Of a stretch of 59,864 nt of DNA, positions 1 through 59,864 are shown one piece after another (within the stretch, counting starts at the first letter, position 1; each line of letters begins with the position of its first letter). The notes beneath the pieces are model-generated. The model worked only from the letters and a program-made list of their open reading frames with translations. It had not been told where the DNA came from and searched no databases. Origin of the DNA: an uncultured Clostridium sp. GTDB lineage: Bacteria > Bacillota_I > Bacilli_A > RF39 > UBA660. The translations under genes were made by a program, and so were the position numbers. Where the stretch lies: the NCBI GenBank assembly GCA_946541575.1, contig CAMNJQ010000047.1, positions 1-59,864 of the forward strand, read 5' to 3'.

Positions 1-49
1 GGAAAAAGAAAGTAATGATAAAAAAATAATAAACGAAGTTAAAAAATAA
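1..49 (+). CDS. 3' end of an upstream gene (partial)
   Basis: An open frame enters from the left edge and stops at TAA 47-49; the visible tail reads EKESNDKKIINEVKK. Too little remains to identify it. Since a parS site and Noc-type sites follow at once, a ParB/Noc-family gene is a reasonable guess from position only. A degraded copy of the same tail (KESNEKK then stop) recurs at about 184-210 as part of the duplicated block. Confidence 0.45.
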   Translation, partial: EKESNDKKIINEVKK

Positions 50-51
50 AT

Positions 52-65
52 ATTTCCCAGGAAAT
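52..65. other. Noc binding site (NBS-like), variant
   Basis: ATTTCCCAGGAAAT differs at one central base from the known Noc site ATTTCCCGGGAAAT. Noc is the ParB paralogue that blocks division over the nucleoid. First site of unit 1. Confidence 0.65.
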
Positions 66-98
66 AAAATAAAGAAACAGAAGAAAAAGTCAAAAATT

Positions 99-112
99 AT
101 TTCCCGGGAAAT
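99..112. other. Noc binding site (NBS), perfect
   Basis: ATTTCCCGGGAAAT, an exact match to the B. subtilis Noc consensus as I know it. Second site of unit 1. Confidence 0.8.
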
Positions 113-149
113 ATTTCTTTATATAATATAAACAAAGAAGGTGGAAAAA

Positions 150-165
150 AGTTTCACGTGAAACA
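150..165. other. parS: parS centromere site
   Basis: AGTTTCACGTGAAACA matches the parS consensus TGTTTCACGTGAAACA at 15 of 16 positions, with the whole 14-bp palindromic core intact. It marks an oriC-proximal ParB loading site, in agreement with the gene order to its right. Confidence 0.88.
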
Positions 166-229
166 TAAACAATATATATAGGAAAAGAAAGTAATGAGAA
201 AAAATAATAAACGAAGTAAAAGAATAAAT

Positions 230-243
230 ATTTCCCAGGAAAT
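230..243. other. Noc binding site (NBS-like), variant
   Basis: ATTTCCCAGGAAAT, the same one-base variant as in unit 1, 178 bp further on. Confidence 0.65.
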
Positions 244-275
244 AAAATAAAGAAGAAATAGAAAAACCAAAAATT

Positions 276-289
276 ATTTCCCGGGAAAT
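276..289. other. Noc binding site (NBS), perfect
   Basis: ATTTCCCGGGAAAT, the second exact NBS, 177 bp from the first. Confidence 0.8.
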
Positions 290-436
290 ATTTTTACTAT
301 AAAAAGTGTCACCATATTACTTATATTATCTAATAAAATATATTGCTTTAAAGTACTTATACATAACACAACATTGATAAAAATTGCACGTATGAAATCC
401 TTTAATGATAATCTTTAAAAAAAAGAAAAATATTTC

Positions 437-465
437 TTGACTTTTTCAAAAAAATGTTGTATCAT
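437..465 (+). promoter_or_regulatory. sigma-A promoter of the repeat-protein gene
   Basis: TTGACT (437-442), 17-bp spacer, TATCAT (460-465). It lies 28 bp upstream of the GTG start at 493, leaving a short leader with the GGAGG ribosome site at 480-484. Confidence 0.7.
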
Positions 466-492
466 ACTGAGCCATCAATGGAGGTTTTGGGT

Positions 493-2910
493 GTGAAAAA
501 GAATAATAAGAAAACAAAAGGGTTTGCAAATAATAATAAAATTTTGCTAACAATATCAATAATCGTTATTTTATTTATATCTCTATTAACGATTAATTGG
601 AAAAACGCTAATGCAAGTACAGAAAAATTAAGTAGTGATAATACTAGCAGTTCTTGCAATAGCTGTAAGGGATATAACAAAGAAACATTATTTAATCAAA
701 ATACAACATTTATGAAAAATGCAGCATTAGATTATTTTACTGATGAGAGATTACCTCAAACAGTTGGATCTAAAAAAACTATTACATTAGGAAAAATGAT
801 TGAAGAAAAATTATTATATACTTTAGTCGACAGCAATGATAAATCTTGCTCAACAACAGATTCATATGTTGAGGTTACAAAAAATTCTAACGAATATTTG
901 TTTAAGATTAATCTTTCATGTAGCGATATTTCTGATTACATTTTAGTTCATAAAGGTTGCACAACTTATTGTGAAAATAATACTTGTGTTAAACCTACTG
1001 AAGAAGTTATTCCTGAAGATAAAACATATGAATATGAATATCAAAAGAAATATTCTTGCAGTATGACTGATTGGAGTCAATGGTCTGAATGGAAAACAGA
1101 AAGAGAAGAAATTAAAGACTATAATTATAAAAGAGAAGAAGTAAAAACAGAAAAAGTTGTTGAAAGTGAAACTTTTGAAAAAGATGTTATAATTACAACA
1201 ACATTTAACTGTGATCAATATGAAGGTTATGAATTACTAGGTAACTTATGCGTTAAAACTAATTCTTCTTTATTAGAAGAAGATGCTGATTTAAATCCAA
1301 CAACATTTAACTGTAACAAATATGATGGTTATGTGCTAGATGGAAATAAATGCATTAAAGTTACATCTACATTAGATGAAAAACCAGCAGAAAAGAATGA
1401 AACAACATATAATTGCGATAAATATGCAAAAGATGGATACGAATTAGTTGGAGATAAATGTATAAAAGAAACTACAACAACAGATGAAAAACCTGCAGAA
1501 GAAAATGAAGCAACATACAATTGTGATAAATATGTAAAAGATGGATATAAATTAGTTGGAGACAAATGTGTAAAAGAAACTACAACAACAGATGAAAAAC
1601 CTGCAGAAGAAAATGAGCCAACATATAACTGTGATAAATATGCAAAAGAAGGATATAAATTAGTTGGAGATAAATGTATTAAAGATTCATCAATAGTTGA
1701 TGAAAAACCTGCAAAAGAAAATGAGCCAACATATAACTGTGATAAATATGCAAAAGAAGGATATAAATTAGTTGGAGATAAATGTATCTTTGAAGTAACT
1801 TCAAGTGAAGAAATTCCAGCTAAACTTGAATATACAACAAAAACTGAAACTTATGTATGTGGATATGAAACATATGAATGTGGTACAGAACAAGTAGAAT
1901 GTGGTAGATGGGAAGACACAACTAAGATAATAACAAAATGTGATGATAACTTTAATTGTGTTGATATTCCAGAAACAAGCTCAGTATATGTTCCTCAAAC
2001 ATGTGACCAACCAAAATACTGTCAACGTGAAGAAACATGTACTGAAGAAATAGAAGTACCTGTAGGATATAAGTGCGATTCAAAAGAATATGAATTAGTT
2101 GGAGACAAATGTATAAAAGAAATTAAAACTACAGATGAAAAACCAGCAGATAAAAATGAACCAACATATAACTGCGATGAATATTTAGAAGAAGGTTATG
2201 AATTAGTTGGGGATAAATGTGTAAAAACAATATCTGATTCTGATGAAAAACCAGCAGATAAAAATGAACCAACATACAACTGTGATGAATATGCTAAAGA
2301 AGGATATGAATTAGTTGGGGACAAATGTATAAAAGAAATAACAACAACAGAAGAAAAACCAGCAGATGAAAACAAACCAACATACAACTGCGATAAATAT
2401 ACAAAAGAAGGTTACGAATTAGTTGGAGACAAATGCGTAAAAGAAATAACAACAACAGAAGAAAAACCAGTAGACGAAGATGAACCAACATACAACTGTG
2501 ATAAATATTTAAAAGATGGATATGAATTAGTTGGAGACAAATGTATAAAAGAAATAACAATAACAGAAGAAAAACCAGCAGACGAAGATGAACCATCATA
2601 TAATTGCGATAAATATGAAGGATATGTATTAGTTGGAACAAAATGTGTTAAGCCTGTGTGTGACGTTTGTACAAAAGAGGCTGACAAAACTGAAGAAAAG
2701 TCTTGTCCAGAAGGATATACTTTAGAAAACGATAAATGTACTAAAGTAGTTGAAACTGAAAAAGATGTTACATATTATAGATATTCTACAAGATCATGCG
2801 AAGGTGGAAGAGTAGAAACTCAATGGTCTTTAGATAAACAAGATTCAATATTAATTGCTCAAGGATTTAATAAAACAGGAAGAACTAGATTATTAGTTAT
2901 AAATAAATAA
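493..2910 (+). CDS. exported cysteine-rich repeat protein with a WSxWSxW stretch
   Basis: 805 residues from GTG 493, chosen for the GGAGG at 480-484 with 8-nt spacing; an upstream ATG at 454 lies inside the promoter. A Lys/Asn-rich N terminus is followed by one hydrophobic segment (about residues 18-36), so the protein is exported or membrane-anchored. A stretch DWSQWSEW near residue 195 resembles the Trp motif of thrombospondin type 1 repeats. Then come about 12 units of 33-37 residues, each with two cysteines in a YNC-D-x-Y...GYxLVGDKC pattern joined by an acidic linker ending in DEKPA. A differently spaced cysteine cluster with several CG and CE pairs interrupts them near 1840-2060. No LPXTG motif is present at the C terminus. 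The cysteine pairs suggest disulfide-stabilised modules in a long surface stalk. I do not recognise the family; an adhesin or surface-fibre role is an inference. Probably co-transcribed with the next gene, 24 bp away. Confidence 0.75.
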   Translation: MKKNNKKTKGFANNNKILLTISIIVILFISLLTINWKNANASTEKLSSDNTSSSCNSCKGYNKETLFNQNTTFMKNAALDYFTDERLPQTVGSKKTITLGKMIEEKLLYTLVDSNDKSCSTTDSYVEVTKNSNEYLFKINLSCSDISDYILVHKGCTTYCENNTCVKPTEEVIPEDKTYEYEYQKKYSCSMTDWSQWSEWKTEREEIKDYNYKREEVKTEKVVESETFEKDVIITTTFNCDQYEGYELLGNLCVKTNSSLLEEDADLNPTTFNCNKYDGYVLDGNKCIKVTSTLDEKPAEKNETTYNCDKYAKDGYELVGDKCIKETTTTDEKPAEENEATYNCDKYVKDGYKLVGDKCVKETTTTDEKPAEENEPTYNCDKYAKEGYKLVGDKCIKDSSIVDEKPAKENEPTYNCDKYAKEGYKLVGDKCIFEVTSSEEIPAKLEYTTKTETYVCGYETYECGTEQVECGRWEDTTKIITKCDDNFNCVDIPETSSVYVPQTCDQPKYCQREETCTEEIEVPVGYKCDSKEYELVGDKCIKEIKTTDEKPADKNEPTYNCDEYLEEGYELVGDKCVKTISDSDEKPADKNEPTYNCDEYAKEGYELVGDKCIKEITTTEEKPADENKPTYNCDKYTKEGYELVGDKCVKEITTTEEKPVDEDEPTYNCDKYLKDGYELVGDKCIKEITITEEKPADEDEPSYNCDKYEGYVLVGTKCVKPVCDVCTKEADKTEEKSCPEGYTLENDKCTKVVETEKDVTYYRYSTRSCEGGRVETQWSLDKQDSILIAQGFNKTGRTRLLVINK
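1197..2650 (+). repeat. tandem coding repeat of about 108 bp (12 units)
   Basis: Units of 99-111 bp encode the two-cysteine module; six lie at about 1197-1790, one shortened unit at about 2068, and five more to about 2650. A non-repeat insert separates the two blocks. Downstream units such as those at 2281-2600 are very similar at DNA level, which suggests recent unit gain or gene conversion. A further degenerate unit (CPEGYTLENDKC) follows at about 2703. Confidence 0.85.
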
Positions 2911-2934
2911 GTAAAGTAAAAGGGAGTTTATAAA

Positions 2935-4017
2935 ATGGAAAAATTAAATTTAAGAGAAAAAGTAATGAAAACATTAGGAAATTCTAATGTATCATTAAAA
3001 AAAGCATTAGCATATGGAACTGCATTAATGATATCTTTAACTCCAGCTATGTCTACAGTTAAAGCAGAATCAAATGGTAATGCAACCAAAACTACAGTAT
3101 CACAAAATAGTGAAGGGTTATCATCAGCAGATATGTTAGCTTCACTATTAGGATCAAAAGAAGAAAAACAACATTATGAAATGACATTAGAAGAATTTGA
3201 AAATGGTGCAGTACAAGCTTATACTAACTTATCAAATTATATCAATTATGAACATATGCCTGAAGATGTGTTAGCAGCATATTATATTACAAACTATGAA
3301 TTTATAAGCGATGAATTAGCTGAAAAATTAATTGAAAAAGGTTATATCGCAGATATAGATATGTTTGATCCAGATGGAAAACCAGAAATGGATAGATCAG
3401 GATGGAAAAATATAAACTATTATAATAGATTAGTTAATACAATTAATGATTATAACGAAGGAAAAATTCAAAGAGAATATAATGAAGGTAAAATAAGCGA
3501 TATTGAGAATTACATTGATGCTTCAGTATTATGTGCAGAACAATTTGATAAAGAAGATATGCACGAATTATTTGAAAAATGGTATAAAGAATATAACTTG
3601 AAAAAAGGGACTATCAGAAGTAATGAAGCATTCATGGAAGCTCATAAACATTTAACTCATTTAAATTCTGAAGAACAAGTATCACAACTATATGAAGCTT
3701 CAATGGGGGCAAGATATTCAGAATTAAAAATATATGGTAATGAAGTAATGGATTTCCAAACTGATTACATGTATGAAAATTATAAATATGCAGAATTAGA
3801 TAAATATTTTAAACCAGATGAGTTAAGACAAAATCAATGGTTCTTAAGAGATGATTTTGAAAAACAAGATTGTCCAGATGAATTATACTTCTGTGCAAGA
3901 ATGTTTGGTGAACACTATCATTTCGTTAGAGATGAAGTAAATAAAGAAATTTTCTCAACAATGAGAACAAAAGAGTTAGCAAAAGATAAACTTGAAAATA
4001 AAGTAAATCAAAAATAA
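2935..4017 (+). CDS. secreted protein of unknown function
   Basis: 360 residues with ribosome site AGGGAG 12 bp before the ATG. The first 45 residues form a signal peptide: a basic start, a hydrophobic stretch (residues 25-38) and a likely cleavage after VKA at residue 44. The mature part is acidic, helix-prone and rich in Tyr, Glu and Lys, with only three cysteines, and shows no motif I can assign. It follows the cysteine-rich repeat protein by 24 bp, so the two are probably one operon and may act together at the cell surface. No homologous family is recognised. Confidence 0.7.
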   Translation: MEKLNLREKVMKTLGNSNVSLKKALAYGTALMISLTPAMSTVKAESNGNATKTTVSQNSEGLSSADMLASLLGSKEEKQHYEMTLEEFENGAVQAYTNLSNYINYEHMPEDVLAAYYITNYEFISDELAEKLIEKGYIADIDMFDPDGKPEMDRSGWKNINYYNRLVNTINDYNEGKIQREYNEGKISDIENYIDASVLCAEQFDKEDMHELFEKWYKEYNLKKGTIRSNEAFMEAHKHLTHLNSEEQVSQLYEASMGARYSELKIYGNEVMDFQTDYMYENYKYAELDKYFKPDELRQNQWFLRDDFEKQDCPDELYFCARMFGEHYHFVRDEVNKEIFSTMRTKELAKDKLENKVNQK

Positions 4018-4040
4018 ACACAAAATAATACATATAAGAT

Positions 4041-4113
4041 TCATATTTCCCAAAAAAATTCCGGAATTTATCATTGTCATTATGGCCAAATGATAATGAT
4101 AGGGAAAATGATA
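4041..4113. repeat. nested palindromes in the 4018-4307 intergenic region
   Basis: Three symmetric elements are nested here: an outer ATTTCCC (4044-4050) with GGGAAAAT (4103-4110), a perfect 14-bp palindrome AAATTCCGGAATTT (4056-4069), and ATCATTGTCATT (4070-4081) facing AATGATAATGAT (4089-4100). The last pair would form a stable hairpin but has no U-tract after it. It could be an RNA end, a processing site or a protein-binding site; the ATGATAATGAT part also looks Fur-box-like. Confidence 0.5.
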
Positions 4114-4183
4114 AATAAGAAATATTATATATAATTGAAAGAATAAATAGTAAAAGAAATTTATATTGTAATTATTCGACATA

Positions 4184-4212
4184 AAAAGCATATGCACATC
4201 GTATATGCTTTT
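4184..4212 (+). terminator. intrinsic terminator
   Basis: AAAAGCATAT and ATATGCTTTT form a 10-bp stem with a 9-nt loop, ending in TTTTAG. It closes the secreted-protein operon before dnaX and, being symmetrical, could work in both directions. Confidence 0.65.
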
Positions 4213-4259
4213 AGTCGTGTTATTAATAAGTAAAATTGATTAATTAGATATGAAAATAA

Positions 4260-4288
4260 TTAAAAAATGAGCATAAAAGTGTTATAAT
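4260..4288 (+). promoter_or_regulatory. promoter of the dnaX operon
   Basis: TATAAT at 4283-4288 with a weak TTAAAA at 4260-4265, 17 bp apart. The AGGGGTGAG ribosome site and the ATG at 4308 follow. Confidence 0.55.
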
Positions 4289-4307
4289 ATCAATTAGGGG
4301 TGAGACG

Positions 4308-5858
4308 ATGAAATATCAAGCATTATATAGAAAATATCGTCCAAAAAATTTTAATGAAGTCGCTGGTCAAAAAATAACTATACAAATATTAAAAAATGCT
4401 ATTATGAATAATCATATCTCACATGCATATTTGTTTTTTGGACCAAGAGGAACAGGAAAAACTTCAATTGCGAAAATACTTGCGCGAACAATAAACTGTG
4501 AGAATCCTGTAGAGGGAATTCCATGTGAAAAATGTGATAGTTGTTTAAATTCTAAAGATCAAAATAGTATTGATATAATAGAAATAGATGCTGCTTCAAA
4601 TAATGGTGTTGATGAAATTAGAGAATTAAAAAATAAAATTTCATTTGTTCCTTCAGAATTAAAATATAAAGTATACATAGTAGATGAGGTTCATATGCTT
4701 TCTATTGGGGCATTTAATGCTTTATTAAAAACATTAGAGGAACCACCAGAACATGCAATATTTATTCTTGCAACGACGGAACTTCAAAAAGTTCCTCTAA
4801 CAATTATTTCTAGATGTCAAACATTAGAATTTAAAAAGATTGATGATAATTCAATGATAAACAAATTATCCGAAATAGCTAAATTAGAAAATATTTTAAT
4901 TACTGACGATGGCTTAAAAGAAATAACAAGATGTTCTAATGGCGGATTAAGAGATGCAATTGGATTATTAGAGAAAGCATCTGCTTACACTTCTGAAGAA
5001 ATAGATGAAGATACTATTAAAGAGATTTCTGGAAATATTTCTGAAAATGAGTTAATAGAGTTTTACAACATTATCAAAGATAAAAATATTGAGAAATTTA
5101 TTGAAAAAACAAGTGAATTCTATAATGAAGGAATAGATTTTTCTAATATTTTAAATAGTTTAATAGATTATTTAAGAAATGATATGATTAATAACAAAAA
5201 ATATGAAAAAAATGTTTGTAATTTAATTATTGAATTAGATAATCTTGTTACTCAAATGGGAAAATCAGATAATCCAAAGATATTATTCGAAACGAACATA
5301 ATAAACAATATGATTTCAGAAAATATCAAAATAGAAAACAAAAAAAATGAAATTCAAGATGAATCTTTAGAAAAAAAAGAGCAAGATTCTAAAGTCACTA
5401 ATAGCAAAGAGTATGCTCAACCAAATTACAATAATGATATAAAAGAAATTAGAGTAGGCAATACACTATATAATCCACAAAAAAATATAATTTCCAATAT
5501 TAGAAATAATTGGAATATGATTAATGATTTCGCTTTTGATGAAGAATATGGAAATATAGCTAGAATACTATCCTCTGATATTGTTCCTGTTGCTGCTAGT
5601 GATACAAATGTAATACTTTTATCAAAACTTAAAGGATTAGCAAATCAAATAAATAATGATACTATAAATGTTGAAAAAATATTTGAAAAAGCTTACAATA
5701 TGAAAGTAAAAATAATATGTTTGTCAGAGGAGGAATGGAAAAAGTATACAGAAGAATATAAAAATAATAAAGAAAAATTTAAGTATACAGAAGAAGTTCA
5801 AAAAGAAAAACAACATAAAACTTTAAAGGAAAAAGCAAAAGAATTATTTGATGATTAA
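4308..5858 (+). CDS. dnaX: DNA polymerase III subunit gamma/tau
   Basis: 516 residues. It is the clamp-loader motor: an AAA+ ATPase that loads the beta sliding clamp and holds the replisome together. Visible marks are the N-terminal YRPKNFNEVAGQ, Walker A GPRGTGKT (44-51), the four zinc cysteines C63, C72, C75 and C78, Walker B with VDEVHML near 125, and the SRC sensor motif near 165. The poorly conserved C-terminal tau part is rich in Lys, Glu and Asn. It heads the operon dnaX-ybaB-recR-bofA-holB in the B. subtilis order. Confidence 0.97.
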   Translation: MKYQALYRKYRPKNFNEVAGQKITIQILKNAIMNNHISHAYLFFGPRGTGKTSIAKILARTINCENPVEGIPCEKCDSCLNSKDQNSIDIIEIDAASNNGVDEIRELKNKISFVPSELKYKVYIVDEVHMLSIGAFNALLKTLEEPPEHAIFILATTELQKVPLTIISRCQTLEFKKIDDNSMINKLSEIAKLENILITDDGLKEITRCSNGGLRDAIGLLEKASAYTSEEIDEDTIKEISGNISENELIEFYNIIKDKNIEKFIEKTSEFYNEGIDFSNILNSLIDYLRNDMINNKKYEKNVCNLIIELDNLVTQMGKSDNPKILFETNIINNMISENIKIENKKNEIQDESLEKKEQDSKVTNSKEYAQPNYNNDIKEIRVGNTLYNPQKNIISNIRNNWNMINDFAFDEEYGNIARILSSDIVPVAASDTNVILLSKLKGLANQINNDTINVEKIFEKAYNMKVKIICLSEEEWKKYTEEYKNNKEKFKYTEEVQKEKQHKTLKEKAKELFDD

Positions 5859-5873
5859 AAAAGGAGAATTAAT

Positions 5874-6173
5874 ATGAATATACAAGCATTAATGAAACAA
5901 GCACAAAATATACAAAAAGATATGCAAAAGCAAGAGGAAGAAATAGAAAATACAGAGTTTGAAGGAGAAAGCTCTTTAGTTAAAGTTAGAGTAAATGGAA
6001 AGAAAGAAGTATTATCAATCAATATTACAAATAAAGAAAATTTAGAAAAAGATGATTTAGAAATATTAGAAGATATGATAATGGTTGCATTAAACAATGC
6101 ATTTAAAAAAGTAGATGAACTACGAGAAAAGAAAATGTCTAAATATTCTAATATGATGCCAGGGTTATTCTAA
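5874..6173 (+). CDS. ybaB: YbaB/EbfC nucleoid-associated protein
   Basis: 99 residues, typical length. A small dimeric DNA-binding protein of the YbaB family, always found between dnaX and recR in Firmicutes. The N-terminal half is a Gln/Lys/Glu-rich helix (MNIQALMKQAQ), followed by the strand segment with VRVNGKKEV, and it ends in the family-typical MPGLF. GGAG lies 10 bp before ATG. The stop overlaps the recR start (TAATG), which suggests translational coupling. Confidence 0.95.
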   Translation: MNIQALMKQAQNIQKDMQKQEEEIENTEFEGESSLVKVRVNGKKEVLSINITNKENLEKDDLEILEDMIMVALNNAFKKVDELREKKMSKYSNMMPGLF

Positions 6174-6769
6174 TGTATCCTGAAAGCTTAAAAAATTTAA
6201 TAGAAAGTTTTAAAATGCTACCTGGAATCGGTGAAAAGACAGCCGAAAGATTGGCTTTCTTTATAATTAATGAAGATGAAGATAAAACAAGTTTCTTTTC
6301 AGATTCAATTAAGAAAGCAAAGCAAAACATTAAGAAGTGTACAATTTGTAACGGAATAACAGATAAAGAAATATGTGACTTATGTAGCGATGAAAATAGA
6401 GATAAAAAGACTTTATGTGTTGTAGAAGATCCTAAAAGTATATTCCTTTTTGAAAAGATAGGTACATATAAAGGAGAATATCATGTGTTGGAAGGATTAA
6501 TATCACCACTTGATGGAATTGATCCAGATGACATTGGAATCTCTAAACTAATAGATAGAATTCAAAAAAATAAATATAATGAAATTATAATAGCAGTTAA
6601 ACCAAGTGTTGAAGGAGAAACTACAGCACTTTATATAAAGAAAATAATTGATGGTATGAATATTAAAGTTACAAGAATTGCTAGTGGAATACCTATTGGA
6701 ACTGATATAGAATACATAGATTCTATGACTTTAGAAAGAGCACTTAATGATAGAAAAGAAATAGCATAG
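6173..6769 (+). CDS. recR: recombination mediator RecR
   Basis: 198 residues, the usual length. RecR works with RecF and RecO to load RecA on gapped DNA. It shows the helix-hairpin-helix LPGIGEKTAERL (16-27), a C4 zinc finger (C56, C59, C68, C71), and a Toprim domain starting at LCVVEDPKSI. It begins inside the ybaB stop codon. Confidence 0.97.
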   Translation: MYPESLKNLIESFKMLPGIGEKTAERLAFFIINEDEDKTSFFSDSIKKAKQNIKKCTICNGITDKEICDLCSDENRDKKTLCVVEDPKSIFLFEKIGTYKGEYHVLEGLISPLDGIDPDDIGISKLIDRIQKNKYNEIIIAVKPSVEGETTALYIKKIIDGMNIKVTRIASGIPIGTDIEYIDSMTLERALNDRKEIA

Positions 6770-6806
6770 CATATCTTCTTTTTTCATAAAATCTAATAGG
6801 TGAATT

Positions 6807-6995
6807 ATGAAAAAGATCATAAAAAAAATTCTTTTTTCTTTTCTTTTATTATATTCTTACAACTTAATTGCAAATACTTATAATTTAATGATACCTATAA
6901 ATTTTGTAACAATAGGAATTGTTGCATTATTAGATACACCTGGTCTAATTTTATTAGTAGTTATTTTTAAGATGTTTTATTGGGGGATTGTATGA
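6807..6995 (+). CDS. bofA: BofA-like inhibitor of pro-sigma-K processing
   Basis: 62 residues with two hydrophobic segments (about 7-22 and 30-58). BofA sits in the outer forespore membrane and keeps the SpoIVFB protease inactive until the right stage of sporulation. The segment INFVTIGIVALLDTPGL followed by LILLVVIFK fits the conserved BofA C-terminal helix, where a Pro-Gly precedes a Leu/Val run. In B. subtilis bofA also follows recR closely. It overlaps holB by 4 bp. The short length makes the match moderate on sequence alone, but position supports it. Confidence 0.75.
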   Translation: MKKIIKKILFSFLLLYSYNLIANTYNLMIPINFVTIGIVALLDTPGLILLVVIFKMFYWGIV

Positions 6996-7849
6996 TGAAC
7001 AACAATGAAATAATAGAAAAATTTAATAGCTTAATGGAAAAGTATATAAAAAAGAATCATATAAATCATGCCTATTTAATCGAAACTAATGTAGAAGATA
7101 AAATTTCATTAGCATATGAATTAATAAAAAAAATCATGTCTTTTGATACAAATAGTAGCATTGAAGAACTTAGAAAAAATAATGATTTACTAATTATTAA
7201 TTCAGAAACTAACAACATAAAATCAGAAGAAATAGAAAATCTAAAGGAAAAATATAAAACAAAATCAACAAATAATAATAAAAGATTTTATATTATAGAT
7301 GAATCAGAAAAACTAAATGATTTTGCTTCAAACAAATTATTAAAGTTTTTAGAAGAGCCTGAGGATGATGTTGTAGCAATCTTTTTAACTGAAAATAAAA
7401 ACAAACTATTAAAAACAATAATTTCTAGATGTCAGCTTATTAGATTTTTTATTCCCACAGACAGATTTTTAGGTTATGATGAAGAGACAGTTGACTATAT
7501 GTTTAATTTTGTAAAGAATATTGAAGAAAATAAAGAAGATGCAATAGCTTACCAAAATATAATTGATTCAAAGAAACTTTCTGATAGACTTTTTGCTCAA
7601 GAATTCTTGAACAATTTGCTTTATATCTATGATGATGCATTACATTATAAAACTATTAATAAGGTAGAGTATTTTCCATTGAGAGAAGAAAAAATAAAGT
7701 ACATTAGTGATAATAATACAAGTGATCAATTAAAAAACAAAATTAGCAGTATCAATTATTGCATTGATATATTAAAATATAATCCAAATATAAAACTATT
7801 AATTGATAAATTAATAATAATGATGAGTGGAGTTGAAATTCATGAATGA
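6992..7849 (+). CDS. holB: DNA polymerase III subunit delta'
   Basis: 285 residues. A clamp-loader subunit, related to DnaX but without a working ATPase site: no Walker A is visible at the expected place. The conserved segments FYIIDESEKLNDFASNKLLK, FLEEPE and the SRCQ motif are present. Start ATG 6992 (or 6995), after GGGGGA at 6982; the bofA TGA overlaps it. In B. subtilis holB also precedes yaaT (ricT). Confidence 0.93.
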   Translation: MMNNNEIIEKFNSLMEKYIKKNHINHAYLIETNVEDKISLAYELIKKIMSFDTNSSIEELRKNNDLLIINSETNNIKSEEIENLKEKYKTKSTNNNKRFYIIDESEKLNDFASNKLLKFLEEPEDDVVAIFLTENKNKLLKTIISRCQLIRFFIPTDRFLGYDEETVDYMFNFVKNIEENKEDAIAYQNIIDSKKLSDRLFAQEFLNNLLYIYDDALHYKTINKVEYFPLREEKIKYISDNNTSDQLKNKISSINYCIDILKYNPNIKLLIDKLIIMMSGVEIHE

Positions 7850-8642
7850 AGTAATAGGAATTAACTTTGAGGGAAGTAGTAGAATATATTATTTTTCACC
7901 AAATAAGTTAGATTTAAAAAAGAAAGACAAGCTAGTGTTGGAAACAGAAAGAGGTATTCAATTATGTACTGCGGTTACTGATATTATAGAAATACCAGAC
8001 TCAAAAATAGTAACCCCACTAAGGCCAGTGCTTAGATTAGCAACTAAAGAAGATATAAAAAAATATGAGGAAAACAAAAAGACTTGTGTTACTGCATTGG
8101 AAAAGGCTAGAAAACTAGCACTAGATTTAAAATTAGATATGAAGTTTATTGATTGTAGTTTTACTCTTGATCGAAATCAATTAATATTTAATTTTTTAGC
8201 TGATGAAAGAATAGACTTTAGAGAATTAGCCAAAAAACTTGCTTCAATTTATAAAACAAGAATAGAATTAAGACAGGTTGGGGTACGAGATAAAGCAAAA
8301 GAAATCAGCGGAATAGGACCATGTGGAAGAGTTTTATGTTGTAGTACTTTTTTAAATGATTTTAATAGTGTATCAATTAATATGGCAAAAAATCAAAATC
8401 TTTCACTTAACCCAACAAAAATAAATGGTATATGTGGAAGATTACTATGTTGTTTAAAATATGAAGATGATACTTATACAGAACTAAAGAAAGAATTTCC
8501 TTCTATAGGAACAAAAGTCAAAGTAAATGATATTGAAGGAAAAGTTGTATCTCAAAATGTTCTAAATAACAAAATTACCATTGAAAAAGCTGACAAAACA
8601 CAAGTAGAAGTTGAGTATAATAAAAATGAAAGTAGTAAATGA
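7842..8642 (+). CDS. ricT: PSP1-domain protein RicT (YaaT)
   Basis: 266 residues. RicT is part of the RicA-RicF-RicT (Y) complex that guides RNase Y cleavage and influences sporulation and competence. The PSP1 domain is clear, with cysteine motifs GPCGRVLCCSTF and GICGRLLCCLKYE that bind iron-sulfur in the complex. Start ATG 7842 (MNEVIGINFEG) is preferred over GTG 7827 because GGAG sits 9 bp before it. It overlaps the end of holB by 8 bp. Confidence 0.93.
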   Translation: MNEVIGINFEGSSRIYYFSPNKLDLKKKDKLVLETERGIQLCTAVTDIIEIPDSKIVTPLRPVLRLATKEDIKKYEENKKTCVTALEKARKLALDLKLDMKFIDCSFTLDRNQLIFNFLADERIDFRELAKKLASIYKTRIELRQVGVRDKAKEISGIGPCGRVLCCSTFLNDFNSVSINMAKNQNLSLNPTKINGICGRLLCCLKYEDDTYTELKKEFPSIGTKVKVNDIEGKVVSQNVLNNKITIEKADKTQVEVEYNKNESSK

Positions 8643-9354
8643 TTTATTAAATTATAAAAATATGAAAATAGTACAAAATGAAGATTATTTTAATTTCTCA
8701 CTAGATTCAGTTTTATTACCTAATTTTGTAACTATTAAAAAAAATACGAAAAAAATATTAGATTTAGGAACGGGCAATGCTCCAATTCCATTAATATTAA
8801 CTACAAGAACTAATGCCAAAATATATGGAATAGAATTACAAAAAGAAGTGTATGATCTTGCAGTAGAGTCAGTAAAAATGAATCAATTAAACAATCAAAT
8901 TGAATTAATTAATGATAATATGAAAAGTCTTGATAAGTATTTTGAAATTAATTCATTTGATGTTATTTTATGTAATCCACCATATTTTAGATTAAATGAA
9001 CAGTCAAATGTAAATGAAAGTATTCAAAAAACTATTGCAAGACATGAAAAAGAAATTACTTTATCTGATATACTATCAATTGCAAAAAAATATCTTAATA
9101 ATAATGGAACATTTGCAATGGTACATAGAACAGATAGATTAATAGAGATAATAGATGAATTTAAAAAAAATAATATAGAGCCAAAAAGAATTCAATTAAT
9201 TTATCCTAAAGAAAAAACAGAGTCTAATATGGTTTTAATAGAAGGTAGAAAAAATGGTAATATTGGATTAAAAGTATTACCACCAATAATTGTTCATAAT
9301 TTTGATGGTGAATACAGACAAGAAATTAAAGAACTATTTCATGAGAGGAGATAA
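8626..9354 (+). CDS. trmN6: tRNA1(Val) adenine-N6 methyltransferase
   Basis: 242 residues. A class I SAM methyltransferase of the TrmN6/YabB family, predicted to methylate A37 of tRNA1-Val. Visible: NEDYFNFSLDSVLL near the N terminus, SAM loop LDLGTGNAPIPL, and the catalytic NPPYF motif typical of N6-adenine enzymes. ATG 8626 lies 17 bp inside ricT with only a weak ribosome site, so translational coupling is likely. The B. subtilis neighbours yazA and rsmI are absent here. Confidence 0.9.
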   Translation: MKVVNDLLNYKNMKIVQNEDYFNFSLDSVLLPNFVTIKKNTKKILDLGTGNAPIPLILTTRTNAKIYGIELQKEVYDLAVESVKMNQLNNQIELINDNMKSLDKYFEINSFDVILCNPPYFRLNEQSNVNESIQKTIARHEKEITLSDILSIAKKYLNNNGTFAMVHRTDRLIEIIDEFKKNNIEPKRIQLIYPKEKTESNMVLIEGRKNGNIGLKVLPPIIVHNFDGEYRQEIKELFHERR

Positions 9355-9355
9355 C

Positions 9356-9916
9356 ATGAAACTAATAGTAGGGCTAGGTAATCCAGGAAAAGAATATGAG
9401 AACACTAGACATAATATGGGATTTATCTTTTTAGACTATTTTGCTAATAAACATAATATAAATATTGATAAAGAAAAGTTTAATGGATTATATGCAAAGA
9501 CGATAATAAATAATGAAGATGTAATATTATTGAAACCTTTATCATATATGAATTTATCAGGAGAAGTCATAGAAAAATATGTTAATTATTATAAGATACA
9601 AATAGATGATATATTAATCATAAATGATGACTTAGATTTAGACTTTGGTAGAATAAAATTAAAAAGCTCAGGATCAAGTGGTGGACATAATGGATTAAAA
9701 AACATTATTTTGCATTTGAATACAGAAAAGTTTAAAAGATTAAAGGTTGGAATATCAAATAATAAATTAATTGATACAAAAGACTATGTATTAGGAAAAT
9801 TTAATAAAGAAGAATTAAAAAGAATTGATGAATTAAAAGTGATAATAAATGGTTTATTAGAAGATTTCTTAGAGATGAGTTTTGAAAAGTTAATGTGTAA
9901 ATATAACAATAATTAA
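9356..9916 (+). CDS. pth: peptidyl-tRNA hydrolase
   Basis: 186 residues, normal length. Pth releases tRNA from stalled peptidyl-tRNA. Motifs: LIVGLGNPGKEYENTRHN (catalytic His after the TR), KPLSYMNLSGE, and GSSGGHNGLK. ATG 9356 follows GAGAGGAG; upstream in-frame starts lie within trmN6 and are rejected. It sits just ahead of mfd, as in B. subtilis. Confidence 0.97.
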   Translation: MKLIVGLGNPGKEYENTRHNMGFIFLDYFANKHNINIDKEKFNGLYAKTIINNEDVILLKPLSYMNLSGEVIEKYVNYYKIQIDDILIINDDLDLDFGRIKLKSSGSSGGHNGLKNIILHLNTEKFKRLKVGISNNKLIDTKDYVLGKFNKEELKRIDELKVIINGLLEDFLEMSFEKLMCKYNNN

Positions 9917-9928
9917 AGGTGATTTTGC

Positions 9929-12900
9929 ATGGACTTATTCAATGATTTAATTACAATTAAAGATGAAGAAAAAGTAGGATTGGTCGGACTAAACGACGAA
10001 TTCTTTTCATTGTATCTTAATAAACTATTTGAACAAAGTAATAAAAATATATTAATTGTTACTTCAACCTTATTTGAAGCAAATATGCTAAATAATTACA
10101 TATCATCTTATACTAATAAAAACTATTTATTTCCAGTAGATGATTTTTTAACTATGGAGTCTATAGCATCTAGTCCTGATTTAAAAATTACACGTCTAGA
10201 AACATTAAATAAAACAATTAGTAATGATAAAAAGATTATAGTTACCCATTTAAATGGATATATAAGATATCTTCCAAAAAAAACTAATTATATTAATTCA
10301 ATTATTAGTTTAACTGTTGGAGAAGAAATAAAAAGAGATAATTTGATTGATTTACTAATATCAAATGGATATGTAAGAGAATCTTTAGTTACAAAAACAG
10401 GTGAAATAGGTGTAAGAGGGTTTGTTATTGATATATTTCCAATACAAAATAACCATCCCATAAGAATTGAATTCTTTGGAGATGAAATTGATTCTATTAG
10501 AATATTTGATGAAGATACACAAAAAACTATCGAAGAAGTTAAAAAATGTAATATATATCCTAACACAGAGTTTATTACAGGTAAGATATCTGATTGCACC
10601 ACTAATAATCAAAAATACTTAAAAAGTGAGTCAGATGGTAATATAGAGTCAATTTATGATTATTTAGATGAGCCAATTACTATATTCAAAAATTATAATC
10701 AAATAAAGTCAAGCTATGAATCATTAATCAATCAAATGGAAGAATATAGAAATGATAGAGATAAAGACTTTACAGACGATTACATGTATAGTATTGATGA
10801 TATTAAAGTAAAAAAAGTGATTTATTATAACACTATTGATAACGTAATCGATGAATTGGACAAAAATAGTGTAATAAACTTTACAGTTAAAGAAATAGAG
10901 AAGTTTAATGAGAATATTGACTTAATTAATAAGTATTTAACTAAGAATATTGAATTAGGGAATACTATTGTAATAGCTCTGAAGGATTTTCAAATAAGAA
11001 GTTTTACTAAATATTTATCCGTAAAATATATATTAACGACGATTAACAATATAATTCCTAACTCTGTTAATATTATTAAAAAAGAATTAAATATGGGCTT
11101 CCAATATAAAAATATAATATTATTAACAGAAAATGAATTATTCAATAAGCATACAAATAAGTCAAAATATAAAACAAATTTTAAATATTCTACTAAAATA
11201 AAAAATATTAATAATTTGGAAGTAGGAGATTATGTAGTTCACAGTCTACATGGTATTGGTATTTATAATGGTATTAAAACATTATCTCAAGGAAATATCT
11301 TAAAAGATTATCTGGAAATATTATATCAAGGCAAGGACAAGTTATATATTCCTGTAGAAAAAATTGAATTAATTAGTAAATATAGTGGAAAAGAAGGAAT
11401 AACGCCTAAAATAAATAAATTAAGTGGAACTGAATGGGAAAAGACAAAAATTAGAGTAAAGAGTAAAGTTAAAGATATCGCTGAAAAATTATTAAAAATA
11501 TATGCAATTAGAGAAATGAAACAAGGATATAGATTTAGAAAAGACGATGAATTACAAGAATTATTTGAAAACGAGTTTCAACATACACCAACTAAAGATC
11601 AACTTTTAGCTGTTAAACAAATTAAAGAGGATATGGAATCGTCTTCTCCAATGGATCGACTTCTATGTGGGGATGTTGGTTATGGAAAAACAGAAGTAGC
11701 TTTTAGAGCAATGTTTAAAGCAGTAAATGATGGTAAACAAGTATTATATTTATGCCCAACTACAATTTTATCAAATCAGCAATATGAGAATGCCTTACAA
11801 AGATTTAAAAACTTTCCTATTAATATCGCAATTTTAAATAGATTTACTACAGCAAAAGAAACTAAAAAGATACTTCAGGATTTAGAAGAAAAGAAAGTTG
11901 ATATAGTTTTTGGTACTCATAGACTATTAAGTAATGATATAAAACCAAAAGATTTAGGACTTTTAGTAATTGATGAAGAGCAAAGATTTGGAGTTGTTCA
12001 TAAAGAAAAAATAAAAGAATACAAAGAAAATGTTGATGTTTTAACACTTACAGCAACGCCAATACCAAGAACATTACAAATGTCAATGGTAGGACTTAGA
12101 AGTCTTTCATTAATTGAAACACCTCCTATGGATAGGTATCCAGTTCAAACTTATGTAATGGAAGAAAATTCTCATATAATAAAAGATGCAGTATACAAAG
12201 AATTATCAAGAAATGGTCAAGTTTTTATACTATATAACAGGGTTGAAGATATTGAAGTAAAAAAATTAGAATTTGAACGACTTATGCCAGAAGCAAAAAT
12301 AGTAATCGCTCATGGACAAATGACAAAAGAAGAACTTGAAACAAGAATGATTGACTTTATAAATCACGAATATGATATTTTACTATGCACAACAATAATT
12401 GAAACTGGAATAGATATTCCTAATGTTAACACTATAATAATATTGAATGCAGATTATTTTGGTCTAAGCCAACTATACCAGGTTAGAGGAAGAGTAGGAA
12501 GAAGCAATAAAATAGCTTATGCTTACCTAATGTATAATAAAAATAAAATATTATCTGATGTAGCAATAAAAAGATTAAATGTAATAAAGGAATTTACGGA
12601 ATTAGGAAGTGGATTCTCTATTGCAACAAGAGACTTATCAATTAGAGGTGCAGGAGATATTTTAGGAAGTGAACAAGCTGGATTTATAGATAATGTAGGA
12701 ATAGAATTATATTTAAAAATATTAAATGAAGAAGTTGCTAAATTAAAAGGTGAAACAGTAGAAGAAGAAAAAGTTAAAGATGAAAAACCTTTATTAAATG
12801 TTGAAACACATATTAGCGATGATTATGTAGAAGAGACAGATCTAAAGATTGAAATTCATAAAAAGATTAACGAAATTGATACATATGAAAAATTATTAGA

Positions 12901-13237
12901 GGTAAAACAAGAATTAGAAGATAGATTTGGTAAAGTAGATGAAAAAGTAATAACATATATGTATGAAGAGTGGTTTGAAAGCTTAGCAAAAACATTAGAA
13001 GTTGAAGAAGTCCATCAAACAAAAAATTCAATCGAAGTAGTATTTTCAGAGAACATTTCAAAAAAGATAAATGGTGAAAAATTGTTTATGGATGCTTTCG
13101 AAATATCAAAAATGCTTAGATTTCAATTGAAAAGCAATCATTTAATTTTAATTCTTGATACGATAAGATTAGAAGAAAACTATGTCTTTATACTAACTAA
13201 AATACTAAGTAAAATCGAACTTAAAGAAACTAATTAA
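9929..13237 (+). CDS. mfd: transcription-repair coupling factor Mfd
   Basis: 1102 residues. Mfd pushes stalled RNA polymerase off lesions and recruits UvrA. Order of parts: UvrB-like N-terminal region, RNA-polymerase-interacting domain beginning near VGDYVVHSLHGIGIY (about 430), the RecG-like motor with Walker A GDVGYGKT (about 577-584), DEEQRFG box (about 680), motif VI region QVRGRVGRS, then the TRG-like segment and the C-terminal domain. The spacing to pth is 12 bp, so it is likely the same operon. Confidence 0.97.
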   Translation: MDLFNDLITIKDEEKVGLVGLNDEFFSLYLNKLFEQSNKNILIVTSTLFEANMLNNYISSYTNKNYLFPVDDFLTMESIASSPDLKITRLETLNKTISNDKKIIVTHLNGYIRYLPKKTNYINSIISLTVGEEIKRDNLIDLLISNGYVRESLVTKTGEIGVRGFVIDIFPIQNNHPIRIEFFGDEIDSIRIFDEDTQKTIEEVKKCNIYPNTEFITGKISDCTTNNQKYLKSESDGNIESIYDYLDEPITIFKNYNQIKSSYESLINQMEEYRNDRDKDFTDDYMYSIDDIKVKKVIYYNTIDNVIDELDKNSVINFTVKEIEKFNENIDLINKYLTKNIELGNTIVIALKDFQIRSFTKYLSVKYILTTINNIIPNSVNIIKKELNMGFQYKNIILLTENELFNKHTNKSKYKTNFKYSTKIKNINNLEVGDYVVHSLHGIGIYNGIKTLSQGNILKDYLEILYQGKDKLYIPVEKIELISKYSGKEGITPKINKLSGTEWEKTKIRVKSKVKDIAEKLLKIYAIREMKQGYRFRKDDELQELFENEFQHTPTKDQLLAVKQIKEDMESSSPMDRLLCGDVGYGKTEVAFRAMFKAVNDGKQVLYLCPTTILSNQQYENALQRFKNFPINIAILNRFTTAKETKKILQDLEEKKVDIVFGTHRLLSNDIKPKDLGLLVIDEEQRFGVVHKEKIKEYKENVDVLTLTATPIPRTLQMSMVGLRSLSLIETPPMDRYPVQTYVMEENSHIIKDAVYKELSRNGQVFILYNRVEDIEVKKLEFERLMPEAKIVIAHGQMTKEELETRMIDFINHEYDILLCTTIIETGIDIPNVNTIIILNADYFGLSQLYQVRGRVGRSNKIAYAYLMYNKNKILSDVAIKRLNVIKEFTELGSGFSIATRDLSIRGAGDILGSEQAGFIDNVGIELYLKILNEEVAKLKGETVEEEKVKDEKPLLNVETHISDDYVEETDLKIEIHKKINEIDTYEKLLEVKQELEDRFGKVDEKVITYMYEEWFESLAKTLEVEEVHQTKNSIEVVFSENISKKINGEKLFMDAFEISKMLRFQLKSNHLILILDTIRLEENYVFILTKILSKIELKETN

Positions 13238-13296
13238 TTGACTATAAAGCGAATATTTGTTAATATCATCTTATAGAATAGAAAAAGGTGTTAAAT

Positions 13297-13923
13297 ATGG
13301 AAATAGATATCAACAAGATGTTCAAAGATAAAAATAAAGAGATATTTAAAAATAGCTTAATTCTAGAAATGGAAAGAAATCTTGATACATTAAAAAATAC
13401 TACTGATAACTGTGTAGCATTAGAAATAAATAAATTATTTTTATTTTTTAAAAATTATTTTGAAGAAGAAGGAATAAAATTTAAAAAAGAAGAATTATTA
13501 GGAGCACTATATAAAGAAAAAAAAGATTTAAATGATATTGTTAATAAACAAATAGAGAATAAGAAAAAAAATATGGAAGAAGCTTTTTTAAAAAAAGATA
13601 ACAAAGAAGATATTTTAAGTAAAGAATATATAGATTTGTATTATACAACTTTAAAAGATGAAACAAGTATTATAAATGAAGCAATTGATAAAGAATTGAC
13701 AGAACAAATAACAATTACTTTTACCCCAAGTATAATAAAAAAATATAAATTGAGTACAGTTGAACAGTCAGAAAGAATATACTCAAGAATAAATTTTTTG
13801 TTTAAAGACAATGTTGTATCTCGAATAAAAGAACAAATCATTTTCAGAGATGAATCATTAAAGAATATGGCATATGAATCATATAATAAATATTTAGATT
13901 TAAATAAAACAACTACGGAATAA
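13297..13923 (+). CDS. conserved-looking protein of unknown function
   Basis: 208 residues from ATG 13297, with AAAGG 8 bp before it (the frame is also open to GTG 13288). It is highly charged, helical and without a signal peptide or membrane segment, so probably cytoplasmic. The residues EEEGIKFKKEELL and a Lys/Asn/Glu-rich middle give no family clue. It follows mfd by about 60 bp and precedes a T-box leader. Codon use matches its neighbours. Confidence 0.6.
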   Translation: MEIDINKMFKDKNKEIFKNSLILEMERNLDTLKNTTDNCVALEINKLFLFFKNYFEEEGIKFKKEELLGALYKEKKDLNDIVNKQIENKKKNMEEAFLKKDNKEDILSKEYIDLYYTTLKDETSIINEAIDKELTEQITITFTPSIIKKYKLSTVEQSERIYSRINFLFKDNVVSRIKEQIIFRDESLKNMAYESYNKYLDLNKTTTE

Positions 13924-13927
13924 AGTA

Positions 13928-13956
13928 TTGAAATAATACAAAAATGATGATAAAAT
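13928..13956 (+). promoter_or_regulatory. promoter of the dut-metG operon
   Basis: TTGAAA (13928-13933), 17-bp spacer, TAAAAT (13951-13956). It overlaps the end of the unknown gene and starts the T-box leader at about 13963. Confidence 0.6.
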
Positions 13957-13962
13957 ACAACC

Positions 13963-14178
13963 ATATTTAAATATTGAGAAGGAAAGAGAAATAACTAGCT
14001 ATTAAAGAGAGCCTTGTTTGGTGAAAAAGGTATAGTAAATTATTGAAAATGGTTCTGGAATAGACTTGCTGATATTTAAGCAAGTACGTAGATATGCGTT
14101 AAATAGTGAGGTAGATTAAATCTATGAATTAAGGTGGTACCACGGGAAAATCTCGTCCTTTGATACTATCTTTTTTTA
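13963..14178 (+). promoter_or_regulatory. T-box riboswitch leader, methionine type
   Basis: The leader shows the T-box core AAGGTGGTACCACG (14131-14144), which pairs with uncharged tRNA at its bulge. Upstream is a Stem I with the AGAGAG motif (about 14010), TTTGGTGAA distal loop, and a closing pair CTATT/AATAG. The specifier is read as ATG at 14049-14051 in GAAAATGG, fitting metG downstream. The terminator pairs ACGGGA with TCTCGT, ending in CTTTTTTT at 14170-14177. Low charging of tRNA-Met would favour antitermination. Confidence 0.88.
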
Positions 14179-14191
14179 TGAGGTGATAATT

Positions 14192-14653
14192 ATGAGAAAA
14201 TTTGAAAAAATTAGCTTTGAACAGTTTAAAAAAGATATTAAAGATGATAAAGAATTATATGAATCATATAATATTCCTAAAAGAGAAACTATGTATGCAG
14301 CAGGATATGACTTTGAAGCAATAGAAGGTTTTTCTATTCATCCAGGAGAGATAAAAAAAATTCCAACTGGAATAAAAGCTGATATGAATAATGATGAAGT
14401 ATTATTATTAATAGATAGAAGTGGGCAAGGATTTAAATATAATATTCGGATGTGCAATCAGGTTGGGGTAATCGATAAAGATTATTATAATAATAAAGAT
14501 AATGAAGGGCATATATGGATAAAACTTCAAAATGAAGGAGATAAAGATTATATAGTTCATAAAAAAGATGGAATTATACAAGGAATATTTATGAAATATT
14601 TGATTACAAATGATGAAGAAAAAAGTTTTAAAAATAGAGAATCAAATTATTAA
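14192..14653 (+). CDS. dut: dUTPase-family protein (dUTP diphosphatase)
   Basis: 153 residues. It would hydrolyse dUTP to dUMP and keep uracil out of DNA. Family motifs: AAGYDFEA, PTGIKADM, the serine/arginine segment IDRSGQGFK, and NQVGVIDKDYY followed by an acidic insert and GHIWIKLQN. The C-terminal glycine-rich motif 5 of classical trimeric dUTPases is not visible. Start ATG 14192 with AGGTG 6 bp before; GTG 14183 is part of that ribosome site. It is the first gene behind the methionine T-box and overlaps the region before metG. Confidence 0.8.
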   Translation: MRKFEKISFEQFKKDIKDDKELYESYNIPKRETMYAAGYDFEAIEGFSIHPGEIKKIPTGIKADMNNDEVLLLIDRSGQGFKYNIRMCNQVGVIDKDYYNNKDNEGHIWIKLQNEGDKDYIVHKKDGIIQGIFMKYLITNDEEKSFKNRESNY

Positions 14654-14672
14654 TGGAAAAGAGGAAAAAAAT

Positions 14673-16223
14673 ATGGAAAAAAAGAAATATTATATATCAA
14701 CAGCAATTGCTTATACATCATCTAAACCTCATATTGGAAATACATATGAAATAGTATTAGCTGATGCTATAGCAAGATATAAAAGACAAAAAGGGTACGA
14801 TGTTTATTTTCAAACTGGTACAGATGAACACGGAGAAAAAATACAATTAAAAGCAGAAGAAAAAGGAATAACTCCTCAAGAATATGTTGATGAGATTGCT
14901 GGGCAAATAAAACAAATATGGGATGTAATGAATACTTCTTATGATAAATTTGTTAGAACTACAGATAAACATCATGAGGAAATTGTTCAAAAGATTTTTA
15001 AAAAGTTATATGATCAAGGAGATATTTATAAAGGATCATATGAAGGGCTTTATTGTACTCCATGCGAATCATTTTGGACTGAAAGCCAACTAGTAGATGG
15101 AAAATGTCCTGATTGTGGAAGAGAAGTAGCAAAAGCAAAAGAAGAAGCATATTTCTTTAAATTATCAAAATATCAAGATAGACTTATAGATTATATTGAA
15201 AGCCATCCTGAATTTATTCAACCAGAATCAAGAAAAAATGAAATGGTAAATAATTTTTTAAAGCCAGGATTACAAGATTTATGTGTTTCTAGAACATCAT
15301 TTAATTGGGGAGTTCCAGTAACATTTGATGATAAGCATGTAGTATATGTTTGGATTGATGCTTTGTCTAATTACATAACTAATATAGGATATGATCCAGA
15401 TGGATCTAGCGAAGAATTTACTAAATGGTGGCCAGCTGATTTACATTTAATTGGAAAAGATATAATAAGATTTCATACAATTTATTGGCCAATAATTCTA
15501 ATGGCCCTTGATTTACCACTACCAAAACAAGTATTTGGTCATCCATGGTTATTGTTTGGAAATGATAAGATGAGTAAATCTAAGGGAAATGTATTATATG
15601 CAGATGACCTAGTAAAATTATTTGGTGTTGATGCAATAAGATATTATGTTTTACATGAAATACCTTTTGGTAACGATGGAACTATTACATATGATTTGAT
15701 CATAGAAAGAGTTAATAGTGATCTTGCAAATGTATTAGGAAATTTAGTAAATAGAACAATATCAATGGCTAATAAATATTTTGAAGGAAAGATTCACAAA
15801 ACTACAAGTACTACTGAATATGATAAAGACTTAATAGAAAAGGTTAATGCTTTATCAAATAATGTAGATAATAGAATGAATAAACTTGAAATAGGAGCAG
15901 CATTAGATGAAATCTTTGATGTATTAAGAAGAAGTAATAAATATATCGATGAAACAACTCCATGGTTATTAGCAAAAGATGAATCAAGACAAGATGAATT
16001 AAAAACAGTGTTATATAACTTACTAGAATCTATAAGAGTATGTGCAGTATTATTAAAACCATTCTTGCCAGATACATCAGATGAAATACTTAAACAATTA
16101 AATATTGATGTAAGAGATGAAATATTTAATGATGATTTATCTTATGTAACAAATACACCATCTCCATTATTTCAAAGAATAGACAAAGAAAAAAAATTAG
16201 AAGAAATAGAAAATCAAAAATAG
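14673..16223 (+). CDS. metG: methionyl-tRNA synthetase
   Basis: 516 residues. It charges tRNA-Met. Class I signatures: PHIGN (19-23) in the HIGH position and KMSKSKGN near 298. A zinc knuckle is formed by CTPC (about 129) and CPDC (about 146). The C-terminal tRNA-binding domain found in B. subtilis MetRS is absent, so this is the short form. ATG 14673 follows GAGG at 14661-14664. Expression is linked to the T-box upstream of dut. Confidence 0.97.
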   Translation: MEKKKYYISTAIAYTSSKPHIGNTYEIVLADAIARYKRQKGYDVYFQTGTDEHGEKIQLKAEEKGITPQEYVDEIAGQIKQIWDVMNTSYDKFVRTTDKHHEEIVQKIFKKLYDQGDIYKGSYEGLYCTPCESFWTESQLVDGKCPDCGREVAKAKEEAYFFKLSKYQDRLIDYIESHPEFIQPESRKNEMVNNFLKPGLQDLCVSRTSFNWGVPVTFDDKHVVYVWIDALSNYITNIGYDPDGSSEEFTKWWPADLHLIGKDIIRFHTIYWPIILMALDLPLPKQVFGHPWLLFGNDKMSKSKGNVLYADDLVKLFGVDAIRYYVLHEIPFGNDGTITYDLIIERVNSDLANVLGNLVNRTISMANKYFEGKIHKTTSTTEYDKDLIEKVNALSNNVDNRMNKLEIGAALDEIFDVLRRSNKYIDETTPWLLAKDESRQDELKTVLYNLLESIRVCAVLLKPFLPDTSDEILKQLNIDVRDEIFNDDLSYVTNTPSPLFQRIDKEKKLEEIENQK

Positions 16224-16245
16224 AAGACAATATGTCTTCTTTTTA
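16222..16245 (+). terminator. hairpin terminator between metG and tatD
   Basis: AGAAGACA and TGTCTTCT form an 8-bp stem with a 3-nt loop, then TTTTT. The tatD ribosome site AGGAGG follows at once, so readthrough is possible. Confidence 0.7.
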
Positions 16246-16255
16246 GGAGGATATA

Positions 16256-17029
16256 ATGTATATAGATACACATTGTCATTTATCTAAAGATGATTATGAA
16301 GATATAGAAGAAGTAATTAATAATGCCAAAAAAGAAAATGTTAAGTACATGATAATAAGTGGATGTGACAAAAAAAGCATTAAAGAATCAATAGAGATAG
16401 CAAATTCGCATGATAATATTTATCTAGCTTTAGGGTATCATCCTAGTGAAGCTAAGAAAACTAGCATTGATGATTTAATGGAATTAGAAGAAACAATCAA
16501 ACATAATAAAAAAGTAGTAGCAATTGGAGAAATTGGACTAGATTATCATTGGGAAAAAGATAATAAAGAAGAACAAAAAGAGTTATTTAAAAATCAAATC
16601 GAAATAGCTAAAAGATTAAATCTTCCATTAGTAATACATTCAAGAGATGCTTTCCAAGATACTTTCGACATTTTAAAAGAAGCAAATTATAAAGGAGTAA
16701 TACATTGTTTTAGTGGTAATAAAGAGAATGCTAAAAAGTATTTATCAATCGGATTCTATTTAGGTATAGGTGGTGTACTAACTTTTAAAAATACAAATTT
16801 AAAAGGAACTTTATTAGAAATACCTAATGAAAAGATATTACTAGAAACTGATTCACCATATCTTGCACCAACTCCACATAGAGGAGAAAGAAATGAATCT
16901 AAATATATTCCTTTAATAGCAGAAGAAATTTCAAAAATAAAAGAAATTCCACTATCAGAAGTAGAAAAAATTACAACAAATAATGCAAAATTATTATTTA
17001 ATCTTGATTTTATTGATGAAATTGACTAA
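16256..17029 (+). CDS. tatD: TatD-family metal-dependent DNase
   Basis: 257 residues. A TIM-barrel hydrolase of the TatD/YcfH group, with nuclease activity known in the family. Metal ligands: DTHCHL (4-9), GEIGLDYHW, HSRDA, HCFSG, and LETDSPYLAP. ATG lies 7 bp after AGGAGG. It is placed behind metG as in B. subtilis (metS-yabD). Confidence 0.95.
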   Translation: MYIDTHCHLSKDDYEDIEEVINNAKKENVKYMIISGCDKKSIKESIEIANSHDNIYLALGYHPSEAKKTSIDDLMELEETIKHNKKVVAIGEIGLDYHWEKDNKEEQKELFKNQIEIAKRLNLPLVIHSRDAFQDTFDILKEANYKGVIHCFSGNKENAKKYLSIGFYLGIGGVLTFKNTNLKGTLLEIPNEKILLETDSPYLAPTPHRGERNESKYIPLIAEEISKIKEIPLSEVEKITTNNAKLLFNLDFIDEID

Positions 17030-17085
17030 ATAAAAAAGTTGTGCTATTATCATCTTATAAACTAGTAAGAGGTAGATGTAGGTTT

Positions 17086-17691
17086 ATGAGAAAACAAAGA
17101 ACATTAAAGATATTAAGAAATTGTTCTTTATATCTTTTATATATATTATTAATTCTTTCGATTTTAGTTAATATAGGACAAACAAATAAAATAACAACAT
17201 ATAATATTTCAGGAGTAACTTCGCTTCAGTCATCACATATGCTTGATAAGTATACTCCTAAGCCAGAGCCAGTTCCAGAAGTAATTGTTGAGGCTCCAAC
17301 ACCAAAAATTGAAAAATATAGATTAACATCTTTCTATGCTCAAGACGAACTTAATACAGGAGACTGTGTAGGTGCAGGATTCTGTAGATGGGAATTTGAT
17401 AAAAACGATAAGGGTTGGTATACATATAATGGTAAATTAGTACTAGCAGCAGCAACTACATATTTACAAAAAAAGTTTGGTACCAGAGAAGGATTTACTT
17501 ACTTTAAATATTATGATGAAGTAAATATAACAATAGATGGAGTAGTTTATCCAGGAATTATCTTAGATACATGCGGAGCTTGTTATAGGGATAAAAGACT
17601 TGACCTATTTGTAGAAGATGGACAAAGTGCAATTGATAGAGGATACATGGGAAGAAACATGATTAGTGTTGAAATAACTAAAAAGAAATAA
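17086..17691 (+). CDS. membrane-anchored 3D-domain protein (YabE-like position)
   Basis: 201 residues. One N-terminal membrane segment (about 14-32), a Pro-rich linker, then a C-terminal domain with YPGIILDTCGACYRDKRLDLF, which fits the 3D (three-Asp) domain seen in RpfB/YabE and MltA-type wall enzymes. A role in peptidoglycan cleavage is an inference. The position between tatD and ksgA is that of yabE in B. subtilis, but G5 repeats are missing. Start ATG 17086 is preferred; in-frame TTG/GTG starts upstream would add residues before the basic patch MRKQR. Confidence 0.75.
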   Translation: MRKQRTLKILRNCSLYLLYILLILSILVNIGQTNKITTYNISGVTSLQSSHMLDKYTPKPEPVPEVIVEAPTPKIEKYRLTSFYAQDELNTGDCVGAGFCRWEFDKNDKGWYTYNGKLVLAAATTYLQKKFGTREGFTYFKYYDEVNITIDGVVYPGIILDTCGACYRDKRLDLFVEDGQSAIDRGYMGRNMISVEITKKK

Positions 17692-17713
17692 AAGCTATTA
17701 TTAGCTTTTTTTT
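17689..17713 (+). terminator. intrinsic terminator
   Basis: AAAAGCTA, short loop, TTAGCTTTTTTTT directly behind the 3D-domain gene. Confidence 0.75.
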
Positions 17714-17807
17714 AATTTATAAAAATATATATTTAATATAAAATAAGGTATATTGAATTATAAAGAAGATTTATATATAATTTAAGTAAAAAAGGAGTTT
17801 ATATAAT

Positions 17808-18590
17808 ATGATTCAACATAAATTTAAAAAAAAGTTTGGACAAAATTTTTTACACGATAAAAATATATTAAGAAAAATAGCTAGTGTAGCTGAAACAAAT
17901 CCAAATGATTTAATAATAGAAATAGGGCCTGGAGCTGGAGCCTTAACCGAAGAACTTGTAAAAAAATCACAAGTACTAGCTTATGAAATTGATAATGACT
18001 TAGAAGAAACATTAAAGAATAAATTTAATAATGACAATTTTGAATTAATAATGGATGATTTTTTAAAAAGAAATGTTATAGAAGATTTAAAGAAAAAAGA
18101 TTATCAAGATTTATACATAATAGCAAATTTACCATATTATATTACTACTCCTATAATTAATAAGATAATAGATGATAAGTTAAACGTTAAAAAAATGGTA
18201 CTAATGGTACAAAAAGAAGTAGGGGAAAGATTTACTGCCACAGTTAATACAAAAGAATATTCATCTATATCAGTTTTTTTAAATTATTATTTTAATGTTA
18301 AAAGAGAATTTGTAGTATCAAAGAATTCATTTTATCCTAGACCAAACGTAGATAGCATAATCATATCATTTGAAAAAAAAGAAAAAGATAATAGTGTTAA
18401 AGATGAAGATAAATTTTTCAAATTAATAAGAGATTCTTTTGTACAAAAAAGAAAGACATTAAAGAATAATTTAAAAGAATATGACTTCTCAAAAATAGAA
18501 CCAGTATTATTGAAAAATAATTTACCACTTGACGTTCGAGCAGAAAATATAAATTTAAATACATTTATTGATATATCAAATAATTTATAA
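17808..18590 (+). CDS. rsmA: 16S rRNA dimethyladenosine transferase
   Basis: 260 residues (KsgA). It dimethylates two adenosines at the 3' end of 16S rRNA. Motifs: KFGQNFLHD, SAM loop IEIGPGAGALTE (about 40-51), and catalytic NLPYYITTP. AAGGAG precedes the ATG. The rnmV gene that lies before it in B. subtilis is absent. Confidence 0.97.
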   Translation: MIQHKFKKKFGQNFLHDKNILRKIASVAETNPNDLIIEIGPGAGALTEELVKKSQVLAYEIDNDLEETLKNKFNNDNFELIMDDFLKRNVIEDLKKKDYQDLYIIANLPYYITTPIINKIIDDKLNVKKMVLMVQKEVGERFTATVNTKEYSSISVFLNYYFNVKREFVVSKNSFYPRPNVDSIIISFEKKEKDNSVKDEDKFFKLIRDSFVQKRKTLKNNLKEYDFSKIEPVLLKNNLPLDVRAENINLNTFIDISNNL

Positions 18591-18662
18591 TATTTGTAAT
18601 AATTTTAATATTCTTCAAATATAATATATAGACAAATATAAGTATAAAAAGGAGAGATTAAA

Positions 18663-18878
18663 ATTAATATAAGTAGAGTAAAAGAAAAAATAGAAAGCTT
18701 TAAAAATAAAAAAGTAAGGTTTATATATAATGGTCCACGAAATCAAAAAGAAGAATTTGAAGGAATAATAAATAGTACATATAACTCAGTATTTACGATA
18801 TTAATTGATGGCTCAAACGTAATTAAATCATTTACCTATAATGACATAATTAATAAAAATCTTCAAATTTTTATATAA
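18663..18878 (+). CDS. veg: Veg-like protein, apparently with an ATT start
   Basis: 71 residues. The frame INISRVKEKIESFKNKKVRF, then IYNGPRNQKEEFEGII and ending in NLQIFI, fits the small Veg family (SH3-like fold), which in B. subtilis lies between ksgA and spoVG and influences biofilm and germination. There is no ATG, GTG or TTG in the 5' part. GGAG at 18651-18654 lies exactly 8 nt before ATT 18663, so ATT (as in infC) is the best start. A mutation or assembly error in the start codon is the alternative. Confidence 0.75.
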   Translation: MNISRVKEKIESFKNKKVRFIYNGPRNQKEEFEGIINSTYNSVFTILIDGSNVIKSFTYNDIINKNLQIFI

Positions 18879-18883
18879 ATTGT

Positions 18884-18912
18884 TTGCATTTTATTAAATT
18901 TTATTATACGAT
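18884..18912 (+). promoter_or_regulatory. spoVG promoter
   Basis: TTGCAT (18884-18889), 17-bp spacer, TACGAT (18907-18912). The very AT-rich spacer lies directly behind veg. Confidence 0.5.
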
Positions 18913-18920
18913 TAACATAT

Positions 18921-18936
18921 AAAGTTGAACAACTTT
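18921..18936 (+). promoter_or_regulatory. leader hairpin before spoVG
   Basis: AAAGTTGAACAACTTT is a perfect 7-bp inverted repeat with a 2-nt centre, ending 5 bp before the GGGGAGG ribosome site of spoVG. It might protect the mRNA 5' end or tune translation. Confidence 0.5.
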
Positions 18937-18951
18937 ATGGGGAGGAAACAA

Positions 18952-19239
18952 ATGGAGATTACATCTGTAAGAGTAAAGAAAGAAGAACGTGAAGGATCTC
19001 ATATGAAAGGAAGAGCTTCTATTGTTATTGACAATGGTCTTGCAATTCATAATATTCGTATTATTGAAGGAAAGAATGGTTTATTCATCGCAATGCCTAG
19101 CACATCAAGAGAAGTAGAAAATGAAGAAGGAGAAACAGTAACTGTACATCGTGATATTGTTCATCCAATTAATCCTGAAGTAAGAGCTATGTTCGAAGAA
19201 AAAATTCTTAAAGCATACGAAGAAGCTGAAGAAGAATAA
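18952..19239 (+). CDS. spoVG: SpoVG RNA/DNA-binding regulator
   Basis: 95 residues. SpoVG is a small nucleic-acid-binding protein that affects septation and sporulation. The core HNIRIIEGKNGLFIAMPS and DIVHPINPEVRAMFE is diagnostic. ATG 18952 with GGAGG upstream gives the usual N terminus MEITSVRV; an upstream ATG at 18937 lies in the ribosome site region. Confidence 0.95.
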   Translation: MEITSVRVKKEEREGSHMKGRASIVIDNGLAIHNIRIIEGKNGLFIAMPSTSREVENEEGETVTVHRDIVHPINPEVRAMFEEKILKAYEEAEEE

Positions 19240-19266
19240 TAAAAAAGCCTAGTGGCTTTTTTTTTG
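19239..19266 (+). terminator. intrinsic terminator of spoVG
   Basis: AAAAAAGCC, TAGT loop, GGCTTTTTTTTT. Confidence 0.85.
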
Positions 19267-19309
19267 CATATATCTTATTTTTAAACATATAAGTTTATTG
19301 GAGGACTAT

Positions 19310-19600
19310 ATGGACAAAATAGAAAATGCAATAACTAACTATAATCATTCAATATCTCTAGATGAAAGAAAAAATTTAATTGTTACAGGTGTTAAAAAAA
19401 TAGAAAACTTTGATGAAGAACAATTTTTTATGGAAACAACAATGGGGAACTTGATAATAAAAGGAGAAGGCTTAGAACTAATTAAATTAGATACTATGCA
19501 AGGGCAAGTATCAATAAAAGGAAAAGTATCATCGATGACTTATAATGATGAGATAAAAATTAAAGAAAACCAAGGCTTTTTAAATAGATTATTTAAATAA
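19310..19600 (+). CDS. yabP: sporulation protein YabP
   Basis: 96 residues. YabP belongs to the YabP/YqfC family needed for spore formation. The core NLIVTGVKKIENFDEEQFFM and MGNLIIKGEGLEL fits the family. ATG 19310 with GGAGG directly before; the in-frame TTG 19298 overlaps that site. Its stop overlaps the yabQ start by one base (TAATG). Confidence 0.85.
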   Translation: MDKIENAITNYNHSISLDERKNLIVTGVKKIENFDEEQFFMETTMGNLIIKGEGLELIKLDTMQGQVSIKGKVSSMTYNDEIKIKENQGFLNRLFK

Positions 19601-19896
19601 TGAATTTAGAAATACAGATTCAATCAATCATAACATCATTCGTTTATGGTATGTTTATCTCATTGTTATTTAATATTACTTATAATTTATTGTACAATCA
19701 TCATTTAGTTATAAAAGTAATATCAAATATTATATATAGTTCTTTATCTTCACTTTTGTTTTTTTACATTATGTATTTAGTTAATTATGCTAGAATTCAT
19801 CCTTATTTTTATATATCATTACTAATTGGATTTATAATTGGAAATAATAGTACGAAAAAAGTAAGAATATATCCTAAAAAGAAGAATACCAAGTAA
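19600..19896 (+). CDS. yabQ: YabQ-like spore cortex membrane protein
   Basis: 98 residues with three membrane segments (about 9-30, 38-62, 66-83) and a basic tail. In B. subtilis YabQ is a mother-cell membrane protein required for cortex synthesis. Identification rests on size, topology, the YGMFISLLFNITY segment and tight coupling to yabP. The B. subtilis neighbours divIC and yabR do not follow. Confidence 0.75.
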   Translation: MNLEIQIQSIITSFVYGMFISLLFNITYNLLYNHHLVIKVISNIIYSSLSSLLFFYIMYLVNYARIHPYFYISLLIGFIIGNNSTKKVRIYPKKKNTK

Positions 19897-19915
19897 TCTT
19901 TTCTTTTTTTTTATG
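19872..19915 (+). terminator. weak terminator behind yabQ
   Basis: AAAAAGAAGA and TCTTTTCTTTTTTTTT can pair across the end of yabQ, with a long U-tract. A TATAAT at 19926-19931 then starts the next unit. Confidence 0.45.
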
Positions 19916-19953
19916 CTTAGATATTGTATAATAAAAGAGAAATTGGAGGGCTT

Positions 19954-20925
19954 ATGGAACTATTAGAAAACAAGAAAGAATTAAATGATTTAATAGATAA
20001 ATCAACGCACATATACATAATGGGACATAAGTATCTAGATTTAGATGCTTTAGGAGGATCAATAGGAGTATACGAATACGTTAAAGCAAAGGGCAAAAAT
20101 GCAACAATAATTATAAATGATAAAAGACTAGAAAAAGGAGTTAAAAAAGTCCTAGATGAATTAAAAACAGATTATAATATTGAAAAAGGAAATAAAGTAA
20201 GGAATAGAATAACTTCTAATAACTTATTAATTATTGTAGATACAAATAAAGAATATTTATTACAGGATAGTACATTATTACAGTTATTTGATAGAGTAGT
20301 TGTAATTGACCATCACGACCCAAATAATCAAACTATATCTAAAGGACTAGTTATAATTGATAGAAGTTCATCTAGTACTTGTGAAATGTTAACTGACTTA
20401 TTAGATAGGGAACACATTGAAATATCAAGTAAAGTAGCAACTATATTACTATCTGGTATAGTATTAGATACAAATAACTATGTAATAAAAACAAATGTTA
20501 ATACATATAGGACAAGTTATTTACTTGCAATGCAAGGCGCTGATCCACTTTATGTACAATATTTATTAAAACAAGATATAAAAAAATATGTGGAAAGACA
20601 AAAAGTGATTACAAATATCAAACAAATTAGAAATATTGCAATATCATGTGGAAAATCTTCTATAAAGTATAGAAGAGAAGATTTAGCCAAAATTTCAGAT
20701 ACATTATTGCAATTTGATAAAATAGAAGCATCATTTGTAATTGGAAAACTAGAAGACAATTCAATAGGGATAAGTGCAAGATCTCTTGGAAAAATAGATG
20801 TGGGAAAAATATTAGAGAAATTTAATGGTGGCGGAGATGAAAATGAAGCAGGAGCTAGAATAGAAAAATCTAATATTAAAAAAGTTGAAGAAGAATTAAT
20901 GAAGGAATTAAAGTCTCTTAATTAG
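19954..20925 (+). CDS. GdpP-like DHH/DHHA1 phosphodiesterase, short form
   Basis: 323 residues. GdpP hydrolyses cyclic di-AMP. Visible: motif [14 protein letters not shown], the VVDTN-type Asp (IIVDTN), DHHD in [11 protein letters not shown], and the C-terminal DHHA1 domain ending in [11 protein letters not shown]. Full GdpP is about 650 residues with two membrane segments, PAS and GGDEF domains; all of that is missing, so only the catalytic half remains. In DHHA1 the usual GGGH is GGGD. The place before rplI-dnaB is that of gdpP (yybT). A related NrnA-type oligoribonuclease is the alternative, but context favours GdpP. ATG 19954 follows GGAGGG. Confidence 0.8.
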
Positions 20926-20936
20926 AAAGGAGAAAT

Positions 20937-21377
20937 ATGAAAGTAATATTTATAAAAGATCTTAGAGGACAAGGCAAAAGAGGAGAAATAAAAGAAGTAA
21001 AGGATGGATATGCAGAAAACTATTTAATAAAAAATGGTTATGCAAAAAAACTAACAGAACAAAACTACAATGAATATCTAGAAACAAAAAAAGAAGAAAA
21101 AAAACTAGATAATGAAAATAGAAAAGAAGCAGAAGAAATTAAAGCAAAAATGTCTAAAATAGAACTTGTCTTTAAAGTAAAAACAGGGGCACAAGACAAA
21201 GTATTTGGAAGTATTAGTACTAAACAAATTAAAGAAGAACTAGAGAAGAAAAATATTAATATTGATAAAAAACAGATAATGTTACAAGAAGGACTATCAT
21301 CTTTAGGATATCATAATGTTAAAATTGAAATATATAAAGACATTATAGGAGAAGTAAAAGTAAAACTTGAAAAATAG
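20937..21377 (+). CDS. rplI: 50S ribosomal protein L9
   Basis: 146 residues, typical length. N-terminal [20 protein letters not shown] with [16 protein letters not shown], a long connecting helix, and the C-terminal domain. AAAGGAG before ATG. Lies between the GdpP-like gene and dnaB as in many Firmicutes. Confidence 0.97.
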
Positions 21378-21388
21378 GAAGTGATATA

Positions 21389-22744
21389 ATGCCAGTAAAA
21401 GAAATACCAAGCAATTTAGAAGCAGAACAATCAGTTCTAGGTTCAATGTTTTTATCAACACTTGCATTACAAAAAGCATGTGATGAATTACAACCTGAAT
21501 CATTTTATTATGATAATAATTCAAAAATATTTTCATCAATGAAAGAACTTCATAACAAAGGAGTTCCAATCGATGCAACAACTGTAACTTCTGATTTGAA
21601 AAATAAAGAATTACTTTCCCAAATTGGAGGTATAGAATATCTTACAGAAATATTTAATATAGTACCAACTGCGGCTAATATAGAACAATATATTAAATTA
21701 GTGGAAGAAACAGCTCTTCAAAGAAGACTTATAGAAGTATCAACGGATATAGCAACAAATGCATATGATAAATCCGTTGATATAAACAAGACTCTTGATG
21801 AAGCTGAAAAAAGAATTTTAGATGTAGTTAATAATAGAAGAACAACAGAGTTTAGAAGTATTCAAGAAGTAGTAAATTCAACAAAAGCTCACTTAGAAAA
21901 GTTGTCAACTCAAAGTGGAGAAATAACAGGGCTTGCCACAGGATGGGAAAGACTTGATAAGATTACATCAGGATTACATGAAGGACAATTAATCATAATA
22001 GCGGCACGTCCAGCTGTTGGAAAAAGTGCATGGGCACTAAATTTAGCAACAAATGCTGCTGTTAATTCTGGAGCAACAGTTGCAATATTTAACCTTGAAA
22101 TGAGCGCAGAAAGTTTAGCAACTAGAATGATAGCATGTTTAGGACATGTAGAAGGTTATAAATTAGCAACAGGAAAGTTACAAGATGATTGGGATAAAGT
22201 AAATGAAGCATTAGCGAAACTTGAGAAAACTAATATTTATATGGATGATACTCCAGGAATTACTATTGGTGAAATTAGAAGTAAATGTCGTAGGTTAGCT
22301 AATAGTGAAAAAGGATTAGATTTAGTAGTAATAGATTACTTACAGTTAATTACTTCAGCAGCAAACTATGGTGGTAATAGACAACAAGAGGTATCAGATA
22401 TTTCTAGAGCATTAAAACTTATGTCACTAGAATTAAAAGTACCAGTTGTGGCATTAGCACAATTATCACGTTCTGCTGAGCAAAGAAAAGAAAATCCACG
22501 ACCTATATTAAGTGACTTAAGAGAATCAGGTTCAATTGAGCAAGATGCAGATATAGTAGCATTTTTATATAGAGAAGACTATTATAAAAAAGAATTATCA
22601 AGCGAAGACAATATTAGTGATCTTGAATTCATAATAGCAAAACATCGTAACGGAGCAACAGATACAGTAAAACTAAGATTTAAAAGAGATATTTCAAAGT
22701 TCTTCTCTGTGTTTGAAGAAAAAGAGGGTGTAAAAAATGAATAA
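21389..22744 (+). CDS. dnaB: replicative DNA helicase
   Basis: 451 residues (DnaC in B. subtilis naming). The hexameric fork helicase. N-terminal domain starts PSNLEAEQSVLGSMF; the RecA-like motor has Walker A ARPAVGKSAWA near residue 210 and Walker B VVIDYLQL near 320; no intein. Ends 8 bp inside the next gene. Confidence 0.97.
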   Translation: MPVKEIPSNLEAEQSVLGSMFLSTLALQKACDELQPESFYYDNNSKIFSSMKELHNKGVPIDATTVTSDLKNKELLSQIGGIEYLTEIFNIVPTAANIEQYIKLVEETALQRRLIEVSTDIATNAYDKSVDINKTLDEAEKRILDVVNNRRTTEFRSIQEVVNSTKAHLEKLSTQSGEITGLATGWERLDKITSGLHEGQLIIIAARPAVGKSAWALNLATNAAVNSGATVAIFNLEMSAESLATRMIACLGHVEGYKLATGKLQDDWDKVNEALAKLEKTNIYMDDTPGITIGEIRSKCRRLANSEKGLDLVVIDYLQLITSAANYGGNRQQEVSDISRALKLMSLELKVPVVALAQLSRSAEQRKENPRPILSDLRESGSIEQDADIVAFLYREDYYKKELSSEDNISDLEFIIAKHRNGATDTVKLRFKRDISKFFSVFEEKEGVKNE

Positions 22745-24242
22745 AAAGGATATTATTTTTACCATAGTATCGTTATTAATTAGCTCAACAATATTTCTAG
22801 TTGGTTATACCAAAGTATCAAGCCCAGTGGAAGTATATAGAGTTTATCTAAAAGGTGAGACAATAGGATACATAAAAAATAAAGATTTATTGGAAGAATA
22901 TATAGATAATGAACAGATCTCATTAAAACAAAAATATAATGTCGATAAAGTATACTTACCAAATGATCTTGATATAGTTAGGGAAGTTACATATAATGAT
23001 TCTATTTCAACTGAAGAAGAAATATATAATAAAATTAAAGACATTGCACCATTTACTATTAATGGATATACAATTACGATAAAAGGTGTAGAAGAAGTTC
23101 AAAAAGAAGATGAAACAGAACCAATTAAACTTCCTGATAATAAAATATTTGTCTTAGATAGAACATTATTTGAAACTGCAATCAAAAATACAGTGCATGT
23201 TTTTATTCCAGAAAACGAATATGAAAACTTTATTAACGGAGATATAGAAGAAAAGAAAAATGATATCGTATTAACTGAAGGTGTTAAAAATAGTGAAACA
23301 ATTGTTGAAGATATATACATAAAAAATCCTATTACAATAACCGAAGGAAGAATTTCAGCAGAAGAAAAAATATATACTGATATTGAAGATCTTAATAAAT
23401 ATATGTTATTTGGAACTAATGAAGAACAACAAAAGTACACAGTACAAAAAGGTGATTCAATAAGTAATATAGCATTTGATAATAAATTATCAGTTGAAGA
23501 ATTTTTAATTGCAAATCCACAATTTACTAGTGCAAATAATTTATTATCAGAAGGACAAGTTGTAAATTTAGGATTAATAAATCCAGTAATAAAATTGGTA
23601 GAAGAAGATCATATCGAAGAACTTCAAAAGCAAAGCTTTGATACAAAAATCGAATATGATGAAAATATGATTGTAGGATATGAAAAAGTTAAGCAACAAG
23701 GAGTAGTTGGAACACTTAAAGTAACTAAAAAAGTACAAAAAATAAATGGAGAAATTATATCTGCCGTTATAACGAAAACTGATGTTATAAAAGAAGCAAC
23801 TCCAAAAATCATTGTTAAAGGAAGTAAAGTTATACCTAATGTCGGTAATGTTGGACTATGGGCATGGCCAACTGCAAAACCTTATTGTATAACTAGTCCA
23901 TATGGTTGGCGTTGGGGAAAAATACATGAAGCCTTAGATATATCTTGTACAGGATGTGGTTCACCAATATATGCAGCAAACAATGGAACGGTAGAAGTTT
24001 CTAAGTATGCTTGGCCAAACGGAAATTATATAATAATAAATCATAATAATGGATATTATACAATTTATGCACATTTGTCTGCAATGTATGTTACAGAAGG
24101 ACAAACTGTTCAAATGGGTGATTTAATTGGTGCTATGGGATCAACTGGTAACTCAACAGGATGTCATTTGCACTATGGTATTTCAACTGGTTTCCCTTAT
24201 AGAGGAAGTTATCAATTCTACAATCCAGCAAGTTTCTATTAG
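22737..24242 (+). CDS. LysM-G5-M23 cell-wall endopeptidase
   Basis: 501 residues. One N-terminal membrane anchor (about 7-26), a long extracellular region, LysM peptidoglycan-binding domain (YTVQKGDSISNIAF, about 235-280), a G5-like segment (about 295-365), then an M23/LytM peptidase. Zinc ligands are intact: HEALD in the HxxxD position and HLH near the end, plus the YAHLS strand. It probably trims peptide cross-links. Overlaps dnaB by 8 bp and precedes walJ, which together with rlmH occupies the walRK/yyc region of B. subtilis; walRK itself is not here. Confidence 0.9.
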   Translation: MNKKDIIFTIVSLLISSTIFLVGYTKVSSPVEVYRVYLKGETIGYIKNKDLLEEYIDNEQISLKQKYNVDKVYLPNDLDIVREVTYNDSISTEEEIYNKIKDIAPFTINGYTITIKGVEEVQKEDETEPIKLPDNKIFVLDRTLFETAIKNTVHVFIPENEYENFINGDIEEKKNDIVLTEGVKNSETIVEDIYIKNPITITEGRISAEEKIYTDIEDLNKYMLFGTNEEQQKYTVQKGDSISNIAFDNKLSVEEFLIANPQFTSANNLLSEGQVVNLGLINPVIKLVEEDHIEELQKQSFDTKIEYDENMIVGYEKVKQQGVVGTLKVTKKVQKINGEIISAVITKTDVIKEATPKIIVKGSKVIPNVGNVGLWAWPTAKPYCITSPYGWRWGKIHEALDISCTGCGSPIYAANNGTVEVSKYAWPNGNYIIINHNNGYYTIYAHLSAMYVTEGQTVQMGDLIGAMGSTGNSTGCHLHYGISTGFPYRGSYQFYNPASFY

Positions 24243-24244
24243 AA

Positions 24245-25003
24245 ATGAGAATACAAGTATTAGCAAGTGGTTCTAAAGGTAACTGTACATATTTAGAATC
24301 AAATAAAACAAAAATATTAATTGATGTAGGAATAAATTATAGTAGAATTAAAAAGTCTCTAAATAAAATTAATATAGATCCAAGTGAACTAGATGGAGTA
24401 ATAATAAGTCATACACATAGTGACCATATAGGAGGCCTATCGTCATTAATAAAAAAAGTAAATATTCCAGTATTTATAAAAGAAGAATTGTATGAAGAGA
24501 TAAAAAAAATAATACCAGTTGAGCAAATTGTAATAATAAATAATGATAAAGTAATAATTAATTCTATTGAAATAAATATAATTAATGCATCTCATGATGT
24601 TCCAGCCTTTGGATTTATAATAAGTGATGATAAGGCTAAAATTATGTATTTAACTGATACTGGTTATATTAATAGAAAGTATTATAAATTGCTAGAGAAT
24701 TTAGATGCATACATAATAGAATCAAATCATGACGAAAAAATGTTAATGGAAGGCCCATATCCATACATATTAAAACAAAGAGTAATAAGTGATAAAGGAC
24801 ATCTATCAAATAAATATACAGGACAGTTTTTAGAAAAAACAATCGGAGATAAAACAAAGTATATTATACTTGCACATTTAAGTGAAAATAACAACACAGA
24901 AGAACTAGCTCTTAGTCAAGTTAATGATGCAATAAAAGATTATTATAAGAATAAAATAATAATAGCTAAACAACATGAAGAAACAGAGATGGTTGTGATA
25001 TAA
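24245..25003 (+). CDS. walJ: metallo-beta-lactamase-fold protein WalJ (YycJ)
   Basis: 252 residues. A predicted 5' exonuclease-type MBL enzyme connecting cell-wall metabolism and DNA replication. Metal motif SHTHSDHIGG (about 53-62), later His and Asp residues in NASHDVPAF and YLTDTGY, and a C-terminal LAHLSENNN. Only 2 bp separate it from the peptidase gene and no clear ribosome site is seen, so coupling is likely. Confidence 0.92.
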   Translation: MRIQVLASGSKGNCTYLESNKTKILIDVGINYSRIKKSLNKINIDPSELDGVIISHTHSDHIGGLSSLIKKVNIPVFIKEELYEEIKKIIPVEQIVIINNDKVIINSIEINIINASHDVPAFGFIISDDKAKIMYLTDTGYINRKYYKLLENLDAYIIESNHDEKMLMEGPYPYILKQRVISDKGHLSNKYTGQFLEKTIGDKTKYIILAHLSENNNTEELALSQVNDAIKDYYKNKIIIAKQHEETEMVVI

Positions 25004-25458
25004 TGATAAAAATTATATGTGTTGGTAAAATTAAAGAAAAGTTCTTAGAAGATGCCATTAATGAGTATAAAAAAAGAATTAGTAAGTATCAACAAATAGA
25101 AATAATAGAGGTAGAAGATGTTTCTTTAACAGATACTCAAACAATTTTAAAAAAAGAAGCAGAAAAAATAGTTAAATATATTAATAAAAAAGACTATATA
25201 ATTACTCTAGAAATAGAAGGAAATCAAATTAGCTCAAATGAATTTGCAGAAAAAATAAACAAAACCTTTATAGGAAATAGTAATATAACCTTTATAATAG
25301 GAGGGTCACTCGGATTAGATAATCAAATTAAAGAGTTATCAAATTATAAGTTATCTTTTTCAAAAATGACATTTCCTCATCAATTATTTAGAGTAATATT
25401 ATTAGAACAAATATATAGAGCTTTTAAAATAATGAACAATGAAGAATATCACAAATAA
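25003..25458 (+). CDS. rlmH: 23S rRNA pseudouridine-1915 N3-methyltransferase
   Basis: 151 residues. SPOUT methyltransferase that modifies the 70S ribosome. Knot motifs: FIIGGSLGLD, and LSFSKMTFPHQLFRVILLEQIYRAFKI near the C terminus. Overlaps walJ by one base (TAATG). The order walJ-rlmH is as in many Firmicutes. Confidence 0.96.
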   Translation: MIKIICVGKIKEKFLEDAINEYKKRISKYQQIEIIEVEDVSLTDTQTILKKEAEKIVKYINKKDYIITLEIEGNQISSNEFAEKINKTFIGNSNITFIIGGSLGLDNQIKELSNYKLSFSKMTFPHQLFRVILLEQIYRAFKIMNNEEYHK

Positions 25459-25482
25459 AGTTGCATAAGCAACTTTTTATTT
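25456..25482 (+). terminator. intrinsic terminator of the dnaB-rlmH unit
   Basis: AAAGTTGC, ATAA loop, GCAACTTTTTATTTTT. Confidence 0.85.
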
Positions 25483-25505
25483 TTATATAATTTAATGGTG
25501 AATAA

Positions 25506-26753
25506 ATGATTACAAATATAAGTTATATATTATGGATTATAACTACATTTTTAATAACAATAACAGGGGTTTATTTATTACTTTACTTAAAATTTCCATT
25601 TAATTTGATATCAAAAAAAGTAAAGAAAACTGACAAAGTAGACACTTTTTCCAAATTAAAATTATTAAATCTATCACTTGCTGGAAAGATAGGAGTAGGT
25701 TCTATTTCTGGAATAGCTTATGCCATAGCTATAGGAGGAGAAGGAACATTATTCTGGATATGGGTATCAACAATAATATTATCTCTATATACATTTATGG
25801 AAACAAAAGTAGGTATTAAATATAAAGAAAAAATTAATGGTATTACAATTGGTGGCCCACAAATATACATAAAAAAAGAATTAAATAAGCCTAAGTTAGC
25901 TTTCTTATATTGCTTTCTTATAATAATAACTTATCTTTTTTCTTTTATTTTAATACAATCAAATACATTAATTATTTCTTTTTCAACAATATTAAAAATA
26001 AAAAAAGAATATATATCTTTCATATTAATATTAATAACAATACTATCAATAAATAAAGGAATTAAAAGAATTTCAAATATAGTGTCATTAATTGTTCCCG
26101 TAATGGGATTAGCATACTTAATGATAGGAATATATCTAATTATTGTAAATTACAATAAAATGCCATTAGTATTAATGAAGATTTTAAAAAAAAGCTTTGA
26201 GTTTAAATCATTAACAACTTTACCAATAATTATTGGAGTTCAAAGAGCTATTTTTTCTAATGAAGCAGGAATTGGAACAACATCCATGATTTGCGCATTA
26301 TCAAAAAACGATGACTACCGCCAAGAAGCAAAATTGCAAATAATTGGAACATGCTTTATTTCATTAGTTGTATGTACTATTTCAGCATTAATAGTTCTAA
26401 CTACAAATATCGATATTACAAGCATGATAAACGTTAATGGTATAGAAATAATGAACTATTCCTTTATTTATCATTTCAATAAAATAGGAATTTATATTTT
26501 AAATATTATAATTTCATTATTTGCCTTTTCTACAATAATTACTTCTTACTATTATGGGTACATCAATATAAAATATCTATTTAAAAATATATCGGACAAA
26601 ATAGTACTAATTGTTGTTATAATAGTAATTGTCATAAGTAATTATTTGAAAGCAAGTTCGATTTGGTCAATAGTGGACATAATGACTTCTTTAGCATCAT
26701 TAATTAACATATATGCATTGTTTAAAATAAAAGACAAAATAAAAAAGGAGTAG
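25506..26753 (+). CDS. sodium:alanine/glycine symporter (AGCS family)
   Basis: 415 residues, about 10-11 membrane segments. AGCS transporters import alanine or glycine with sodium. The family pattern is visible as GKIGVGSISGIAYAIAIGGEG and FWIWVST near 60-90 and NEAGIGTTSMICAL near 252-266. At the lower end of the family length. No regulator or riboswitch is seen. Four bp before ung. Confidence 0.9.
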   Translation: MITNISYILWIITTFLITITGVYLLLYLKFPFNLISKKVKKTDKVDTFSKLKLLNLSLAGKIGVGSISGIAYAIAIGGEGTLFWIWVSTIILSLYTFMETKVGIKYKEKINGITIGGPQIYIKKELNKPKLAFLYCFLIIITYLFSFILIQSNTLIISFSTILKIKKEYISFILILITILSINKGIKRISNIVSLIVPVMGLAYLMIGIYLIIVNYNKMPLVLMKILKKSFEFKSLTTLPIIIGVQRAIFSNEAGIGTTSMICALSKNDDYRQEAKLQIIGTCFISLVVCTISALIVLTTNIDITSMINVNGIEIMNYSFIYHFNKIGIYILNIIISLFAFSTIITSYYYGYINIKYLFKNISDKIVLIVVIIVIVISNYLKASSIWSIVDIMTSLASLINIYALFKIKDKIKKE

Positions 26754-26756
26754 TAT

Positions 26757-27425
26757 ATGATTGGTAATAGTTGGGATGATTATTTAAGAGAAGAATATAA
26801 TAAAGAATATTTTATAAAATTAAAACACTTTATATCTAATGAATATAAATCAAAGATTGTTTATCCAAAAATGTCAGAAATATTTAATGCATTTGAAAAG
26901 ACACCATTTGATAATGTCAAAGTAGTAATATTAGGACAAGATCCATATCATGGAGAAAATGAAGCAGAAGGACTTTCTTTTTCTGTTAAAGAAGGAGTTC
27001 CTAAACCACCTTCACTAATTAATATTTTTACTGAATTAGAAGATGATTTAGGTATAAAACCACCAAATCATGGCAGTTTAGTTTCATGGGCAAAACAAGG
27101 AGTGCTTTTATTAAATTCAACTTTAACAGTAATAAAAGACACACCAAAGTCACATTCCAATAAAGGATGGGAAATATTTACTGATAAGGTAATAAGTATA
27201 ATAAATAAAAAAGAAACCCCCGTAGTATTTATATTATGGGGAAGTGATGCTAGAAGTAAGAAAAAGCTTATAACAAATAAAAAACATTTAATAATAGAAT
27301 CAGCTCATCCATCTCCTTTATCAGCTTATCGTGGTTTCTTTGGTAGTAAGCCATTTTCAAAAACTAACAATTTTTTAATATCTAATAATATTGAACCAAT
27401 TGATTGGAAAATAAAAGATATTTGA
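26757..27425 (+). CDS. ung: uracil-DNA glycosylase
   Basis: 222 residues, family 1. It removes uracil from DNA. Catalytic Asp in GQDPYHG (about 62), uracil-pocket residues around LLLNSTLTV, and the DNA-intercalation motif HPSPLSAYRGF. It works toward the same goal as dut at 14192. Confidence 0.97.
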   Translation: MIGNSWDDYLREEYNKEYFIKLKHFISNEYKSKIVYPKMSEIFNAFEKTPFDNVKVVILGQDPYHGENEAEGLSFSVKEGVPKPPSLINIFTELEDDLGIKPPNHGSLVSWAKQGVLLLNSTLTVIKDTPKSHSNKGWEIFTDKVISIINKKETPVVFILWGSDARSKKKLITNKKHLIIESAHPSPLSAYRGFFGSKPFSKTNNFLISNNIEPIDWKIKDI

Positions 27426-27426
27426 T

Positions 27427-27960
27427 TTACTGTTTAAGTATTTCAAATATCTCTTCTTTTTTATTTGAATATAAATCTTTTTCTTTATATCTTTTTATCT
27501 TAGCAATTATATTTGACGGAAATGAATTAATTAACTTATTAAATAAATTAACGTTATCGTTATAATATTTTTCGGAAGCAACGCATTCTGTATCAATAGA
27601 GTCTAAATCATCAAACAACTTCATATTATCTTCAGAAAGCTCAATATCCTTATTAAAATCCCTAAGTTCAATAACTTCTTTATCAAACTTAGATAACTCA
27701 TTATTTAATTCGAAACTATTTAAGTCTTCAATTTTTATTTCATCAATAGAATTAAATACTTCTTTACTTAAAGTATTACTTACCGTTTCTTTTATCAGTA
27801 ATAATAAATTATATTTTTCATTTAAAAGAACCTTAATATTTTCTTCTGCTTCATTAATCTTAATTAAAATAGAACTAAATCTATTACTATTTATAGCAAA
27901 AACAATAAAAATCATAGTAAATAAAATTAACAAAACACATATTAAAATATAAATAAGCAT
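27427..27960 (-). CDS. LemA-like membrane protein
   Basis: 177 residues. One N-terminal membrane segment (2-23), then long helices. The C-terminal part YYNDNVNLFNKLINSFPSNIIAK matches the YN-x-x-V...YN-x-x-I...FP signature of LemA proteins, whose function is unclear. ATG 27960 with GAGGTGA on the minus strand. Ends 2 bp from ung, convergent, with no clear terminator between. Divergent from pduL. Confidence 0.7.
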   Translation of the reverse strand: MLIYILICVLLILFTMIFIVFAINSNRFSSILIKINEAEENIKVLLNEKYNLLLLIKETVSNTLSKEVFNSIDEIKIEDLNSFELNNELSKFDKEVIELRDFNKDIELSEDNMKLFDDLDSIDTECVASEKYYNDNVNLFNKLINSFPSNIIAKIKRYKEKDLYSNKKEEIFEILKQ

Positions 27961-28082
27961 TGATAATCACCTCTATCATATAAATTATAGCAAATATTAG
28001 TTGAATATACTAGATGGAATAAAATAATATTTTTCTTACTATTAAATATAATAAATGTTATAATAACTATGAAGGTGATAAA

Positions 28083-28646
28083 GTGAAAGTATTATTAGGT
28101 ATATCAAATAGACATGTACATTTAACAGAGGAAGATTATAAGATTTTATTTGGTGATGAACCATTAGGAAAAGTAAAAGATTTAGTTCAACCTGGACAAT
28201 TTTCATCAGATAAAAAGGTAACAATAAAAACAGAAAAAAGAGCAATAGATGGTGTAAGACTTTTAGGACCACTTAGAAGTTATACTCAAGTAGAAATTTC
28301 TAAAACAGATAGTTTTAGTCTAGGAATCAATCCTCCTGTAAGAAATAGTGGTGATTTAGAAAATGCTGCTGTAGTAACAATAATTGGCCCAAATGGTGAA
28401 GTAACAAAACCATGTTGTATAATTGCTAATAGACATTTGCATATAAATCCTACTCAAAGAAAAGAATTAGGATTAGTTGGAATAGAGAAAGTTCAAGCTA
28501 AAGTAGTTGGAGAAAAGACAACAACATTTGATGATGTTTGGATTAAAGAAAGTGAAGACTATACTTTAGAGCTTCATTTAGACACAGATGATGGAAATGG
28601 TTCATTAGCAAAAACAGGTGATGAAATAGAAGTAATCATTCCATAA
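28083..28646 (+). CDS. pduL: PduL-type phosphate propanoyl/acetyltransferase
   Basis: 187 residues from GTG 28083 with GAAGGTGA upstream. PduL transfers acyl groups between CoA and phosphate. The two zinc-binding repeats SNRHVHL (7-13) and ANRHLHI (about 117-123) are clear. There is no microcompartment-targeting N-terminal extension and no shell or acetate-kinase gene nearby, so it probably replaces Pta in acetate metabolism. Its last 11 bp overlap the converging penicillin-binding protein gene. Confidence 0.93.
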   Translation: MKVLLGISNRHVHLTEEDYKILFGDEPLGKVKDLVQPGQFSSDKKVTIKTEKRAIDGVRLLGPLRSYTQVEISKTDSFSLGINPPVRNSGDLENAAVVTIIGPNGEVTKPCCIIANRHLHINPTQRKELGLVGIEKVQAKVVGEKTTTFDDVWIKESEDYTLELHLDTDDGNGSLAKTGDEIEVIIP

Positions 28647-30582
28647 TTTCATCAAATACGATTTGATCATTAGTAGGTTCTGTACCTTTTAAATAGTACA
28701 GAATCTTTTTATTTTTATCTTGTTCAGTACTTGGAAGACCACTAATTGGGTTTACTAAGACACCAACAACGTTATTTGGCATAGTATACCATTTTTGCTC
28801 ACTATCTTTTAAATAAGTTTCCATAGTATCGGCAAAAATATTTTTACTATACATATAATCTTTTGTTTCTATTTCATTATTATCATCATATCCAATCCAA
28901 ATTGACATAACAACATCTGGGGTGTATCCAACAGTCCAACTATCAGTCGCAGTAGTACCAGATTTAATAGAATATTTTCGAGTAAGTTTTTTAGCAATAC
29001 CAATTACAGTAGGATAATTATAATCAACAAATTCAGAGTCATATGTACCAGTTAAAAGGTTATTTAAAATGAATACTAAGCTAGAATTTAATATTTGTTC
29101 TTTGTCGTTATTAGCTTCATAAAGAATATTTCCGTTTGCATCTTCGATTTTAGTTATAAAGTGGGGATTAACTTTATATCCTAAATTTGCAAAAGAGGAA
29201 TATGCAGATGTTAGTTCAATAATATTCATTTCACTTGTTCCAAGAGCTAGTGAAGGAACTTCTTGCATATTTGAACTTATTCCAACTCTTTTTGCCATAT
29301 TAACAAGAGAATCTTCTCCCAAAAAAAGCAAAGTTTTAACAGCATAAATATTATCGGAATAAGCAATAGCAGCAGCAAGAGATATAGGTTTATTACCATA
29401 TACATTACTAGCATTATGTGGAGTATAATACTGCTTATTTGCAAATGCAAAAGTAGTTTCTTCACTTGTAAAACATGTAGAAGATGTAAATCCATTTTCT
29501 AAAGCAGAATAATATAGTATTGGTTTCATAACAGAACCTACTTGTCTTCGAGAAGAAATAGACCGATTAAATTGAGATATAGAGTAATCTCTTCCACCAA
29601 GTAAAGCAATAATCTCACCATTATTAGGATCCATCATAATAGCATTAGCTTGAAGTTTATCATTATTCTTTAAATTATTGGTTACTTTTTCTTCTAAAGT
29701 AGCCTGAGCATTTAAGTCAAAAGCGGTATAAATCTTCAATCCACCAGTATCTAAAAATGATTTAGGAACATTTAATGTCTCGAACTCTTTAAATACTGCA
29801 TCTTGATAATACATAACTGTATTTAAATTAATATTATTCTTCTTACCAATAATTTCAATTTCTTCACTATAAGCATCATTTAGTTCACTTTCTGTAATAT
29901 AACCATTTTTTTCCATTAAACTTAAAACTAAATATTGTCTTTTTTTTGCTAAATCATAGTTAACTAAAGGAGAATAATTAGCTGGAGACTTTGGGATACC
30001 TACTAGCATACTTGCTTCTGCTAAATCTAAATCCTTAGCACTTTTCCCAAAATAAAATTTAGAAGCATTCATAACCCCATACATACCATGACCATAATTG
30101 ATTGTATTTAAGTATCCTTCTAATATTTCATCTTTAGTATAATGAAGTTCAATATTTAAAGTAAGCCATAGTTCATTCCATTTTCTTTCCCATGTTTTAT
30201 CAAAGTCTAAAAATAGATTTTTAACATATTGTTGAGATATAGTAGAAGCTCCTTGTAATGTTTTACCACTTGTTAGATTTTTCCATCCTGCTTTAATTAT
30301 TCTTGGAAAGTCAAATCCAAAATGACTATAGAAATTTTTATCTTCAGTAGAAATAGTAGCATTTATAAGATTACTAGAAATATCTTCTAGACTAATCCAC
30401 TCATTTGTTCCATTTCCTACGAAAAAAACATTTCCAAACTTATCATAAAGTGATATATTATTAGCATTCTTAATTTCTAATTTCATAGATAATTTAGAAT
30501 ATCCAAAAAAAGCAAAACTAAAAATAAATAAAATAACTATTACTGCAATAGACAACTTGATAATCTTTTTAATTATTTTCAT
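28636..30582 (-). CDS. class A penicillin-binding protein
   Basis: 648 residues. Bifunctional wall synthase: N-terminal membrane anchor (about 8-28), GT51 glycosyltransferase with catalytic Glu in STEDKNFYSHFG (E80) and the GASTISQQYVKN segment, then a transpeptidase with SVMK (about 349), YSDN in the SxN position, and KSGT. PBP1A/1B-type. No disordered glycine-rich tail. ATG 30582 is 103 bp from the divergent ywiB-argS unit. Confidence 0.95.
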   Translation of the reverse strand: MKIIKKIIKLSIAVIVILFIFSFAFFGYSKLSMKLEIKNANNISLYDKFGNVFFVGNGTNEWISLEDISSNLINATISTEDKNFYSHFGFDFPRIIKAGWKNLTSGKTLQGASTISQQYVKNLFLDFDKTWERKWNELWLTLNIELHYTKDEILEGYLNTINYGHGMYGVMNASKFYFGKSAKDLDLAEASMLVGIPKSPANYSPLVNYDLAKKRQYLVLSLMEKNGYITESELNDAYSEEIEIIGKKNNINLNTVMYYQDAVFKEFETLNVPKSFLDTGGLKIYTAFDLNAQATLEEKVTNNLKNNDKLQANAIMMDPNNGEIIALLGGRDYSISQFNRSISSRRQVGSVMKPILYYSALENGFTSSTCFTSEETTFAFANKQYYTPHNASNVYGNKPISLAAAIAYSDNIYAVKTLLFLGEDSLVNMAKRVGISSNMQEVPSLALGTSEMNIIELTSAYSSFANLGYKVNPHFITKIEDANGNILYEANNDKEQILNSSLVFILNNLLTGTYDSEFVDYNYPTVIGIAKKLTRKYSIKSGTTATDSWTVGYTPDVVMSIWIGYDDNNEIETKDYMYSKNIFADTMETYLKDSEQKWYTMPNNVVGVLVNPISGLPSTEQDKNKKILYYLKGTEPTNDQIVFDEIME

Positions 30583-30653
30583 TTAATCATTCCATTCTTT
30601 AATATTGTGAATAATAAATAAAAAAATATGTATAAAAAAAATAAGAAATATGC

Positions 30654-30659
30654 TATAAT
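30654..30659 (+). promoter_or_regulatory. extended -10 of the ywiB-argS unit
   Basis: TGCTATAAT (30651-30659) is an extended -10; the -35 region is not recognisable. The start codon follows at 30686. Confidence 0.6.
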
Positions 30660-30685
30660 TCGTGTTGTATTTTAACGAGGCAGTT

Positions 30686-31030
30686 ATGGAAAAAATAAAT
30701 ATTAATGTTAATTTAAAAAATCAAGAAATGAACTACAATTATAAGGGATTAGCATATATTAATAAAGATATAATTGATTTTTATGATAAAGAATATAATA
30801 AAGATTATCACTATATATTTGATAAAAGTGTAAAAAGATTAATAAAAAGCAGTGAAAAAACAACATTAATTTTTGATTTTAATAATAAAGAATTAAGAAT
30901 AATTGAAAATAATAAAGAATTAAGAACTAGCATTAATGTTAAAAAAATTGAAATAAAAGGTAATAATATAGAAATAATATATATAATAGATAAAAATGAA
31001 ATATTATTTGAAATTAAGGAGGTAGACTAA
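30686..31030 (+). CDS. DUF1934 (YwiB-like) beta-barrel protein
   Basis: 114 residues from ATG 30686, with GAGG 8 bp before. Alternating strands rich in Ile, Asn and Lys, with FDFNNKELRIIENN in the middle. Assigned mainly by position, since ywiB lies directly upstream of argS in B. subtilis, and by predicted all-beta character. Function unknown. Stop overlaps the argS start (TAATG). Confidence 0.6.
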   Translation: MEKININVNLKNQEMNYNYKGLAYINKDIIDFYDKEYNKDYHYIFDKSVKRLIKSSEKTTLIFDFNNKELRIIENNKELRTSINVKKIEIKGNNIEIIYIIDKNEILFEIKEVD

Positions 31031-32775
31031 TGAGTTACTTTAAAGAAATTGAAAATGAAATAAACAAAGCTTTTAAAAATAAAGGATATGATACAGATAT
31101 TACTTTATCACTATCTAATAGAAGAGATTTAGGAGAATTTCAAGTAAATGATGCAATGAGACTTGCAAAAATGTTTCACAAAAGTCCAATTGAAATAGCA
31201 AATGAGGTAAAAACTGAATTAGAATTAAATGATAATTTCACAAACGTAAATATTGCTGGAGCAGGATTCATTAATTTATCTTTAACGGAAAAAGCATTAA
31301 AAAGTTTTATTAATAAAATTTCAAGTGATATAAATAATAATATTGATAAAGAACAACCTAAAACAATTTTACTAGATTATGGTGGTGCTAATGTTGCAAA
31401 GGCTCTTCATGTAGGGCATCTAAGAAGTGCTAATATAGGAGAAGCATTAAACAGATTATTAAAAACATTAGGAATTAAAACTATATCAGATGTTCATCTA
31501 GGTGATTCTGGATTACAAGCAGGGCTTGTTGTTTTAGAAATCAAAGAAAGATTTAGTGATTTAATATGCTTTAAAGATGACTATAATGGAGAAGACTTTG
31601 AACTACCAATAACAAAAGAAGATTTAAAAGAAATATATCCAACTGCATCTTTAAAAAGTAAAGAAAATGAAGAATTTTTAAATGAAGCAAGGCACATAAC
31701 ATATGAAATACAAAATAATCATCTTGGATATAATAAGTTATGGGATAAAGTATCAACACTTTCTAAAATTGACATAAAAGAAACTTATGATAGGTTAAAT
31801 GCAAAGTTTGACCTATGGGAAGGTGAAAGAGATAGTTTTAAATATATTAAAGATGTTTTAGATTTATTAAAAGAAAAAAATTTATCATATGTAAGTGAAA
31901 ATGCAATAGTAATGGATGTTAAAGAAGATACAGACGAAAAAGAAATACCTCCAATACTATTACAAAAAAGTGATGGAGCTTATTTATATGCAACAACAGA
32001 TTTAGCAACTCTCTATGGTAGAGTTAAAAGATTTAAATTAGATGAAATATGGTATACAACTGATATAAGACAAGAATTACACTTTACTCAAGTATTTAGA
32101 GCAGCATATAAAAGTGGAATAGTACCAGAAAACATAAAATTAGGATTTTATGGATTTGGAACAATGAATGGTAGTGATGGAAAACCATTCAAAACAAGAA
32201 CAGGTGGAGTAATGCCACTTGATGAATTAATTGACTTAATAAAAATAGAATGTAGAAAAAGATTAAATGAAAATATAGTTGAAGAATCACAAAGAGAAAA
32301 AACTTCAGAAATAATAGCTTTAGCAGCATTAAAATATGCAGATTTACTTCCATTTAGAGCAACTGATTACATTTTTGACCCTGGAAAATTTAGTGACTTA
32401 GATGGTAAAACTGGCCCATATCTTTTATATTCAACAATAAGAATTAAATCTTTATTGAATAAAGCAAATAGCCAAAATATAGAATATAAGAATTTTTATA
32501 CATTAAAGAATGAATCTGATAAAGAAGTAATATTAACATTAATATCTTTACCAATTATATTAAAAAGATCTTATGATTCTAAATCATTAAATGAAGTAGC
32601 AGAATACATTTATAAACTTACAAGTATATATAATAAGTTTTATTCAGAAAATAAGATTATATCTGAAGAAAATCAAGAATTAAGAGAGTCATGGTTAGTT
32701 TTAAGTAAAGCTGTTTATGATACTAATATGCTCCTATTAAATATAATGGGAATAGATGTCCCAGAAAAAATGTAA
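31030..32775 (+). CDS. argS: arginyl-tRNA synthetase
   Basis: 581 residues. N-terminal additional domain, then class I core with GGANVAKALHVGHLRSANIG (HVGH box near 124), the degenerate KMSKS region GKPFKTRTGG near 383, and the anticodon-binding DALR domain at the end. Directly followed by the RNA polymerase delta gene, as in B. subtilis. Confidence 0.97.
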   Translation: MSYFKEIENEINKAFKNKGYDTDITLSLSNRRDLGEFQVNDAMRLAKMFHKSPIEIANEVKTELELNDNFTNVNIAGAGFINLSLTEKALKSFINKISSDINNNIDKEQPKTILLDYGGANVAKALHVGHLRSANIGEALNRLLKTLGIKTISDVHLGDSGLQAGLVVLEIKERFSDLICFKDDYNGEDFELPITKEDLKEIYPTASLKSKENEEFLNEARHITYEIQNNHLGYNKLWDKVSTLSKIDIKETYDRLNAKFDLWEGERDSFKYIKDVLDLLKEKNLSYVSENAIVMDVKEDTDEKEIPPILLQKSDGAYLYATTDLATLYGRVKRFKLDEIWYTTDIRQELHFTQVFRAAYKSGIVPENIKLGFYGFGTMNGSDGKPFKTRTGGVMPLDELIDLIKIECRKRLNENIVEESQREKTSEIIALAALKYADLLPFRATDYIFDPGKFSDLDGKTGPYLLYSTIRIKSLLNKANSQNIEYKNFYTLKNESDKEVILTLISLPIILKRSYDSKSLNEVAEYIYKLTSIYNKFYSENKIISEENQELRESWLVLSKAVYDTNMLLLNIMGIDVPEKM

Positions 32776-32873
32776 AAAAATATTGATTTTAGAATTGAAT
32801 AGTGATATAAGTTTTATTGAGTATTTTTTCAGTAAAAAATATTTAAGAAAAGAATTCACTCATGGAGGACATT

Positions 32874-33323
32874 ATGAGTTTAGATAAAATGAAAAAAGAA
32901 GAATTAGAATTATTATCATATAAAGAGATAACATCTTTGCTTTTAGAAGAAAAAGGTGCAATGAATACATTAGATTTATTTACTAATATTGTTGAGCTTT
33001 TAGGACTTCCAAAATCAACAATTGAAAAGAAAATTGGAGACTATTATACTACTTTAACTACTGATAAAAACTTTTTATTATTAGCTGATGGGAAATGGGA
33101 CTTAAGAAAAAATCACACATCTGATAAAGTAGTTAAAGCACAAGAGCAAGATGATGAAGAAGATGAAGAGGAAGAAGAAGAATCAGATAGCAAAACAGAT
33201 TTAATTGAAGAAGAAGAAGATTTCGATAGTCAAATTTCCGATGAAGATGAATTTGATGATGGTGATGATGATCTAAAAGATTTAGTTGTATTAGATGAAG
33301 AGGACTTAGAATTAGAGCAATAA
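32874..33323 (+). CDS. rpoE: RNA polymerase delta subunit
   Basis: 149 residues. N-terminal HARE-HTH domain (about 1-75, with SYKEITSLLLEEKGAMNTLDL) and a very acidic, disordered C-terminal tail (Asp/Glu runs from about 90). Delta speeds RNA polymerase recycling in Firmicutes. ATG 32874 with GGAGG directly before; the in-frame ATG at 32862 lies in the ribosome site. Confidence 0.95.
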   Translation: MSLDKMKKEELELLSYKEITSLLLEEKGAMNTLDLFTNIVELLGLPKSTIEKKIGDYYTTLTTDKNFLLLADGKWDLRKNHTSDKVVKAQEQDDEEDEEEEEESDSKTDLIEEEEDFDSQISDEDEFDDGDDDLKDLVVLDEEDLELEQ

Positions 33324-33386
33324 TCTTAGTTCTTTTTTTTAAAATATATATTTGATATAATAATTGTAGAAAAGAAGAGATGAAAT

Positions 33387-34442
33387 ATGATTGAAAGATT
33401 AGAAATAATTAAAGAAAGATATAATTTATTAAATAATGAATTATTAAATCCAGAAGTATTGAAGGATATTAAAAAAACAAGAGAGCTATCTAAAGAAGCA
33501 AAAGATTTAGAAGAAACAGTAAATACTTATGATGAATACAAAAAAACATTAGAAGATATTGAAGCAGCAAAAGAAATGGCAAAAGATCCAGAAATGGGAG
33601 AGTTTGCTAAGGAAGAATTAGAAACGTTAGAAGCAAAAAAAGTAGAACTAGAACATAAAATAGAAATTCTTTTGATTCCTAAAGACCCTAATGATGGAAA
33701 AAATGTTATTGTTGAAATTCGTGGAGCTGCTGGTGGAGATGAAGCTAATATTTTTGCAGGTGATCTTTACAGAATGTACTTGAAATATGCTGAGAAACAA
33801 GGATGGAAAGTTGAACCTATAACAGAAGAATATTCTGAAGGTGGAGGATTTACATTGGTAAGTTTCATGATAAAAGGAGATAATGTATATTCGAAAATGA
33901 AATATGAAAGTGGAGCACATCGTGTTCAAAGAGTTCCAGTAACAGAAACTCAAGGAAGAGTGCATACTTCAACTGCAACAGTAATTGCTATGCCTGAAGC
34001 AGAAGAATTTGACTTTGAATTAGATATGAACGAAGTAAGAGTTGATATAACAAGGTCAAGTGGAGCAGGAGGACAAGGAGTAAATACAACAGATTCAGCA
34101 GTAAGAGTAACTCATATACCAACCGGAACAATAGTATATTGCCAAGTTGGAAGAAGCCAAACTCAAAATAAAGAAATGGCATTAAATACTTTGAAAACAC
34201 GTTTATATAATATGAAACTTCAAGAAAAAGAAGAAAAAGAAGGAGCAGAAAGAAGAAGTAAAATAGGAACAGGAGATAGATCAGAGAAAATAAGAACATA
34301 TAATTATCCTCAAAATAGAGTTACTGATCATAGAATAGGTTTTACTTTGATGCAACTTGATAGAGTAATGGAAGGGGAATTAGAGCCTATTATTGAGGCA
34401 CTAATAACAGAAGATCAAAGAAGAATTTTAGCAGGAGAATAA
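33387..34442 (+). CDS. prfA: peptide chain release factor 1
   Basis: 351 residues. Recognises UAA/UAG. GGQ motif in GAGGQGVNTTDSAVR (about 226-228) and the RF1 decoding region, with the coiled-coil N-terminal domain. The partner prmC starts 2 bp later. Confidence 0.97.
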   Translation: MIERLEIIKERYNLLNNELLNPEVLKDIKKTRELSKEAKDLEETVNTYDEYKKTLEDIEAAKEMAKDPEMGEFAKEELETLEAKKVELEHKIEILLIPKDPNDGKNVIVEIRGAAGGDEANIFAGDLYRMYLKYAEKQGWKVEPITEEYSEGGGFTLVSFMIKGDNVYSKMKYESGAHRVQRVPVTETQGRVHTSTATVIAMPEAEEFDFELDMNEVRVDITRSSGAGGQGVNTTDSAVRVTHIPTGTIVYCQVGRSQTQNKEMALNTLKTRLYNMKLQEKEEKEGAERRSKIGTGDRSEKIRTYNYPQNRVTDHRIGFTLMQLDRVMEGELEPIIEALITEDQRRILAGE

Positions 34443-34443
34443 A

Positions 34444-35259
34444 ATGACTATTGAAGATGCCGTTATATATGGAAAAAAATATATATCATCGACAGAAACA
34501 AAGATGCTAATATCTAAAGTTACTGGTTATGATTCATTAGAGCTAATAAATCATTTACATGAAACATTAGATGAGTCAAAGGAAAAAGAGTTTAAAAAAT
34601 TAATAAATGTAAGATTGAATAATTATCCTGTTCAATATATCACAAATAGTGTAAATTTTTACGGAATAGAGCTTTATGTTAATGAAAATGTATTGATACC
34701 ACGTTTTGAGACAGAAGAACTAGTGGAAAACACAATACAAAAATTAAAAAAAGATTTTACAAATCCAAAAATATTGGATTTATGCTGCGGTAGTGGAGCA
34801 ATAGGTATAGCAATAAAAAGTAAATTACCATTATCAAGTGTAATAATGTCAGATATTAGTTCAAAAGCATTAGAAGTTGCAAATGAAAATTGCAAGAGAT
34901 TAAATTTGAATATACAAACTATTGAAAGTGATTTATTTAGTAATATTACTGAAAAATTTGATTGTATAATCTCAAATCCACCATATATTAAAAACAATGA
35001 AGTAATAGAAAAGATTGTAGCAGACAATGAACCAAAAATTGCTCTTTATGGTGGAGATGATGGATTGGATTATTATAGAAGAATACTTAATGATATAAAA
35101 GAACATTTAAATGAAAGATTTTTAATAGCATTTGAAATAGGTGCTGATGAAAAAGAAGACATAATAAAAATCATTAATGAAAATTTAAATAATATTGAAA
35201 TAGAAACTAAAAAAGATTTATCCGGAAGAGATAGAATGATATTTATAACAAGTAAATAA
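34444..35259 (+). CDS. prmC: release factor glutamine methyltransferase
   Basis: 271 residues. Methylates the Gln of the GGQ motif in release factors. SAM loop LDLCCGSGAIGIA and catalytic NPPYIKNNE. Operon with prfA, as expected. Confidence 0.96.
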   Translation: MTIEDAVIYGKKYISSTETKMLISKVTGYDSLELINHLHETLDESKEKEFKKLINVRLNNYPVQYITNSVNFYGIELYVNENVLIPRFETEELVENTIQKLKKDFTNPKILDLCCGSGAIGIAIKSKLPLSSVIMSDISSKALEVANENCKRLNLNIQTIESDLFSNITEKFDCIISNPPYIKNNEVIEKIVADNEPKIALYGGDDGLDYYRRILNDIKEHLNERFLIAFEIGADEKEDIIKIINENLNNIEIETKKDLSGRDRMIFITSK

Positions 35260-35315
35260 TCATTCTTTTTTGTTTAAAAAAGTATAAAAGATATCATTAT
35301 ATATTTGGTGATAAA

Positions 35316-35831
35316 TTGAAAAAATTAATAATAATAATTGGAATTATAATGTCAATAATATTATTAAATGATAATAAAGAAGAACTAATTCTTATTCCTA
35401 ATGAAGCAATAAGAGTAAGAATAATAGCAAATAGCAATAGTGATAAAGATATACAAGAAAAAGAAAAAATAAAAGAAGAAATTAACAAATTTGTGGATAA
35501 AAAAATTAATAATGTCACAAATATAAATGATGTTAGAAAAATAATTGTTGAAAATATAAAAAACATCGAAAATGTTGTGGAAAAAACAATGAAAGAAAAC
35601 AATTATCAAAAAACATTTAAAATTAATTATGGAATGAATTACTTTCCGGATAAAGAGTTTAAGGGAGTAAAATATAATAAAGGCAACTATGAATCACTAG
35701 TGATAACTATTGGAGAAGGAAAAGGTAATAATTATTGGTGTGTATTATATCCACCACTATGTAAAATAGATAATAATGAGAATAATGATTATAGATTTTT
35801 AATAAAAGAAATATTAAATAAATATTTATAA
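35316..35831 (+). CDS. spoIIR: stage II sporulation protein R
   Basis: 171 residues. SpoIIR is the forespore signal secreted to activate SpoIIGA, which then processes pro-sigma-E. N-terminal hydrophobic export segment (2-17), then IPNEAIRVRIIANSNSDKD near the start of the mature part and GNNYWCVLYPPLC near the end, both family hallmarks. Start is TTG 35316 with TGGTGAT upstream. Follows prmC as in many spore formers. Confidence 0.92.
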   Translation: MKKLIIIIGIIMSIILLNDNKEELILIPNEAIRVRIIANSNSDKDIQEKEKIKEEINKFVDKKINNVTNINDVRKIIVENIKNIENVVEKTMKENNYQKTFKINYGMNYFPDKEFKGVKYNKGNYESLVITIGEGKGNNYWCVLYPPLCKIDNNENNDYRFLIKEILNKYL

Positions 35832-35855
35832 ACATAGTATATATAAGGAGGTACT

Positions 35856-36392
35856 ATGTTTATTTTTTTTACAGTAATTTTAATTGCAATATGTTTAAGT
35901 ATGGATACTTTTTCAATGTCACTTAGTTATGGACTATTTATTAATAATAAAAAAGAAATAATAAAACTTAGTTTATTGGTTGGAATATTTCACTTTATAA
36001 TGCCAATTTTAGGAATGAATGTTGGTACGTCTTTAAAAAAAATTATTTTGATGAAGGATTCTTTAATAATAGGAATACTATTAATGATTATAGCAATAGA
36101 AATGTTGTGGTCGATAATTAAAAAAGAAGAATATGAACCTTTAAATTCTCTTAAAGAAAAAATAATATTTGCTTTTACTGTAAGTATAGATAGTTTTACT
36201 ACAGGAATAGGACTAAAATCTTTTCATATAAATTTTTTAGTAATTACATCTATTTTTTTCATAATAAGCTTTATTTTTACTTTTTTGGGACTATCAATGG
36301 GAAATATAATAAGAAATAAATATGGAACAACAGCTAAACTAATCGGATGCATATTATTATTTTTCATATCTATATATTATCTAATCTCATAA
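35856..36392 (+). CDS. mntP: MntP/YtaF-type manganese exporter family protein
   Basis: 178 residues, six membrane segments. The two repeated Asp motifs SMDTFSMSLSYG (about 15-26) and VSIDSFTTGIGL (about 108-119) are the signature of the MntP/DUF204 fold. Manganese export is inferred. The sporulation-linked YtaF is a close alternative, since the gene lies next to spoIIR. AGGAGG before ATG. Confidence 0.8.
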   Translation: MFIFFTVILIAICLSMDTFSMSLSYGLFINNKKEIIKLSLLVGIFHFIMPILGMNVGTSLKKIILMKDSLIIGILLMIIAIEMLWSIIKKEEYEPLNSLKEKIIFAFTVSIDSFTTGIGLKSFHINFLVITSIFFIISFIFTFLGLSMGNIIRNKYGTTAKLIGCILLFFISIYYLIS

Positions 36393-36515
36393 TAAAGTAA
36401 AATAGATTCTATGAAATAATAAAGATATATGATAAAATTAAATTATAAATTGTACGTTCTAACAATTTGTGACAATTAAAATAATTAAAAATAAAATATT
36501 ATAGGCGGTGATCAT

Positions 36516-37775
36516 ATGAAAATAATGAAAATTGAAGGGAATAGGAAATTATCAGGAACGATTAAAATTAGTGGTGCAAAAAATAGTTCAGTTGCACTAA
36601 TTCCAGCATCTTTGCTTGCTGACAGTGATGTTACAATTTGCAACGTACCAGAAATAACAGATACTGATGTATTATGTGAGATGCTTGAATATCTTGGAGT
36701 TGATGTAAGGCGTGCTTCTGAAAGCGTAGTAATAAGCCCAAATAAAATTGATAATAAGATAATACCAAAAGAGTTAACAAAAAAACTAAGAGCATCTTAT
36801 TACTTTATGGGTGCCTTACTTGGAAAATTAAAGCATGTTGAAATATATTTGCCTGGAGGATGCTCTATAGGAAAAAGACCTATAGACTTACATTTAAAGG
36901 GATTCGAATCTTTAGGAGCAACAATCACTAATGATGGAGAAAAATATATAGTAGATGCTAAAGAATTAAAAGGTGCTCCAATATACTTGGATATAGCTTC
37001 AGTTGGAGCAACAATTAATATTATGCTAGCAGCAGTACTAGCAAAAGGAAAAACAATAATAGATAATGCTGCTAAAGAACCTGAAATAGTTAATATAGCA
37101 ACATATTTAAATAATATGGGAGCTAAAATAACAGGAGCAGGAACATCAGAAATAAGAATTACTGGAGTAGAAAAACTACATGGATGCTATCATGAAGTAA
37201 TACCAGATAGAATAGAAGCTGGTACATATCTTGTTATAGGCGCTTTAGTTGGTGAAAACTTTAAAGTATATAATATAATCCCAGAACATCTAGAAGCATT
37301 AACTTCTAAACTAAAAGAAATGGGAGTAGATATAAAGATAGCAAGTGATTATATTTTGGTAAATAGTAGAGATAGATATAAAAATACAAATATAACTACT
37401 ATGGGATACCCAGGATTCCCAACGGATTTACAACAACCATTTTCAGTATTACTATCTAAAAGTGTAGGAATATCAAAAGTAGAAGAAACTATTTGGGAAA
37501 ATAGGTTTATGCATCTTCCAGAATTAGAAAAACTAGGAATGAAGGTAAGAAAAGAAGGAATGACTGCTATTTTTGAAGGACCAAATAAACTAACTGGATG
37601 TGAAGTAAGAGCTACAGATTTAAGAGCTGGAGCAGCATTAGTAGCAGCAGCACTTGCCGCAGAAGGAGAAACTATAATAACAGATGTTGAACATATTTTA
37701 AGAGGATATGAAGGAATAGTAGAAAAATTAACTGATGTTGGTGCTAAAATTAAAATAGAAGAAATACAATACTAA
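36516..37775 (+). CDS. murA: UDP-N-acetylglucosamine 1-carboxyvinyltransferase
   Basis: 419 residues, normal length. First committed step of peptidoglycan synthesis. Active-site Cys in PGGCSIGKRPIDLH (about 112), KNSSVALIPASLLA N-terminal motif and the DLRAGAALV region. ATG 36516 after GGCGGTGA. In B. subtilis murAA is followed by spoIID and spoIIQ; spoIID is not found here. Confidence 0.97.
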   Translation: MKIMKIEGNRKLSGTIKISGAKNSSVALIPASLLADSDVTICNVPEITDTDVLCEMLEYLGVDVRRASESVVISPNKIDNKIIPKELTKKLRASYYFMGALLGKLKHVEIYLPGGCSIGKRPIDLHLKGFESLGATITNDGEKYIVDAKELKGAPIYLDIASVGATINIMLAAVLAKGKTIIDNAAKEPEIVNIATYLNNMGAKITGAGTSEIRITGVEKLHGCYHEVIPDRIEAGTYLVIGALVGENFKVYNIIPEHLEALTSKLKEMGVDIKIASDYILVNSRDRYKNTNITTMGYPGFPTDLQQPFSVLLSKSVGISKVEETIWENRFMHLPELEKLGMKVRKEGMTAIFEGPNKLTGCEVRATDLRAGAALVAAALAAEGETIITDVEHILRGYEGIVEKLTDVGAKIKIEEIQY

Positions 37776-37786
37776 TGGGGATGTGA

Positions 37787-38533
37787 ATGAATAAAAAGTA
37801 CAAATTATTAGTATTTGTAATATCATTGTTAATTGTTTTTTCAACTTATAGCCTTTTCATAAATAAAAATAAGAAAAAAATATATATTGCCTTAGGTGAC
37901 TCAATAGCAGAAGGTATGAACTCATATTCACAAGTTGATTATGGATATACTGATTACATAAAAGATTATCTTAAAGAAAAAAATATATTAGAATTTTATA
38001 CCAAATTATATTCTAAGTCAGGTTATACAACAAGAGATTTAAAAACAGATATAGAAAATAATAAAGTAGTAGAAGTAGATAATAAAAAAATATATTTAAA
38101 AGAAATATTAAGAGAGTCTGATTTAATAACATTAACAATAGGAGCAAATGATTTATTAAGAGATTTTGATTTACTGAATATAAGTTCAAAATTAGCTAAT
38201 GTAGAAGAAAACAAAAGAAAAGTAGATCAAATTGCAATTGAAGTAAAAGAAACAATTAAATTAATTAAAATATATGCAAGAAATCAAATAATTGTAACTG
38301 GATATTATAATCCATTACCAAGAAATAAAGATATAAAACAAGAAATAGATGAAATAGTAAAATACTATAATAATGAAATTGAAGAAATATGCGAAGAATT
38401 AAATGTAACTTATATAGATATTTTTGAAATATTTAATAATAATGAAGAACTATTACCAAACCCTATTGACATTCATCCAAACAAAAAAGGATATGAAAAA
38501 ATAGCTAAAGAGATAATCAAATATATCAAATAG
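37787..38533 (+). CDS. membrane-anchored SGNH/GDSL hydrolase
   Basis: 248 residues. N-terminal membrane segment (about 7-24). GDSL block ALGDSIAEG, block III IGANDLL, and the catalytic pair DIHPNKKGY near the end. Likely extracytoplasmic esterase or lipase, perhaps acting on wall or lipid ester groups; substrate unknown. 11 bp after murA. Confidence 0.88.
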   Translation: MNKKYKLLVFVISLLIVFSTYSLFINKNKKKIYIALGDSIAEGMNSYSQVDYGYTDYIKDYLKEKNILEFYTKLYSKSGYTTRDLKTDIENNKVVEVDNKKIYLKEILRESDLITLTIGANDLLRDFDLLNISSKLANVEENKRKVDQIAIEVKETIKLIKIYARNQIIVTGYYNPLPRNKDIKQEIDEIVKYYNNEIEEICEELNVTYIDIFEIFNNNEELLPNPIDIHPNKKGYEKIAKEIIKYIK

Positions 38534-38562
38534 TTGACAAAATCGCATAAAAAGTGTATATT
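38534..38562 (+). promoter_or_regulatory. strong sigma-A promoter
   Basis: Perfect TTGACA (38534-38539), 17-bp spacer, TATATT (38557-38562). The -35 abuts the stop codon of the hydrolase gene. It drives the 44-residue protein and probably rpmE. Confidence 0.85.
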
Positions 38563-38585
38563 AATGACGTTTGAGGAGTGATTAA

Positions 38586-38720
38586 ATGAATAAAAAGGGA
38601 TTATTTTTTGCAGAATTATTTGCACTTGTTTTTATTCCAGGGACAATACCTGCTTTAATAGTAGCAAAATCAGCAAAATTCAAAAAGAGATTTAGCACTC
38701 AAAAAAACATAGAAGGATAA
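38586..38720 (+). CDS. small membrane protein (44 aa)
   Basis: 44 residues with GAGGAGTGA before ATG 38586. One hydrophobic helix (about 5-26, LFFAELFALVFIPGTIPALI) and a basic tail KFKKRFS. It has a strong promoter of its own and a good ribosome site, which supports real translation, although the ORF is short. Function unknown; it sits just ahead of rpmE. Confidence 0.7.
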   Translation: MNKKGLFFAELFALVFIPGTIPALIVAKSAKFKKRFSTQKNIEG

Positions 38721-38770
38721 ATCCTTATCAATTATCTATGATTTAGTTCATGGCGAGAGGAGAGAGAAAA

Positions 38771-38986
38771 ATGAAAAAAGGCATCCATCCAGAATATAAA
38801 AAAGCAACAGTAAAATGTGCTTGTGGAGAAACTTTTGAAGTTGAATCAACAAAAGAAGAAATTAATGTTGAAGTTTGTTCTAAATGTCATCCTTTTTATA
38901 CTAATCAACAATCTAGAAAAGCACATACAGGAAGAGTTGATAAGTTTAATAAAAAGTATGGATTCAATCAAGAAGAAAAAGCTTAA
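38771..38986 (+). CDS. rpmE: 50S ribosomal protein L31
   Basis: 71 residues from ATG 38771 (GAGGAGAGAG upstream). Zinc-binding (C+) form: CACGETF and CSKCHPFYT give the four ligand positions. Zn status may matter for its exchange, but no zinc-free paralogue lies in the window. Confidence 0.96.
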
Positions 38987-38993
38987 TGACATG

Positions 38994-39019
38994 ATACCAG
39001 CAATGGTATTTTTTTTTTT
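38994..39019 (+). terminator. intrinsic terminator of rpmE
   Basis: ATACCA, GCAA tetraloop, TGGTAT and an uninterrupted run of about eleven T. Confidence 0.92.
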
Positions 39020-39131
39020 GCTCAATATCAAAAACGTAAAAAGTGTGTAAATAGACAAAAAAATAGACAATGAAAAAGGAACAATAGTGTAAAGCAATGT
39101 TATAATTTAGTTAGGAATGGAGAAAGATAAG

Positions 39132-39794
39132 ATGGAAGCTAAAAAACTAAATATAAATATAATCATTGCTTTTTCTTATATTATTATAGGACTATTTTTG
39201 ATTGCAACAAATGGTATACAGGCATATGCTACTTATTCAAATGAAAGACAAATGCTTTCTAATTTTTATCGTAATGATAAAAATAAAACTAATGTTGAAG
39301 AAAATAAAGAAAATAAGAATGAAAATGAAGTAAAAGAAAGCATTATTCAAGAAGAAAATAATGACTATATAAAAGATTCTCCGTTAGATGAATACGTATC
39401 AGTAATTAAAATATCAAAAATTAATTTAGAAAAAGGTTTATTCTCTAAACAAAGTAAATATAATGACGTTGAACATAATATAATGATTCACGAAAAGTCA
39501 GATGACCCAACAGTAGAAAATGGAAATGTAATATTAGTAGCTCATAGTGGAACAGCTGAAGTTTCATATTTTAGAAATTTAACTTCATTAAATAATGGAG
39601 ATAAAATAGAAATATATTATCATGGTTTAAAATATACATATAAATTAGTCAATATGTATGAAGTTGAAAAAAATGGTAAAGTAGAAATTATAAGAAATAC
39701 TGAAAAAAATACACTAACGATGATAACATGTAAGCACAATACGAACCTACAATTAGTATTTATATCTGAATTAGATTCTATAGATGAATATTAA
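39132..39794 (+). CDS. sortase-family transpeptidase with an atypical C terminus
   Basis: 220 residues from ATG 39132 (GGAG 9 bp before; ATG 39117 would leave only a few bases after the promoter). N-terminal membrane segment (about 9-29), acidic linker, then a sortase fold: catalytic His in LVAHSGT and Cys in LTMITCKH. The conserved Arg two strands later, usually in R-L-V-V, appears as LQLVF, so Gln stands in its place. Class D-like by length. No LPXTG protein is encoded in the window. The promoter TATAAT lies at about 39100. Confidence 0.8.
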   Translation: MEAKKLNINIIIAFSYIIIGLFLIATNGIQAYATYSNERQMLSNFYRNDKNKTNVEENKENKNENEVKESIIQEENNDYIKDSPLDEYVSVIKISKINLEKGLFSKQSKYNDVEHNIMIHEKSDDPTVENGNVILVAHSGTAEVSYFRNLTSLNNGDKIEIYYHGLKYTYKLVNMYEVEKNGKVEIIRNTEKNTLTMITCKHNTNLQLVFISELDSIDEY

Positions 39795-39852
39795 AATATA
39801 ATTATTGTTTTTAATTATCTATTGTGATAATATAAAAATTGAAGGAGGATAT

Positions 39853-40440
39853 ATGAAAAAATTAAAAGTAAATGAAAACGTTCTTGCATTAGCAATGTTT
39901 GCTTCATTGTTTGCAGGATGGCAAGCTATGGTAATAGTATTATTATTTATATGGGCATTTTGTGAAGCAGGGAACAGTTTGCAAAAACTTACAGTTAAAG
40001 TAGTATCAGTATTTGGAGCAATAGCAGTTGTAACTCTAGGGTGGAGCTTAATTGTTCAAGCAGTAGATGCTTCTATGGGAGGATTAAATAAATTTTTCCA
40101 AATGTTAGTATCTTGGGGAGTTGATTCTTCACTTGTATTAAATGCTAACAAATATGCATTTACACCAATTGAACTATTAATGTCTATTTTAGAATCAGTA
40201 TTAAATTTATTACTATTAATTGTAAAAGTTAAGTTCATTTTCAGCGTATTAGCTAACAAGAACTATGCTGGAATTTGGCCAGTAAAAGGAATTGCTACAA
40301 AAATTGAAGAATTTGCAAACAACAAATATTATGAAGAGGACAAAGGAAAAAAAGAATCTAAAGGAAACTTCTGCCCTAAATGTGGTGAAAAATGCGAAGA
40401 AGGAGCAGCATTTTGTCCATCATGTGGAAACAAATTCTAA
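39853..40440 (+). CDS. membrane protein with a C-terminal zinc ribbon
   Basis: 195 residues from ATG 39853 after AAGGAGG. Three to four hydrophobic segments (about 9-30, 37-62, 98-130) and a cytoplasmic tail with a zinc-ribbon motif CPKCGEKCEEGAAFCPSCG. Function unknown; many such proteins of Firmicutes couple a ribbon to a membrane domain. Confidence 0.7.
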   Translation: MKKLKVNENVLALAMFASLFAGWQAMVIVLLFIWAFCEAGNSLQKLTVKVVSVFGAIAVVTLGWSLIVQAVDASMGGLNKFFQMLVSWGVDSSLVLNANKYAFTPIELLMSILESVLNLLLLIVKVKFIFSVLANKNYAGIWPVKGIATKIEEFANNKYYEEDKGKKESKGNFCPKCGEKCEEGAAFCPSCGNKF

Positions 40441-40446
40441 TAATTA

Positions 40447-40475
40447 AAGAATAGAAAAATCTATTCTTTTTTTTT
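40447..40475 (+). terminator. intrinsic terminator
   Basis: AAGAATAGA, short loop, TCTATTCTTTTTTTTT. Confidence 0.9.
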
Positions 40476-40507
40476 AGTTAAAGATATAATAGAGATGGAG
40501 GTGTGAT

Positions 40508-40951
40508 ATGAAATTATTCATTGGAACCGATCATCGTGGAATTGAAACAATTAAAGAAATAAAAGAGTACCTAACAAAAAGAAATATTGAAGTTATAGAA
40601 AGTGAAATTGAACATAACGATACTGATGATTATGTAGATTTTGCAATTGATGTTGCAAAAAAAGTAAAGGCTAATAATAGCTTTGGGATTTTAATATGTG
40701 GTACTGGAATAGGAATGAGCATTGCTGCTAATAAAGTAAAAGGAATTAGAGCAGCTAGATGCACAACGAAAGAAGATGCTTACTTAACAAGAACAGATAA
40801 TGATTCAAATATTTTATGTTTAAGTTATAAAACTCCAATAGAAACAAATATAGAAATAATTAATACTTTTATAAATACTCCTTTCTCAAAGGAAGAAAGA
40901 CATAAGAGACGTGTTAATAAAATAATAAAGTATGAAAATGGTGAAATCTAA
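40508..40951 (+). CDS. rpiB: ribose-5-phosphate isomerase B
   Basis: 147 residues. RpiB/LacA/LacB family isomerase for the pentose phosphate pathway. Motifs: IGTDHRGIE, ICGTGIGMSIAANKVKGIRAA with the catalytic Cys, and C-terminal HKRRVNKI. GGAGGTG before ATG. Stop overlaps the next start (TAATG). Confidence 0.92.
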   Translation: MKLFIGTDHRGIETIKEIKEYLTKRNIEVIESEIEHNDTDDYVDFAIDVAKKVKANNSFGILICGTGIGMSIAANKVKGIRAARCTTKEDAYLTRTDNDSNILCLSYKTPIETNIEIINTFINTPFSKEERHKRRVNKIIKYENGEI

Positions 40952-41142
40952 TGAAAATAAAATTTATTTTATACATAATAGTAGGAATATTCGTAATTTG
41001 GTCAATGGATTCAATAAACATAAATGGAATATTTAAAAAGAATAAAATATATCAAGCTAGATTATTTTACTTTTTTCTTACTATTTCAATAATATATCTT
41101 GTAACAAATTTTATTTATGATTTTTATTTTAGTTTAAAATAA
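40951..41142 (+). CDS. small membrane protein (63 aa)
   Basis: 63 residues with two hydrophobic segments (about 4-17 and 33-59). Overlaps rpiB by one base, so it is translationally coupled. No recognisable family. The position just before spoIIQ-like gene is not informative. Confidence 0.6.
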   Translation: MKIKFILYIIVGIFVIWSMDSININGIFKKNKIYQARLFYFFLTISIIYLVTNFIYDFYFSLK

Positions 41143-41190
41143 ATAGTATATATATTTCTCTTTTGTAAAAAATATAAAAGAGGTGAATAT

Positions 41191-41814
41191 ATGAAAAAGA
41201 AATTAGTATTAAAACCATTTGTATTACCAACGATTTATATAACTTTATTAGTATCATTAATGATTTTAGCAACTTCTATGTTATATAAAGATAAACCATC
41301 AGAAGAAGTAAAAGAATTTGCACCTGTGGATATTTTTGATGAAACCATACCAGTAATCAATTCCGAAGAAGTATATATCTTAAATCCTTTTTTAGGTGAA
41401 AATGTAGTTGAAACAGTGGGATATTATAATTATCAATCAGATGAAGAATCCCAAGAAAAGGCTATAATTCAATATGATAATACTTATTTACAAAATACTG
41501 GCATCACTTATTCATCTGAAAAAGAATTTGATGTAATTGCAATAATGGATGGAAAAGTATCAAAAATATATGATAATGATGTAACAGGTAAAGTATTAGA
41601 AATAACTCATGATAATAATATAATAAGTGTATACCAAATGATAAACAATCCGACAGTTAAAGAAGGAGATACAATAAGTGCTGGAAGTGTACTTGGACAA
41701 GCATCTACTTCTAAACTTTATCAAACAGGATTTAATCTTCACTTTGAAATTATTAAAGATGGAGCAACAATAAATCCAAAATCAATATTAGGAAAAAATA
41801 TCAAAGAAATCTAA
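41191..41814 (+). CDS. spoIIQ: SpoIIQ-like LytM protein with a degenerate metal site
   Basis: 207 residues. N-terminal membrane segment (about 11-31), then an extracellular M23/LytM domain. Where active enzymes have HxxxD, this protein has NTGIT, and only one His of HxH remains (NLHFEI), so zinc catalysis is unlikely. B. subtilis SpoIIQ is also inactive and forms the channel with SpoIIIAH that links forespore and mother cell. The direct neighbour spoIIID supports the call. AAGAGGTGA before ATG. Confidence 0.82.
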   Translation: MKKKLVLKPFVLPTIYITLLVSLMILATSMLYKDKPSEEVKEFAPVDIFDETIPVINSEEVYILNPFLGENVVETVGYYNYQSDEESQEKAIIQYDNTYLQNTGITYSSEKEFDVIAIMDGKVSKIYDNDVTGKVLEITHDNNIISVYQMINNPTVKEGDTISAGSVLGQASTSKLYQTGFNLHFEIIKDGATINPKSILGKNIKEI

Positions 41815-41831
41815 ACTTTGATATTTTTTTT
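41798..41831 (+). terminator. intrinsic terminator overlapping the spoIIQ-like 3' end
   Basis: ATATCAAAG and CTTTGATAT form a 9-bp stem around the stop codon, followed by TTTTTTT. Confidence 0.88.
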
Positions 41832-41887
41832 TAAAAAATATCATATTATTAAGTTAAATAAATATCATTTAATATAAGGATGATAAA

Positions 41888-42151
41888 ATGAACAATAAAA
41901 TTTATAATCGAGTATTAAATGAGGCTAATTATATTGTAGAGAATAAAGAAACAATAAGAAATACTGCTAAGGTATATAATATTAGCAAAAGTACAGTACA
42001 TAAAGATATGCAAGAAAAATTACAAGAAATAGACTATAAACTATATAAAAGAGTTCAAGAACTTTTCACTTATCATAAGGAAATAAGACACATAAATGGC
42101 GGGAAAGCCACAAAAATAAAGTATTTAAAGCTAAAAAACTATAAAAAATAG
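41888..42151 (+). CDS. spoIIID: stage III sporulation regulator SpoIIID
   Basis: 87 residues, the usual length. Mother-cell DNA-binding regulator of sigma-E and sigma-K genes. HTH around NTAKVYNISKSTVHKDM and the basic C-terminal RHINGGKATKIKYL that contacts the minor groove. Follows spoIIQ as in B. subtilis. Confidence 0.95.
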   Translation: MNNKIYNRVLNEANYIVENKETIRNTAKVYNISKSTVHKDMQEKLQEIDYKLYKRVQELFTYHKEIRHINGGKATKIKYLKLKNYKK

Positions 42152-42160
42152 TTTTTTTTT
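42131..42160 (+). terminator. intrinsic terminator overlapping the spoIIID stop
   Basis: AAAAACTA and TAGTTTTTTTT pair across the end of spoIIID. A TATAAT at about 42164 right behind it starts the tagO unit. Confidence 0.7.
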
Positions 42161-42187
42161 GTTATAATACCTCTAGTGGTGATTTAA

Positions 42188-43267
42188 ATGTTTAATGATT
42201 ATTTAGACCAAATATTTTTAATGGTTTTAACAACATTTGTATTTACATCATTAATAATGCCATTAACGAATATTATTGCTAATCATATTGGTGCTATTGA
42301 TGTACCAAAAGATGATAGAAGAGTACATAATAAACCAATTCCAAAACTAGGAGGATTAGGAATCTTTGCAGGTTTTTTATTTGGATATATGCTCTTTGGA
42401 GTACAAAGTATTCAAATGAATTCAATATTAATAGGAAGCTTTATAATAATAATGTATGGAATACTTGATGATATTAAAACATTAGATGCAAAATACGAAC
42501 TATTAGGTCAATTAATTGCAGCTTCAACTATTGTTTTTTATGGACAAATATTGCTTACAGAAATAACAGTATTTGGTACAACTTTAGAATTTGGTATTTT
42601 AGCATACCCAATAACTATTTTCTTCATTTTAGGATGTACTAATGTTATAAGACTTATAGATGGAGTAGATGGACTAAGTTCTGGAATATCTTCTATATTT
42701 TATTTAACAATTGGAATTATTGCATTCTTTCAAGGAAGAGTACAAACACTAGAAATAACATTAACATTTATTATGCTTGGAGCAACAGCAGGATTTCTTG
42801 TTCATAATTTTTATCCAGCAAAATTATTTGCAGGAGAAAGTGGTTCTGCATTTATGGGATTCACTACAGGAATAATATCTTTACTAGGATATAAAGGAAC
42901 TCTTTTAACTTCAGTATTTGTTCCAATACTAATACTAGCAGTACCAATATTAGATACATTATTTGCTATAATAAGAAGAAAAATAAAAGGAAAACCAATA
43001 TTTGAAGCAGATAAAGATCATTTACATCATCAATTATTAAAAAAGAATTATTCACAAAGAAAAACAGTATTAATAATATATGCAATTAATATTTTATTTT
43101 CAATCGCATCAATTTTATATACATTAAAAGATGCTTATTTGGGAATGTTTGTATATATAATACTATTAATTCTTGTATTATGGATTATACTGCATACAAG
43201 TATAATTTCAGAGAAAATGGAAGATAAGGTAAAAAAAATAGAGAGTAGTTATAAAAAAAATAGATGA
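42188..43267 (+). CDS. tagO: undecaprenyl-phosphate GlcNAc-1-phosphate transferase
   Basis: 359 residues, about 10-11 membrane segments. MraY/WecA/TagO family: it starts wall teichoic acid or other surface glycan on the lipid carrier. Motifs: DDRRVHNKPIPKLGG, LDDIKTLDAKYE, RLIDGVDGLSSG, AGESGSAFMGF, and the cytoplasmic His motif DKDHLHHQLL that separates WecA/TagO from MraY. The downstream pathway genes are not in the window. Confidence 0.92.
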   Translation: MFNDYLDQIFLMVLTTFVFTSLIMPLTNIIANHIGAIDVPKDDRRVHNKPIPKLGGLGIFAGFLFGYMLFGVQSIQMNSILIGSFIIIMYGILDDIKTLDAKYELLGQLIAASTIVFYGQILLTEITVFGTTLEFGILAYPITIFFILGCTNVIRLIDGVDGLSSGISSIFYLTIGIIAFFQGRVQTLEITLTFIMLGATAGFLVHNFYPAKLFAGESGSAFMGFTTGIISLLGYKGTLLTSVFVPILILAVPILDTLFAIIRRKIKGKPIFEADKDHLHHQLLKKNYSQRKTVLIIYAINILFSIASILYTLKDAYLGMFVYIILLILVLWIILHTSIISEKMEDKVKKIESSYKKNR

Positions 43268-43280
43268 CAAGGATGGGAAC

Positions 43281-44036
43281 ATGATAAACTTTATAATTAA
43301 CGATAATTATGTTTCTTTGAAACATATTAAATCAGTAGTAGATAGTTATATGATGAACTATGATATAGAAGTGCAGTACCATTCGTATATTAATTATAAT
43401 AACGAATTCAAAGAAGAAATTAAAAAAATAAATGGATTAAAAGTATTTATATTAAATAATGACAAAGAGGATGGACTAAAAGAAGCTATATATATTAGAA
43501 AACAATTAGATGATTGGAATTCACCAATAATCTTAACTACGATTCATAATGAATCAAATAATAAAGCCATCGGTAATGGTCTTTTTCTTTTTGATAATTT
43601 AAGTAAGAAAAACTTTTTTGATAAAAAATTAAAAGAAGATTTAGATCATATTAGAAAGTATTACAATCATAGAGATGGATGTATAACATATGAATATAAT
43701 AGAGTAATAAAGAAAATAGAATACAAAAATATTGAAATGATTATTAAAGAAAAAGATAGTAAAAAGTGTATTATAAAAACAAATTATGGAGATTTCTATA
43801 TATTTGATACTATATCAAAGATATTAAATAAATTAGATGGAAGATTTATCAAAATAAGTAGAAGTTGTATCATAAATTTAAATAAAATAGTAGAGTATGA
43901 TACAAATAATAATAAAATAACTTTTGAAAGTGGAAATATATCATTTGATGCATCAAGAGACTTTAAAAAGAAAATTATTGATAGCCTATTTAACAAAGAT
44001 AGCAAGTTGTTAACAAATTGCCCAAAAAAGACCTAA
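43281..44036 (+). CDS. LytTR-domain regulator with a degenerate receiver
   Basis: 251 residues. The N-terminal half looks like an AgrA-type receiver, but the phospho-accepting Asp position reads FILNND instead of FLD-type, and the acid pocket is NDN. The C-terminal LytTR DNA-binding domain is clear: GDFYIFDTISKILNKL and RFIKISRSCIINLNKI. No histidine kinase is adjacent, so control by something other than phosphorylation is likely. Target genes unknown. Confidence 0.8.
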   Translation: MINFIINDNYVSLKHIKSVVDSYMMNYDIEVQYHSYINYNNEFKEEIKKINGLKVFILNNDKEDGLKEAIYIRKQLDDWNSPIILTTIHNESNNKAIGNGLFLFDNLSKKNFFDKKLKEDLDHIRKYYNHRDGCITYEYNRVIKKIEYKNIEMIIKEKDSKKCIIKTNYGDFYIFDTISKILNKLDGRFIKISRSCIINLNKIVEYDTNNNKITFESGNISFDASRDFKKKIIDSLFNKDSKLLTNCPKKT

Positions 44037-44153
44037 AAATAACATATTAAAGAAAAATTTAAAAAAGACAATAACATAATGATATTATAAAAGAGCACAG
44101 TAAGTAGTGCAATTTAGGCAGTAAAAAAGATAACAAAGGAGGAGCAATTAGAA

Positions 44154-44372
44154 GTGAGAGGACATGTTAAATGGTTTAATAACGACAAAGGATATGGTTT
44201 TATCGACTATAAAGAAAATGAAGACATTTTTGTTCATTATTCTGCAATAAACCAAGATGGTTATAAATCATTAAGCGAAGGACAATTTGTTGAATTCAAA
44301 TTGTTAGAAACAGCAAAAGGTTATCAAGCCTTAGATGTAAATGTAGTAAAAGAAACAACTACCGCTAAATAG
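44154..44372 (+). CDS. cold-shock protein
   Basis: 72 residues from GTG 44154 with AAAGGAGG 10 bp before. RNA chaperone of the Csp family: [15 protein letters not shown] (RNP1) and DIFVHYSAI (RNP2). A leader of about 50 nt before it could hold cold-shock control. Confidence 0.95.
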
Positions 44373-44385
44373 GTAGTTTTTTTAT
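44357..44385 (+). terminator. intrinsic terminator of the cold-shock gene
   Basis: AACTACC, loop, GGTAGTTTTTTT; the 5' arm lies in the last codons of the gene. Confidence 0.88.
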
Positions 44386-44422
44386 TACTTTTGTGTTAAA
44401 ATATAATTAAGGAGGAGATAAT

Positions 44423-44971
44423 ATGAAAATATTAATACGTGGTGAAAAAATTGAGGTTACTCAAGCAATACAAGATTATGTTAAAGAGAAGATTAATAAA
44501 CTTAACAAATATATAGGAGACTCTGAAAACATTAAAGCATCAGTTGTAGTAAATGTAAAAGGACATAATCAAAAGGTAGAAGTTACAATCCCACTTAAGA
44601 ATGTAATTTTAAGAGCAGAAGAAACAAGAGATGATTTATATGCTGCAATTGATGTTGTTGTTGATAAATTAGAAAGACAAATTAGGAAGAATAAAACAAA
44701 ACTTCAATCTAAAAAAATGAATAAGCTTTCAAAAGATTTATTAATTGATGCAATAGTAGCAATGGATGATGATAAAGAAGACAAAGAAGAAGGATTTAAG
44801 ATTGTAAAAAGAAAGAAAGTTGAAGTAAAACCAATGAGTGAAGAAGAAGCTGTATTACAAATGGAATTACTTGAACATCAATTTTATATATTTAAAGATT
44901 CAGAAACAAATAAAATTGCTGTTGTTTATAAGAGAAAAGAAGGAAACTACGGAATAATTGAATCTGAATAA
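44423..44971 (+). CDS. hpf: ribosome hibernation promoting factor, long form
   Basis: 182 residues. N-terminal S30AE domain (1-95; MKILIRGEKIEVTQAIQDYV) and a C-terminal dimerisation domain (about 128-182) with KPMSEEEAVLQMELLEHQFYIF. Makes 100S ribosome dimers. GGAGGAGA before ATG. Placed directly upstream of secA, as in B. subtilis (yvyD-secA). Confidence 0.96.
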   Translation: MKILIRGEKIEVTQAIQDYVKEKINKLNKYIGDSENIKASVVVNVKGHNQKVEVTIPLKNVILRAEETRDDLYAAIDVVVDKLERQIRKNKTKLQSKKMNKLSKDLLIDAIVAMDDDKEDKEEGFKIVKRKKVEVKPMSEEEAVLQMELLEHQFYIFKDSETNKIAVVYKRKEGNYGIIESE

Positions 44972-44995
44972 AAGCATATTAAATGCTTTAAATTA
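44969..44995 (+). terminator. hairpin behind hpf
   Basis: AAAGCAT, TTAA loop, ATGCTTTAAATT: a short stem with a poor U-tract. Confidence 0.5.
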
Positions 44996-45056
44996 AGATA
45001 ATCGGACTATTGTTTTATTGAAAAATAAAACTAAAAATTAAATAATCTTGTATAAT

Positions 45057-45079
45057 AAGCATTACTTAGTAATGCTTTT
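45057..45079 (+). terminator. second hairpin in the hpf-secA gap
   Basis: AAGCATTACT and AGTAATGCTTTT form a strong inverted repeat right after a TATAAT at 45051-45056. It either ends hpf transcription or closes a very short transcript. Confidence 0.55.
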
Positions 45080-45093
45080 ATAATAGAATTTCT

Positions 45094-45121
45094 TTGAAAA
45101 AATAGATTAATTTGATACAAT
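45094..45121 (+). promoter_or_regulatory. secA promoter
   Basis: TTGAAA (45094-45099), 16-bp spacer, TACAAT (45116-45121). Confidence 0.5.
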
Positions 45122-45142
45122 AATTATTATGGAGATGGTTTT

Positions 45143-47635
45143 GTGAATTTTATAAAAAAATTATTCGATCATGAATATAAAGAATTAAAAAAGTTTGGAC
45201 TTTTGGCAGATAAGGTAGAAGCTCTTGATGAAGAATATCAAAAATTAACTGATGATGAGCTAAAAGCAAAAACTGAACAATTTAAAGAAAGATTAAAAAA
45301 TGGTGAGACACTGGATGATATATTACCAGAAGCTTTTGCTACTGTAAGAGAAGCAGCTTTTAGAGTTATTGGACTAAAACCATTTAGAGTTCAAATAATT
45401 GGTGGTATTGCATTACATTACGGAAATATAGCTGAAATGAAAACAGGTGAAGGTAAAACATTAGTAGCTACAATGCCTGCTTATTTAAATGCATTAACTG
45501 GTGATGGAGTACATATTATAACAGTTAATGAGTATCTTGCAGATCGTGATAGTAACTGGATGGGAAGTATTCATAGATTTCTTGGATTAACTGTAGGAAC
45601 TAACTTAAGAAGTTTATCTCCAAGTGAGAAAAAAGAACAATATGAATGTGATATATTATATTCTACAAATAATGAATTAGGTTTTGACTACTTAAGAGAT
45701 AACATGGTAGTTAAAAAAGAAAATAGAGTTCAACGTGGATTAAATTATGTAATAATAGATGAAGCGGATTCAGTATTAATAGATGAAGCAAGAACTCCAT
45801 TAATAATATCTGGTGGTGAACTAAAAAGTGCATCACTTTATACAGATGCAGATTACTTCGTTAAGAACTTAAAAGAAGAAGAAGACTACCTTTATGATGA
45901 AAAAACAAAAGGAGTAACATTAACAGAAGAAGGAGTAAAAAAAGCCGAAAAGCATTTCAAGGTAGATAACTTATATGATATTGAACAAACTACATTAGTA
46001 CATCATATTAACCAAGCATTAAAAGCAAACTATAGTATGAGAAAAGATGTTGATTATGTTGTTCAAGATGGTGAAATAATAATTGTTGATCCATTTACAG
46101 GAAGATTAATGAAAGGAAGAGCTTGGAGTGAAGGACTTCATCAAGCAGTAGAAGCAAAAGAAGGAGTTAAAATAAATCAAGAAACTAAGACTCTTGCAAC
46201 AATTACATTTCAAAATTTATTTAGAATGTATAAGAAAATATCTGGTATGACTGGAACTGCAAAAACAGAAGAAGAAGAATTTAGAAATATATACAATATG
46301 TATGTTATTTGTATTCCAACAAATAAAGAAGTAATAAGAATAGATAAACCTGATTTAATATATTCTACAAAAGCTGGAAAATATAAAGCATTAATTGATG
46401 CAATAGAAGAAAAACATAAAATAGGACAACCAGTACTAGTAGGTACAATAGCAATTGAAACAAACGAATTAATTGATAATCTATTAAATAAAAGAAAAAT
46501 ACCTCATGAAGTATTAAATGCAAAAAACCATGCAAGAGAAGCTGAAATAATTGCTAAAGCTGGAGAAAAAGGAGCTGTTACAATAGCAACAAATATGGCT
46601 GGTCGTGGTACTGACATTAAACTTGGAGAGGGAGTAAAAGAACTTGGAGGACTTTGCGTATTCGGAACAGAACGTCATGAATCACGTCGTATAGATAACC
46701 AGTTAAGAGGACGTTCAGGAAGACAAGGAGATCCAGGATATACACAATTCTTTGTATCAACTGAAGATGAATTAATGGTTAGATTCGGAACAGATAGAAT
46801 AAAAAGAATAATGCAAACAGCAGGATTTAGAGAAGATCAACCAATTCAAAGTAAGATGATTTCAAAATCATTAACGACTGCACAAGCAAGAGTTGAAGGA
46901 AATAACTTTGATATAAGAAAACAATTACTTCAATATGATGACATTATGAATCAACAAAGAGAAATAATGTATGAAAGAAGAAATGAAATATTAGATAATG
47001 AGTCTATTCATAATACAGTATTAGGTATTATGAAAAATTATATTACTAATTTAGTTAATTCTCACTTAGAATATGAAACAAAATTAAGTAAAGATGATAT
47101 TAATGAAATAGTAGGATTCGTAAATGAAAAACTATTAAAAGATGATATAGATAAAGAAATATTATATTCTAAGAGTCCTGAAGAAATAATAGATTTAATT
47201 TATAATCATTTAGTTGAAGAATACGAAGAGAAAATAAAAGAAGTTCCAAAGGAAATAAGTGACGAATTTGAAAAAGTAATAACATTAAATATTATAGATA
47301 AATACTGGACTGAACATATTAATACAATGTCACATTTAAGAGAGGGAATTCACTTAAGAAGTTATGGACAAATTGATCCATTAACTGCATATTCTAAAGA
47401 AGGATTTGATTTGTTCGATGAAATGAACAATAGAATTGATAAAGAAGTAACAACATTCTTAATGAGAGCAGAAGTAAAACAAAATATAGAAAGAAAAGAA
47501 GTAACAAAAAACAAAATAACTAACGATGGAAAAGATGCAGTAAAAACACCATCAAAGAAGAAAGAAAAAGTTGGAAGAAATGATCCATGTCCATGTGGCA
47601 GTGGTAAAAAATATAAGCAATGTTGTGGTAAATAA
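45143..47635 (+). CDS. secA: protein translocase ATPase SecA
   Basis: 830 residues from GTG 45143 with GGAGATGG upstream. Drives Sec export. Walker A MKTGEGKTLVA (about 100), DEADSVLIDEARTPL, GMTGTAKTE, IATNMAGRGTDI and the HESRRIDNQLRGRSGRQGDPG motif. It ends with a SEC-C zinc tail, DPCPCGSGKKYKQCCGK. The last 45 bp recur downstream and form an integration site, so the tail itself was probably supplied by the adjacent mobile element. The usual downstream gene prfB is not present within the window. Confidence 0.97.
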   Translation: MNFIKKLFDHEYKELKKFGLLADKVEALDEEYQKLTDDELKAKTEQFKERLKNGETLDDILPEAFATVREAAFRVIGLKPFRVQIIGGIALHYGNIAEMKTGEGKTLVATMPAYLNALTGDGVHIITVNEYLADRDSNWMGSIHRFLGLTVGTNLRSLSPSEKKEQYECDILYSTNNELGFDYLRDNMVVKKENRVQRGLNYVIIDEADSVLIDEARTPLIISGGELKSASLYTDADYFVKNLKEEEDYLYDEKTKGVTLTEEGVKKAEKHFKVDNLYDIEQTTLVHHINQALKANYSMRKDVDYVVQDGEIIIVDPFTGRLMKGRAWSEGLHQAVEAKEGVKINQETKTLATITFQNLFRMYKKISGMTGTAKTEEEEFRNIYNMYVICIPTNKEVIRIDKPDLIYSTKAGKYKALIDAIEEKHKIGQPVLVGTIAIETNELIDNLLNKRKIPHEVLNAKNHAREAEIIAKAGEKGAVTIATNMAGRGTDIKLGEGVKELGGLCVFGTERHESRRIDNQLRGRSGRQGDPGYTQFFVSTEDELMVRFGTDRIKRIMQTAGFREDQPIQSKMISKSLTTAQARVEGNNFDIRKQLLQYDDIMNQQREIMYERRNEILDNESIHNTVLGIMKNYITNLVNSHLEYETKLSKDDINEIVGFVNEKLLKDDIDKEILYSKSPEEIIDLIYNHLVEEYEEKIKEVPKEISDEFEKVITLNIIDKYWTEHINTMSHLREGIHLRSYGQIDPLTAYSKEGFDLFDEMNNRIDKEVTTFLMRAEVKQNIERKEVTKNKITNDGKDAVKTPSKKKEKVGRNDPCPCGSGKKYKQCCGK
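47591..47635 (+). repeat. secA tail copy 1 (attachment site, within secA)
   Basis: Encodes PCGSGKKYKQCCGK and stop. 40 of 45 bases match copy 2 at 58081. This is the secA-proximal junction of the element array. Confidence 0.88.
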
Positions 47636-47678
47636 CTCGTAAAGTCCCATAAATAAAGGGAAAACACGAGTTTTTCTT
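47634..47678 (+). terminator. secA terminator
   Basis: AACTCGT and ACGAGTT pair at the base, with CCC/GGG inside, followed by TTTCTTTTTC. The AACTCG start is shared with the sequence behind copy 3 (59609). Confidence 0.7.
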
Positions 47679-47704
47679 TTTCTGAAAATTACTTAAAAAA
47701 AGGC

Positions 47705-47724
47705 TTTAGATCAGTTTTAGATCA
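47705..47724 (+). repeat. left arm repeat of element D
   Basis: TTTAGATCAGTTTTAGATCA: two direct copies of TTTAGATCA, 70 bp behind the secA stop. Likely an integrase arm-type site; nearly identical to the right arm of element A at 57951. Confidence 0.65.
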
Positions 47725-47911
47725 CCATATTTTTAAAAGGTAAAATAAGGGAAGATATAATTCATAAAATAGTAATATTACGAACGATACGAAGATATAA
47801 AAATCTTTAATTTTCTATGATAAAATATAAATATAAATTAAACTCAAGTGCTGTTTCGTGTAAAAAAAATTAAAAATGTTGTATTGTATAATTGATAAGG
47901 AGATAAAAAAT

Positions 47912-48526
47912 ATGAATCAAGTGAAAATTGGAAAATTTATAGCTGATAAGAGAAAAGAAAAGAAGCTTACACAACAACAACTTGCAGAAAAATTGGGAGT
48001 ATCTGATCGAGCAATATCAAATTGGGAAAATGGAAAGAATATGCCGGATATTTCATTATTTCCAATAATTAGTAAAGAATTAGATGTAACAGTAAATGAT
48101 TTAATGAGTGGAGAAAAAGTTGATAAAAAAGAATATCAAGAAAAATTTGAAGAAAATATAATTTATACTATTGATGAGACAATAAAAAAAGAAAATAAAT
48201 TTTTAAAAATAATTTTATGGACTATTTTTTCATTTATCTTTTTGTTTGTTATGTATGTTTCCATTGAATCAATATATATGCATTCAAATATGGATTCAAC
48301 TCCACTAATAAAGAAGAGTTATTCTGTTGATATTCATGCTGAAGACAATGAATTCTTCGAACAAACAATTTATAGTTATGGATTTTATGTTAAATATTAC
48401 TATAAACAAAAAGATCCTAACAAGCAGAAAATAATCGTTGGAAATGAAATTAATAAAGAAGATTTTGAGTTAATTAGAAAAGACTTTTATTTAAATAACG
48501 GTACTCTATTTTGGTCTATGCCATAA
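47912..48526 (+). CDS. XRE-family regulator with a membrane segment
   Basis: 204 residues from ATG 47912 (AAGGAGA upstream). N-terminal helix-turn-helix (about 5-60; LTQQQLAEKLGVSDRAISNWENGKNMP, split here as a typical XRE fold), one membrane helix (about 95-115), then an extracytoplasmic part without known domain. Such proteins may couple an outside signal to transcription. Cargo of element D. Same N-terminal design as the XRE-VanZ gene of element B. Confidence 0.75.
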   Translation: MNQVKIGKFIADKRKEKKLTQQQLAEKLGVSDRAISNWENGKNMPDISLFPIISKELDVTVNDLMSGEKVDKKEYQEKFEENIIYTIDETIKKENKFLKIILWTIFSFIFLFVMYVSIESIYMHSNMDSTPLIKKSYSVDIHAEDNEFFEQTIYSYGFYVKYYYKQKDPNKQKIIVGNEINKEDFELIRKDFYLNNGTLFWSMP

Positions 48527-48582
48527 AAGGTAATAATAATAATTGCTATTTTTTGTGATATAATACAATTGTAGGAGGACTT

Positions 48583-49305
48583 ATGAAAAAAGGATTAAAA
48601 ATTGTTTTAATTGTAATTGGAGTTGGAGTGGGAATCATTTTACTTGATACAATACAAGCTTTAGTATTTAACAATAATCCAATAATTGGAACTCAAACAA
48701 AATGTAGAAGTAAAGAAGGAATATTTGTTACTACATATCATTGTGAAAATGGCAAAAACATAACAAAATTAAAAGACTCTACTTGTAGTACTGAAAAAAT
48801 TTGTAAAGAAACAATAAACAAAGATTTTTATATTGAAGCTAAAGACCTACAAGATAAAATTAACGAATACTTTACGAGTGAAGGAGCCAATTTATCTAAC
48901 TATACATATAGTGCCATAGATGGTAGCAATAAAGTTATTGTAGGATTAATTGATAATACTGAAGATAATCAAAATGATTTTCTAGATAAAGTATTTACTG
49001 AATGTTGTGGTGCTGATTATATTAATTTTATTAAAGAACACAATTTAATAGAATTTAAAGAATCAAAAGAAATATTTGAAGCAAAAATAATCGAAGCAAA
49101 AGAAAACTCTATAACTGTAGAAGTGCTAAAAGATTGCAAATCATTTAAAGTAAAAGATAAAGTTGTTGTAAAAATAACAAGACCAACAAACGGGACAAAC
49201 GATTTCTATGTTAAAGGTAATAATGTGAGAATAACCTTTAGTGGAATGGTAGAAACATCTAATCCACCACAAATTGGTGCAGTTAAAGTAGAACTTATTA
49301 GCTAA
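48583..49305 (+). CDS. exported protein of unknown function
   Basis: 240 residues. N-terminal membrane or signal segment (about 5-25), cysteine-containing middle part (TKCRSKEGIF...YHCENGKN), and a C-terminal beta-rich domain with FEAKIIEAKENSITVEV and MVETSNPPQIGAVKVELI that resembles YobA/DUF3221-type lipoproteins, a weak match. TAGGAGG before ATG. Cargo of element D, downstream of the XRE regulator with about 55 bp spacing. Confidence 0.6.
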   Translation: MKKGLKIVLIVIGVGVGIILLDTIQALVFNNNPIIGTQTKCRSKEGIFVTTYHCENGKNITKLKDSTCSTEKICKETINKDFYIEAKDLQDKINEYFTSEGANLSNYTYSAIDGSNKVIVGLIDNTEDNQNDFLDKVFTECCGADYINFIKEHNLIEFKESKEIFEAKIIEAKENSITVEVLKDCKSFKVKDKVVVKITRPTNGTNDFYVKGNNVRITFSGMVETSNPPQIGAVKVELIS

Positions 49306-49334
49306 TCGCAAGATTGAGATATAGCGAATTGATT

Positions 49335-49359
49335 AGTAGGAAATAAATCCTACTTTTTT
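49335..49359 (+). terminator. intrinsic terminator
   Basis: AGTAGGA, AATAAA loop, TCCTACT and TTTTTT, behind the exported-protein gene of element D. Confidence 0.85.
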
Positions 49360-49374
49360 AATGTCAATTTTCTA

Positions 49375-49422
49375 GGTAGAAGTGGTAAAAATGCTAAAAA
49401 GTGTAATGCTAAAATATGCCTT
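49375..49422 (+). repeat. secA tail copy 4, degenerate (attachment-site remnant)
   Basis: Reads GRSGKNAKKCNAK in the frame that matches GSGKKYKQCCGK of SecA, and is followed by TAAGTCCCA where copy 1 is followed by AAAGTCCCA. The match is partial but keeps both the coding pattern and the flank, and the arm repeat comes at the expected distance (49478). Confidence 0.55.
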
Positions 49423-49477
49423 TAAGTCCCAATATAAAAGGAAATAAGTGATTTATAGAAAAATGCATAAAATTGCA

Positions 49478-49497
49478 TTAGATCCATTTTTAGATCA
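49478..49497 (+). repeat. left arm repeat of element A
   Basis: TTAGATCCATTTTTAGATCA, two direct TTAGATC copies, 63 bp behind the degenerate tail copy. Pairs with 57951-57971. Confidence 0.7.
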
Positions 49498-49528
49498 TTA
49501 AGACACTAAAAAAGAGCATTTCTGCCCA

Positions 49529-50650
49529 TTATTTCTTTAAGTTATTAATAACATCCATAGTTTCATTTAATGCACCTTTAAATAGATGTGAATAGGTTTT
49601 AAGAGTCTCTGTGGTATTACTATGTCCCAAGAAAGATGAAACAACAGTAATTGGAGCTTTATTATTAACAAGAAGAGATGCACATGAATGTCTGAAATCG
49701 TGTAGCCTTATTTCTTTAACACCAGCTTTATTTGCAATTTCTCCTTTTCTTCGTTGAGCCTGTGCATAGACTAAAGGTCTGATACCAAAGTCATTACCAA
49801 AGACATAGAACTTTTTATCAAAGTTTTTGAATTTAGAAACTTCATCATAGTATTGTTTTAAATCATTTAATAATTCATCAGCAATAGGAATATTTCTTAT
49901 GCTCGAATCAGTTTTAGGATTACATACATAGAAGTTAGAAGAGTAATTATCAATACTTAATACTTGCTTATTAATAGATAGCCTTTTATTATTAAAATCA
50001 ATGTCTTCCCAAGTTAATCCTCTAGCTTCTCCAATTCTTAATCCACAATAATATAAAGCCTCCCATAAACACTTAAATTGTAGCTCATCTTCAGCAGATA
50101 AGAATTTCATAAATTCATCATATTCATAGATTTGTCTTTCTGATTTCTTTTCTTCGGGATTCTTGAACTTTTCCATCAGTAATATTACTTGATTAAAATT
50201 AAAGTTATATCTTTTTATACCAAAGTGAAGAACAGCCTTTAAAACTTTTAAAATGTCATTTTTAGAAACATCTTTCATATCAGGCAGACTATTCATATAC
50301 TTCTTCCAATTCTCAAAGTACATAATATTGAAATCAACACATTTTATATTATATAAAGGAACTAAATATTTTCCCCTGTATTTATAGCCAACTTTAGTGC
50401 TGATTCTAACCTTATCATCTTGATATTCTAAAAAAGCATTCCATAAGTCTTCAATAGTCATTTTAATAGGAACATTAATATTTTCTTTTAACTTATTTAA
50501 GTATTCCAGTTCAGCTTCCTTTGCTTCAGCTCGTGTTGCATATTTCTTGCTATTGTATTGTTTTATTGTGTTGAATTCATCCCTATATGGAACTCTAAAG
50601 AACCAACACTTCCCATCTTTAGTAGGAGTTTTAGCTTTATTTACTGACAT
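49529..50650 (-). CDS. int: tyrosine-recombinase integrase
   Basis: 373 residues from ATG 50650 (AAAGGA 8 nt before). N-terminal AP2-like arm-binding region (about 5-55, with FFRVPYRDEFN and a KKYATRAEAKEAE helix), SAM-like core-binding domain (about 60-155), then the catalytic domain: Arg in CGLRIGEARGLTW, HDFRHSCAS (HxxR), LGHSNTTETLKTYSH with His and the nucleophile Tyr. The gene reads toward the secA-proximal end. Presumed target is the secA 3' end. It should bind the TTTAGATCA arm repeats at both ends of the element. Confidence 0.95.
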   Translation of the reverse strand: MSVNKAKTPTKDGKCWFFRVPYRDEFNTIKQYNSKKYATRAEAKEAELEYLNKLKENINVPIKMTIEDLWNAFLEYQDDKVRISTKVGYKYRGKYLVPLYNIKCVDFNIMYFENWKKYMNSLPDMKDVSKNDILKVLKAVLHFGIKRYNFNFNQVILLMEKFKNPEEKKSERQIYEYDEFMKFLSAEDELQFKCLWEALYYCGLRIGEARGLTWEDIDFNNKRLSINKQVLSIDNYSSNFYVCNPKTDSSIRNIPIADELLNDLKQYYDEVSKFKNFDKKFYVFGNDFGIRPLVYAQAQRRKGEIANKAGVKEIRLHDFRHSCASLLVNNKAPITVVSSFLGHSNTTETLKTYSHLFKGALNETMDVINNLKK

Positions 50651-50665
50651 TATAACCATCCTTTC

Positions 50666-50694
50666 TTGTTAAAAATAGAAAAAACTGCTATAAT
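50666..50694 (+). promoter_or_regulatory. plus-strand promoter opposite the integrase leader
   Basis: TTGTTA (50666-50671), 17-bp spacer, extended -10 TGCTATAAT (TATAAT 50689-50694). There is no ORF behind it; transcription would end at the terminator at 50777-50805. The segment CTATAATGT (50688-50696) has an inverted copy ACATTATAG at 50713-50721, which can act as a -10 for the integrase on the other strand. Confidence 0.6.
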
Positions 50695-50742
50695 GTAAAT
50701 GGAAATCCAAAAACATTATAGTTTCTATAATTAATATTTTTA

Positions 50743-50770
50743 TTCTTGGTCGAATTTAAATATACGATTT
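50743..50770 (-). promoter_or_regulatory. 28-bp control module, copy upstream of int
   Basis: Read on the minus strand it gives AAATCGTATATTTAAATT, C, GACCAAGAA. 27 of 28 bases match the copy at 51843-51870 in the opposite orientation. It lies about 95 bp before int and, on the minus strand, is followed by TATAGA and TATAAT -10 candidates. Confidence 0.7.
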
Positions 50771-50776
50771 CTAGGT

Positions 50777-50805
50777 CTGTTGTTCCAGCAACAGGTCTTT
50801 TTTTT
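50777..50805 (+). terminator. plus-strand intrinsic terminator
   Basis: CTGTTG, TTCCAG loop, CAACAG, then GTCTTTTTTTTT. It points away from int and ends right at the 3' end of the repressor gene, so it terminates the candidate small RNA. Confidence 0.8.
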
Positions 50806-50806
50806 G

Positions 50807-51487
50807 TTAATCAAAATCTCTGATGTGTCTTTTTATTTTTCCTAATACTTTGTATTTTTTCTTAAAATCAGTTATTGATAAATATTTAGTTACATCCTTA
50901 CTTTCATTTGCAGGATTAAGAGGAATAATAGCGATGGAATCATCGATTGTTTTGATTCTTCTAAAGTATGTTTTAGCACTATTATTTTTAAGTAATTGTA
51001 TTATATAGTCTCCATCTCCTGAAATGGTGTCTTTTTTGGTAACCACTACAATATCATTTTTTAAATATTCAGGACTCATTGAATCATCATTTAATATTAA
51101 TCCCATAAATAATTCATTTTCGCTATCCCATTGATAAGGTACTGTGACATTGTCAAGAAATTTAAGATCATCAGGAACAGAATGAAGTTTATTTATTTCA
51201 TATAAGGAGTAAAAATTAAATATACCTTTAGGTTCATGTTCTTCCCTATAAGCATTCATACATGTTTCATAATCAGGTTCTTCTTCTAATAGACCGTTTA
51301 AAGTAACACAGAAGAAATCGGCAATTTCTTTTATGTATTCCATTTTAGGATATGTTCTACCTTTTGCCCAATCGCAGAAAGTAGTATATTTAACACCAAT
51401 ACCATTAGCAACATCTTCTCTAGAAAATCCTTGCATTTTTAGTAAGTTTTTAATATTGTTTGCCAAAATATCTTTGCTATTTGTCAC
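50807..51487 (-). CDS. CI-like repressor with S24 peptidase domain
   Basis: 226 residues from GTG 51487 (AGAGG 8 nt before). N-terminal XRE helix-turn-helix (about 8-62, with FSREDVANGIGVKYTTF), then a LexA/CI-type S24 domain: Ser in LNDDSMSPEYLKND and Lys in NSAKTYFRRI. It should keep the element silent and be inactivated by RecA during SOS, though a cleavage site is not obvious. Faces the Cro-like gene across the switch region. Confidence 0.9.
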   Translation of the reverse strand: MTNSKDILANNIKNLLKMQGFSREDVANGIGVKYTTFCDWAKGRTYPKMEYIKEIADFFCVTLNGLLEEEPDYETCMNAYREEHEPKGIFNFYSLYEINKLHSVPDDLKFLDNVTVPYQWDSENELFMGLILNDDSMSPEYLKNDIVVVTKKDTISGDGDYIIQLLKNNSAKTYFRRIKTIDDSIAIIPLNPANESKDVTKYLSITDFKKKYKVLGKIKRHIRDFD

Positions 51488-51506
51488 TTTTATCACCTCT
51501 GATACA

Positions 51507-51535
51507 ATCTTACAATATCTCGTAATTTATGTCAA
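51507..51535 (-). promoter_or_regulatory. repressor promoter
   Basis: On the minus strand TTGACA (51535-51530), 17-bp spacer, TAAGAT (51512-51507). The repeated half-sites ATACAAT, ACAATAT and, across the gap, ATATTGT and ATTGTAT near 51594-51602 are possible repressor operators. Confidence 0.65.
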
Positions 51536-51576
51536 GTAAAAAATACATAAAATTATGCAAATATCATAAAAAGGTA

Positions 51577-51605
51577 TTTACAAAAGAAAAGGAATATTGT
51601 ATTAT
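51577..51605 (+). promoter_or_regulatory. promoter of the Cro-like gene
   Basis: TTTACA (51577-51582), 17-bp spacer, TATTAT (51600-51605), facing the repressor promoter about 45 bp away. Confidence 0.65.
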
Positions 51606-51633
51606 TGATTTAAGTTAGAAAGGAGGTAAACAC

Positions 51634-51831
51634 ATGAAGATAACATTAAAAGCATTACGAATCAATTCGAAACTAACACTGGAAGAAGCTTCGAAAAAGA
51701 TTGGTATTAGCAGGGAAACATTAAGAAGCTATGAAACTTTTAAAACTGCTCCTGATCTAAAAATGTTACCAAAAATATTAAAGGTATATAATGCAGATAT
51801 TAATGATGTTAAGTTTGAAGATGAGAAATAG
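51634..51831 (+). CDS. Cro-like XRE regulator
   Basis: 65 residues, essentially one helix-turn-helix (LTLEEASKKIGISRETLRSYE at about 14-34, HTH core). AAAGGAGG before ATG. Opposed to the repressor, as in lambdoid-type switches. Confidence 0.85.
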   Translation: MKITLKALRINSKLTLEEASKKIGISRETLRSYETFKTAPDLKMLPKILKVYNADINDVKFEDEK

Positions 51832-51842
51832 TAATTACGAAA

Positions 51843-51889
51843 AAATCGTATATTTAAATTTGACCAAGAAGTAAAAATAATTATAGAAA
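51843..51889 (+). promoter_or_regulatory. 28-bp control module and promoter of the replication operon
   Basis: AAATCGTATATTTAAATT, T, GACCAAGAA (51843-51870) with TTGACC (51860-51865) as -35, 16-bp spacer and TATAGA (51882-51887). It is the inverted partner of the copy before int. The A+T-rich part in front of the -35 is a likely operator. Confidence 0.7.
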
Positions 51890-51904
51890 GAGAGGAATTT
51901 CCAA

Positions 51905-52153
51905 ATGGGAAAAAGAAGAAAAGTTTTAACCAAAAACGAAATAAAAGATATAGCTCAATATCAATGGGCTAGTATCAAAGATATAATGGACATCGGTGCA
52001 ATTGGTAAAAACAATGCTCGAATAGTCCTAAATGAAATAATGAATGTATATTATCAAGATAGAGAAAGAATAAAAAATGGATTAGTTCCCATGAGTATGG
52101 TACTTGATTATTTCAATATCAGTATTGAATCCTCAGGTACAACAAATGAGTAA
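51905..52153 (+). CDS. small DNA-binding-like protein (excisionase-type candidate)
   Basis: 82 residues with GAGAGG before ATG. A basic N terminus, then an HTH-like region IKDIMDIGAIGKNNARIVLNEI that resembles DUF3173/excisionase-like folds of mobile elements; the match is weak. First gene behind the control module. Its last 8 bp overlap the initiator gene. Confidence 0.55.
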   Translation: MGKRRKVLTKNEIKDIAQYQWASIKDIMDIGAIGKNNARIVLNEIMNVYYQDRERIKNGLVPMSMVLDYFNISIESSGTTNE

Positions 52154-53078
52154 ATATAATAAAGAAAAAATGTTTTTCATTCAAACACCTATAAAGTTTT
52201 GGTATAGGCAAGATATTATATGGCTTCAGAATCAGCCTGATGGATATCAAATACTGACTTTATATAATAAACTTATGGGATTAACTGCAAATATGGATGG
52301 ATATTTATTAAAACAATTTGGAGATGTAAAAGAGCCATATACTAATGAAGAAATAGCTAGAATAACAATGCATGATTTATCAATAGTAGAAAAAGGTATT
52401 AATCTTTTAGAAAAGGTCGGATTATTAGAAAAAATTGATAATGCCTATTTTATTGAAGAAGCATTAAATATGACAAATCAAACAATTGGTGCTAGAGAGA
52501 AACAGGAACAAAGAAGAAACAAAGAGGACAAATGTCTGTCTGAATGTCCACCTGAATGTCTGCCAAATTGTCCACCATATACATATAAAGAATTAAATAC
52601 AAATAAAAAAACAAAAATAAATAAAAATAAAAAGAAAGAAAAAACAGAAATAGAAAAACAATATAGTATTGATGAAACTACAGGAGAAGTTATTGAAACT
52701 GAAATAGTAACTAAAAATGAGATGATTTATAAGAATATAATTGATTATCTCAATTTAAGATTAGGAACTAATTATAAAAGTACTTCTATAAAAACAAGAG
52801 CACTAATAGATGCTAGATTAAACGAGGGATTTACTGAAGAAGATTTTAAAATTGTAATAGATAAGAAATATTATAAATGGCATGATACTGACATGGAACA
52901 ATATTTAAGACCTGAAACACTATTTAGTAATAAGTTTGAAAGTTATTTAAATCAAAGAATAAGTGAAGAGAAAAAAACATTAAAGGATATTTCTATGAAA
53001 GAAATAGATGAAGCACTTGCTAGAGAAAGAGAACAAAAAGGGAAAGAGGCTAACGATGACAACATTAGAATTTATTAG
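52146..53078 (+). CDS. phage replisome organizer (replication initiator)
   Basis: 310 residues from ATG 52146, which overlaps the previous stop by 8 bp. N-terminal phage replisome-organizer domain (about 5-115; FWYRQDIIWLQNQPDGYQI, winged helix) and a C-terminal conserved phage domain (about 190-265; DYLNLRLGTNYKSTS...FSNKFESYL, Phg_2220_C type). Between them lies CLSECPPECLPNCPP, an odd Cys/Pro run that is best explained by iteron DNA, followed by a Lys-rich linker from AT-rich DNA. It should bind its own gene to open the origin. Confidence 0.85.
   Translation: MSKYNKEKMFFIQTPIKFWYRQDIIWLQNQPDGYQILTLYNKLMGLTANMDGYLLKQFGDVKEPYTNEEIARITMHDLSIVEKGINLLEKVGLLEKIDNAYFIEEALNMTNQTIGAREKQEQRRNKEDKCLSECPPECLPNCPPYTYKELNTNKKTKINKNKKKEKTEIEKQYSIDETTGEVIETEIVTKNEMIYKNIIDYLNLRLGTNYKSTSIKTRALIDARLNEGFTEEDFKIVIDKKYYKWHDTDMEQYLRPETLFSNKFESYLNQRISEEKKTLKDISMKEIDEALAREREQKGKEANDDNIRIY
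52533..52680 (+). other. putative replication origin: four 12-bp iterons and AT-rich DNA
   Basis: Four contiguous units: TGTCTGTCTGAA, TGTCCACCTGAA, TGTCTGCCAAAT, TGTCCACCATAT (52533-52580), followed by about 100 bp of almost pure A/T (52581-52680) that could melt. Location inside the initiator gene is typical of phages of Gram-positive hosts. Confidence 0.65.
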
Positions 53079-53490
53079 TGGTATGAAGAAGTTAGGTAGT
53101 TTTTATTTTAAAGAATTAACAAATGAACAAATATCATTATGGTATGAAATGTTCCAAGATGTATCGGTAGATGTATTTAATCAAGCCATAAAAGAAATAT
53201 CTAGAGAAAACAAATTTATGCCAAATGCTAATGAATTATTTAATAAATGCTCACAGTTAAACAAAAACAACTTACTTGAATTAATTAATTTTATGTATGA
53301 TGATGGGTATTTTCATCGTGGAATAGAAAGACTATCTGATGAACAAGCTAGGAGAAATCTAGATAAAACTATGATGTGGTTAGATAAAGGAATAATACCA
53401 TCGTTTCTAAAAGAAGATATGCAAGAGTATATGAAGAAATATAAGCAATCACAAATACAGGATCAAGAAAGGCTAAAGATAGAATGTTAA
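53056..53490 (+). CDS. helicase-loader-like phage protein
   Basis: 144 residues from ATG 53056, with AAAGAGG before and 23 bp of overlap with the initiator. The N-terminal part (LTNEQISLWYEMFQDVSVDVFNQAIKEI...FMPNANELFNKCSQ) matches the pattern of phage replicative-helicase loader/inhibitor proteins (G39P type). It would bring host DnaB to the element origin, since no helicase gene is carried. Confidence 0.7.
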   Translation: MTTLEFISGMKKLGSFYFKELTNEQISLWYEMFQDVSVDVFNQAIKEISRENKFMPNANELFNKCSQLNKNNLLELINFMYDDGYFHRGIERLSDEQARRNLDKTMMWLDKGIIPSFLKEDMQEYMKKYKQSQIQDQERLKIEC

Positions 53491-53837
53491 GGTCATGTGC
53501 TGTATGTGGTGGAATACACCAAGAAGATCAGATGTGTAAGAGAAAATACAAGAAAGATAGCAGAGCATATCATTTTAGAAATAGCAACAAATGGATACTA
53601 AAAAGAGAAGAAATAAAGAAGAGAGATAAATACTTATGCCAAGTATGTTTAAAGCATGGTAGATTTATTTATCAAGATGTTCAGGTACACCATATCATAC
53701 CAATAAATAAAGATTATGATAAAAGACTTGATAGCAATAATTTAATAACCCTCTGCACACTACATCACAAGGATGCAGAAAGAGGATTTATAAGTGTTGA
53801 AGAATTACATGGTTTAATAGACTCCCCCCGAGGGTAG
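53484..53837 (+). CDS. HNH endonuclease
   Basis: 117 residues. HNH motif: VHHIIPINKDY, NLITLCTLHHKDAE, with zinc pairs CQVC and the C..H of the end; another CAVC at the N terminus. In many phages an HNH gene of this size lies just before the small terminase and the cos site; here no terminase follows. Overlaps the loader gene by 7 bp. Confidence 0.9.
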   Translation: MLRSCAVCGGIHQEDQMCKRKYKKDSRAYHFRNSNKWILKREEIKKRDKYLCQVCLKHGRFIYQDVQVHHIIPINKDYDKRLDSNNLITLCTLHHKDAERGFISVEELHGLIDSPRG

Positions 53838-53922
53838 ATGACTAAAAAATAATCATTTTTTCACACCCACAGCCCACCTATATTCACACAATTATTAGTT
53901 TTCCGTGAGTTTTTTGGAAAAC
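53820..53922. other. GC-rich patch and hairpins behind the HNH gene (possible cos-like region)
   Basis: CTCCCCCCGAGGG at the end of the HNH gene and CACCCACAGCCCACC (53862-53876) are unusually GC-rich for this window. Between them AAAAAAT, AATC, ATTTTTT (53844-53861) is a terminator-like hairpin. GTTTTCC (53898) and GGAAAAC (53916) form another hairpin. Use as a packaging site is speculative. Confidence 0.4.
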
Positions 53923-53988
53923 AATATTGTGATAAGTAATATAAATTTAATTATTTATGTTAAAATAAAGTGCAGGAGGTTTTATAGT

Positions 53989-54588
53989 ATGACAGATAAA
54001 GACATTGCAATATTATTTGCTAATAAAATAAAGGAAAAAATTGATAGAGCATTATCATTATGCAATATGCCATATGATGTTGATAGTAATGAAGAAAAAT
54101 TCGAATTAATTAAATCACTATCATCATTAGTATCTGAATTATTGGATAAGGATAATCTAAAAGAAAAATTACTTAATTTAGCTAACACCTCAACTGTTAA
54201 TGGTAATGATAATGAAATTAAAATTGAAACATTTGACTTTATTAGAAATATATTAATTCATTTTCCTATTTTTGAATCATGGGATGAGATATATATTTCA
54301 AAAGAATTATTAGGTTGGAATAAGCCTTATAATGGAAGTATAGTAAAGTATTTTAAAAAGAATAGTGGTAAAACATTTACATACAGAATTTTCTTAAATG
54401 AGTATGATGAATGGGTTGAAAAACATACAATAACAGTAACAATTCCTGAATTAAAGGATAACACAAAAATATTCTTAAAAGATATTTTATCGTTAGATAA
54501 TGCAATATGGACATTCGGTATAATAGACTATTATCTAAAGGATTTAGGTTTAACTATTAATCCTTATGGTTTTACTGTTTCATTATAA
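53989..54588 (+). CDS. unknown protein of element A
   Basis: 199 residues from ATG 53989, chosen because GCAGGAGG precedes it; the frame is open to 53905. No membrane segment. N-terminal helical part (about 1-75), then a mixed part with FFKK..TFTYRIFLNEYDEWVEKH. No motif recognised. Lies between the HNH gene and the restriction cassette. Confidence 0.65.
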   Translation: MTDKDIAILFANKIKEKIDRALSLCNMPYDVDSNEEKFELIKSLSSLVSELLDKDNLKEKLLNLANTSTVNGNDNEIKIETFDFIRNILIHFPIFESWDEIYISKELLGWNKPYNGSIVKYFKKNSGKTFTYRIFLNEYDEWVEKHTITVTIPELKDNTKIFLKDILSLDNAIWTFGIIDYYLKDLGLTINPYGFTVSL

Positions 54589-54606
54589 AAAAAGCATTAG
54601 ATAAAA

Positions 54607-54930
54607 CTAATACTCAATGATTTTGAAGTCCAAAGGATCTTCACTAATTATCTCTAAAGCATACTTTAATCGTAGTAATTTAATAACTTCAGCTTTAGTC
54701 TTTTCATAGTTATCACTTATAAGATTAAACATATCGGAAGCAGAATTAAAATGTTGTAAAAAAGTGGCTTCCCACATAGCATTACGATAAAAAGAATTAG
54801 CTAAATAATAAGCGATAACTTCAGGCATAATATATTCTTCAACAAAAGTGTGATAGTTGTCATAAAAAGGATTAATAACCTTTTCACATTCTTCATCACT
54901 TATATCTTCATCGGTAGATTTTCTTAACAT
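54607..54930 (-). CDS. unknown small protein of element A
   Basis: 107 residues from ATG 54930 (GGAGG 5 nt before). Acidic, Tyr- and Glu-rich, helix-forming; cytoplasmic. Its promoter region shares the 13-bp motif AGAGTGATTAATA (minus-strand reading of 54946-54958) with the unknown gene on the other side of the restriction cassette. Ends 18 bp from the converging gene. Confidence 0.6.
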   Translation of the reverse strand: MLRKSTDEDISDEECEKVINPFYDNYHTFVEEYIMPEVIAYYLANSFYRNAMWEATFLQHFNSASDMFNLISDNYEKTKAEVIKLLRLKYALEIISEDPLDFKIIEY

Positions 54931-54945
54931 AGACACCTCCGTATG

Positions 54946-54976
54946 TATTAATCACTCTAAATTGAAAATAATGCAA
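54946..54976 (-). promoter_or_regulatory. promoter with shared 13-bp motif (left of the restriction cassette)
   Basis: Minus-strand TTGCAT (54976-54971), 18-bp spacer, ATTAAT inside AGAGTGATTAATA. Same motif and same spacing as at 57840-57870. Confidence 0.6.
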
Positions 54977-55032
54977 GTTATTATGAAAAATAAATAAATA
55001 ATCTGACTTTTGTAGGAAAAATGCTGGTTTGA

Positions 55033-55041
55033 TGATATAAT
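55033..55041 (+). promoter_or_regulatory. extended -10 of the dpnM operon
   Basis: TGATATAAT (TATAAT at 55036-55041); a clear -35 is not visible. GGAGG at 55061 and ATG 55073 follow. Confidence 0.55.
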
Positions 55042-55072
55042 AAATATGTACTCAACTTGGAGGTAGATAATA

Positions 55073-55927
55073 ATGATAAAAGGAAAACCATTCGTCAAAT
55101 GGGCTGGTGGTAAAAGACAAATAATTGATAAGCTATTAAAATATGCACCTGATGAGTTTAATACTTACTATGAGCCATTTGTAGGTGGTGGAGCTTTATT
55201 ATTTGAATTATCACCAAAGAAAGCCGTAATAAACGATTACAATAAAGAATTAATAAATGTTTATAATGTTTTATGTAATGAAGAAAAATTTAAAAAGATG
55301 TGTAATGTTCTAAATAGTTATGAAACAAATCATAGCGAAGAATTCTATTATGAAATAAGAAATAAAGATAGAAATAAAGCATCATTTAATAGACTATCAG
55401 ATTATACAAGAGCAGGAAGAACAATTTATTTGAATAAAGCTTGTTTTAATGGTTTGTATAGAGTAAATAGCAAGAATGAATTTAATGTTCCATTCGGTAA
55501 GAAATTAAAAGTAAATACTTACGAGGGTGGAAATCTAATAACAGTTAGCAATTATTTAACAATGAATGATGTTAAGATATTAAGTGTAGATTTTGAAGAA
55601 GCAGTAAAAGATGCTAAAAAAGGTGATTTCATTTATTTCGATCCACCATATGATTCTGATACAACAACATTTAATAGTTATACAGAAGATGGGTTCGGAA
55701 AAGAAGAACAAAAAAGACTTGCAAGAGTTTATAAAGAACTTTCTGATAGAGGTTGTTATGTAATGCTTTCAAATCACAATACTTCATTAATCAAAGAATT
55801 ATATAAAGACTTTAACATTCATGTTATTGAAGCTAAAAGAAATATAAATGCAAATGGAAAAAAGAGAGGTAAAGTAGAAGAAGTAATTATAACAAATTAC
55901 GAAAATAAAAGAGGATTTGAAGAATAA
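55073..55927 (+). CDS. dpnM: DpnM-type GATC adenine methyltransferase (Dam family)
   Basis: 284 residues. N6-adenine methyltransferase for double-stranded GATC. Motif I as FVKWAGGKRQI, FVGGGALLFEL for SAM binding, catalytic DPPYDS, and the alpha-type motif order of Dam. First gene of a dpnM-dpnA-dpnII operon in the same order as the pneumococcal DpnII system. Protects host and element GATC sites, including those in the arm repeats. Confidence 0.93.
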   Translation: MIKGKPFVKWAGGKRQIIDKLLKYAPDEFNTYYEPFVGGGALLFELSPKKAVINDYNKELINVYNVLCNEEKFKKMCNVLNSYETNHSEEFYYEIRNKDRNKASFNRLSDYTRAGRTIYLNKACFNGLYRVNSKNEFNVPFGKKLKVNTYEGGNLITVSNYLTMNDVKILSVDFEEAVKDAKKGDFIYFDPPYDSDTTTFNSYTEDGFGKEEQKRLARVYKELSDRGCYVMLSNHNTSLIKELYKDFNIHVIEAKRNINANGKKRGKVEEVIITNYENKRGFEE

Positions 55928-55959
55928 ACACAGTATAATATAAATAGGAGGTGCATTAC

Positions 55960-56727
55960 ATGAGTAAGGATTATTACTACGAAGATGATGATTTTAAATT
56001 ACTACATGGCGATGCCCTTTTATTATTGAAAAAAATGAAGCCACAAAGTATTGATATGATATTTGCAGATCCCCCATACTTCCTATCGGGAGATGGAATA
56101 ACTTGTAGTGCTGGTAAAATGGTATCAGTTAAAAAAGGCGAATGGGATGAGAAGATAGGCATCAAAGAAAAGCATAACTTTAATAAGAAATGGATAAGAG
56201 CCTGTAAGCGAGTTTTAAAAGATGATGGAACAATATGGATAAGTGGAACAATGCATAATATTTATTCAATAGGAATGGCACTCGAAGAAGAGGGATTTAA
56301 GGTCATTAATAACATCACATGGAAGAAATTAAACCCTCCACCTAATATTAGTTGTCGAGCCTTCGTTCACTCAACAGAAACGATATTATGGGCTAAAAAA
56401 GACATAAAAAAAGCTAAACATAAATTTAACTATGATGTGATGAAAGAATTAAATGATGGAAAACAAATGAAAGATGTATGGGAAACATCATTGACTAAAC
56501 CGAGTGAAAAGAAATGTGGCAAACATCCTACTCAAAAACCAATAGCACTCCTAGAAAAGATAATACTTGCATCAACAGATGAAAATGATTTAATACTTGA
56601 TCCATTCAATGGTAGTGGAACAACAGGAATCGTAGCAAGTAGACTAAAAAGAAGATACATAGGGATTGATAAAGAGAAAGAATATTTAGATTTGACTATA
56701 AGAAGAAAGGAATGTGATTCTAAATGA
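55960..56727 (+). CDS. dpnA: DpnA-type adenine methyltransferase
   Basis: 255 residues from ATG 55960 (AGGAGG 8 nt before; GTG 55951 is inside that site). Beta-type order: catalytic DPPYFLSGDG near the N terminus and DPFNGSGTTGIVASRL near the C terminus. In the pneumococcus DpnA also methylates single-stranded DNA and protects incoming DNA during transformation. Overlaps dpnII by 4 bp. Confidence 0.92.
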   Translation: MSKDYYYEDDDFKLLHGDALLLLKKMKPQSIDMIFADPPYFLSGDGITCSAGKMVSVKKGEWDEKIGIKEKHNFNKKWIRACKRVLKDDGTIWISGTMHNIYSIGMALEEEGFKVINNITWKKLNPPPNISCRAFVHSTETILWAKKDIKKAKHKFNYDVMKELNDGKQMKDVWETSLTKPSEKKCGKHPTQKPIALLEKIILASTDENDLILDPFNGSGTTGIVASRLKRRYIGIDKEKEYLDLTIRRKECDSK

Positions 56728-57578
56728 AAAGAGATTTTAATGAATGGTTAAGTAAATTTAAGTCAAGCATATCTGATTATACTTACTATGTTGATTTTGA
56801 AAAGATTTATAGAAATGTAGATAAGCTAAAAGTTGAACTTAATATTTTAAATTCACTAATAGGCAGTAAGGATATTGAGAATGATTTCCAAACAATACTA
56901 ATCAAGTATCCTGAAACTTTAGAATGTATACCATTATTGTTAGCAGTTCGTTCAAGAGAAATATTTATTAAAGATGAAATGAATGAGTACTTATTTGACT
57001 TCAGAAAGATGGTTTATTCTGTTCCTGAATACATAGATTTTATGAGAAAGAGTGGTCTTTTTGATTTACTACAAAATCATATAATTAATAACCTATATGA
57101 CTATGTATTAGGAATTGAAGTCGGATTAGATTCTAATGGTAGAAAGAATCGTGGTGGACATCTAATGGAGAATCTTGTTGAAGAATACATTAAGAAAGCA
57201 GGATACAAAAAAGATGTTAATTACTTTAAAGAAATGTATTTAGCAGATATAGAAAAGAAATGGAATTTAGATTTATCAGCCATGTCGGGAAACAATGTCT
57301 CAACTAAAAGATTTGACTTTGTAATTAAAACAGATAAGCAAGTTTATGTTATTGAAACTAACTTCTATTCAGGTGGTGGTTCTAAATTAAATGAAACTGC
57401 TAGAAGCTATAAAATGTTAGCAAGTGAATCAAAGAAAGTAAATGGAGTAACATTCATATGGTTTACTGATGGATTAGGATGGATAAGTGCAAGAAAGAAT
57501 CTTGAAGAAACATTTAATGAAATGGATACAATATACAACATAGATGATTTAGAGCATGGAATAATTGAAACATTATAA
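56724..57578 (+). CDS. dpnII: DpnII-family restriction endonuclease (GATC)
   Basis: 284 residues. Cuts unmethylated GATC. The family-typical C-terminal part KRFDFVIKTDKQVYVIETNFYSGGGSK holds the D...ExN catalytic core (Asp, Glu-Thr-Asn), and GRKNRGGHLMENLVE is also conserved. ATGA overlap with dpnA couples nuclease to methylase synthesis. A defence cargo of element A. Confidence 0.93.
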   Translation: MKRDFNEWLSKFKSSISDYTYYVDFEKIYRNVDKLKVELNILNSLIGSKDIENDFQTILIKYPETLECIPLLLAVRSREIFIKDEMNEYLFDFRKMVYSVPEYIDFMRKSGLFDLLQNHIINNLYDYVLGIEVGLDSNGRKNRGGHLMENLVEEYIKKAGYKKDVNYFKEMYLADIEKKWNLDLSAMSGNNVSTKRFDFVIKTDKQVYVIETNFYSGGGSKLNETARSYKMLASESKKVNGVTFIWFTDGLGWISARKNLEETFNEMDTIYNIDDLEHGIIETL

Positions 57579-57608
57579 AAGTCTAGGAATCAACCTAAAC
57601 TTTTTTAT
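57578..57608. terminator. bidirectional terminator
   Basis: AGTCTAGG and CCTAAACT pair with one mismatch; A-run on the left and T-run on the right serve both the dpn operon and the converging small gene. Confidence 0.75.
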
Positions 57609-57814
57609 TTGTCATCACGATAGGATTTAGAATTAAGATAGTAAACTAATGCTTTTTCAATTAACTTCTTGTGCATCTTTAGAATATACAAATCATAAGT
57701 CTTTCTAGATGTAATTTGAATATCAATACTCTTGATAATATAAGAGCCTTTAAGTAAACCTTTTCTCGTTTGATAATGAATATGATTCTTCGGCTTGAAT
57801 TGGAATTCTTGCAT
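57605..57814 (-). CDS. unknown small protein of element A
   Basis: 69 residues from ATG 57814 (GGAGG 8 nt before). Basic, beta-rich looking, with KGSYIIKSIDIQITSRKTYD. No family recognised. Its promoter carries the same motif as the 107-residue gene at 54930, so the two are probably co-regulated around the restriction cassette. Confidence 0.6.
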   Translation of the reverse strand: MQEFQFKPKNHIHYQTRKGLLKGSYIIKSIDIQITSRKTYDLYILKMHKKLIEKALVYYLNSKSYRDDK

Positions 57815-57839
57815 TAAATCCACCTCCAAAAACTTGTGT

Positions 57840-57870
57840 TATTAATCACTCTTATTAGCTTTAAAGTCAA
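57840..57870 (-). promoter_or_regulatory. promoter with shared 13-bp motif (right of the restriction cassette)
   Basis: Minus-strand TTGACT (57870-57865), 18-bp spacer, ATTAAT inside AGAGTGATTAATA (57852-57840). Confidence 0.65.
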
Positions 57871-57950
57871 GTTAATAGTGGATAAAACCCAGTATTTATG
57901 GTATACTGTGAGTAGATAAAGAAAGATAAGTATATTGGAAAAATCGGCAT

Positions 57951-57971
57951 TTTAGATCAGTTTTTAGATCA
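57951..57971 (+). repeat. right arm repeat of element A
   Basis: TTTAGATCAG then TTTTTAGATCA: two direct TTTAGATCA copies, 110 bp before secA tail copy 2. The region from 57872 to 58080 has no gene; besides this repeat I see an isolated TATACT (57902) and further AAATCTAGA repeats near 57984 and 58001. Confidence 0.72.
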
Positions 57972-58080
57972 ATAAACAGAGAAATCTAGAGGGAAAATAA
58001 GAAATCTAGAAGTAAGAAAAAGCCAATAAATAAAGAGAATTAACAACATTTGTTGATAAAATGACCACTCCCCATCGGTT

Positions 58081-58125
58081 CCATGTGGCAGTGGTAAGAA
58101 ATATAAACAATGTCATGGTAAGTAA
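58081..58125 (+). repeat. secA tail copy 2 (attachment site)
   Basis: Encodes PCGSGKKYKQCHGK and stop, with no secA sequence in front. 40/45 identical to copy 1 and 41/45 to copy 3. Right end of element A and left end of element B. Confidence 0.88.
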
Positions 58126-58153
58126 AAAAAGCCTTGTAAAATAAGGCTTTTTT
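58125..58153 (+). terminator. intrinsic terminator behind tail copy 2
   Basis: AAAAAAGCCTT, GTAAAAT loop, AAGGCTTTTTT. It looks like a displaced secA terminator. Confidence 0.88.
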
Positions 58154-58180
58154 CAACGTTTAAAATAAATTACTGATTTT

Positions 58181-58200
58181 GGATACGCGTTAGATACGTT
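58181..58200 (+). repeat. left arm repeat of element B
   Basis: GGATACGCGTTAGATACGTT, two GATACG copies 10 bp apart, 56 bp behind tail copy 2. Confidence 0.6.
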
Positions 58201-58309
58201 TTTTTTGTAAATTAGAAACTTATTCAATCGCAATATAGTAATCCTACGATTCATAGGTTGTTATATTTTTCTAAAACCTATATAATTTTTAGTGAAAAGA
58301 GGGATGATT

Positions 58310-59392
58310 ATGGATATAGAAAAAATATCAAACCTAATTAAAACTAAAAGAAAAGAAAAAGGATTAACTCAAGAAGATCTTGCTCAAAAAATCAATGTGA
58401 CTGAAAAAGCAATTTCAAGATGGGAAACAGGTAGAGGCACTCCAGATATTTCTTTGTTAGTTCCATTAGCAGAAGAACTTGATATTTCAGTTTCAGAGTT
58501 GTTAAAAGGTAAAGAAGATAAAAAAGAAGATAAAAATATAATAGAGATAGTAGATTATATAGATCAATCAAAGAAAAGAAAGAACAAATATGTTATACCA
58601 GTAATAACAGTTATTTATGGAATTTTATTATTACTATATTTATGGTATTTAAGAGTTGATTACAACATTGATGGTCACTTTAAAACATCTTATCTAGGAG
58701 AATTAGTTTTAAATTTATTTTTTATGAGTACAGTTTTTATTACTAATAGATTTATATCGAATCATTATTATGATACTATAGAAGATCGTGAAAGAATGAA
58801 TAAAGTATCTTATATAATGATATTTGTTTTATATTTGATAATGCTATTTAATATGACTATTTTTTCAAGATACTTAAATGGATACTCATACAATTTAATT
58901 CCTTTTAAAACTATTCTTGGCTATTGGGCATTTCCAGATATTCGTAATATTCTAATCAATGTTCTAGGTAATATAATAATTTTTATGCCATTACAATTTT
59001 TAATAATAGAAATATTCAACTTAAAAGATTTTAAAAAGTGCATTGTTATAGATGTTGCCTTAGTTTTACTAATAGAAACAATACAATTAATAAGTCATAC
59101 GGGAGTATTTGATATAGACGATATGATTCTTAATTTGATTGGTATGTCTATTATGTATGCAATAACTACAGGGAAACATAAAATCTTATACAAGTACAAA
59201 CGATTTGTTATTACTTCTATTTTTTCATGGATAATAACATTTTTAGTTTTTGGGATTTTAAGTTGGTATAATTTTGGAGATATTCCTACAATTAGTGTAT
59301 TTATAAGATTAATAATAGGATTTATAGTTATTGAAGGAATTATTTATTTTGGATATAAGCTAATAAAGAAAAAAAGAGCATCGCAAGATTAA
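58310..59392 (+). CDS. XRE regulator fused to a VanZ-like membrane domain
   Basis: 360 residues from ATG 58310 (AGAGGG 6 nt before; GTG 58292 is upstream of that site). N-terminal helix-turn-helix (about 5-65, KGLTQEDLAQKINVTEKAIS then RWETG), charged linker, then seven or so membrane helices with a VanZ-type segment: NLIPFKTILGYW, NILINVLGNIIIFMPLQF, and later FDIDDMILNLIGM. VanZ proteins can give low-level teicoplanin resistance or act on envelope; the HTH fusion suggests a membrane sensor-regulator. Cargo of element B. Confidence 0.85.
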   Translation: MDIEKISNLIKTKRKEKGLTQEDLAQKINVTEKAISRWETGRGTPDISLLVPLAEELDISVSELLKGKEDKKEDKNIIEIVDYIDQSKKRKNKYVIPVITVIYGILLLLYLWYLRVDYNIDGHFKTSYLGELVLNLFFMSTVFITNRFISNHYYDTIEDRERMNKVSYIMIFVLYLIMLFNMTIFSRYLNGYSYNLIPFKTILGYWAFPDIRNILINVLGNIIIFMPLQFLIIEIFNLKDFKKCIVIDVALVLLIETIQLISHTGVFDIDDMILNLIGMSIMYAITTGKHKILYKYKRFVITSIFSWIITFLVFGILSWYNFGDIPTISVFIRLIIGFIVIEGIIYFGYKLIKKKRASQD

Positions 59393-59402
59393 GATATTAC
59401 GA
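59380..59402 (+). repeat. right-end motif shared by elements B and D
   Basis: ATCGCAAGATT, A, AGATAT, TA, CGA; 20 of 23 bases match 49305-49327 in element D. In both, it starts at or just inside the last cargo gene's stop codon. Confidence 0.65.
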
Positions 59403-59420
59403 TACATTAAATGAATTATT

Positions 59421-59444
59421 TTAGATACGTTTTTAAATACGTTT
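59421..59444 (+). repeat. right arm repeat of element B
   Basis: TTAGATACGTTT then TTAAATACGTTT, two tandem 12-bp copies, about 120 bp before tail copy 3. Matches the left arm at 58181 in the GATACG core. Confidence 0.65.
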
Positions 59445-59565
59445 AAACTGCAATGTTAGAAAATTAGACATAACTTTCTTACAATTTATGAGTAATCTAT
59501 TAAACTTTTTGAGTAAGAAAGACAACTTTAAAAGGAAAAAATTACACGGTAGGTTTAAATGGTCG

Positions 59566-59610
59566 CCGTGTGGCAGTGGCAAGAAATATAAACAATGTCA
59601 TTGTAAATAA
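59566..59610 (+). repeat. secA tail copy 3 (attachment site)
   Basis: Encodes PCGSGKKYKQCHCK and stop; 41/45 identical to copy 2. It is followed by CTCGCAAAG, which matches CTCGTAAAG behind copy 1, so the terminator flank is duplicated too. Confidence 0.85.
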
Positions 59611-59690
59611 CTCGCAAAGCTAGGAAATATAAGGGTTTTCGGGCTTTTTCTTTTTTAAAAAAGTTATAATTTTTCTTCAAAAAGTGCCGC

Positions 59691-59725
59691 TACATACGTT
59701 TCACATACGTATGTAAAACGTATGT
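59691..59725. repeat. ACATACGT repeat/palindrome, probable left arm of element C
   Basis: TACATACGTTT, CACATACGTATGTA, AAACGTATGTA: an inverted repeat built from four CATACGT-type units, 81 bp behind tail copy 3. The spacing agrees with arm repeats behind the other tail copies. Confidence 0.6.
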
Positions 59726-59823
59726 AGTAAGTATTTTGAGATAAATAAAACTTTTATTTATAAGGGCTTAAGAGTAAAATGATCACTGCCACCATAGTTC
59801 ATGACAAAAGTAACAAAAATTTA

Positions 59824-59832
59824 TGGTATAAT
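59824..59832 (+). promoter_or_regulatory. extended -10 promoter at the right edge
   Basis: TGGTATAAT (TATAAT 59827-59832), followed by ATGGAGAATGA and an ATG at 59861. Confidence 0.55.
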
Positions 59833-59860
59833 AATTAGTAGAAATGGAGAATGATTTTAT

Positions 59861-59864
59861 ATGC
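59861..59864 (+). CDS. start of a truncated gene
   Basis: ATG 59861 with TGGAG upstream and a promoter before it; only four bases are inside the window, so nothing can be said about the product. Confidence 0.4.

Follow-up and report, generated by a model that had tools for sequence, protein, structure and literature searches.

A small integrated phage-like element in the 59,864-nucleotide stretch of DNA analysed here (the window) very probably carries its origin of replication inside its own initiator gene. Judging by sequence comparison, the winged helix of the initiator would bind four iterons, an A-rich stretch next to them would melt and a helicase would be loaded, and a Cys/Pro run in the protein would be a linker by-product. 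This reading draws on the observed repeats and their spacing, the A+T-rich stretch, the domain borders, modelled disorder and the frame-independence of the repeat word in relatives; within it we infer binding, melting and helicase loading. The putative origin function is well supported by comparison with homologues and with the established in-gene origins of TP901-1, Tuc2009, SPP1, lambda and pSK41. That the Cys/Pro run would be a by-product of a DNA signal is also well supported, by the homologues.

The initiator gene and its iteron array

The phage replisome-organizer (initiator) gene lies at 52146–53078 on the forward strand, starts with an ATG at 52146 and encodes 310 amino acids (protein P0001). 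It was delineated from its open reading frame and two Pfam domains that both score above the curated cut-offs. Phage_rep_org_N (PF09681; E 2.6e-14, 53.7 bits against a cut-off of 23.3) spans 52179–52526 on the forward strand and is predicted to form a winged helix, the likely reader of the iterons. The C-terminal domain Phg_2220_C (PF09524; E 9e-29, 99.7 bits against 27) covers 52737–52952, forward strand (residues 197–268), and probably contacts the helicase-loading machinery. In a PHROGs search, the protein matches phrog_1163 and the replication initiation family phrog_428. The gene next to it (53059–53490, forward strand) is a candidate for an SPP1 G39P-like helicase loader. Its match to PF11417 (E 3e-4, 21.6 bits) falls just below the Pfam cut-off of 22, the helicase loader family phrog_2289 is matched at E 1e-3, and by these matches its product is probably such a loader.

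Between the two domains lie four 8-bp TGTC cores with a period of exactly 12 bp, all on the forward strand and in one reading frame: iteron 1 at 52533–52540 (TGTCTGTC), iteron 2 at 52545–52552 (TGTCCACC), iteron 3 at 52557–52564 (TGTCTGCC) and iteron 4 at 52569–52576 (TGTCCACC). Tandem Repeats Finder places the array at 52531–52576, and its four-block 12-bp score of 50 exceeds the maxima reached by 300 Markov shuffles (40) and 300 codon shuffles (43) of the gene. The first-pass annotation, which had reported repeats from 52533 onward, was right about their position, copy number and period. Its consensus TGTCYRCC, however, covers three of the four iterons, the exception being copy 1, and TGTCYRYC is needed to cover all four. 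As it had also stated, the array (52533–52576) translates into the Cys/Pro run CLSECPPECLPNCPP, and this run separates the N-terminal from the C-terminal domain, with PF09681 ending at about 52526 and PF09524 starting at about 52737. Structure at the iterons is not above that of shuffled sequences (z 0.9), and no stem-loop was found there.

Directly behind the array, the stretch at 52577–52676 (forward strand), a putative DNA unwinding element, encodes a Lys/Asn-rich disordered linker. Its 69 A, 18 T, 8 G and 5 C on the coding strand amount to 87% A+T, so that the earlier description of about 100 bp as nearly pure A/T was worded too strongly, although the stretch is indeed the A+T maximum of the gene. 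It also belongs to the 1% of 100-bp stretches richest in A+T, in a window that is itself 74% A+T. Both features of an in-gene origin, direct repeats between two domains and an A+T-rich stretch adjoining them, are present.

The same repeats could also be sites at which the initiator mainly represses or times its own operon, rather than a start site. Sites within a gene could form a roadblock, and the proposed replication role is argued from sequence and from analogy. However, the array begins about 390 bp into the gene and has the A+T maximum directly behind it, a layout that matches established in-gene origins (PMC8965321, PMC6316719, PMC7466680, PMC5703833), and we regard operon control as very unlikely to be the main role.

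The repeat word is kept across reading frames

Because 12 is a multiple of 3, the four iterons of the window all stand in one frame, and its sequence by itself does not tell a DNA signal apart from a repeated peptide. The Cys/Pro run might itself be functional, as a metal-binding or redox peptide, with the DNA repeat following from a repeated tetrapeptide. Four cysteines at four-residue spacing would suit such a role, as would the C-P-P found in the same frame in the window and in three relatives (L281, L008 and L004). Of these, L281 belongs to another uncultured Bacillales genome, and its initiator shares 92% protein identity with that of the window. At its first iteron, TGTCCACC replaces the window's TGTCTGTC, and iterons 2–4 are the same; Pro-Pro stands in place of Leu-Ser, yet TGTCYRYC is retained. 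The more distant N-domain relatives L008 and L004 have little other linker sequence in common with the window. L008 keeps TGTCCACC twice at 12 bp, and L004 keeps TTGTCCACC and TTGTCCAAC at 24 bp (TTGTCCAMC). The C-terminal domain of L008 is DnaB_2, unlike that of the window.

Compared over 52146–53078, L281 and the window are nearly identical for the first 400 bp or so; differences start just before the iterons and accumulate toward the C-terminus, a pattern suggestive of a recombination junction within the linker.

For a wider comparison, viral and genome contigs were scanned with alignments of the N- and C-domains, and together with genome searches this yielded 250 genes that are mutually less than 85% identical in nucleotides. 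Most came from alignments A2, A3 and A5; A4 contributed five loci, and a single-protein scan of viral contigs one weak locus. A repeated word, defined as an 8-mer with at least three G/C that occurs at least three times in a chain, is present in 70 of the 250 initiator genes, a lower bound since the exact-8-mer screen misses degenerate iterons, those of the window among them. The same criterion picks out 12 of 444 neighbouring ORFs (Fisher p 1e-22, indicative only, as are all p-values of this survey, because the sequences are related by descent) and 2 of 5000 codon-shuffled genes. Spacings peak at 11 bp (25), 12 bp (51) and 22–24 bp (35), that is, at one or two helical turns. Downstream of the arrays A+T rises to 0.70, from a mean of 0.63 over the gene (p 7e-8), and in 33 of the 70 repeat-bearing genes the copies occupy more than one reading frame.

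The core word TGTCC is itself enriched about tenfold in the linker. In the 129 genes whose N-domains match alignments A3/A4, its density reaches 2.43/kb in linkers, while the remainder of these genes has 0.22/kb and shuffled linkers have 0.33; its copies are spread over the three frames as 26:25:29. L140 carries ATGTCCTC five times at 11 bp, translated as NVL-MSS-ECP-NVL-MSS; the corresponding runs read NVP-LSS-ECP-NVA in L194 and IVPQLSPACPQ in L127. In these three genes and in L134, TGTCC occurs in all three frames within one gene, and L125 likewise changes frame.

The comparison of homologues that the first-pass annotation had called for thus gives the reverse of what a metal site predicts: the 11/12-bp spacing of TGTCC is kept, and the encoded residues change with the frame. 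Its proposal that the run is best explained by an origin role of the DNA is in this way supported by the recurrence of TGTCC in all three frames. A peptide motif could not survive such frame changes and a DNA site could, which argues strongly against a Cys metal site; the frequent 11-bp spacing, moreover, cannot hold a peptide register. A metal-binding Cys motif is hence strongly disfavoured by the frame changes in relatives, and a functional peptide of any kind appears highly improbable.

TGTCC also follows the type of N-terminal domain. When the genes were sorted more strictly by N-domain than in the 129-gene set, 21 of 58 with the window's type had at least two copies, as did 1 of 190 with a different N-domain (p 4e-14), and the C-domain made no difference; about two thirds of the genes of the window's type, however, lack two exact copies, so the word is not universal. 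Since the word goes with the N-terminal rather than the C-terminal domain, the winged helix is its probable reader.

In linkers of the WIK-type organizers (e.g. L074, L077, L080 and L101), the word recurring at 12 bp is GTAAAACT or GTAAACCT rather than TGTCC, mostly within a single frame. This is likely another iteron word, belonging to the WIK-type N-domain subfamily.

The iterons differ from host DnaA boxes

We also considered whether the repeats could be DnaA boxes of the host, with DnaA instead of the encoded protein firing the origin. TTGTCCACC differs from the DnaA box TTATCCACA at two positions. All the iterons, however, carry a G as third and a C as ninth base. Intergenic TTATCCACA boxes and close variants are found in the host dnaA region, whose sole exact WTGTCYRCC match lies inside dnaA. 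Relatives have TGTCC in common but not the CACA end, and the word goes with a phage N-domain type. The repeats therefore do not match the TTATCCACA-type boxes used in the host dnaA region, and a DnaA-fired origin is extremely unlikely.

Predicted structure of the initiator

We utilised AlphaFold2 with a 22-sequence alignment to model the initiator, which revealed confident N- and C-domains (N-domain pLDDT about 90) joined by a disordered middle. pLDDT falls below 50 at residues 132–134 and 136–172. The Cys run (residues 129–143) is largely below 50, which in the model would also argue against a functional peptide. A Foldseek search with the whole model returned no match below E 0.001, and useful matches were obtained only for the winged-helix part on realignment; among PDB sequences, no relative of the initiator was found at E 1. 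In VIA-align comparisons, the N-domain aligns with winged helices, including those in the N-domains of RepA initiators from plasmids (90 residues aligned; 4pql, Z 8.7, rmsd 3.3; 4pt7, Z 8.3; the Rep-DNA complex 5kbj, Z 8.3), with Z values that lie barely above the usual background of small winged helices and so indicate a resemblance to RepA, not proof of descent. We take these three entries to be pSK41/pTZ2162-type RepA structures.

Comparison with known in-gene origins

The arrangement is reminiscent of several phage and plasmid origins. The organizers of the lactococcal phages TP901-1 and Tuc2009 bind repeats in their own genes, and the origin lies within the organizer gene (PMC8965321); the GenBank note on Tuc2009 Rep (orf16) reads 'contains origin of replication'. 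The window resembles both in having a direct-repeat origin candidate inside an organizer gene. It also resembles r1t ORF11, where GGAACC occurs four times in the linker, followed by an A+T-rich stretch, and where the C-terminus is likewise Phg_2220_C. However, the words of the three lactococcal organizers (GGAACC, CAACCAA) differ from that of the window, their N-domains have no PF09681 match, and the C-domains of TP901-1 and Tuc2009 are of other types.

In initiators of the pSK41-type RepA_N family, a winged-helix N-domain reads four Rep boxes that lie midway along rep, and the linker encoded by the origin is dispensable (PMC5703833). The window shares with them four in-gene repeats and an N-domain fold resemblance (Z 8.7 over 90 residues). 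However, a search of Pfam profiles at E 0.01 gave no PF06970 (RepA_N) match for its initiator; its C-domain also differs, and its setting is prophage-like, unlike the plasmid setting of the pSK41 type. In lambda O/ori-lambda and the Stx phages, the middle of the initiator gene holds four iterons and, after them, an A+T-rich tract (PMC7466680), the same order as in the window. Lambda iterons, however, are inverted repeats (PMC7466680), and the window's initiator matches no lambda O family in Pfam or PHROGs. In SPP1, oriL lies inside organizer gene 38, with direct repeats, an A+T-rich unwinding element and the gp39 loader (PMC6316719). The window likewise has direct repeats, an A+T-rich stretch and a downstream ORF with a weak G39P match. 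Unlike in SPP1, no second, oriR-like array was found in the window, where TGTCYRYC occurs 8 times against 5.7 expected and the four copies outside the array are scattered singles; nor was a helicase gene recognised.

The element and its probable integration site

The element measures 8.7 kb and encodes, within 49529–57578, an integrase, an S24 repressor, a Cro-like HTH protein, the organizer, the loader, an HNH nuclease and a DpnII-like restriction-modification set (methylases and nuclease). No phage structural genes were recognised in it. This gene content fits two kinds of element, a phage satellite (PICI-like) and a decayed prophage. The element may have decayed, which would weigh against the origin reading. 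Copies of the secA 3' end (SEC-C motif, PCGSGKKYKQC) lie at 47585–47644, 58081–58125 and 59566–59610, with a degenerate copy at 49372–49416, and each copy retains the reading frame to the stop. These copies suggest integration at the secA 3' end, where the 8.7-kb element was probably inserted; they are the probable attachment cores of elements integrated there successively.

Further copies of the secA 3' end, 1.2–1.4 kb apart, are present on another contig of the same genome (C2, L380). In a genome of the same genus (G001, L381), two integrases follow secA, and another 3'-end copy lies 14 kb on. Elsewhere in the window, a surface-protein-like gene (454–2910) contains a long array of Cys-containing repeats of about 108 bp (1374–2617).

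Proposed mechanism and implications

In the mechanism that we propose, the winged helix of the N-domain would bind the four TGTC iterons, which are spaced at about one helical turn. Phased in this way, they would line up several initiator protomers on one face of the DNA, and the resulting complex would stress the adjoining A-rich stretch until it melts. The replicative helicase of the host would then be brought in by the C-terminal domain and the G39P-like protein that the adjacent gene encodes. On this view, origin DNA is translated into the Cys/Pro run and the Lys/Asn-rich tail, which would serve only as a flexible linker. Comparison among relatives supports iteron binding as the first step; melting and helicase loading are proposed by analogy.

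Phages and plasmids with an origin inside the initiator gene have been described before, and the window adds another probable case. In the literature searched, we found no description of a frame-independent TGTCC word tied to this type of N-domain. We lean towards the view that the N-domain and the iterons behind it form a portable specificity cassette in phage organizers of Firmicutes. The winged-helix type would dictate the word, in any frame, with TGTCC belonging to the window's type and different words to the others, and the cassettes would be recombined onto different C-terminal helicase-loading domains, so that origin and reader travel together. TGTCC is a candidate for a recognition word across the Phage_rep_org_N family, and annotators should not label repeated Cys/Pro or Met/Ser runs in organizer proteins as peptide motifs. 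Such words would offer a sequence-only route to the replication origins of many uncultured Firmicutes prophages and satellites.
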